46,477 nucleotides of DNA, taken from Saccoglossus kowalevskii (taxonomy: Eukaryota; Hemichordata; Enteropneusta; Harrimaniidae). Location of the stretch: contig NW_003158749.1 in NCBI RefSeq assembly GCF_000003605.2, forward strand, positions 63,332-109,808, written 5' to 3'. A program made the translations under genes and the position numbers. The notes under the pieces are model-generated. The model made no database searches, was not told the DNA's origin, and was given only the letters and a program-made list of their open reading frames with translations. How positions within the stretch are numbered: position 1 is the stretch's first letter; every line of letters starts with the position of its first letter. Shown here one piece after another: positions 1 to 46,477 of this stretch.

Positions 1-131
1 TTAAATTCACAATGCCAGCGTTTTACAAGGTCATGTGATGGGGCATCACCACCATAAGTTTCTTTCATTTCATCAATAGTCTCCTTTGGAGTGCGTGCTT
101 TCAGATACAAAAAACGGATCACTGGCCCCAT
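1..131 (-). mobile_element. Transposase-type helix-turn-helix fragment (HTH_48 / GVQW3-like), cut by window edge
   Basis: Read on the minus strand from the ATG at 131, 43 codons stay open to the window edge. The translation contains FLYLKARTPKETIDEM, then GGDAPSHDLVKRWHCEF. This is the pattern of the N-terminal helix-turn-helix of mariner/Mos1-type transposases, also found in SETMAR and in GVQW3-like proteins of invertebrates. The domain would bind transposon ends. The rest lies outside the window, so I cannot tell whether it is an intact transposase, a domesticated gene or a relic. A stop codon lies a few codons upstream of the ATG in the same frame. Confidence 0.6.
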
Positions 132-490
132 TTCACACCTGACTCAGTTCAAACACCTGTATATCAGAAACTACATTTTTTTTAGCAACATAACCCATAG
201 AGATGTAAATCATTACAGATGCTAAATTTCATCTAGATCAGACAACTGGAAGTGAGTCAGAGGCATTACTTATTGAACGCCCCTTGTATCTCAGTCGACA
301 TGCTGCTTGTTTATTCCCACGTTCACATAGCAATGTACATTATATGCAATTTGGGGGTTATTTAAACAAATACTGAGTAAAATTTAGTTCAGATTCCCTC
401 TACTGCCTAATTGGACATCATTCAAAGTAAGACCATTTTTTTTGTGTCTGTTTTTTTTACCATTGGTGAATTTTGTATTTTGAGGTTCTA

Positions 491-951
491 ATATGCATAA
501 TATGCTAATTAGGTGTTATTTACATAGAGACAGTGTGTCTCTTAGGTTGAATCTTCTCCTTGTGATCCAAAGACCACGTGTGCCGAATAGCAAGTTTGTA
601 CCGAGAAATGCAGTGCATAAAAACCTCGAAAGTTAATAATTTTCATGCACTAATTAGCATAATTTATGCAAATTAGCTGGTTATTTGCATAAATACAAGA
701 TTTATTTTGCATGATATTTTTCTGCTTGGTCCATAGATATTTTATATCAAGCTAGACATTTGTTTGACATGAATAAATATATTTTAATAATATTTAGAAA
801 ATGTTCTTAATAATTTGCATAAATTATGCAAATTAGGCCTTATTTGCATAGATGCAGAGTGTCTCTTTGGATGAAAAATTTTCAATTGCCCCAAGGGACA
901 TGTGTGCCAACTAGGACATTTGTACTAAAAAATGCAGCGTTTACCCCCTTA
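491..951 (+). repeat. Degenerate direct repeat, three copies around ATGCAAATTAG
   Basis: A segment with TATGC-AATTAG, then TTATTTRCATAGA, then CAGTGTGTCTCTT or GAGTGTCTCTT, ending in AATGCAG, occurs at about 491-626 and again at about 812-945. A partial third copy lies at about 638-700. The copies diverge by many substitutions. This looks like a dispersed repeat that duplicated locally; the family is not recognised. Confidence 0.6.
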
Positions 952-1082
952 GCAAGTCTACTAAAATACTACGTATAATTATAGTAAACACGTACTGCGT
1001 GCGTGACTCGAACCGGCGCTCGCGTATTCTATTGTGGGTGTCATCGGCGGATCGCGTGGACGGGTTTCATGTTCTCTGCACG

Positions 1083-1121
1083 TAATAAGCTCGGTTATTA
1101 AGCATCCTTTTTTTGGGATGC
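1083..1121 (+). other. Two adjacent perfect hairpins
   Basis: TAATAA at 1083-1088 pairs with TTATTA at 1095-1100. GCATCC at 1102-1107 pairs with GGATGC at 1116-1121 across a T-rich loop. The two stems nearly touch. They lie downstream of the lectin exon on its own strand, in a locally GC-richer block from about 1000 to 1160. Function unknown. Confidence 0.35.
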
Positions 1122-1214
1122 CCGGTGGCCGAGGGGAAGACGTGTAGTGGCATGAAGCTAGGCGATTACGTGTTGAAAGTAGAAATAGTAAATAATATGT
1201 AGTGTTATCCTTAC

Positions 1215-1288
1215 CCGCTGTCTCGCAAATAAACCCTTTCTCTCTGTAGTCACAGTAGTCGTCATCCCACTGAAAATTAGCCCTTTTT
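1215..1288 (-). CDS. C-type lectin domain, last exon of the domain
   Basis: On the minus strand this exon follows a good acceptor (GGTGTCTTCTCAG) and ends at a GTAAGG donor. It completes a codon begun by the 1838-2201 exon (phase 2 into phase 2) and encodes NFQWDDDYCDYREKGFICE. That is the end of a C-type lectin fold: the WND-type calcium segment, here Trp-Asp-Asp, and the last two conserved cysteines in DYC and FICE. The exon ends in phase 1, so the protein continues in an exon I cannot identify. Confidence 0.82.
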
Positions 1289-1837
1289 CTGAGAAGACAC
1301 CAATCACAATAGCGCATTATAATATAAAAAACTTATTATATCATTCATATTGTTGTTTTAAGGATGTAGTAGAGTTTTTCAGAAAGTAAAATCCACACTA
1401 AATATTTTCAAAGAAGAATTGTTTTAAATCACATCGAACTATATATTTTATGAAAGCACATAATTCACTCTAATTACAAGTTGATGTTACTTTAGATATA
1501 ACCTTCATGTGGTTATGTGAATGTAAAATACATCCTTCATTGAAGATTAAAATGAGTATTGCGAAGAAATTGAAAGGGAAGGCACAATATTTTCTTGAAA
1601 AATGTAGTATAATACACGAGAAACTTAACAATCACACCGATTTTAAATATCTATGTTCGCATATATTACATCTACAGTCCCTGAAAAAAATGAAAAATCC
1701 TGATGAGTGCCTGCTGAGATGTACTCATTCAATTGGTCATTTAGATGTCAAATTTTAAACAAAGGTATTAACTCATTGCATGACAGTACATGAAAACAGT
1801 AAACCACTGCATGAAAATAGATTTATATTGCGCTCAC

Positions 1838-2201
1838 CTCAATTGTACACAATCCTGTCCTTCTGTCCTTTTTTTGGTATTGTTATTTGGTTCCTTTCTC
1901 GCCCAGTTCATGTAATCTTGACATAAGATTTTACCACCGGCCCACTCGTATCCGCCTTCGGCTCGAATGTCATTGTAACCGATCCAAAATCCAGTTTGAA
2001 TGACATCGCCGGCACCAGAAGAAATTATGTGATTACGTATGAGATCGTCTGTTTCCTTGTTTGGAATTCTAGCCAGGATTCCCCCAAGCTTGTCTTCACA
2101 GAACGTCTGAGCCTCGAGCCAAAACATTTCATCCGTGAACAAGTGATATTGTACGGTATTGCCAGGTACACGGTTACATACAGTGTCATACTGTGAAGCG
2201 T
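1838..2201 (-). CDS. C-type lectin domain, main exon
   Basis: This minus-strand exon is bounded by TTACTTTTCAG and a GTGAGC donor, phase 1 in and phase 2 out. It encodes about 121 residues with the usual C-type lectin landmarks in order: FWLEAQTFCEDKLGG (helix and cysteine), the hydrophobic core FWIGYND, EGGYEW, MNW, an Glu-Pro-Asn motif in KEPNNN, and QDCVQL. Together with the next exon (1215-1288) the fold is complete. EPN is the calcium-site motif associated in the family with mannose-type sugar binding. The matching WND is WDD here, so binding is plausible but not certain. Signal peptide and any other domains must lie in exons not recognised in this window. Confidence 0.87.
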
Positions 2202-4435
2202 CTGAAAAGTAATATGAAGTGTTAATTAAAGTGATATTCACTAGAGTTAAAGTACTGCGTCAAATACAATTTGTATGATTACTATTCCATGACAGTAGAC
2301 TGAACCACAAGATACAGAATAATACGGGCACTCTTCATGTGATATCTTTTTTTTTGATATTGAGACCACGATGCACAAATTAAATAGAATATTCAGGGAG
2401 CTCGCTCGTCAGGTGAATTGGTCACGTAATTATTTGAGTCAAGCCCCACAAATTAATATCTATGTTATATTCAATAAAAACGAATGAGGCTTCTGGTTTT
2501 AATATGGTACCCTTCCAGCGAAGTCGTTCAAATCCTGACAAACAGATCTCTCAAACATTGAAAGGGGGGCCCAGATAGAAAGGCCTCTCAAATCCTGACA
2601 GAAACCCCGATCTCTGACAGATACCTCTCAATGTGTGAATAAATTTAAACGAAGCTGCATAAATTATAATATGGCACTGTTAATACCCAACTGAAGTGAA
2701 ATAAGCGCATACATTCCAATTTTGAATCTGTGCTTGAATTGAATCTAGTTACAACAGTGAATAGAAACATAATTTGACAAAACGCGGTCTCGTGTATGAA
2801 CATTAGTAGTCTAACTTTGGTAGCACGACTCCCGCCAAATCCATAAAAAGCATTTCCCGCTCAACAAATTGTATGCATCAATTGTATGTATAACTCAATT
2901 GAAAGAATGTTTGTCCCTTTCATTACGAAATACTGCAATTTATCATGCCCACGTGTTCATACATATACGTAAGTACACTCCCGGGATTCACTACATACTT
3001 TGCGCCAAAATGGACGACACCGATGAAAGAAGGATTACTGACACCAGACAATTCATTCTGATATTACCAATGTCATTTGAATCTGTAAGCAAAAATAGAC
3101 AATAAATCACATAAACGACTAAGATGAAATGTTTCTATTAAGAGCAATACATTACTTGAAATATTATGTTTCGACGACATAGATGTCATACTTACTATAT
3201 AAGCTATTCGACCTGTAATTCGACAAAAGTGACGATGTTTGAGAATGGATGAATCGAATTTATAGAGCGACAAACGTAATAAAACATCTGTCCCGTACAT
3301 CCATCAAACATTGCAAGTACATATTTGGACAAGATAAACAGGAAGTAACTTGATACCTATTAATGCATCTACACAATTGAAAACAATTTTTGAGTGGTAC
3401 AAATTTTGAAATTAATATAATTTAAAATCATCAATTTTATGACGATACCTGTTTTTTATGTGTAGGTATACAGTTTCACTGGTGTAATTTGAAAACGGCT
3501 ATTGATGAAAATAGCAAGCCAACTTGTTGAATCAGTAATTCTTTAAATAATAGTGGATAGATAGAACACGCGATTTGTATATTTAGAAAAAAATGCAATA
3601 TTTTCTGAATAATAGTGAAAATGGAAACAAAAAATAATTAGCTAAACATTTATTTCCCCTGAAGGTCTTTTACAAATTAAGATATGATTAACCAATTAAC
3701 CATTAACAATACCCGTTGAAACAGTCAATAGATGTTCATTGTTTAACAATCAGAACTTTCAAGTGTAACAGTTCTCAGTCCGAAATATATGTAATCCACC
3801 AGACGGACGTTTACTTCTATTGCTCTATTGAATAGTCCCAGAGGCACATGCGCAGATGTGGTTGTATTTCTCGTACCAGCATCAACCCGCCAACTTCAAC
3901 CACTGCCACTAAAAGGTTCAGTTTGTACATGACATGATAATTTGTGTAAAAATAACCGGGGCCATATTGTTTAAAATTTACCTTATTGTCGAATTCAAAA
4001 GCTCATTTGAATAAACATTTGATGATGCTGGTCTGCTCCTTTCATTTCGTTTCTATCTACCGTGTAATCCGTTTCTGGTAATCTTAAACAAGGCAGATCA
4101 AACACCATCATTTGTGACTTAGGCTATGTTTTTGTAAGAGCTCTTCTACTACAACAGTAATTATGTGTGTACATACAATATAATACCGTTACATTTATAA
4201 GAGTAAAGTGTGTGGAGGAATATGTGTATATGTGGTTGGTGGGCAGCGTGTCTTGTGTGCATAACTCAAACGATGCAGTTTTGACGTGACGTGACGACAT
4301 TTTTGACTTAGTATACTGTAAAATATTTTAGCTGAAATAAATTTTATCTTTTTGTATTTATTTTCACTGATTTTAGACGAGTTGGGAAATGCCAAGCGAA
4401 AATAAAGTTCTTTACAATAGCATGCTGCTTATGTC
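2202..4435. other. No recognisable gene; upstream of lectin exons
   Basis: Only short frames without family resemblance are present. A short internal repeat (TCAAATCCTGACA, twice between 2528 and 2601) is the only structure I noticed. Upstream exons of the lectin gene could be hidden here but none could be identified. Confidence 0.4.
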
Positions 4436-4800
4436 CTGTCAGTCCCGTAAACTTTACATATGTGTGCACTAAGCACTGGTAAAAATGGTGTTTGCTTTTT
4501 GATATGATGACGGAAATTACAATTACCAAACACATCAATCACACTACACACCCGATCTTTAATGGCATGTGTATGTATGTCTAACAATTGTGGGGGATCA
4601 GTTACATTTTATCAAATTGTTATCGATTTGTCCTGGTGCTATTTATAATAGTTGTAGATGTTTTTAACAATCAAGTGCCTTTCTGAAATTATTTTGTGTT
4701 GCAACCGTGAGAACCATTCACAAACACACAACTAAACTAGTGACACACAATGACTCGTAAGCAAATCCATTCTCGTTCGTAGCTTGTCGATTTATACTCA
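4436..4800 (+). repeat. Dispersed repeat family, copy A
   Basis: This stretch matches 5270-5610 in the same orientation, with many substitutions. Shared landmarks include CAATCACA, TTACATTTTAT followed by AAATTGTTATC, AACAATCAAGTG or GCAATCAAGTG, and TCGATTTATACTCA against TTGATTTATTCTCA. The family is not recognised and contains no coding resemblance. Confidence 0.55.
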
Positions 4801-5269
4801 CTAACATATTCCTTGAAAATCAGACATTAACACAAATTAAAGAAGAAACCTATATACGTTCTACCTATGCATTTTATCTTTCTCCAGCATGGTCTCAATT
4901 TCGCAAGCTGATAAAACTCGTGGTCACATTTGTGGGGCTGTCATTGTTAGTTCGAATGCCATGCAACAGATTAGATTACTGATTCGCTTCTTGCTACGAA
5001 AGCGTATGCAATTCATTAAATCCAGTCAAAATGGTGCTCTACAACTAAACCTAGCTTAAAACAATCAATGCAAATTATGTTTGATTTGACACCCGAACAT
5101 TGTTTCATTTCGACCATTATGTTGCTAACGTCGTTAATCGTAGTGTGACATGTATAATTCATAGAAGTAACGTTGGATCGTAGAGAAATGGGAACATATA
5201 TGTCGGGTGGTGGGTAGGGTCGGAGGATCATCGCTTAGAATACGCAAATTTGACTCATATTCAATTAGC

Positions 5270-5812
5270 ATTCTACTTATATCCAGTCAATTCCGGAAAC
5301 CTTTTCATATATTGTTCACAAGTGGTACAAATAGTGTGTTGTTTTCTTTTTGATATAAACATAACCACCTCAATCACAATATACAATCGATTTTTAATGA
5401 CATATCTATGTTACATTTTATTAAATTGTTATCAATTTATTTTCATACTGTGCGTTCACGCAATCAAGTGGCTTCCTGGAGTGTTGTTTTGTTGTAGGTG
5501 TGGGAACTATTATTAAATTAAACAACAAATCACACACACGCAGCAAGATCCGTGTCACGTGGTGGTACGTATTCACATTTATCATAACTCGTACCTGGTT
5601 GATTTATTCTCATTCTCAAATTATAAAAAGAAAAAACGTGCACGTTCATCGTCAAATAAGGAAGTGACTGTCTCAAGTGATGGCGCTCTTCATTTCAAAT
5701 TTCCCGAAATTTTCCATGCAATGTTTAATGAATTATTGTTGGTTTGGAGCGTTGTGGGAACATGCCCATCAGTATTCACTGACAACATTCGTATTTTGGG
5801 ACTAGCAGTGCC
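5270..5812 (+). repeat. Dispersed repeat family, copy B (first block)
   Basis: The left half matches copy A. The right half, from about 5533, matches the reverse complement of 45,930-46,180. Shared pieces include AGATCCGTGTCACGTG, ACGTGCACGTTCAT, TCAAATAAGG, GGCGCTCTTCATTT and ATTTTGGGACTAG. The 113-codon open frame across it resembles no known family and I treat it as chance. Confidence 0.65.
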
Positions 5813-6584
5813 TGTGGAGGATGATGAAATAACGACCGTTGTTTTTATATTTTGTATTCATTTGTGGAGAGTAATTTCTACAGTTACCTTCATATTCTAA
5901 GTGTAATTTCTACATATAACGGTGGCATATTTTGTAAACTAGTATTGTGTTCACATAATTTGTAAACCAGTAATTCAGACCTTGGCAAGGACTAGGCGAC
6001 TTTAATCAAGGTGCAACATCTGGATTGGCAAATATTGAAAAGAAAAATGGCAAAAGAAAGCGTAGGGGTACTCACAACACCAAACGCAGCATGTATACCT
6101 TATAACTACTGAGCTATTATATTTACGAGGAAAAAATGATATTAAAATGTCATAGTCAAGTGATATGCATTGAATTGTTCATGAGCAAATGACAAATTCT
6201 AAAATACATTCTCATCAGATCTTCGTGACAAGATCATTTATTTTCTATTTTACTTCAGCATAACTGTTTTAACTGTTATATGGCAGTGTTTAGATCGTTT
6301 GTGCAGATAATTGATTTTTTTTGCATGACATCATACCATGACATGACATACCATGACAATTCTAACCATTCTTAAAAGTGCCTTTCAAGATGGAATGCTA
6401 AGAATTGCATGGTAGAACAGCATATGAGAGTCAATGTATTCTTTTCTATGTAAATTTAGAATTATAGGATGGTCACGTGATCTCATTACTATGCATACAA
6501 ATTATTAAAAGCAACCTATTTTTAGATACAGATACACTACCAGATGAATATGATCAACATTCGTCACAGGAGTGCGATGGACGT

Positions 6585-6890
6585 GTTTCCAACAACGCTA
6601 ACGTCCATAGCAACCAGCGATAAAATAACTGACTAACGTAGTTAAAACATTAACATTAATTTCCACTCACTTCAAAGTGATCATAAGTTCCTATCCAATA
6701 CACTTTATACATTTTTTTCATTATATTGTATTTTATTTGTAACGGTTTGTGTTTTACGTATTTTTAATTTGACGCCCTCCACGTAGTTATACACTATAAG
6801 CTGACATGTGCAAATGTTTAAAACACCGATCCAGAAATTTGGACTAAATATCTGACATTCGTTTTGAACGCCACCGCAACACGGCGTATA
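6585..6890 (+). repeat. Dispersed repeat family, copy B (second block)
   Basis: This block matches the reverse complement of 45,240-45,565. Shared pieces include CATAGCAACCAGCGATAA, GACGCCCTCCACGTA, GACATGTGCAAATGTT, AACACCGATCCAGAAATTTG and GACTAAATATCTGA. Together with block one it suggests a longer element of which both ends survive in each copy. Confidence 0.7.
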
Positions 6891-9639
6891 ACTGCGACGA
6901 TATAAATTACTAATTATTTACAGCTTCATCGGAACCTTCATAAACATACTTCATTAGCATGTACCTACTTACCTCATGCCACGGCCATAGTTAGTCGATA
7001 AAAAAACATTAATTTCATACTATTCAAAATCATCGCCTCCACGTTGAAAATCATTATTTTCACGGATGTATGCTTATTACAGTGTTGATTGACAACAATT
7101 AGACTTAGTAAAATTTAAATGTATACGTAGTGGCTGAATTTAGGGTAGTTTCCGAGGGTGTAAACTGAGAACATTTTGATAGTCAAAAGAATCGATCCAT
7201 AGCCTGTGGGAACCACTTCAAAAAAACTGACGCTCATTAACTGTGCCATTGAATTGCCATTGAGACCTTGTCAGCACCATATTGGAACTGGAATATGTGT
7301 TTTCTTCACTCAATTCATCAAAGACATATTTCGCTGCACGCACTTGAAGCGCAATATTCATGACCCCCCGATGTCGGCCCAGCAAAGAAACGGGACACTG
7401 AATAAATGTTCGATGTGCCGCTAAATTGGTGGACTAATTCAACCACTTGTACAATATGTTTGTATGAGTTTGTATGTTATTAAGTTGTGTTGTCTAAACC
7501 ACGTACATCCAGTAATATAGTTTAGTCTATTCTACATGTAGTGAAATATGCTGACCCGTACATAGTCAAAGATAATTTGACTTCCAAGCAACTACTTTTG
7601 GAGAATATTTAGAAAAAGAGAATAACAAATTCGGTTTAATCGTTGTTTCACAATCAGCTTATCATCTAACGAATCTAGAGGGCACATTGGCCCAATTGTA
7701 CAATGATAATCTGGTCAAAGGTGGCATGTTTTTCATCTGGATGATTTCAGGTGCGTATCATGTTATCGTCATTAAATAAACCACTCTCGGTTACTTGATC
7801 CATGGTTTTGGCTATGGATTTATTGCAGACTATGTACATTTGCTGCGTTTTATTTTTTAACTTGTCATACATAGCGTGATTGACACTATAAACTATGAAT
7901 TATAAACAGGTTCAATTGAACGTGCAAGGGAAAAAACACAACATTGATATAATACTGCGATTGTCAGAAACTGCATCTTGAATTACATATACAAATAGTA
8001 ATGCGTGTATTGAAAACTATTCCTGTATATGTAGTGTTTGGATTTTCAAAGTATTTGTTCACACCTGAACATTGATCAGAACATGTATTGGAAAATGTAC
8101 AATGTTCTGACTAATCAGTTGTTACATCTGTATCCAAGTTCCATTTCCTTGGTTCAGAGACCGTCAAAGGTATGCCGCAGCGTCGAATTTCTGATATTTC
8201 TCCAAACCAGAAATCAAAAAGGAGTTGATGGGGGTATTTCAAAATGTTATGTAAAATGGAAGGGGACATATTGCTTTTCAGTATAAGAAAGGAAGATCTT
8301 ATCGCATTTAAGCCATAAGTTGTTAAGAATAAGTTACATGTAATATTCAATAATTACTTTCAAAAACACAATAATTATGTACTTCTGATCTAAGTGTTCC
8401 TTAATATTTCCCTTTTCAATTCTTTATAAATGTACATGAAGCATACATTAGTGTAATTGCTACAATTTACTTGATCTATTTTGCAAAGACAGTTATAAAC
8501 TTGAATATATTCCTATAATTTAAAATTCAAAATATTAATTGTAATAATCACTGTAATATTGGTATAGTTTTAAGCACATTCTGAGCCTTTTAACAATGTA
8601 TTTGACAGATAACATTTCAATCGTATGCACAACTTGAATACATTTTTGGAATAACTTCATTTACCGTTATAAACAACCATACACTATCATATGTGAACAA
8701 ATAAAGAGAACGTTTCGTTGCACACCACTAGAAATATTGATACTATAACAAATATGTAACAAATCAAAATCGTGATATGAATTAATAGTTGATTGGATCA
8801 AGCAAACGAAGGCATTATCGAGGGTACCATATGAGGAGGTTTATGTTTTCAAACACGAGTTTCTCGGTCACTGTTTTTCTGGTGTTCCTGTAGTACTAGC
8901 TACCAACTACAGAGGAGGTTATCTTGATTGTTTGAATAAATGTTATTTGGACTAGCCATTCATACCAAAAATACATGATATCATACCATAAAATGCATGA
9001 TATGGTGTATAAAAGATGCTGGAAAATCAGAGGCTGAAAAACGAAACGATCAAATTGGTAATGCCAAGTATATCACAATGAGAATTGCATATTATACAAC
9101 TGTCTCATGGGCTCATGGTGAAAGTGTTTGACTGTGTTAGTTGGTTAGACATAGAAATAATGCTGGCTGAATTATATTATATCTGCCAAAAGTTTTTGTG
9201 CAGCAGGAAGTGGTCATTTTGTGGTCAGGATGTACAACTTCGCTTCTGCTCATTCTTTGAAGATCTATAACACTGAATATATTCAGGTGTTGTCTAATAG
9301 TCTAATTGGACTAGGATAGAACAATCTGACACAGAGAAACAAAAAACCAGACCATGAGAATCATGCAAAGCTAGAAGAAACTAAAATGTGTTCATTATAT
9401 CACACATAATATTGTTAATCCAGCTATTTTATTGGTTGAAATCTTCTCTTTAGAAAACATGTAATCCCACAAGAAACTGGCTTACGTATACAATTAAATC
9501 GAGGTTACATGACTGAGTACTGCAGAGTGCGGATATATGACCAACTATTGAAAATAGGGAAACCTCGTACTAATACGAATTATTATTGCTATACACGTTA
9601 ATAAATTGTAAATTTAAAAAAACTACCCGTGAGGAACCT

Positions 9640-9730
9640 GCACATTCGCTGCAGAATAGAGTTGGAATCGAACATGTGACATCATCTATGCGTCCTCAAA
9701 TGCCACTTGCTCCGCCTCGTTCTGTTAGTA
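9640..9730 (-). repeat. Possible tRNA-derived SINE fragment
   Basis: On the minus strand, GGAGCAAGTGG (9713-9703) resembles a Pol III A box and TGTTCGATTCC (near 9674-9664) resembles a B box. Their spacing of about 40 bases is as expected in a tRNA-like promoter, and a T run follows further downstream. The A box match is weak and no complete cloverleaf could be built, so this is tentative. Confidence 0.3.
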
Positions 9731-10863
9731 TAGTATTTTTTTTTTCCATTTATGTGCGGAAATAATGAAGGGTTCGTTGAAATATAATAAAATTGTCAGC
9801 AATCTATGCATATGTTCTATTTAGTCCTGGAATTTGAAAAAGAAATGCTAGAATGTGCACAATATTACGGGTAAACTCTGACCACTCAAAATATATTAGA
9901 ATGCCAGTTTATACCCAAATTCACGTGACAATCATTATATAACACAATATGGTAAAAATCTGGGTTATCAGAATAATCACACTATTGGGTGTTTTTTTAG
10001 AAAAAAAGAAGACTCTTGATCACACAATATGTTCAGAGGATTGGAAATTTACACATAGCAACGTGATATAAACACACATTCTATAGCGTATTTCTTGTGC
10101 AAGCATGTCACAATGGTGTTATAAACAGTAATGGTGTTGATTATTGGGTCTGCTGAATTTCCCCCTATTTTGCCTTCCACATACATACCCGACGTTGTTC
10201 ATTCATGGACATTCAATGTGAATGATAAATCATCAAATTTGTATTCGCTTATTTTATTTTTACAAGATAATATAGTACACTATATGTTCTACGACCTCTT
10301 GGTGTTGGGTACACTATCCAGACGTGCCCTATGTCTCTACAATGGTAGCTCATTATCTCCTGGTGATTTTGTGGTCTTTCCGGGCTTCGTTATTCACTTT
10401 CCCTGTTTTAATTGTGTTCTCTATTTCCATATTCTGTATCCTTTAATTCATTCCTCCATTTCTATTTGCCTCCTCAGTTCCACCAGTCTTTCAAATCATA
10501 GTAAGTTATGACAACTGCATTCTGGGCCTTCTGACCGACCTGTATTTTCACTGCCGTTATGCACAATATTTTTGTTATATATATGTATATCACGTTTTTT
10601 CTTTGATGTTGATGTTAAAATCAGTGACGAAGATCGTCACATTTAGCGTAATAACGGTGGATTATACTGTGATGTTTTTATTTCGAACAACTCTTGAATT
10701 TATTCTGTTTGCTGCATTTGCGTGCCACCAAATATTTGCATATGTAACTGAATGCCAGTTAGCCAATCACTGAATGTTTTAATTACCACGAAATTGCCTC
10801 GCCCTGACTTTTATGGGTGTGTACAGATTATTTTTACTCACGAAATGGTGAATGTATGTTGCA

Positions 10864-10884
10864 TTCTCACTCACTCACTCACTC
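10864..10884 (+). repeat. (TCAC)n microsatellite
   Basis: About five units of CTCA/TCAC in a row. Confidence 0.8.
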
Positions 10885-11670
10885 TCTTGTGATAATACGG
10901 CTACAGATTACACCACATCACTTCATTCAACACAAACATCATGGCGAGGTCACATGTTTCTGTCAAAACCTTGTTATATATTGTGTGTCTTTGATCTGCT
11001 TACTCGTGTCTCTTATACAGCTTGCTTGTATTGTGTCTTTGTCATATGGTATCAGCTTATTTTCGTTTTGGTCTTGGCCCGCTGTGCCTGAATTCCCCTG
11101 GTGTACACTGGAGCATCGAGCTGAGGATGCAAGTCAGCTGAATCGCGCCAATCTGTATAATTATGCATTCTACACGAACCAATCAACTTAGATCATTCCC
11201 AAGTCCAATAATGATTTTCTAGAGCCCAGTTGTAGCCAACATGATACCATCCTTTTTACAATACACTAGCCTGGCAACAATATTTTCCATAATTTCTGAA
11301 TTGATGACACCTATGCTAATTACATTGGACGACACCTTAAAACTCATGTTTGCAATACATTTTCTTAAAATGTTCGTATGACATTTGGCCAATTAGAATT
11401 AAAAGACTCCATATACACTATTACCTGTGTGGCTCGTATAGGTAGATCGTATAGTGGCGGGTAGGTGAAGGAATATGTGGTTAATACCTAGGCGACACAA
11501 GGTATGACTGCTCACTAAGAATTGTATTCACAATTAAAACTCGTTTATATTACTTAACGGTAAAGTTACGCAATAAAGAAGTTACAAGGTGAATATTAAT
11601 TATTGAATAGCCAGCAGTAATAATTAAGTTGTGCGGCCAAGGATTAAGATTACCTGACCTTAGGATTAAT

Positions 11671-12115
11671 ATAAACTCTGACATAAACATGTTGTATAAA
11701 CAATGTAAATGAAAGAATGAATTCCCGACATTCTCCGGGCGGCCAAAAAGTCTGTGAAACGATTTAAGGTAACAAAACAGAATAACATCTACTGAAACGC
11801 ATTGAAATTTACTTCAAATATAAACTCTGACATAAACATGTTGTATAAACAATGTAAATGAAAGAATGAATTCCCGACATTCTCCGGGCGGCCAAAAAGT
11901 CTGTGAAACGATTTAAGGTAACAAAACAGAATAACATCTACTGAAACGCATTGAAATTTACTTCAAATATAAACTCTGACATAAACATGTTGTATAAACA
12001 ATGTAAATGAAAGAATGAATTCCCGACATTCTCCGGGCGGCCAAAAAGTCTGTGCAACGATTTAAGGTAACAAAACAGATTAAAATCTACAGAAACGCAT
12101 TGAAATTTACTTCAA
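11671..12115 (+). repeat. Tandem repeat, 149-base unit, three copies
   Basis: Copies start at 11,671, 11,820 and 11,969, each beginning ATAAACTCTGACATAAAC. Copies one and two are identical by eye. The third carries a few substitutions, including GTGCAACG for GTGAAACG and GATTAAAATCTACAG for GAATAACATCTACTG. The identity of the first two copies means a recent duplication or a correction or assembly effect. No coding potential is seen. Confidence 0.95.
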
Positions 12116-12599
12116 AATTCAAAGATGTGAAAAAATAACGATGTGTGAATAGCATAACAATGAAAAAATTTTCGAATACGAAAGGCAGAAACGTTGTCTT
12201 ACTTCGAAGGGCCGGATAATGAACAACCAAGTTTTGAAGCGACTATGGTTGGTCAGTCTCCCATGACAACATGATCTTCAATGATGAACCAGTAATAATC
12301 CACGGCGATTAACAGGTCGATTTCGTGGCTTCGGCGTTTACTTGTGATGCGAGTGGCAATTTTTTGTACTTCCATACCGCAGAATGGACGTAATTTTGTA
12401 TGTGTGAGTGGATGTTTGGCACAACGAGAAATTGTATGTCGATATGCCCTTTATTTGTTTTTAATTAATTGTATACGTTCTTTAGCGCACGTACCCAGTT
12501 TTTTGTCTTTACCAAACCCGCATATGCTGAGATGTTAAGTCAGACATTTGTTGTCTCTGATATTTAGACAACGGGTAGTTTCTTTCGTTATGAAAGTGC

Positions 12600-12649
12600 N
12601 NNNNNNNNNNNNNNNNNNNNNNNNNNNNNNNNNNNNNNNNNNNNNNNNN
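12600..12649. other. Assembly gap (50 N)
   Basis: Fifty undetermined bases, a scaffolding gap whose true length may differ. It falls next to the retrotransposon remnant and the repeat array. Confidence 0.99.
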
Positions 12650-12736
12650 GGTTGGCCTGTATTTCTTGGTCACGAGGTTACCGTGGTCACGAGATATTTG
12701 TGTTTTTATACTCATTGGTAGTTTTTCGAAAAACAA

Positions 12737-13318
12737 TTAACAATTAAAAACGAGTAAGTCGTATCTGTCTTCAGACTTTCCTAATGCCTTCAGTTCTCTG
12801 GTGTGTAATTCGAGGGAATCGTAGAATGTGTGGATACTTTCGTTAGCTTTGTCCGGTTTGGGAAGTCCCCATAGAGCTTTCATATGGCACGAAATTGTTT
12901 TGTGTGATTGCCCATATCTTGGCTCCAAGAGTCGCATTCATTCTTTGTAGTTTGCATTAGTCAATTTATATTCTTCTATGCTACGTCGTCTTCTAATTGA
13001 GCTGCAAGGTACTGACATTTCTGAATGTATCCCAGCGAAGTGTCGTCATGCACGGCGGCATTAAACATGTCGATGAATGATGTCGATTTTAAGTACTCGC
13101 CATTGAACATCGGTAGTTGAAGCTTGGGTAGGTTGACGTTTCGATTACTTGTGCTGGACGACGTTGTGGATGCGTTCGAAGTTGATGCTACATTGGTTGG
13201 TTGGTTATGTAGACGGTTGTGTCTTTCGTTCTAGAAATAGGTTGCATTTAGTCAAGTGTTCGTTGTTTTAAATATGGTAATTGTCAGCTTCTTCCAATAA
13301 ACGATTGTTAATGTTAGG
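12737..13318 (-). pseudogene. BEL/Pao-type retrotransposon gag remnant
   Basis: Read on the minus strand this begins near 13,318, continues as a Ser/Thr-rich stretch, and then shows LPKLQLPMFNGEY, FIDMFNAAVH and KCQYLAAQLE. This is the characteristic start of the DUF1759 region of BEL/Pao gag polyproteins. A later part at 12,737-12,937 has LLEPRYGQ, HMKALWGLP and FYDSLELHTRELKALG, the continuation of the same family. Two in-frame stops precede the core, and the two parts are in different frames separated by stops, so the copy is dead. It runs towards the sequence gap, and reverse transcriptase and integrase parts are not seen. Its 5' end abuts the 940-base repeat array. Confidence 0.8.
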
Positions 13319-13871
13319 AAACGACACGAGAGACCAAGTCTTGGCTGAGAGCAGAATGGGTGCGAGCCAGAGTCAAGCGTCGTCGCCGAAACCTGCTCTG
13401 TGATGCCAGTCGCAGATTTGATTCAGATTTAGGTTGAATATACAAACAAATCCGACAACATTTCCTTTGCTTTTTCCAACTTTGCACGCAACTTTTACAG
13501 TCAGCACATGTGAACATATATAGGCTGTTTTCAATTGGCTTTTATTAAATTTGTCGACTTTACAACTGCGCGTTTATATAGGCCAACAACTTAGGTCATA
13601 CATACAAATGCATCTACTAACTTTGCAATAACTTTGCACAACTTTGCAGTCACTTTGAACAACTTTGCGCGGTGCGTTAACAGCGTAAAACCCACTACGT
13701 GCCGACACCATCATCAACATATTCCTGAAAATTGAATTTGAAAACTTCCCATTAATTAACAAAATTGCCACGATTTTTTACTATAAATGATTGACATCAC
13801 AGTAAGAAAAAATGCAGGAACGTTGCCTCATATCGTTTGATGTGTGTGATTAAACAAAAAAAATATTGAAC

Positions 13872-13930
13872 AGGTCGTTTACTCAGAGAGTCTCCCATGC
13901 AAGTACTAACCACGCCCGATTGTGCTTTAC
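13872..13930 (-). repeat. 5S rRNA-derived segment, copy 1
   Basis: The reverse complement reads TAAAGCACAATCGGGCGTGG, then TTAGTACTTGCATGGGAGAC. Eukaryotic 5S rRNA has TAAGCAGGGTCGGGCCTGG and TTAGTACTTGGATGGGAGAC in the same order and spacing. The match covers the A box, the intermediate element and the C box of the internal Pol III promoter. A run of Ts follows about 25 bases later. The 5' half of 5S is not recognisable, so this is a derived segment and not a 5S gene. Confidence 0.75.
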
Positions 13931-14270
13931 TTTAAAGTTTTGTCGGCCACCTAACCACACAGCTGCACGGATTATTTGAAAATTAGCCGAATTGGCAGCT
14001 ATTTAATTTTTTTGATGTTTTAAATTGAAATCGCTTGCACAAGTATCGTCTAGATTGACCTATGACCTTTACATACTTGGAGTAACTTTACGGTAATTCA
14101 ATGGCAATTTACAAAATAGTTATTCACCTTTTCGAATTTTTAACCATGGGACATGTTAATATAATATCACAGGTAACAATCACGTATGAAACTACCAACT
14201 TTGCAATCTCTTTTCACAACTTTGTAAGTAGTTTGTTGTCGATTTTTCGGTTGACTGTTGTGATAATCTG

Positions 14271-14278
14271 CTTATATA
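14271..14278 (-). promoter_or_regulatory. TATA-like box inside repeat unit
   Basis: Minus strand TATATAAG, conserved at the same place in units at 15,214-15,221 and 16,808-16,815. It could be the Pol II promoter of an LTR, upstream of the gag remnant on the same strand. Inferred from sequence only. Confidence 0.35.
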
Positions 14279-14812
14279 TGAGGCATTCTCAGAACATTTA
14301 CTTAATGTTTTCGACATTTGACTGCGGGGTAGTCATGATAATGACTTAGGTAAAATATACAAGCAACTCCGCCAACATTTTGTTCATTTTTTCCAAATGT
14401 GCACGCTGTGTTCTAGCATTTTATAGTCACCTCATGTGAACATCTATAGGCCGCTTTCAACTGGCTTTTAATAAATTTGTCGACCTCACAACTGCGCGTT
14501 CATATACGCCAACAACTTAGGTCGTATATACAAATACATCTACCAACTTTGCGATAACTTTGCACAACTTTGCAATGACTTTGAACAACTTTGCATGGTG
14601 ATTTAACAGCGTAAAACCCACTACGTGCCGACAGCATTAACAACATATTCGTGAAAATTAGAAGGAATTTGAAAACTTTCCATTAATTAAAAAAGTTACA
14701 AAATTGCCACGATTTTTTACTATAAATGATTGACATTACAGTAAGAAAAAATGCAGGAATGTTGCCTTATATCATTTCAATGTGTGTTATGAAACAAAAC
14801 AAAAATATTCAA

Positions 14813-14872
14813 CAGGTCGTTTACTCAGAGAGTCTCCCATGCAAGTACTAACCACGCCCGATTGTCCTTTAC
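14813..14872 (-). repeat. 5S rRNA-derived segment, copy 2
   Basis: Same as copy 1 with a few changes (AAAGGACAATCGGGCGTGG); TTAGTACTTGCATGGGAGAC is intact. It sits at the same place in the next repeat unit. Confidence 0.75.
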
Positions 14873-15755
14873 TCTAAACATTTGTCGGCCACCTAACCAC
14901 ACAGCTGCATGGATTATTTGAAAATTAGCCGAATTGGCGGCTATTTCATATTTTTCGATGTTTTAAATCGAAATCGCTTGCACAAGTATCGTCTAGATTG
15001 ACCTATGACCTCTACATACTTGGAGTAACTTTACGGTAATTTAATGGTAATTTACAAAATAGTTATTCATCTTTTCGAACTTTCAACCATGGGACTTGTT
15101 AATATAATATCACAGGTAACAATACCGTGTGAAACTACCAACTTTGCAATCTCATTTCACAACTTTGTAAGTAGTTTGTTGTCGATTTTTTGGTTGACTG
15201 TTGTGATAATCTGCTTATATATGAGGCATTCTCAGAACATTTACTTAATGTTTTCGAGATTTGACTGCGGGGTTGTCATGATAATGACTTAGGTAAAATA
15301 TACAAGCAACTCCGCCAACATTTTGTTCGTTTTTTCCAAATTTGCACGCTGTGTTCTAGCATTTTACAGTCACCTCATGTGAACAACTATAGGCCGCTTT
15401 TAACTGGCTTTTAATAAATTCGTCGACCTCACAACTGCGCGTTCATATACGCCAACAACTTAGGTCGAATATACAAATACATCTACCAACTTTGCGATAA
15501 CTTTGCACAACTTTGCAATCACTTTGAACAACTTTGCATGATGCTTTAATAGCGTAAAACCCACTACGTGCCGACAGCATCAACAACATATTCGTGAAAA
15601 TTAAAAGGAATTTGAAAACTTTCTATTAATTAAAAAACTTACAAAATTGCCACGATTTTTTACTATAAATGATTGACATCACAGTAAGAACAAATGCAGG
15701 AACGTTGCTTATATCGTTTCGATGTGTGTGATGAAACAAAAAAACTAATATTCTA

Positions 15756-15815
15756 CAGGTAGTTTACTCAGAGAGTCTCCCATGCAAGTATTAACCACGC
15801 CCGATTGTGCTTTAC
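15756..15815 (-). repeat. 5S rRNA-derived segment, copy 3
   Basis: Same arrangement, with TTAATACTTGCATGGGAGAC and an intact CAATCGGGCGTGG. It lies in the third unit. Confidence 0.72.
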
Positions 15816-16429
15816 TTTAAACATTTATCGGCCACCTAACCACACAGCTGCATGGATTATTTGATTTGATTTTTGACGTTTTAAATCGAAATCGCTTGCA
15901 CAAGTATCTTTTAGATTGACCTATGACCTCTACATACTTGGAATTACTTTACGGTAATTTAATGGCAATTTACAAAATATATATTCACCTTTTCGAATTC
16001 TCAACCATGGGACTTGTTAATATAATATCACAGGTAACAAGCCCGTGTGAAACTACCAACTTTGCCGCTTTTAACTGGCTTTTAATAAATTCGTCGACCT
16101 CACAACTGCGCGTTCATATACGCCAACAACTTAGGTCGAATATACAAATACATCTACCAACTTTGCGATAACTTTGCACAACTTTGCAATCACTTTGAAC
16201 AACTTTGCATGATGCTTTAATAGCGTAAAACCCACTACGTGCCGACAGCATCAACAACATATTCGTGAAAATTAAAAGGAATTTGAAAACTTTCTATTAA
16301 TTAAAAAAGTTACAAAATTGACACGATTTTTTTACTATAAATGATTGACATCACAGTAAGAACAAATGCAGGAACGTTGCCTTATATCGTTTCGGTGTGT
16401 GTGATGAAACAAAAAAAAAATAATATTCT

Positions 16430-16472
16430 ACAGGTAGTTTGCAAGCACTAACCACGCCCGATTGTGCTTTAC
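16430..16472 (-). repeat. 5S rRNA-derived segment, copy 4, C box deleted
   Basis: AAAGCACAATCGGGCGTGG and TTAGTGCTTGC are kept, but the following ATGGGAGACTCTCTGAGT is missing, so the C-box equivalent has been deleted in this unit. Confidence 0.65.
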
Positions 16473-17423
16473 TTTAAACATTTGTCGGCCACCTAACCAC
16501 ACAGCTGCATGGATTATTTGAAAATAAGCCGAATTGGCGGCTATTTCATCTTTTTTGATGTTTTAAATCGAAATCGCTTGCACAACTATCGTCTAGATTG
16601 ACCTATGACCTCTACATACTTGGAGTAACTTTACGGTAATTTAACATCAATTTACGAAATATTTATTCACATTTTCGAATTTCCAACCATGGGACTTGTT
16701 AATATGATATCACAGGTAACAATCCCGAATGAAACTACCAACTTTGCAATCGCTTTTCATAACTTTCTAAGCAGTTTGCTGTCGATTTTTCGGTTGACTG
16801 TAATCTGCTTATATATGAGGCATTCTTGTGATGGAAAAAATATATTCAAAAGGTCGTTTAAGACGATTTGGCGGCTATTTATTCTTTTTGATGTTTTAAA
16901 TTGATATCGAAGTACCTTCTAGATTGACCTATTACCTGTACACACTTGGAGCAACACTAAGGTAATTTAACAGCAATTTACGAAATATTTATTCGCATTT
17001 TCGAATTGTCAACGGTACTTGATAAAGGCCAGTCAACACAGGAGTCACTATCTGACCGTCGTTGCGGAAACCATTTCCGTGCTTGTTTGACTCAGTTCAC
17101 GAAGACTTGCAGCGTGTGGTGCCCACATGGGAATGTTGTGGCATTAAAATACATAACTGTGATGTTGCTTGTGATATATAAAATGCGAAAGATGGTGGTT
17201 ACGACTGAAAGTGAAATAAATGATACGAACATGTCAAGGTAAATATCTAAAGAAAAATATAATTAATCTTAAATAAATGGAACGAGGTAATATGGAGCGA
17301 GTACAAAGTTGGATGGTCAAAGGTAGCACGACGGCATAACACGTGTACGTAGATGTGGCAAACGAAATGCCAGCATGAGAGTCACTCGAGGTTGAGAATT
17401 CGCATGGTAGGATGAGGAGGCAC

Positions 17424-18320
17424 CTATGATGAATGTCCACGGAGAATGTGAGGCACGGCTTGTAGCGTTGACGAAGGTGTGTCAATATACACTTGGTATG
17501 CGTCCCTTCGCCATCTTCCTAGAGTCTTGATTAACCAAGATGCATAACTCTCTTTTCGTTTCAGCTGGGTTGTGAATGACGCAATTCCGTGGTTGTCCGG
17601 GTCGAAGCTGATGTTTGTTTTCAAAGTCTGAGTAGTTGAAGGCCTGAGAGTGTCAGGATGTAAATTACTAAGTTCGATGAACTTATCATGAGAAATAGCT
17701 GAAAGCTTTGATGAGTCTACATAATGCAAATAAAGATCTGCTAGTGCGATGGCGGCTGATAGTCCGGCTGGTTGTTTGGCTGATCTGGAAAGCTGAACGG
17801 CTGGTTGTTGATATATGGGTTCAGCCATGTTTGAGTTCGTATTGGGGAGTGCGCCACCTACGCCGGAAATCTGTCTCAGATCCAGGATGCCGTGAAGTTG
17901 AAAATTAATGACTGCCGTTTGTTGACGTATTTGTGATAGTAGCGATGTTGGAAAGTGTCTTGCGTGAGAAGCGGTGGGCTGTTGTGGCTCTGTAGTCAAA
18001 TCGATCACCGAAAATGGAGACATTTTTATGACGAATTTGGGACATCTCAGTAGTTAGTGGGTGCTGTGACGCTGTGCTCTTCCAAACCATTTACAGTTAT
18101 GGACCGAGTGTTGTTTACCGGTTGCAACGATGCGAGCTCCGTTGCAATTCGAGCTCGAATGAGGTCGACGATATAACTGGGAAGATCGTTTGGCGAGTTT
18201 GTTGGATAGACGACTTGGAGTTGATCTTGGTTGCGTTGGTGACATCGTTGGGGAATCGACAAGACGGGCTGGTCTCCGTGTAGCGCGAGTTGACTTTCTG
18301 GTTGACTTGGCCTTCCCCAT
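17424..18320 (-). pseudogene. Retroelement remnant ending like a tyrosine recombinase (DIRS/Ngaro-type)
   Basis: A minus-strand frame at 17,424-18,023 ends with LIKTLGRWRRDAYQVYI followed by a Thr-Pro. This is the C-terminal box of tyrosine recombinases found in DIRS/Ngaro-type retroelements, containing the catalytic Tyr region. The conserved Arg-His part that should lie upstream is absent. The preceding residues are Pro/Ser/Gln-rich and unrecognised, and could be gag-like. Upstream, at 18,054-18,320, a basic Ser/Thr/Arg-rich reading is cut by a stop. The likely reading is a non-autonomous or decayed element with its polymerase and most of its recombinase deleted. Only the recombinase tail is recognised with any strength. 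Confidence 0.5.
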
Positions 18321-18661
18321 GTTGGATGACGGTGGTTTTGAGAAAGATTCTAAGGAACTGTCGAATACAGAGAATGTTCGGACTGGAATTCAGACAGGAG
18401 TGTGTAAAAAGAACCGGAGTAATAGCTTGGAGACGGGTTCAGGTCGCTTGCTGAACGCGGAGGGACTTTGAACAGGAAACCTTGACAATTGCATGGCAAG
18501 TACGATTAGTCAAATGAACGTCACAGGAGTACAAAGTTAGAATGTGCATGTGAATGGAATTAGCACGGGCGAGGCATGCACGAGATCGAAGGTCACATGC
18601 GTATGAATGGGGACACGCAACAGAACCAACGTTTAAGCAACATGATAGGAAGTGTAATTTT

Positions 18662-18663
<2 letters not shown>

Positions 18664-18737
<74 letters not shown>
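18664..18737 (+). repeat. (AT)37 microsatellite
   Basis: Seventy-four uninterrupted bases of alternating A and T. Open frames that cross it on both strands encode only Tyr-Ile repeats and are not genes. Confidence 0.98.
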
Positions 18738-18741
<4 letters not shown>

Positions 18742-21700
18742 AAAAGCCCTTGACCGACAGTAGTTGGGTAAATAATTTCGTCTCAATTTAACATGTATTC
18801 TCTCTTTTCAAGTATTTCCGAAGACTGGATGGGATAGCGCTACTTTGACTCGTAATTTCAGTTTCTTGGTTCGTCGATGAGACATCGCAAGATGCTGGAA
18901 TGGCTAACTCAAGGTCTTGATTTTTGCAATTCTTGCAATGAGGTGAAATGAGGTTGGGATATGAGTAGAACGTATGCGTTCCTGAATAGTCTAATAATAA
19001 CACGTGGAAGAAACTAACATGACTTGAACGTGTTAGGCAGTTCATCAATAACGATTTAAATATCACAATCGCTAGAATCGGTGTATAATTCGAAACGAAA
19101 TGCTTTGTTTGGCAGACGAGGCAAAGCACTTCAGCTACAGAAAGGCCCTTTGTTAAGCATTGCAACATTACAAACATATATTATTCGATGAAGTTTCACT
19201 CGGTTATCATTATCCTGGGGTTTTAATGAAAATCAGAAGAAATTGATATACCACAATCACTCACAAATCAATTATCAAACACCAATCATTTTGCCTTAAA
19301 AGCAGACTGCTTTAATAGATGTAGGATATTAGTTAATTATTTATGTGGAGAGCGCGGGAGAAGTGTGCTTTTCCCAAGGTGACGTTTGGGAGGAACCTTT
19401 GCTATGATGGTCACAAAGATTTTGAGTTTGGGTATTCAGTACTTGATAAATGCATACTGTATAATATAAGTGTTAGAAACCACATTTGTATGCATGGTAT
19501 ATATAAAAAGAACTACGAAAATTAAAATGTCATATCGATAAAATGTTGCAAGTAAGTTTGAAGTTTTGATAACAAATCTTCTCTTTAATTTGCGTTCGTT
19601 AAGTATGATCAATATATGTGCATTGTTAGAACTTTGCTTTATAGCTTATGGTTCTTGGATTAGTTTGTTGTGAGAAACGTTTTTGCAATAAAAGATTAAC
19701 ATGTAAAAAATACAACGACCAAGTTTGTGGGTAGAGTATGGGAGAAGGAGTGGGTAAGTTTTTCTACTGATCTACGCAAATGATTGTTACGCCCATATGC
19801 TTTAAAGTTACTAAATATGGTAGGACGCTTAATTTGCTTTTCTACGAAACATAGAAAATATACCACTGTATTTGCCAGGGGAAATGCATGACTCGGTTGG
19901 CAGAAAAATCATCTAATTTGAATATATTTATAATTACAATCTTCTCAGTATAGATGATGACATTACACTAAGATAATAGTGTAGTTCCAAATTGAGTCTG
20001 TCATTACAAGTTAAAAAATAATCGAATAAATTGTTAATAAGAGGCCTGTAAACTTGTTTTCTGCTAGAAAATAATGCAGAAGCACGTTGATATTGTACTT
20101 TAGCAATAAAGGAACACAATATGTTATGTAAAGTTTTATTGCGAATTATTTTGTACAGAAATCGGTAAATTGATAATCTGTAAAAAGAAGGTTGTTGTTT
20201 CAACGAGGTCAATCTGATTAAAATCCGATGTAGTATTATTATAAGTGATTGATAATTATTTGCTTATTCGTGGATATTTATATATTAGTGGTCTACGTTA
20301 CATATATATATATAATTGTGAATTAATAACGACGTCATCTACATATATTCTGTAATTAATCTCCGAATTAAATGTTAATAAAAATTTGATTTCGAAATGT
20401 CATTTATAATAATCAACGTCAGTCATATTTGTCTGGATTGTTTCTGTCTAGACAGTTTCGTGATTGAATCATTACAAACGGTGTGACTAATAGTATCTAA
20501 TTATCGAACTTCGCTGGTTTTCGCTGTGTCTAACTATCACTCAACTCCATGGGAGGTAAATATTTTATTTGAAATGCCGCGTGACCTTGTTGCATTCGTT
20601 GGTTTATTTGCTTTATGCGCACGAGACGGTGACCGACTCATCATGAACCACCTTAGAAAATTGTTCATTGTTTTTGGCATATTTTTAAATTATAACTTGA
20701 AACTGTTTGACAAGCAGGGTGCTATATACATCACGTTTCCGAGTCTGCCATATACAGCTGAAAATATAACCCGTAAAGTTGACCTACATTCATTTGACCT
20801 TATTAGACAGAGTCGCCGGCAGCGTTTGTACTGCATACCACATATACGTCAGTTGATGTAACCGTCATAAGCAACACCCCCTGAAACCGACACGCCATTC
20901 GACATTTGCATATACATTTCATTTCTATCTTGCAATCATGCTATAAGGCGTAATTACTTGAAACCTGTTATCTCGATAGTTACTTCGATTTGACGTCACA
21001 AATTAAACGGTAAGTAAATGTTTTCCACAAAGGAAACATACATTATTTCATCTATCCAATTATGACGTCATTAGGCCGTCAGTACTATTATTAAAAACTA
21101 CCAACTCACGGTTTAACTTGTGCACAGTGAATGGTTAGATAACTGGCATTTTGTCTTCGCCTCGTTTTGTTTAAGTGCAAATGTTTACGTTACATAATCT
21201 GCAATCTATACGAAATCAACATCACAGCCGAATTGGCGTACCACACATTATCTTGAAAATGCGTCCCATGTTTGTAGGTACGTTTTATAAAGTTATTTTT
21301 TCTTAATGAAACGTTTGATTACCCATATTTACACACTTCTTGATGTCCAGACCTGTCGCAAAAAACGAATTTAAATCTGTGCAAAGTTTACTTTAAAAAA
21401 TGAAATCATGAAAACATTAAATCTGCATAACAAAAAAAAATCTTTCATTTCAGCGTTAATTTGTTATGTAAATTTTGGAGTGATTAACCGGGGAGATCAT
21501 CAATATTCAAACCTACCGGAGACAACTTGAAATTTGAGCCTGTGTATTCGATAGCATTACGGGGCATTACCATTTGACCCCTAATGCCTGCTGTACAGTG
21601 CTAGAAACTCAAATTCACTTGACAGCTTATAGTGTCAATAGTATTTTTGACATCGCAATCGTTTCCAAGGGTAAAATGTTGAATGTTGCCTCGATACTGA

Positions 21701-24700
21701 AATTGCACGCGATACGCCATTTTCTAATAGAAATATATCTATTATGAATATGTTCAAGAACCGACCTCACTATATTGTATTACAGTTACTGTAATTAAGA
21801 AAAATGCAAAGTGCCCATGTATGCTTTCTACTATATTTTGCATGATTTATTCCAACTATTTAACCACAACGAACGCCTAGTAACTTTATTAACAACGGAC
21901 GTCCCACCCTCGGGGCTGTTATAATGCCACACAGCGGGTCGTTGTCTATTCACGTAGAGACATCCATCTGCATAGCTGACTTTTTATCACTGAAGCTGAT
22001 AGTAAATGTAATAGTTATTGCACATGCAAATTTGTTTATTAATACTACAAGAATAATTAAAGACTAGTGTCAGATAGTCTACATACAAACTATACACCGA
22101 TGATACTAGTACGTCAATCCATTTTAGTAAACTTTTGTTATGATATAAAATACAGATATTGAACGGGTTAATATCATACTGATGCACTTACTACAGTAAA
22201 ATTGCGCAAATATTTTGCTTACAAATTTATATGTTTCTGGTTAAATACCGACCCTAGTTTGTCTCCAAACGCATATTACCCAGGGTATCATAAACCAGTC
22301 GACAATCACGGAAACAAGTCACATTTTATTTATAATCGGCGGACAGTTTTATAGGAGGAGTACGTGTGTCTTACTACCCACCACCAGAAGAAAAGGTGCC
22401 AGGACTAATACATTGAGGCCGGCAGTGAATACAGTAATTAGGCTGACGTAATATTAGCGTCTAAACAGTACCTAAATTTGCTACTTACATTTATAATTTA
22501 CTTTCGATCTTTCGAACAATAAGGCCAAATTATACGATAAAATTTCCATCAATAAAGACAAACCTGTGAATAACTGGAGAACCGTGTTGGTTGTAAAACA
22601 TTTAAAGAACGGTGGTCGTCGTTGCTATGACGTGTAGAATTTTAGGCTGTATTGAACACAGACGGTCGTTTCACTGCGGGAGTGTGCATACAGTCTCTCA
22701 CGTAGTGTGAGAATTACAGTTTGTAAGATAATGTGGGAACACTCACTTATTTTAGTAAGTGTGCCATGTCTGTCATGTCAGGGAGCACAGTTTCCTAAAA
22801 TGTATGGAACACACAGCATGTCTGACGTGTGGGGCTTTATCTGTTTTGCGGTAATTCCTGCATTACTTAAATGGTATGCAAATTGTTTGCTTTCAAACTG
22901 AACACGTATTTGTTGTGGACATGTTTAAATGTCAATTAAAGAATATTGTATTCACAACTCACTACGATGCAAAATGTATTGAATTTGTACAATTTCCTCT
23001 CAAACTGGATCTACATTGTTGATACACTGAGTATGATATAATATTCTTCAAACTTTCAGAAGAATTCCTTGTATTTCGTACAACATTTTGCCAAAGTTTA
23101 ATATAGACAATAAATTAGCAAACACAAAAAACCGTGATCATTTTAGTGGCCAAGAAAGGTATTTTGGAAATGCAATATCATTTCGTTATACTTTCAAAAT
23201 GCTTAAATGTTTGAAATTAGAAAACACAAAAATCGCCGAAATGCCAATGTTCTTTTTAACCTAAACAATAACACTTGTACAATAACACTCGTATTCTTGC
23301 AAATAACTTTCAATTTAGTGACATTGCATTGTCGTCTCTTCGCTATGCCACTGTTGCTCTATATTAAGTATTTTGAAACTGAGGGGCATCGAAAAAAGCT
23401 AAACTGATGACTAAATAAAACCTTAAGGTTGATCTGAATCTGATTAGAATTTGAGGAAATCCGGGTTATGCCACACCGACTTAATTTTATGACATTAGCG
23501 CGCGCATTAGTTTTCGAGTGAATTTAGCCCAGACAACTTTAAGAACATATTGTGCAAAGTAACGTTTTCCCTGCAAAATGAAAGAAATGGGAGAAGAGTG
23601 GAGGTGTATGATGGCCTAAAAGTTGGTCAGGCGACAAGTCAGTTCGGTTGCTTTGTCCGCATTGAAGTTGTCAAAACTGCAACGAAAGCAGAGGAGCTCC
23701 TCGGCCGAAGTCCTCTTTCGAGGTGAAGAAAATATTTTCTTCTTATTTTTTATTTCATTTTCTGATTCGGATAATTTGCTTGCACACACAGTGCAATGTT
23801 TTGTTAGTTATTGTCATAAAGTAGTGGTATGTACATTCCGCCTTGACTTGCACTGGAAATGGTGTTCATGCTGTACCTTGAATGCAGTGTTTCTGACTGA
23901 AGGTACTTCAGTATGACTACATGTACTAGAGCTTGTCTGAAATGGTTATACATGTGACAGTAATACAGTACGAGATGTGTACATCAACATGTGCCTCCTA
24001 CAAATAAAGACTTGTTTTTTTTTGATACACTGTTCCGTGGTTCAATTCGTAATACCAGCTCCGTAGTCCTGTGGTTTTAGCAGCATTTTTTTGACAGGAT
24101 TTTTTTTCGCCCTCTCGCATTAGTTTTGGGGTCCCCAGAGGATGTCATCCATAAAATTAAATCAGTGTGGCCTTACATCAAATGAAAACTTCATGACATG
24201 ACGAAATTGTCAACCACCCTGACACACCATCTAGGCACGACATGTCAGAGAGAAAGCTGTCGATGTCTGCAGTCTCTCAGACAATGGCGAAGCGTGTAAT
24301 ACAAGACGTGGAACGCAGTCTGACCGTTGACACGAATTTACGCAAACAACAATATATGTACAACTCTATTAGAAACAAGAAAATTGTTTATGGTCAAGAA
24401 CAGCAACTGTATCGAGAATAGGTCGAGCTGCTGTGAACAGTCGTGAACTTTCCTTGGCTGAAGTACTGTGATATCAATGTCATAAGACAGAGCAAGGTTT
24501 TTCTTTATTAGCACAATGGGTGGGCGAGAGAAATAATCGTTTTGTCATGTTGTTATAGTGGTGGTATTTCTATTACGATCACCATCTTGGTAATTTTAGT
24601 AGGAAGTATTTTAAAATAACATATTTCAAGTCAGTTTAGTTTCAAATAATGTAAATTGTAAATAGACGGAATAATAACTAAATTAAAAACAATACCAGTA

Positions 24701-26045
24701 TCATAATATGCGTTATTTCACAATTTGTTTGTCTATACTGACAGCACACTTTGCGAAATTATTGAAGTGGTGATAACACGTCTTTACGGGGAAAACTTGA
24801 AAACGCAATGAAGGAATTATTCACGTTATTATATGTAATATTGGATTCCAGGGCTGCTGAGTTCACAAAAGTACAAATGCAGCAGTGTATTTGCCAGGAC
24901 TTAATCAAGTTGGCGACCATGCTTCCAGTCGCATCGTAAATTAACCAATCTTAACCCAATAGAATCAAGAGTCACCGGGAACTCAATAAATCAAAATACT
25001 TGTTTGCAAAATGTAGTAAACATTAAACATTATAAAATCATGTCATGAAATATAAAATGTAAATTTAACTCTAGCCATAGAGAGACTGAAACAGGAACAT
25101 ACTATAGTGTGATCCCACCTGCTGTGCTTTAACCCTTTATTTGAGGTATTCGAACTTTCTATCCACATGAGACGGACTACTAATGTGGCTGAGGTTGTGC
25201 TCAATGACATGTTGACCTCCATCTATCCGATTCAGTGTGATCATAGTAATTGGATATGATAATATGTCAATATTATTCACAGTGTCTCAACAACTGACAG
25301 TTAATACATTATTTAATATATGATGAATTGAGTCTATTGTCAGCTTTTCCACTTAAATATCTACCTTGAGTGCCCCCAAATCGTTGATTGTGATATTGGA
25401 GAATGTGATACCTTCGCCATTAATGAATTAGTAATTTAGTAGGTTTGTGGATCACTATAACATTATGTTTGGGCGAGTGATCAATCAGCGCATTTGTATG
25501 AGTAGATTGATGCAGGGCACAAATACCATATATACCATAACCCAAACTAACGCTGTTGGCTGCTTTAACTTTACAATGTCGCATGACCACAAGTTAGCAT
25601 TTGTTTCATATTCGTATTTTCACATTAAACGTTATAAGTAATTTTTATGACGATCTGAGCAGTAATCTTCCGTGGTTATTCTATTCATCAGGATTGACCC
25701 ACAAAAATTAGGTTCATAATTTAGTTAAAATCATGCATAGATATTCACCAGATAAAAAACATGATTATCAAAATGTAATAATTTTTTTTAACTTATGTTA
25801 CACTAATAATAGAAGTTATGTGGAATTTACTAGATTACAAGTTGTTATACATTGGTCTAGCTATGTCAATTGCTGCTATACTACATCCGATTCTAAAAAA
25901 TAAAACTTGCATGTTGCTGGAGGACATACTTAAATACTGAAATGTCAAGATTTGCGATGTATTGTAACAGGGTTGGGCTGCAGTTAAATGCATGTGCATT
26001 TACATATGAGAAATTGCATGATATATCGTTTCATTTGTTGTGTGT
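18738..26045. other. Gene-poor interval upstream of the channel gene
   Basis: No frame here has a recognisable domain. A 59-codon frame at 24,242-24,421 has a start, a stop and a charged, Gln-rich sequence, but no known family and no splice context. An AATAAA followed by a T-rich run near 24,004-24,020 could be the tail of a retroposed sequence. The promoter and any 5' non-coding exon of the channel gene probably lie in the last kilobases, but I could not locate them. Confidence 0.4.
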
Positions 26046-26078
26046 TGAAGGTTAAAAAAGAGAAGGTATATATATACC

Positions 26079-26366
26079 ATGGGAAGCAGGCATGAACTTG
26101 AAGAATTAGGTTTAAACGCAGAAAAGAAAGGCGTTCTACCAAGAAGTTCTCAAGTATCGGAACCCGAAGATGACAACGTTGTTAAAAAGATTGTTGATGG
26201 ATTTTTGAACAGCACCACAGTGGCTGGTTTGCCACGTATATTTGAAGGAAGGGGACCTATCGTATCTTCATTTTGGGATGTCGCTTTCATCCTGGCTATG
26301 GCGGCTTCCGTGTGGCAAATTGAAATAATTTTCGAACAATACTTTGAGAGAGATGTTAACGTCAGG
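26079..26366 (+). CDS. Channel exon 1: N-terminus and first membrane segment
   Basis: Starts at ATG in the context TACCATGG, with an in-frame TGA 33 bases upstream, and ends at a GTAAGG donor in phase 0. It encodes 96 residues: an acidic cytoplasmic start, [14 protein letters not shown], then [20 protein letters not shown] as the membrane segment. DEG/ENaC channels normally have His-Gly where this has Ala49-Gly50; that motif influences gating in ENaC, so the change is notable. Confidence 0.9.
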
Positions 26367-29300
26367 GTAAGGCATGCGTATACTGGTAAGGTTTTATATA
26401 TTATGTGGCAACCATGTCCACCATCATTTCAATTCGCGTTTTAAATATTGTTTCATGTGATCCCGAATTGATAAAATCATTTATATAACCCTTTTGGGGT
26501 AGGATTTAAGAAAGGCTTATGAATGACCAATAATGACCATGGTTTATTTGTCACAATGCTTGATATCACAACATGCACCTTTTAACCCTTTGAGACTTTT
26601 TTGGCCTTTTAACGTTCACGGTGATCAGCGGAGTCAATGCACCCTCATCGATAGACTCAGAAGGAAATTAATAGAATTATATGTACATGATTCAAGTAAG
26701 ATTAAATTGTGATCCGTCTGTGATGTATGTGAAATCCACTCCCTCTTAGTGGTTATTTTAGAAAGACACCGGAAACATCCCTTAGTATTCTATTCCTATT
26801 AACCTTTCTTACACGTGGAATTCCCGGACACGACATGAATTTGTATGTGAATAGCTGCTCACTTCTATATTTCAAACTACCCGTTTCAAAACAAATGAAA
26901 ATCGACCGTAGAACAGCATAAGCTATTACTAGTAGTATTTTAAGTATTCGACTGCAAAGCAACTCGTGATTTTGTTGTACAAAGTTTAATTGTTTACATG
27001 TGATCACATCCTACCCACATCCTACCCTCAACGAAAAACAGATCGTGGAACAAACAGTGAGATTTCGAGGGATGGTAAAATATAAATCAAAAACAGATGG
27101 GGAGCGCGTTTTTTATTCGGGGTGAGCGCCTTGAAGCCATTGAAGCGGAACATTGGAGGAAAACAGATTTGAAACCCAAATGTATGAAAACTAATCTAGC
27201 CACAATGAACTAAACCAGTATTGATGTAAATATACACTTTAAAACCAAACAATATAGTAAGCGTACGAAGATTCAGTCACAATAAATACGCTACCCTGAG
27301 TGCGCATAATCCATTCCTTGTCGAATGCATTCGCGTATCAATGAATTTTCTTTGAAATTTCACTTTAAAATGTGATCGAGATCTCCCGGCAGACAAAAAC
27401 TGTTTAAAAATGGGTAAATGGGTGCGTGTCGCCGTATGATTGTTGAACGTCATAACGATCAAAGAGTTGAATGGTGTCACGTGAATTCTAATATTAAGTA
27501 CTTGTGCTTTGAATTCGTTGTTGCTATATGCCACTTTCTAAATTGGCTATCTAAACGCGTCCATGCTAATAAATGATTGTTCACTATAATGAATGGGAAG
27601 AAATAAAAGTGGTGTGTTTATGTTTTTATTGTAAGAACCAGAATACTCAAAGGGATAAAAGCTGTGCTTATCAATATATGGTATCGATTAATATCGATCA
27701 TTATGCGCTGGCAGCGATTGATCACGGATTATAAATACGTGCAAACAATACACGTGTCTTTTTATTTTACAGATAAAGGTCGTCACAACTCAAGGCTTAC
27801 CTTTTCCCAGCGTTTCAATCTGCAACACAAATAAATTTCGTAAATCTGCAATATCAATGTCGCCATACTCCAAACTTGTAACTGTTGACACCGAAATAGT
27901 ACGGTCATATTATGGTAAGTGCGTAGTAACATGTCTTGTGGAGATATTCATATTGACGGGGTGAACGGTTCTGAACAATTGTATATTTCAATCGGTCAGT
28001 AATTGTGTAATATTCATATTTTGAGGCGTATATTCAATAGTGTAATATATGTTTTTTTTCATATCCTTGCAACCTTACGAAATGCGCTGTCGACCGAACA
28101 CTTCAACCATGTGCTAGTGTTTTAGCATGATTTATTAACCGATGTTATCTTAAAACGATAGTAAATGAAAATTACACAGTGTCCAAATCCCTTCAAACAA
28201 AAAAAATCGGTGCATTATATTTGCAGCTCTTCAGTGTCTTGAGGGAGATTTTCCATGCAATAATAGTGGGTGTATCAAGCCATATTTACTTTGTGATGGT
28301 TATGATAATTGTGGCGATAGAAGTGACGAAAAAAACTGCGACTATGGTGAGTTCTATGTCGACTTCTTTCTCTTTTACCAATTCAGAGATCTAGGTATTA
28401 TACATATTTGGAGAATACAACGAATATTTGTTAACAACGTGTGACTAGTCATTGTTGACTGAACGTTAACATTATGCTCAAACGGAAGTATTCTAGGATT
28501 TTCTCATTTATTTTTTTACAAAACCAAATGGCGCCAGCTGTGTTAGCTTTATGTTAAGCAGAACATCAACGTTAATGAGAAGTTTATTTTTCTCGAAAAG
28601 ATCTCAACAATACCACAGTGTGCTGTGCCACATTGTTCTTGCTCTACTTAGTTGATCCTTCCCTAAGAAGTACTAATTCAATTTTGTAATTCAATTAGAT
28701 AATCAGTTTATTCAGTTGCGAGTGCAAAACGTAGGCTATCTGGTTAGGCTATCTGGTGTCGGATATAAAACATGTCTTCACAAAATCGGATGACTAAGTT
28801 GCGACTAGATGGATCTTGTGCACGTTAATAAACATGTAATAATAATTAAGAATAAAATGACAATGATTTGATTCTGAAGTATTTGTCCTGGCAATCGATA
28901 CATTGAAATATGAGCACTGACTATAATACGTTACCATGCTTTTTTCTAAACCTTCATGAACTATAGGCAGTTGCAGCAACGATCTTTTTAAATGCAAAAC
29001 GGGAAGTGATTTTGGTGTTTGCATTAACCTCAACTCAAGATGCGACAGAATATTAGACTGTTATGGGGGAGAAGATGAAGACGACTGCGGTGGGTTGATA
29101 GTTTTAATGGCATGAGACTAATTTGTTAAATTGTAATAGAAATTTAAATAGTTAATTTGTTTGTTGTTTTTGTTGCCCAGTGATAAATAAATTCGTTTCA
29201 GATGTGTCCACCTCGATCTCTACAGTGTAGAGTTTTACCGAGACTGTAAGTAGTACCACTGACAATGACAATATTTGTATTCCAGAGTGTATAGATAAGA

Positions 29301-32300
29301 AGGAATACAAATGTTCGGATACTGGTCGCTGCATCAAGTCTTCTAAACGGTGTGATGGTGTAGACGACTGTGTAGATGGCAACGATGAGAAAAACTGTGA
29401 GTTTTGTTATTTCCTGTCTAGAAAGCATGCAGACAAACACGCACCTAATTATATTTGCCAGTAACACACATAATTATATCAGCTTATGCGCCTGCACAGA
29501 CATTGCAAGTGATCGCTGCTATCTTCTTGTGGTGTCAAAATATTTCCCCCAATGAATCACCTTTAATTGATGGTCAGATCTAACAATTCAACAACTGTTT
29601 TTGAATGGTAAATCATTTGCCAAGATGTAATATGCTGACAGTTTTTCAAATATCACAGCGTACACAACAGCTATACATCACATGATTTGTACGCAAAAAA
29701 ACTAAACCGAAAAAAAAAACAACGAAAAATGTCTCTGTGAAAACGATTCTAATTAGTTCGACCATACACTGCGTTATCACCTAGAGAGATATTGTGCGAC
29801 GGACGAAACGATGAAGGCGTATTCACACCAGATTTAAATTCAGATAATGATTTTATTTTAGCACAAATTAAAAATATTTTGTAGGGACTAAGAAAATCTA
29901 GGAATTATATAGGAAAACATGACATTGGCTATCTACGACGTTAAACACGACATATTAATAATTACTAAACCCAATCAACGGCCATTTCAGGGCCCCAATA
30001 TCGAGGACTATCGTAATCTTCACATTCAATAATAAATTTACGCATTACCGAACCACGATAACACTCACTACTCCGATACATGTTTCAGTGAAACTCCACA
30101 TCAGCACGGCTTGCGAATTTAGCTATATCCTGACTGACCATTTTGTAAATAGCATAATATTAACAAGCGATTATAAAGATGACTGAACATTTAGTATGTT
30201 TTGTGAGTGTTTAACACACATTGATGGGCACATTTCGGGTTTTGTACTACGTGAATTATCATGATAAAAATACACATAAAAACTAATGTAATAAATCAAA
30301 TTCAGACGTATGTGGACATTTGAGACACGATTTGTGCTTGACGTTCTACTGTAACAAGTTGTATCGTAAAGAAAATGTATAAAATTTTGACTGCAATGTT
30401 TCAATGCTGATTACAATCACGACAAGGTTTGTCTAAACATACTTAAACTCAATACGGACGCTCATAGTAAAGCAATTTTAATAATAAAAACTATTAGAAA
30501 TAGAAATAGCACGAAACGCCTACTCGTGTATTTTTCCCTAAAGTATATTGATAAATGTATAGAAAAATATGCACATACCTAATATTGAGTTGTACAAAAA
30601 GCACAATCCAAAAACCATTATTAGCAAATATTAGATATTTTCATATTTGTTTTTGCATTGCTGATTATGTGTTTCTTTTTAAATGTTATGATTTTTGTTC
30701 CATTCCAGTTAGTCCATTTTTTTTTCTTTGGGGGATCTCTTCAGTAAAAGAGAAATATTCTCACACCAATTACAATGTATTTTGCATATCGTGCATAAAT
30801 TACTTATTTGTTCGTCTATGATATATTATATCATAGAAATATTAACCCAGGCCGAGGTGGATATGTAGAAGTGAATATTGTTGACCGAGGCAAATCTGTA
30901 TATGGACCTTGGCTAGGTCAATATTTGTATATACCGATTAAAACAACCATTTGTAAAAGGCTGAATTTCACCATCATTGCTGGCCATGTTTTGGCAACAT
31001 CCCGAATGTTCTCAATTCATTGGTAGCTGTTTCATCACACTTTGTATGGTTCCCATGTATTTATATTCCATAATCCTTTTCAAAATATACTGTAATAATT
31101 ACAATGTGTGTAGGTATCACTGGTTACCGGCGACTGTTTGACACTTTAGAAGCTGCGACGTTTACACACGACGCGTGCAATACATTTTACTTGATGAGAT
31201 AACTAGAAGCATTAAACGACGCCAATAAATCACGGAATGCAGTGCGAAATTGAAGTAATAAACGCTAGCTATGTGTACGGTACGGCGACTGTGGTCGGTC
31301 CTACCGATATAGTCGTGTTGTTCGATGACTATCTCACGGTCAAAAATATCCACATAAAACATAACTCGTCCAATGTAATGGAATATACATTGTTGGGCAA
31401 ATAATACACAAGTAAAGGTGAAACTTAACGCCAATATGTGTGTTTACGCCCTCTCTTGTTCGCTTCGCACTGTTCTATGCATGCTCTGTTTTCTTCATGT
31501 ATTAAGAAATATTAAGAAATATGAGTTATTTCCGCTTGTTTAGCGCTCCAACTAAAGTGTCTTGTTGTAGTCCAAGCTTTCTATACAACAGGTCTTTCAA
31601 GTCAATTATGCAAATACAAGGACCATCAATTGTACGTGTCTGATTGGCTACGATGTATAATCATAAATTATCTTATATTATCGGTTCACATTCAGGCTCA
31701 CTCAGCTACAATTGTCCAACACGTTCTTTCAATGTGATGATGGACGTACGTGCTTTCCACAATATTATCGATGTGACGGCGATTTTGACTGTCTAGACAA
31801 AACGGACGAAACAGGCTGTGCAAATCGATCAATCAGTGATGGTAATTATTACTCATATATTGTATCTAATGTTTATTTGTTGCCACAATAAGTCTGGCTA
31901 GGCTAGGATTGGCTAAGGGACAGATACATTTTTATAACTAATTTGTTTAATGATGTTGAATAAAAATAAATCAAAGTTGTGCATCATTAAACACGTTTTG
32001 CAATTTTACCAATGTGATTTGTCAGTGTCATTTCGGACTTTTACAAATGTATGCGATCATTGATTAATTGATTTATCTTATAATTGAACGCCCAAGCAAG
32101 TAAAGTTATTCAAAGATAAACATAATAAATATATACTTCTATTATTAATATTGTTATTGCCATATATTTGTGAGTCATGCTGCCGTGCATGAATAACATT
32201 AGGTAAATATGTTCTGTTATTGTTATTGAACTTATTATACTTCTAAAATAATAAAGGAAAAACGGTAAGTATTGTCAATGTTAAAGTTTCAATAACATGA

Positions 32301-35300
32301 TAGCAAACATTTATTTGTTTGCAATTTTCTCTATTCTCTGCAAGTCAACTGTAAATAACCCAACTATACAATAATATGACGCTCACTCATATCACATTTT
32401 TCTGCGATGAAATTACCAACTGAGAGGGAGTACACCAATCGTTATTTGGTTCGTGACACAACTGACAAGCGTACAATATACATACTTTTTGAATATGTAC
32501 TTTTATTTCTATAATGCATTCGAAGTGAGAAAACCGAATTCGTATTTTTTTAGATAATGTTACCTGTCCAGACACTATGTTTAAATGCGAAGAAAAGTGT
32601 ATACAGGATATGTGGGTTTGCGATGGATTTGTGGACTGTCTTGATGCCAAAGATGAAATTGGTTGTCATATATATGGTGTTATTGGTAAGATGCACCCCA
32701 TAACACAGCTAATCTCAACAATTCCAATTGTACAAAATGGACAATGAATATGAAAACTAGTGGTGCACGTGGTTGACAATTTTAAATGTTTTCACAGCCT
32801 GCAACGACATGGAATTTCTCTGCGATCTCAGTCAATGCATTCCTAACACGTGGCTTTGTGATGGAATGGCCGATTGTTTCGACGAAACTGATGAAGACAT
32901 GCAGAATTGCTACGGAGGTAAGTACAGGGACTTTTAAAGGAATATAAATAAATATAGTATTACAAAAAACAGCCTGATCATGGTATGAATAGAAGCACAT
33001 TACCTGTTGTGTGACGATGGTCCATCTTGCAAATAACAAGGATAGAGTATGAACCGCAGTGGTCTATGGGTCTTTTATTAGAAGACAAGACGAGAAGAAC
33101 AAACGCAAGAAACTGTGGCACAACAACTCATTATTTTTACAAAAACAGTCTCAGTTAAATCCGAAAGCACATCAATTTTTAATGTAACATGATACATACA
33201 CAAAAAGACCTACCTCAAGTTAAGTTTGTCAATACATACAAACGATAAAAATACGAAAACTCGTCTTTATGGTGAGAAACCTGCCAATTATATTACAATC
33301 ACTTTAATCATCACCATTCTAACGAATCTAGTATAACACTAACACCATTATCAGCATGATCTCTTCATTCTCCAGTTCCAACTCCTATATGTTGTACATC
33401 ACTCCATTTGACGCGGGGCTACATATGTTCTACTATTACCAAATCAGCGAACATTTCACGACTGTGTTTCATGTGCGCGCCTGTATTGAGTATACAGTCC
33501 AAGTGGCGAGGAATGTAAACAAATAACTTATTACCGACCGACTGTCCGCATTCGTACACGTACCATTTACTCCATTTAAACTTTCATCCAGGACGCTTTC
33601 TTAATTTTTTGGGGGTGGCTTGTTTATTTCATGTTATAAAAGGTATCTGCAACGTTTTCAATTATTTACCGAAATCCTGACATCGTGTCCATTTAACCAG
33701 ACAAAAAACTTCTTGACTTTACCCAGTATATTTTAAATATTGATGTTTACTTTAGCTTTAAACAAACGTGTAAGAAAAATACACATTTCTCTGATCGACA
33801 CCAAAACAATTAACTCAGATTTTATTGGCCAGAAGAGATTCACTTACCACACTTACACACTCCACAGTGCATCCAAAATATAAAATTGTTCTTGTCGCAA
33901 AGAGTAGCGGTTTATACTGAAATATCCCTCTCAAAACATGTGTATGCTGTCTCTCATTTTCGAGTCTGTATATAGACTCCAGGCCTGTTGACAGGAAACG
34001 ATAATATCTGTTGGTAATAAGCATCTTTAATTTGATAATCATTGTCTGAATAAATAAATAAATAAATAAATACATTTATTCATTTTGAGTTCTATTTAAT
34101 CAATAACAGTTTATCTCAACAAGATTGTGCTACACTACACTACATTTACCACAGAGGGCTTCATTTTATTAGGAGAACGGGAAATATAAATTCACGTTTA
34201 ATCTTCACAGGTGTTGGAGAGTGTTTTTTCGATAGCAGAGGAATAGATTATCGAGGTACGGCAAACATCACTGTTGGCGGCAACATATGTCAGAAATGGA
34301 ACGCCCAAACACCACACTCGCACATTTATACACCACATGAATACAACAGCAGTGGCATTACAAATCATAACTATTGTCGCAACCCAAGTGAATCATCCGC
34401 GACGTGGTGTTATACAACAGATCCAATGGTGCGATGGGATTGGTGCGATATTGGTGAACCTGGAGTGAATTGTAGTAAGTAACAATGTTTGAGGACATTT
34501 GTACAGTATTTGTATTTCTACCATGTGTTCAACACCATATTACAACTTAAAATAATAGTATGTACAACTTCATAATAGTGAGTTCGGGTTCCAGCTTGGC
34601 CATATTTATTCGACAAACGTCGGCATAAATGATCATTTAAATGTAGTATACTCATCGTAGTTACAACAATTCATTGAACAATATTGTTTATTTCAAAGTT
34701 AATATGGTTACAGCCATTATTGAAGTCATCTTTGTCAACATAGTCATATTGATGAATCAAAAGGATTGTATTATTGAAACATATTTTATATTGTTGTTAT
34801 TTTTTGCAGAAAAGCCTGTTGATGCCTGCTATAACTTTGAATTGAGATGTGACGAGACGTGTATACACAAAATGTTGCTCTGTGTTGGTATCAAGCACTG
34901 TCCTTCAGGAATCGATGAAGAGAACTGTGGCGTAATACGAAACAATAGTATGTTTATACAAAAGAGTAAGGTGACAATACGAGACTAACCACAATATTAA
35001 GTCATATATATAATGGACTAATATGTGAGATGTCGCCATGTGACATAATGTCATTGTTTGCTACTTCGTGTGCTTGCCTGTTTCGGGCCTGTATCTATTA
35101 TTTGTATTACAGGTGAATGTTTCTACGGTTTTAATGGTGAAGACTACAGGGGGTTGAGGAATTTCACCATCAAAGGCAAGCCATGCCAGAAATGGACGGA
35201 GCAAACACCGCACGCACACGCATACACTGAACACGCGCTCAATAACAGTGCCTTTGGAGATCATAACTATTGTCGTAATACAGGTCGCGATCAGGCAACG

Positions 35301-38300
35301 TGGTGTTTCACCACTGACCCGGCAGTACGTTGGCAGTGGTGTTCTATCGGTGATCCAGGATTGAATTGTGGTATGTAGTAGAACTTGTGTATATTTTGCT
35401 AGCTACGTGTTATTACTGCCATCGGTATTACACGCTGACTCATTTTAGTACCTGAGTCTAATTAATGATTTACTTAGTCCGTTTTTTCTGGTTTCACATT
35501 AGTTATTGTATATACAAAACAGACCAACGCGGCACCATATTATTATTAAATTCTTATATTCAAAATTCAACATTCAGTAAGTGCAGTGTTCCATCGCCGT
35601 GTCATTTTACGGGCATTCTGTGCACACACTTCGTTCACAATTTCTTGTTGTCCCATTCTGTTCAGACAACACCCCGTCCCCATACCGCGTGAATCGGTGA
35701 AATATATTTTCATCAATGATTTTTATATCGATAACCCAACTTTCTTCTTAATCTAGAAACGCGATGAAACGTTCTGTTGTTGTGAAAAACGTATATATTG
35801 CGAAATAAACAACATGAGTTAGTAATAGCTCGGTATCAATTTGACTAAAAATACCATTTGCTTGGCGACTAAAACAAAACCCTACCTACCTAATTGTATC
35901 ATTCACATAAATATAATTATGTTGCGGCAAGTGTTACAGATTGGTCACTTTTGATCATAGTATATGGTGCTCCACATATTGCAAGAATATTCATTATGAA
36001 ATATATGTGTTGCATCGTTATATTAATATGCATTATATCATTATACTACTAGGGGATACTTGTGATAAACCAAATTTTGAATGCAGCGACTCCTTCTGCA
36101 TTCCTGGTGACTGGGTATGTAATGGAATCCGTGATTGCTTCGAAGGAGAAGATGAAGCAGGATGTGAATATAGTACGTATATAGCAACACGTGATACAAT
36201 GCAAAATATCAGATACTATTTTAGACAGGGTGGTGCCACATTTGGGGCTGGCTGCAAAACTCAAAGAAATCGTATGTAGATTGTTTTTTATATACGTGTA
36301 TGACGTCGCCAGGATTTTCTGAAATTTAAATGTGATTGTAGGACAACACAATACGAATATGTCCAAAAACATAAACGTATCTTTTCTACATCACTTATTA
36401 GGCACAGATGTATTTATTTGTGATGGCGGGAAACGTACAATTAATATTCATTTTCTATGTGACTACTATTTTGACTGTGAAGATGCTACCGATGAAGAGC
36501 CAAGAAACTGTCCAAGTAAGTTCAAATTAATGAAATTAATGTCCTTTAAAAATATAAAAAGTCAATATTCTTATATATATCTCTATATTATTTGTTTCAT
36601 TGAAACGCTCTTGCTACTGGCTATATTACATTGCGCTTTTCTCTACACAAGATTTGGTTATTGTGACTAGTTTTTATTATACAAATGAACACCCCAACAG
36701 AGGTAGACATAAAGTTTTCGCGACCTGAAGAGCTCATTGTCAATTGGCTCTGAACGCAAACCTGGCAAACTAATCAGTTCATGAATATTGCCGCGTATCG
36801 TGTTCCCTCAACAAATCAGGCAAATTCAGGAATAAGGTATCTGGATGGAGGTAGACATACGAATATGGCAGCGGGTCGACACACGAATATGTCTACCTGC
36901 AATACGCAAATCTGATTGGCTGTCATGGCCATGATGTATAATATAATGATATGTCACTAATGTGATACGTCGATGGCTTATATTTAAATCAATCGTGTTC
37001 AAACTATGCTATTTGTTTACGACATCGTGAAACAAGATACACAGCTTTATAATGAAACAAATTAAAAATATATATTTCACAGACATGTCATTTAAAATAG
37101 ATCGTTTTTAAAAGTGCTTATGTTCATTTTTCGCATTTTTCTTCTTCTCAGATGTGACAATTCCAAAAGCACCGGGTGAGTTTTCAATTTTTATTTACGG
37201 GGCTATTTATTTGTTATCGGCAATTCCAGTTCCGATTCAAGAACACTTTGTCAATACAAAATATGAATTATATAGCACATCTCTGTCCCCACCTAAATTT
37301 TAAAAAAAAAAACATGAAATGGACCTTTTTTATTCAGGATTACGAAAGTACAACATTGTTCAACTATGATATGCTTAGATAATACTATTATTTCTTTGAC
37401 CTTTATTGGTTTGCATATGTAAGTCACAATTGGAATAACGTATAACAAAAGAACTGCATACATAATTATTTTCCAGATAGTAGTTATGGAAACTGACCAA
37501 GCATATCATGATTTATTTGTGATATTTATGATATTTGTTAACAAACACAGTATTAGTGATAACATGCTCACATTTTCAGGTTTCCCAGTTTTCCGATGTT
37601 TTTCAAATGGTAAAGAAGTACCACAGTTTAAAGTGTGTAACAATGTGATTGATTGCAATGATGCCAGCGATGAACTTGAATGTGCACATGGTAAGCTGAT
37701 TTTGCTTTTTGAACATCTCAATTACATTTCGATTGTGATTTACACAATCAAAATCGAATTGAGATGTGCCGTCTAACTATACATCACAAGCTTTTTCTGT
37801 GGCAGTTGAATTTTTTAGTACATGCCGTTGGAAACATGTTAATGCTTGTAAACAATTGTGACATGTTTTACATCCAAATTATCAAAATTCATACCATCTG
37901 AACGCAGGAAAGGGAGTCAATTCTCACATCAACTATGGATTGGTAGACTTATCCATTTAAAAATAAACCAGGAAGAAGGCCAAACAATTTTAGTTACAGT
38001 TACATGATCTACAATTATTTTTACATATTCCAGGTGAACGCGCAGATTATCATTTGACTGCAGCTGGTTTACATTCACTATATTCTAGCATTACTAATGA
38101 TATGAACGTATTCAACGAATTCGTGGATAATATATACCAGGACCATATGCTAGGAAGAGTAACTCATGAAAATCCACCAGATTGGAACGGGTTCATCGCT
38201 TACAGCAACGCGCCTGACAACAGTGATCTGGTGGATGTGTTGAAACTTCCCGTTGAGAAAACAGCAAAATATGGCCATCAGCTAAATGATTTTGTATTGG

Positions 38301-41300
38301 AATGTACATTTGATGGTAACAAGTGTAATATGAGTAGGTAGGTTTTTTGTTATTATGTTGGCGAATGTAATATGTTCTTACATTTATATACATATATATT
38401 CTGTTTATCGAGTCATGATCATAACTGTCTACAGCTGACATACATGTACTATTATTCGTCTTCATTCTGATTTGTAAATCGAAAATTCAACTAGCGATAC
38501 AAAGTGCAGTTTTTCTGCAAAAAATGCCTACGTCATTCAACTTATCATCCTGTTGAAATTTAGACGAAGATATTATTACTTCCACATTAAAATGATTTCA
38601 TGTCAGATATGCTGTTTCACAATAGCTGTTTCAAAAATTTATTTCATCGATCCGATCTTAATTAGAGTTCATCACAAATAATATTGTAAATAATATTGCA
38701 CAGAATGATTGTTCTTACCAAGAATACATGTGTCTTGAAACAGTATTCTGACAATTCCTAGTATGGTGATGTCAATTGCGTGACTGTAATGCGCAATAGT
38801 CAACTGTGATTAAAGTATAACGGCTCCCATTCTCCTAGTTTTTATATTGACTGACCTATTGGCACTCACCCAACAAGTATTTAGAGGGTATTGTTTTAGA
38901 AAGTATTTTTCAGATATGTTTTCAAACGTTTTGTCATATGAAACAAATACATACACATCTGAAACAAACCAATCCTTGCGCAGTATCTAAATATCTGAAG
39001 AAAAATAAAAACCATATTACTGACTCTTTATACAAAACTTTGTTTTTTCCGATGAAATAAAATGTATTTTCTACACAATTTTTTTTCAGTGATTTTAAAG
39101 AGTTTTATGATGGTCGTTATGGCAACTGTTTTCAATTTAACCCTTACAACAATGACAGGAAACATGGGCATTTCTCAACGAAAACTGGTGCCAAATATGG
39201 TTAGTAAATGAATAGTCCATGTTTGATTCTAGACTATACATGTTCACCCTTTTTAGCTCCGCTATCGACTTTGTCAAGCGGAGCTTATTATATGAGTGAT
39301 TGTCGGTCGTCGTCCGGCGTCGGCGTTTTAATGAATACTTTTGTCATTTTTGGTAAAAAAGTGATATTTTCAACTCATTGTTGAAAAACGCAAGTTTGAT
39401 TGCTTTGATATCATATATGTATAGTTAATACAGATGGACCTCTCTCATATTTGTTCATTTGATGATGATATCTTCAATTATTATATTGAAATGTGCTTTG
39501 CCATCTGCGGAGCTATCTCAGCCGCTGCTTGTCCCCGTTTGGACACAGTCCGGACCTGTATCTTAGACATGCCTGTACCAATCACAATCAAACTTCACAC
39601 ATACATCGCACATAGTATTATACACATACACATCAATTTGTTTCACGGTCTGATTCAAGATGGCCGAGAGGCGGATATTTTTGTGCTGAAAAATCATCAA
39701 AATCAAGCATTTCTCGGCTGTTACAGATGGATTTTGTTCAAACGTGGTATATACATTAGACATTATGGCACCTTGATGCAAGTTATTTTGTTTTTCAGAT
39801 AAGATTCAAAATGACCGACTGGCGGCCATTTTTCTCTAATGAATGTGGGTCTAGTGCCATATTTCTGATTTGCTTTGACTGATTATGTTCAAATTTTAGT
39901 AATACATTAATTTCAGGACTGAAGATGACGCTTTTTACTGAGCAAAATGAATACATCAGTATATACGGACGTGATTCCGGTGCAAGAGTCGTGATTCACC
40001 ATCCAACATTGCGTTCCATGCCCGAATCTGAGGGAATTACAATACCGCCAGGAATAATCACATCGCTCGGGATGAAGGAGGTGTGTTTTCGTTTAATGTT
40101 TTGAATAATTCACAAAACATATTTAGTTATCGGAAAAATCAATGCACTATGTCTGATATAATAAAAATAAAGTATGGGACTGATAGATAATGAACAATCA
40201 ATATAGCTACAGGATATTACAAATTTATTCGAAAGGCATTCAGGTCCAGGGAGTATAAATCCAATTACGTGGCTATGGTGAAATGATCATGGATCACATC
40301 ACATCACATAATATACGTTAGAGATGATATTAAATGTATCAAAAGAGTATATTACAAGTCGTCATTGGGGCAGCTTGTGAAGTCACAGTCTAAACTTGCG
40401 TACAAGGAACAAGTAAATTTCCAACTGTTATAAATATCATATAATCTCATGAAATCCACACGATACTAAACATGTATATGAGTGTTTGTTAATTTCAGAC
40501 CAGGATAAGTCGACAACCAGACCCCTATGGAAACTGTACTCAACAAAAATATTTTGATAAAAATCATGAATTGTTTTACTCTCAGACAGTAAGTAGGTAT
40601 AAGAAAATGTACAACTTTACATCTATGTGTATATTCTCTATCTATTTCACATGTGGGTTTATTGCACGCCTGCTTTATACTAACATAAAATTTTACTGTT
40701 GATTGACCATTCTGAAAGTAATTAGCTTATCAATCTTCCTTGGACATGTGATAGTAACACGTGGTTATGAAAAGTACAAACAGTACAAACGTGTATTTTT
40801 CATAGAGTGGTTTATAATCGCTAAAATACCCTGTTTTCCTCGCCATCTATATTACTCCAGATATGTGAGGAGTCGTGCTTACAAGATAACATGTTAAAGT
40901 ATTGTGGGTGTGTCGATACAATGTTACGAGGTGAACCTCAGTGTCTGTTGCTCAATAGAACACAGGGTAAGTTGCACATGTTTTTACATAAAAAATTAAA
41001 CCAAGCAATCATAAGCGCAGCAATATTGATCTATGCTAGGGTTGTCAGTAAACCTATTTATCTAGTCAAAGCTGTGGGTTACGACGTCCTTGTCCGCATT
41101 TTAAAATACTGCAGCTGTAAACTTTAAGCATTTATATTCAAGCCAATCGCATAGGTCCTGTCAATCGCCACTGTCTTTTTACTTTCCATGATTTCCTTTG
41201 TTTTATACAACTAATTCATGTGGAGAACTACTTACAACATTCGCTTGGACGTTGTTTGTAAGTGAGATTGTTATATCTCATTTGTCAATTACAGATGTTA

Positions 41301-41901
41301 AGCAATATTTACCCATTTCTGCTTATTCATCAGATTCCTGCAAACAGCTGATACAATTTTTTGCCCGAAAGTTGTTATTGGGCTGCAAGTGCCCTCAGCC
41401 ATGCACGTGAGTATTACGTCAATTAGGAGACCCAATGGCTATTTGAAATGATTGAGCCTGTTATATTAATATATTATTTATTTTTACGCTTTCAATTTCA
41501 GACAGAGTTGGTACTCAACAACAGTATCACAGTCGTTGCACCCATCAAATAGTTTTCTTGTAAGTGCACGCAATTATCTGAATTACATCACATAGATTAC
41601 ACAATAAATAAAAGAATGTGATATTATTCTTTAAATATCGGGATAACACAATCATAGAGAAGTTGCATACTATTTCAAGTCATGTCAAACTAACCTTGAA
41701 CTAATGTCCCGCCATAGCCATTAACATGAAAAGGCGGCCTTTAAATAAAGAGAAATGCAGGAATAACAACAAACCAAAACAACATACAAGTTCTTAACCA
41801 TTATAGACAAATTAGCTCAAAAACACAAACTGAATGAATAAATAATATAGTGTATACGATGATGCATCGTGTTTAAAAAAACGAACACAGTCTTCCCTAC
41901 C

Positions 41902-41942
<41 letters not shown>

Positions 41943-44334
41943 GAATTACATATTGCTTAATGTATGACCTAAATCTCTTTTCAGCAACTTTTATACTAGC
42001 ACACTCATCGAGTGCGTTTGGATTTCGCGTAAACACGCGTATTGTATTCGTCCCTTGAGACTCGCATCAAACGCGCTTTGATGCGTCTGCTATGTACCTT
42101 TGATAAATGCAATAATAAACGGCACGTGCACTGATGGCTAAACAGCTGAAATAGATTTTAGCTGAAAACACCAGCTAATGGAAAGGCATTTCACTCATTC
42201 CTATTAGCAGACCGTGCAACTAGGATAAGTTTATAGCTCATAATAATCAATTAACGTTTAAATTAGTATCAAAAAGTTATAATCTCTGTCTGTGTTTAAA
42301 CATTGCCAACAAGACAACTGTATGGTTATGGAAATAGGCCACATGATCAAGACTTTTATAAGTGTTTACACTTTCACATATTAATATTTTTTTTTGCGAA
42401 TTTTGTTTGAAACAGAAACATTTACTGAAACAGATTCACCATAAAAACGCGAAGACCAAAGTGATCAATGACTTGGAGGGTTTTAGGTACGTCTTAGAGT
42501 ATATCACGTGAGATAATGTATGTGTGTTTTCAATATCTTCTCATAGTCCATTGAAACAAGAATAAAATAGCTGAATAGAATCACAGAAGTATATTAGAAT
42601 ATCTATACAGTGGGTATAACCAAGGGATTTCATATTCAGATATTGAATGACAAGTTAATTACCATTGCAGTAAACAAACAACAATAGTTTGTAATGTTCA
42701 AATTAAATTTGGTAACATTTTATTTTTCAGCAAATTTTGAACCGTTTTCGGCAATTATTTCCTGAATAATCCATGTAACGCAGTGCCAACATTGTTTTCT
42801 GTATGTATATAGGATATAAACTTGGTGAGAATTTGCCTGCTAATGCAAATTCAGTATTCATACAAACCTGTATAAACAAGTGACATGATAGTGAAAAATG
42901 TTACCTAATAAGTATCAATCCAAACGCCCTGACAGTTTTGCCGAAAAATAAAGATTTGATGACATCATCACGAAATGATCAAATCAGAACTTAAACTACA
43001 CATTACTATACATTATCAACATATTAATTTGCTACATTTTGGTCATTTGTTTGTTATTCACAGTCCAAACAATTTCACATGGAAAATTATTAATTGTGAC
43101 ACTATGCACATGGAAATACAATACTAGTACACAACTCCAGCACAAAACTCTGACTTTCAGATTTTTGGAAGAATACAAATCAAAATATAAAAATGCTCAT
43201 CAAATATGACCTAGAAATGCAATGCAATCATGAGATTTAAGAAAAATGAAATTTTCACCTACATAACATCGTAACAACACTTTTCCATCTCCCCCACCTG
43301 ACATTTATATCAAACCCCAACTTAACGGTTTTCCAAAAATAGTTCCATTTACAAATCACAAATTTACACCTGAGGAATTAACACTATGAGGAATCTACAC
43401 TTCATATTCTCGCTAGCAAATTAGTAGTTAGAACATTGAACATTGTTCTGCATGATTGGCAGATACTATGCTTTATTTTTTACTTTATATGTAGTGGAAA
43501 CCATTCTCTTGCCTGCGAGTTCATGATTAAAAGGTCATGTGATCATATGCGCACATGTGATTATACGTAAATTATTGTATAAATATAAGGGGAGGGTAAA
43601 TATAATAGATGACGGTATTCAGTACAAACAAGCTAACGCCTGTAACAGAAAGCATTACTGGATACCATTGAAATAATTGCCAATATATTAAATATACGTA
43701 TCAACCTATAGCAACAAGTTCAAGAACTACATATAGGTTCTTGCTCAATATACCAATCATTGTTTCGACAATGACAAATACATAGCTACATGATTCAGGA
43801 GCCAATTAACTGTTAGTCGACCATTAGTTTTAATTCAGTTTGTTCTCTACCAGTTTTAATTAGTGTTCTAATCAGAGTTTTACTTTGCTAATGGCTAATA
43901 TCAATCTATATTATACGTAATTGTGGCTAAAAGTACGCAGTGTAATTAATCATTTGACGTATTTTCTCTCCAGGCAAAACATTGTACAGCTAGAGGTGTA
44001 CTTTGAAGAACTGAATTATGAAACTATTACTGAGGTGCCTGACATTACGGTGAGTTTCTCACACCAACAATATAACGTCAAATGCATTTGCACTTATATT
44101 TGTTCGGAATATTCGAGTTCATATACGAGTACTGGGTTTTATTTATTTTTTGATGATTTCTTTAACAGATTTCAAATAAGAGTTTTATATTTGCAGATGG
44201 AGAACCTGCTCGGTAATATTGGGGGTATACTAGGATTGTACTGCGGTTTTTGTGTCATGACAGTAGTAGAGCTTATACAGCTTGGATGTGATTTAATCCG
44301 GGCAGCCTGGATTAAGAAGAGTAAGACACACTAG
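26079..44334 (+). CDS. DEG/ENaC channel subunit with LDLa and kringle modules inserted in its ectodomain (whole gene, 25 exons)
   Basis: The spliced product is a predicted cation channel subunit of the DEG/ENaC superfamily at the cell surface, normally a trimer. Twenty-five exons join with compatible phases if one base missing from exon 6 is allowed for; the product is then about 1146 residues. Order: cytoplasmic N-terminus (1-64), first membrane segment (about 65-86), first palm strand with [12 protein letters not shown], an insert of about 145-737, channel ectodomain (738-1101), second membrane segment (about 1106-1130), and a short basic tail. The channel part alone is about 550 residues, the usual size. 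The insert is LDLa x6, kringle, LDLa, kringle, LDLa, and two four-cysteine LDLa. FaNaC/ASIC-like features include [18 protein letters not shown] and [11 protein letters not shown]. An upstream in-frame TGA (26,046) and a strong Kozak context support the start. Ligand, ion selectivity and expression are unknown. Confidence 0.88.
26367..27772 (+). other. Intron 1
   Basis: About 1.4 kb from GTAAGG to TTTTATTTTACAG. I see no other gene or recognisable element in it. Confidence 0.7.
27773..27914 (+). CDS. Channel exon 2: first palm strand
   Basis: Phase 0 in, phase 1 out. Contains [18 protein letters not shown], the conserved start of the DEG/ENaC ectodomain (FPAVTICN in relatives), with its first cysteine. 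It ends with VRSYYG, immediately before the inserted modules. Confidence 0.9.
28227..28346 (+). CDS. Channel exon 3: LDLa module 1
   Basis: Phase 1 on both sides. Six cysteines in LDLa order, with [22 protein letters not shown] and RSDEKNC. All acidic calcium-cage residues of the family are present, so calcium binding is expected. Confidence 0.93.
28967..29089 (+). CDS. Channel exon 4: LDLa module 2
   Basis: Phase 1 on both sides. Pattern [33 protein letters not shown]; six cysteines with a slightly longer second loop. The donor is GTGGGT, weaker than the others. Confidence 0.9.
29286..29396 (+). CDS. Channel exon 5: LDLa module 3
   Basis: Encodes [33 protein letters not shown]; its sixth cysteine codon is split by the intron (T plus GC of exon 6). 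Start taken at the acceptor TTTGTATTCCAG. A more pyrimidine-rich acceptor at 29,200-29,201 would add 28 Ser/Thr-rich residues in the same frame but includes a TAG at 29,228-29,230. Which acceptor is used cannot be settled by eye. Confidence 0.8.
29397..31695 (+). other. Intron 5 (2.3 kb)
   Basis: The longest intron of the gene. No coding module was found. Around 30,845-30,930 there is a loose inverted motif (GACCGAGGC against CCTTGGCTAGGTC). A piece near 31,630-31,670 (TCTGATTGGCTACGATGTATAATC) resembles 36,905-36,935 in intron 13, so both may carry a dispersed repeat. Confidence 0.5.
31696..31841 (+). CDS. Channel exon 6: LDLa module 4, one base short
   Basis: The exon starts GCTCACTC, which with T from exon 5 makes the Cys codon that closes LDLa 3. 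It then reads [10 protein letters not shown] in one frame and [30 protein letters not shown] in the next. Its length is 146, while neighbouring phases require a multiple of three. The break lies at about 31,727-31,731 (TTCTTTCAATG). A missing base in the assembly or a real frameshift would explain it; the flanking code is otherwise intact. Confidence 0.85.
32554..32685 (+). CDS. Channel exon 7: LDLa module 5
   Basis: Phase 1 on both sides. [30 protein letters not shown]; six cysteines and intact acidic residues, with a nine-residue tail before the next module and an Asn-Val-Thr sequon before the first cysteine. Confidence 0.92.
32798..32917 (+). CDS. Channel exon 8: LDLa module 6
   Basis: Phase 1 on both sides. 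[35 protein letters not shown]; complete LDLa. Confidence 0.93.
32918..34210 (+). other. Intron 8
   Basis: About 1.3 kb with no coding module seen. It contains an AAAT tetranucleotide run at 34,049-34,071. Confidence 0.6.
34049..34071 (+). repeat. (AAAT)n microsatellite in intron 8
   Basis: About five to six AATA/AAAT units in a row. Confidence 0.85.
34211..34474 (+). CDS. Channel exon 9: kringle 1
   Basis: Phase 1 on both sides, 88 codons. All six kringle cysteines are present: [53 protein letters not shown]. The acidic pair that forms the lysine-binding site in plasminogen kringles is not seen after NYCRNP (Ser-Glu-Ser there), so classical lysine binding is not predicted. Sequon NIT before the second cysteine. 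Confidence 0.95.
34810..34947 (+). CDS. Channel exon 10: LDLa module 7 with lost calcium residues
   Basis: Phase 1 on both sides. Six cysteines are kept ([30 protein letters not shown]), but the usual CDG-x-x-DC is CVGIKHC and the following acidic position is also lost. The module lies between the two kringles. Confidence 0.9.
35113..35370 (+). CDS. Channel exon 11: kringle 2
   Basis: Phase 1 on both sides, 86 codons. [54 protein letters not shown]. It is close to kringle 1, including an N-x-T sequon at the aligned position (NFT), which suggests a duplication inside this gene. Confidence 0.95.
36053..36172 (+). CDS. Channel exon 12: LDLa module 8
   Basis: Phase 1 on both sides. [32 protein letters not shown]; six cysteines, complete. 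Confidence 0.92.
36402..36515 (+). CDS. Channel exon 13: four-cysteine LDLa module 9
   Basis: Phase 1 on both sides. [31 protein letters not shown]. Cysteines 2, 4, 5 and 6 and the acidic residues remain, but cysteines 1 and 3, which bond to each other in LDLa, are both absent. Confidence 0.85.
36849..36898 (+). other. Hairpin with 11-base arms in intron 13
   Basis: AGGTAGACATA at 36,849-36,859 is repeated inverted at 36,888-36,898. A third, direct copy lies at 36,701-36,711. This is likely part of a dispersed repeat. Confidence 0.6.
37152..37175 (+). CDS. Channel exon 14: 24-base microexon
   Basis: Between a strong acceptor (TTTTTCTTCTTCTCAG) and GTGAGT, phase 1 on both sides. It encodes NVTIPKAPG, a linker with an Asn-Val-Thr sequon. 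Skipping it would keep the frame, so it could be optional. Confidence 0.7.
37580..37690 (+). CDS. Channel exon 15: four-cysteine LDLa module 10
   Basis: Phase 1 on both sides. [29 protein letters not shown]. As in module 9, cysteines 1 and 3 are both missing while 2, 4, 5 and 6 and the SDE end are kept. Last module before the channel resumes. Confidence 0.87.
37714..37766 (+). other. Imperfect hairpin at the start of intron 15
   Basis: CATCTCAATT (37,714-37,723) pairs with AATTGAGATG (37,757-37,766), and GATTGTG (37,731-37,737) with CACAATC (37,743-37,749). It begins about 25 bases after the exon 15 donor and could form in the pre-mRNA. Confidence 0.55.
38034..38337 (+). CDS. Channel exon 16: ectodomain resumes (finger region)
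   Basis: Phase 1 in, phase 2 out. Helical acidic sequence ([17 protein letters not shown]), then [19 protein letters not shown], matching the conserved GH-x-x-x-DF-x-x-x-C-x-F-x-G-x-x-C of DEG/ENaC. No LDLa or kringle sequence remains from here on. Confidence 0.9.
39090..39199 (+). CDS. Channel exon 17: YGNC motif
   Basis: Phase 2 in, phase 1 out (GTTAGT donor). [19 protein letters not shown] carries the conserved tyrosine-glycine-asparagine-cysteine block of the family. Confidence 0.92.
39255..39340 (+). repeat. Dispersed repeat with palindromic end in intron 17
   Basis: AGCTCCGCT (39,255-39,263) is inverted as AGCGGAGCT (39,277-39,285) and followed by GGTCGTCGTCCGGCG. I recall similar sequence being common as an interspersed repeat in marine invertebrates. 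The rest of the intron to 39,916 holds no coding module; its 122-codon frame is unrecognised. Confidence 0.5.
39917..40080 (+). CDS. Channel exon 18: central palm region
   Basis: Phase 1 in, phase 0 out. [36 protein letters not shown] and TSLGMKE follow the DEG/ENaC order closely and look most like ASIC/FaNaC members. Confidence 0.93.
40499..40588 (+). CDS. Channel exon 19
   Basis: Phase 0 on both sides, 30 codons. Contains PDPYGNCTQ, the conserved start of the cysteine-rich thumb region. Confidence 0.9.
40861..40966 (+). CDS. Channel exon 20: cysteine-rich thumb
   Basis: Phase 0 in, phase 1 out. [19 protein letters not shown] and EPQC show the family cysteine spacing. Confidence 0.92.
41295..41406 (+). 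CDS. Channel exon 21
   Basis: Phase 1 in, phase 2 out. SDSCKQLI and LGCKCPQPC are the end of the cysteine-rich block. Confidence 0.9.
41502..41559 (+). CDS. Channel exon 22
   Basis: Phase 2 in, phase 0 out. [16 protein letters not shown] matches the conserved Y-x-x-x-x-S-x-S-x-x-P of the lower palm. Confidence 0.88.
41904..41942 (+). repeat. (AT)n microsatellite in intron 22
   Basis: About nineteen AT units. Confidence 0.95.
42416..42486 (+). CDS. Channel exon 23
   Basis: Phase 0 in, phase 2 out. [11 protein letters not shown] and VINDLEGFR; joins exon 24 to give the expected F-R-x-N-x-V segment. The least conserved exon, supported mainly by phase and splice sites. Confidence 0.78.
42487..43973 (+). 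other. Intron 23
   Basis: About 1.5 kb, AT-rich, no coding module or recognisable element seen. Confidence 0.6.
43974..44049 (+). CDS. Channel exon 24: final palm strand
   Basis: Phase 2 in, phase 0 out. [18 protein letters not shown] is one of the most conserved DEG/ENaC stretches, leading into the second membrane segment. Confidence 0.95.
44197..44334 (+). CDS. Channel exon 25: second membrane segment, pore and stop
   Basis: Phase 0 in. [20 protein letters not shown] then [11 protein letters not shown], and a short basic tail to TAG. The selectivity filter, GAS in ASIC and G/S-x-S in ENaC, reads Gly-Phe-Cys (residues 1118-1120). The Gln of the usual GGQ-x-G is Ile. AAGAGTAAGA just before the stop could be a donor giving another C-terminus, but no matching downstream exon is seen. 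Confidence 0.92.
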   Translation: MENLLGNIGGILGLYCGFCVMTVVELIQLGCDLIRAAWIKKSKTH

Positions 44335-45239
44335 ATATCATCATAAATCAATATTTTATTTGTGCGAATTATAAATTTAGTTTAGTTTCATTGCGTGTTA
44401 TGTATTTTTCAATTTCTCACAAAATGTATAAAGGAATTATAAATAGACCTGTGACAACGTATCTGTGTGATAGTCGTATTGAATTCAGGCTAGTGCTGTT
44501 TAGTTTTCGATTTATAGATTTTTGCCTGGCACACTAAAAAAGCCAATCTTTTGTCGAACCTTGTCATCGATAAGGTGTGTCTGCCTCACAGTGCAGCCCA
44601 TACACAAACGTAAAAGTGCATATAACTGGATTTTTGGCCAAACAGTTGGGTTTTTTTTTTGTCAGCTTTCTACACATTATCGAAAATGCTATTTTGAATT
44701 TCCACACAAATTGCGTGACCGAAACCGGCCAGGGGCGGATTAATTGAGCCCCGGAACACTAGGCAAATGGGCCGCTTCAAAGACTTAATATAATATAATA
44801 TGTCATGAGCTGAACGTTTTAACACCAGGCCACTTCGAAATACTCGAACAACTAATAAAGATTCTGATATTTTAATTCGACGTGTACAAAATGTTTATAA
44901 AAATCGACAGAATAAACATATTAATTTGTTCATTAATTTAGGAAAATATATTTGTTTGGGGGCTTTTGTTCAGTTGTTACAAGACTGAATACTAAATTGT
45001 ATCTTCTTGGACCCCGTAGACCCGCTTGACCTCCTTCTTATAACCCTGATAATAAAATATGATAACCAACGGCCCCATACCCGCAGCTTTCTTGTTAATG
45101 TTGGGCCTACGTCCTTACGATTGAGACAACCACCGACCCTACCCGAAATTACTATAGTCTGCACCTAGAAAAGTAGCAGTTTCTTTGCCGTCGCTAGAGT
45201 AAAGTTGGCTGGACCGATATCGAGGTCATGAAGCAGAAT
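44335..45239. other. 3' flank of the channel gene
   Basis: No further domain was found. The nearest exact AATAAA is at about 44,854-44,859, some 520 bases past the stop, and may be the polyadenylation signal. GC-richer patches near 44,720 and 45,005 look repeat-like. Confidence 0.4.
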
Positions 45240-45565
45240 TATTTTGCTTCAAATGCGTGCAGCGAAATCAGATATTTAGTCCAAATTTCTGGATCGGTGT
45301 TTTGAACATTTGCACATGTCAGTCTATGGTGTATATGTACGTGGAGGGCGTCAAATTCAAAATCCGTAAAACAAAACCCGTTACAAATAAAATAGAATAT
45401 TATGAAAAAACAATGGTCAAATAAATACAATGATGATAATGTATAAACTGTATTGGAAAGGGACTTATGACTATATATCATTTTGAAGTGAGTGGCAATT
45501 AATGTTTATGTTTTAACTATGTTAGTCAGCTTATCGCTGGTTGCTATGAACGTTAGCGTGGTTGT
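45240..45565 (-). repeat. Dispersed repeat family, copy C (second block), inverted
   Basis: Reverse complement of the block at 6585-6890, with GGATCGGTGTTTTGAACATT, TACGTGGAGGGCGTCAAATT and TTATCGCTGGTTGCTATG among the shared pieces. Confidence 0.7.
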
Positions 45566-45929
45566 TAGGGACTTTAGGGATGGATACTTTAACTTTCTAA
45601 GTGCGAAGGCGATACTTTCATCCATGTTTACTGAAAACAAGTCGATGTGAATGTCCAATGTGTATAACTAATCTTTCAAAATCGGTGAGAGGTCACGTAC
45701 ATTAACATAGATAATATATGACATATACAGCTGTACTCTTATTCGTTGTCAATGCTCGTCAACGGCTTTAATTAGCATAATCACGGGAGTGCTTCCGCTC
45801 CAGTTTTTACTTCAACGCAAGGGGTCGCCTGCAGATGCGTCCAGTCGGGATTTCTTTCACAGTCACGCTAGTTTTCACGTTAAAAAGGCTAAATTGACAA
45901 TTAATTATATTATTAATTATAAGTCTCGA

Positions 45930-46180
45930 CTTTGCCAGTCCACGCTAGTCCCAAAATATGAATGTTGTCTGTGAATACTGATAGGAATATCCTATTAACA
46001 TTGTATGGAAAATTTTAAATGAAGAGCGCCACCATTGGAGCCACTCATTACCTTATTTGATTATGAACGTGCACGTTCTCTAGAATATGAGAATCAGAAT
46101 AAATCAACCATGTACGGGTTGTGGTGCATTTGATTACGTACCATCACGTGACACGGATCTGGCTGCGCGTGTGTGTTTCT
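45930..46180 (-). repeat. Dispersed repeat family, copy C (first block), inverted
   Basis: Reverse complement of about 5533-5812, including CACGTGACACGGATCT, ATGAACGTGCACGTTCT and AAATGAAGAGCGCCACCA. Blocks keep the same relative order as in copy B. Confidence 0.7.
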
Positions 46181-46357
46181 TTCTTTGTTAATAGTGAGAG
46201 AGATGGCGTTGAGGGCGGAACTGTAAGAACGTGTGTTGACTGACCTCCGTAACGAACTAAACATTTCTCAAATTAGATGCTTAGCTTTCGTATAATTTTG
46301 CCATCAACTTGAGTTTAAGTATTGTTACTATTGAAGTAAGCCATTTATGGGGATCTC

Positions 46358-46477
46358 ATGGAACCAAAATTTTTAAAAGGGCCCAGAATTAGATCTTCTA
46401 CCAGCTCGTCCAGCAGTGAGATGGCGTCCATTGAAAACGTGAGTATTGAACAGTCTGCTATTACGCAACACGCTAAC
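46358..46477 (+). CDS. Possible start of a gene at the window edge
   Basis: An ATG opens a frame of 40 codons to the edge, with a basic, Ser-rich sequence (GPRIRSSTSSSSEMASIEN). A GTGAGT at 46,439 could be a donor. No family resemblance; it may be chance or part of a transposon. Confidence 0.2.
   Translation, partial: MEPKFLKGPRIRSSTSSSSSEMASIENVSIEQSAITQHAN

Follow-up and report, generated by a model that had tools for sequence, protein, structure and literature searches.

A DEG/ENaC-type channel gene carrying inserted LDLa and kringle modules in Saccoglossus kowalevskii, and its relatives in the same genome

Studies of DEG/ENaC channels have dealt with proton, peptide, touch and salt channels whose ectodomain is compact. 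LDLa and kringle modules are generic protein-binding parts in other proteins; LRP2, LDLR and VLDLR, with their LDLa clusters, and plasminogen and HGF, with their kringles, are endocytic receptors or secreted proteins, not channels. The nearest precedent for a channel of this family with added extracellular modules is the set of EGAS-1 to EGAS-4 channels of C. elegans, in which EGF modules are joined to an ASC domain; no current above controls is reported for these channels in oocytes (PMC10424705). In vertebrate ENaC, gating is controlled, via proteolysis, by a small beta-strand domain called GRIP, situated between finger helices 1 and 2 (PMC6197857). For mechanosensing by DEG/ENaC channels, tethering to matrix has already been put forward as a model (PMC10148893). 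The gene described here resembles the EGAS genes in having extracellular modules added to a DEG/ENaC core, but its modules are LDLa and kringles, without EGF. The first-pass annotation of this gene had cited the EGAS channels as a modular precedent, as is borne out here, and had known of no characterised channel with kringle or LDLa modules. Among the matches listed in the open-access literature, no description of a DEG/ENaC channel with either module was found; kringle and degenerin did not occur together in one paper, and the two papers combining degenerin with LDLa were protease papers by their titles. Predicted proteins of the LDLa/kringle-ASC type may already be present, unremarked, in public sets.

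The window, that is, the whole stretch of 46,477 nucleotides that was analysed, comprises positions 63332-109808 of the forward strand of contig NW_003158749.1 (labelled C4796) of a 572 Mb assembly. Using open frames, splice sites and phases, I assembled a DEG/ENaC (ASC) gene of 24 exons on the plus strand, which runs from an ATG at 26079 to a stop codon ending at 44334, the same ends as previously annotated. With an alternative donor for exon 5, the predicted protein is 1126 residues long, and the inserted part (588 residues) is larger than the channel (538 residues), as had been claimed, if only narrowly. A second gene occupies 125848 to about 146988 on the same contig; the window gene ends at contig position 107665, approximately 18 kb before it. 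This tandem paralog is collinear with the window gene exon by exon over 24 exons, and the exon lengths are equal modulo 3 in 22 of them; exon 6 differs, as does the last exon, for which the end was set slightly past the stop codon. Earlier gene models of 1109, 1109 and 1132 residues were behind the first paralog comparison, the Pfam scan and the PDB matches of the LDLa modules, respectively.

The channel part begins with exon 1 (26079..26366), which encodes the N-terminus and TM1, has an ASC match, reads VAG at the HG position and ends in phase 0 at CAGG/gtaagg (the slash marking the splice site). Exon 2 (27773..27914) encodes a 10-residue post-TM1 strand and the first finger segment. After the insert, the channel resumes in exon 15 (38034..38337) with the rest of the finger and the start of the central ectodomain; the ectodomain continues through exons 16 (39090..39199), 17 (39917..40080) and 18 (40499..40588), the Cys-rich exon 19 (40861..40966), and exons 20 (41334..41406) and 21 (41502..41559). 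Then follow the small exon 22 (42416..42486; 23 residues), exon 23 (43974..44049) with the LNYETIT strand, and exon 24 (44197..44334) with TM2, GFC at the filter position, the C-terminus and the stop codon. Exon 22 could not be chosen from the window sequence alone, there being a gap from 41559 to 43974. It was found by pairing nine exon candidates from the paralog with 52 from the window; the pairing score was 105, and the best pair without this window exon scored 7. An acceptor at 41295 for exon 20 and a donor at 34926 for exon 10 were dropped in favour of the sites conserved in the paralog.

A complete DEG/ENaC core had been annotated, and this was upheld by Pfam and PDB matches. In the preliminary spliced protein of 1109 residues, the ASC family (PF00858, 1.1e-74) matched in two stretches covering both ends of the channel. 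The best PDB relative of the core is the alpha subunit of vertebrate ENaC (6wth, 3.2e-51), and ASIC1 also matched (9e4a, 3.7e-43), with the LNYETI and TM2 region being alike. In both proteins, the TM1 and TM2 regions are matched by exons 1 and 24, respectively, which flank a large Cys-rich ectodomain. ENaC shares with the window gene the presence of extra finger sequence, while ASIC1 has no such insert.

The 12 insert exons, exons 3 to 14, all have phase 1-1 given the conserved exon 5 donor, and a module-skipping transcript would thus stay in frame and may exist. The end of exon 2 and the start of exon 15 are also in phase 1, so that the insert exons fit between them and connect the two halves of the channel in a single phase, in agreement with the one gene previously proposed. 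With the alternative exon 5 donor, the insert exons contain no in-frame stop. Six LDLa modules come first: exon 3 (28227..28346; 43.9 bits with PF00057), exon 4 (28967..29089; 29.3 bits), exon 5 (29286..29396; 37.9 bits), exon 6 (31696..31841; 35.5 bits in the downstream frame), exon 7 (32554..32685; 36.4 bits) and exon 8 (32798..32917; 43.1 bits). Kringle 1 is encoded by exon 9 (34211..34474), LDLa 7 with a degenerate calcium site by exon 10 (34810..34947; 24.0 bits against a cut-off of 24.1), kringle 2 by exon 11 (35113..35370) and LDLa 8 by exon 12 (36053..36172; 44.1 bits). Two reduced LDLa modules, exon 13 (36402..36515; 25.4 bits) and exon 14 (37580..37690; 29.4 bits), complete the chain. 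This is the module order that had been annotated, and the counts agree as well: all ten LDLa exons match PF00057 singly, nine of them above the cut-off, and both kringles match PF00051 with six Cys each (counted by eye). Amino acid identity to the paralog is 70-71% for kringle 1 and 85% for kringle 2.

The LDLa, kringle and ASC families were all recovered in the Pfam scan of the preliminary 1109-residue protein. Ldl_recept_a matched in eight stretches (5e-63) and Kringle in two (3.6e-39), and no family other than these and ASC, hence no EGF family, was found at E 0.001. In the 46.5-kb window, the LDLa and kringle matches at E 1e-4 were these ten and two alone, all on the plus strand between exons 2 and 15, and 20 first-order Markov resamples of the window gave no LDLa or kringle match with the same HMMs. 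Since these HMMs were built from the modules of the gene itself and its paralog, Pfam is the independent test. A chance origin of the module matches was ruled out by the single-exon Pfam scores and the absence of matches in the 20 resampled windows.

What might these modules bind? The best PDB matches of the insert modules are the LDLa clusters of LRP2, LDLR and VLDLR and the kringles of plasminogen and HGF; both kringles also match apolipoprotein(a) kringles, and exon 9 finds plasminogen kringles. Six Cys are present in seven of the ten LDLa modules, five in exon 6 (in the reading with the alternative donor), and four in exons 13 and 14, as in the paralog. The last two lack the first and third Cys of the module; since these two form a disulfide with one another in LDLa domains, the loss is coherent. 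DE is present in all ten modules, and both acidic cage positions adjoining C4 and C5, which I take to be the calcium-site residues, are kept in six of the ten (exons 5 and 6 being read by eye). Calcium-dependent folding is therefore likely for only part of the chain, as far as these residues predict it. In the kringles, the aromatic residues and Arg align with those of plasminogen kringle 4. The Asp pair, which together with the aromatic and cationic positions presumably forms the lysine-binding site, reads Ser/Ser in kringle 1 and Gly/Asp in kringle 2. Since this pair of plasminogen-type kringles is mostly lost, classical lysine binding is not predicted for either kringle. The insert is acidic (108 Asp and Glu versus 49 Lys and Arg), and its 588 residues contain no furin motif (RX[KR]R).

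Is this architecture limited to one gene? It had been presented as a singular oddity, and this did not hold. Two minus-strand loci on contig C3229 each have 12 LDLa and three kringle positions between the TM1 and finger pieces of a channel and keep the order kringle, LDLa, kringle; their third kringle extends across two open frames and has weaker E-values. Together with the tandem paralog, an LDLa-kringle insert is thus present at three other loci. Among the 86 kringle matches found in the genome by a search that scores only the best candidates, those lying inside ASC genes belong, as I read them, only to the window gene, its paralog and the two C3229 loci. On the question of a single kringle origin, a tree of 19 sequences groups the four kringles of C4796 together (0.94) and places C3229 kringle 1 elsewhere. 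The loci on C4507 and C603 have the same core and LDLa chain, with six LDLa modules in C4507 and five in C603, where the start of the locus is cut; no kringle match was found in either of the stretches analysed. The C3229, C4507 and C603 loci are known only at the level of domain matches in open frames.

LDLa exons near channel exons are more widespread. Among 150 LDLa matches scored, the best of 1658 candidates, 40 lie within 30 kb of an ASC match on the same strand, compared with 0.46 expected from uniform scatter, matches of one gene not being independent of each other. These 40 are distributed over 18 contigs, and 29 of them lie on 16 contigs besides C4796 and C3229. The arrangement with an N-terminal ASC piece upstream and a C-terminal piece downstream of the LDLa match was found in 48 pairs versus 12, some of the 12 coming from neighbouring tandem genes. 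Six more TM1 loci, picked from the ASC matches on contigs without a listed LDLa match, were inspected over 3 kb each, and an LDLa exon lies downstream in all but one of them (C3614). Judged by domains and splice sites, the architecture is real and replicated, and it is broader than one gene; LDLa exons recur at the same site in the genome. In 14 control genomes, the ASC search matched in one (the bacterium Thermotoga maritima) and the kringle and LDLa searches in none.

Some other features of the assembly were recorded. DEG/ENaC genes on C3473 (25-111 kb) and C2355 have TM1 through palm in one long exon, without a long insert there, and differ in this from the LDLa-bearing genes. An open frame of 1735 residues at C4670:36558-41390 is packed with LDLa repeats. 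With genes named by eye, the mitochondrial contig C4830 has COX1 in the opposite orientation to ND1 and COX2, and ND6 after CYTB; the code reads TGA as Trp and AGA as Ser, with AAA at conserved Lys and ATA at conserved Ile positions. The code and the partial gene order seem to resemble those of hemichordates, in which case the orientation of COX1 reflects either an inverted COX1 or an assembly error.

The position of the insert bears on its possible role. Alignment of the core with ENaC alpha and ASIC1 holds up to query residue 123-126 and resumes at 222-223, at a stretch of 12 residues. The insert follows residue 143, which falls in this alignment gap; thus, it sits in a poorly aligned stretch of the finger. 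The first-pass annotation was right in placing the insert in the extracellular loop, but apparently not in placing it directly after the first palm strand, since the alignment with ENaC and ASIC1 points to the finger region. The insert probably occupies the position of ENaC GRIP. The two differ in kind: GRIP is a small domain regulated by proteolysis (PMC6197857), and the insert consists of 588 residues of disulfide modules in a row and lacks RX[KR]R. Exon 2 ends ...SYYG/GT, a glycine codon split G/GT in phase 1, and the splice position and phase are identical in the exon preceding the insert in all seven genes checked, including the window gene, its paralog and the C4507 gene, where this exon was read.

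The reading that I prefer, with a probability of roughly 0.5, is that the gene encodes a DEG/ENaC subunit whose finger-borne module chain binds an extracellular partner and biases the gate, which would make it a receptor-channel or a tethered channel. The subunit would belong to a cation channel of DEG/ENaC type and bear its ten LDLa and two kringle modules in the finger near the GRIP position. The acidic, partly calcium-dependent LDLa chain and the kringles would bind an extracellular protein or a matrix partner. This binding, or tension carried by the partner, may move the finger and thereby bias the gate, so that the channel could be ligand-gated, matrix-tethered or force-gated, the three modes already suggested in the first-pass annotation.

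It is possible, if somewhat unlikely, that the modules act outside gating, and that they hold, cluster or traffic the channel through matrix anchoring, cargo binding or endocytosis. Generic protein-binding parts, as LDLa and kringle modules are elsewhere, would suit such a role, and the variation in module number and type, from five or six LDLa modules at two loci to 12 LDLa and three kringles at two others, is as expected for a loosely constrained extension. On the other hand, the finger position near that of ENaC GRIP and the splice site common to seven of seven genes suggest coupling to the gate, although they are not decisive.

A problem concerns the window copy itself. The donor AACT/GTGAGT of exon 5 is common to the window gene and the paralog, and in both genes the final Cys of LDLa 3 is restored by the codon that this donor splits. 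However, when this conserved donor is used, exon 6 of the window gene is one base off the paralog frame and a stop codon follows soon after. A donor 4 nucleotides downstream (after 29400) keeps the frame but is weak by eye, leaves LDLa 4 with five Cys, the first being absent, and gives the insert an odd total of 67 Cys compared with 68 in the paralog. No other copy or second haplotype of the exon 6 stretch was found in the assembly besides the paralog. These features are what would be seen if the window copy had lately been disabled or were spliced variably, with the function carried by the intact tandem paralog; I consider this doubtful. The remaining 23 exons of the window gene read open. 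Since exon 6 has phase 1-1, its skipping would also restore the frame, and the length difference falls at a run of T, which makes an assembly error possible. At exon 6, an assembly error, a disabled allele and a splice choice are all conceivable.

The substitution pattern also argues against a disabled copy. Between the window gene and the paralog, dN/dS (Nei-Gojobori) is 0.22 for the insert (562 codons) and 0.21 for the channel (532 codons), with exon 6 used only downstream of the shift; in some exons taken singly, dS is undefined or close to saturation. As judged by this codon comparison, insert and channel alike have been under purifying selection. In blastn, 3564 of the 4033 aligned bases (a total including two kringle cross-matches) are exonic, while exons make up 18% of the gene. 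The only aligned island without exonic bases is a 47-bp stretch at 37135-37181, within the intron that follows exon 13; it is 81% identical to the paralog region. Exon 2 (window 27770-27920) is 97% identical in DNA to paralog exon 2 (C4796:126545-126686), with a dS of 0.06 versus 0.56 in the whole channel part and 0.76 in the insert; this low value suggests gene conversion over exon 2.

The pore motifs of the pair are also altered. The HG motif before TM1 reads AG and the G/SxS filter in TM2 reads GFC in both the window gene and the tandem paralog, in contrast to HG and GAS in ASIC1. In the same genome, HG is kept in all nine other TM1 stretches that reach the motif (another six TM1 matches stop short of it) and GxS in all four other TM2 stretches read; the C4507 locus has both, and the C603 locus has GxS. 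Among the relatives read, AG and GFC were met only in the C4796 pair. Assignment of the pair to DEG/ENaC is by homology and not by the functional signature of HG and G/SxS. The previously annotated complete channel stands as to its core; the exon 6 frameshift and the altered motifs had been overlooked.

The HG and GxS motifs are important for selectivity and function, according to a review, which also gives measured permeability ratios, with raised K permeability, for alpha-ENaC S589C, a change at the same filter position (PMC8536179). Since the His of HG and the Ser of the filter are both changed, conduction by the pair is not assured. If the altered motifs abolish or reduce the current, the pair may encode non-conducting or dominant-negative regulatory subunits that modulate HG/GxS-bearing partners. 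The restriction of AG and GFC to the pair would be consistent with this, as would the importance ascribed to the motifs. However, the filter mutant of alpha-ENaC does have measurable permeability ratios, and the TM2 exon remains under selection between the window gene and the paralog; I regard a non-conducting role as improbable. A natural GFC filter with AG may instead indicate unusual selectivity, or a subunit working with HG/GxS-bearing relatives.

Finally, it is very improbable that a separate secreted LDLa/kringle gene lies between the channel halves and that the fusion is an annotation artefact: LDLa and kringle exons do occur on many other contigs, but every insert exon is of phase 1-1 and fits the exon 2 donor and the exon 15 acceptor, the order is kept in the tandem paralog, and inserts of this kind are also present at the two C3229 loci. 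The first-pass annotation had named such a nested gene, or splicing of exon 2 only to exon 16 (the first exon after the insert, which is exon 15 in the 24-exon model), as what would speak against a fused channel; neither gained support from the phases, the open frames or the three further loci.

If the modules do bind a partner and bias the gate, as in the preferred reading, the idea may be extended, tentatively, to a whole class of channels in this animal: many DEG/ENaC channels with LDLa chains near the gating site, a subset of them with kringles, in which ligands of the lipoprotein-receptor or kringle type, or matrix, would open the pore directly, and among which the C4796 pair would have an unorthodox pore with GFC and no HG. 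Chains of LDLa and kringle modules borne on the finger would show exon shuffling turning a channel into a receptor. Tether and ligand gating could be tested on natural constructs from this gene set, and the gene pair provides a naturally occurring Cys as the third filter residue together with a natural loss of HG. The larger group of receptor-like channels in this genome suggests a class in which ligands or matrix may be sensed directly.
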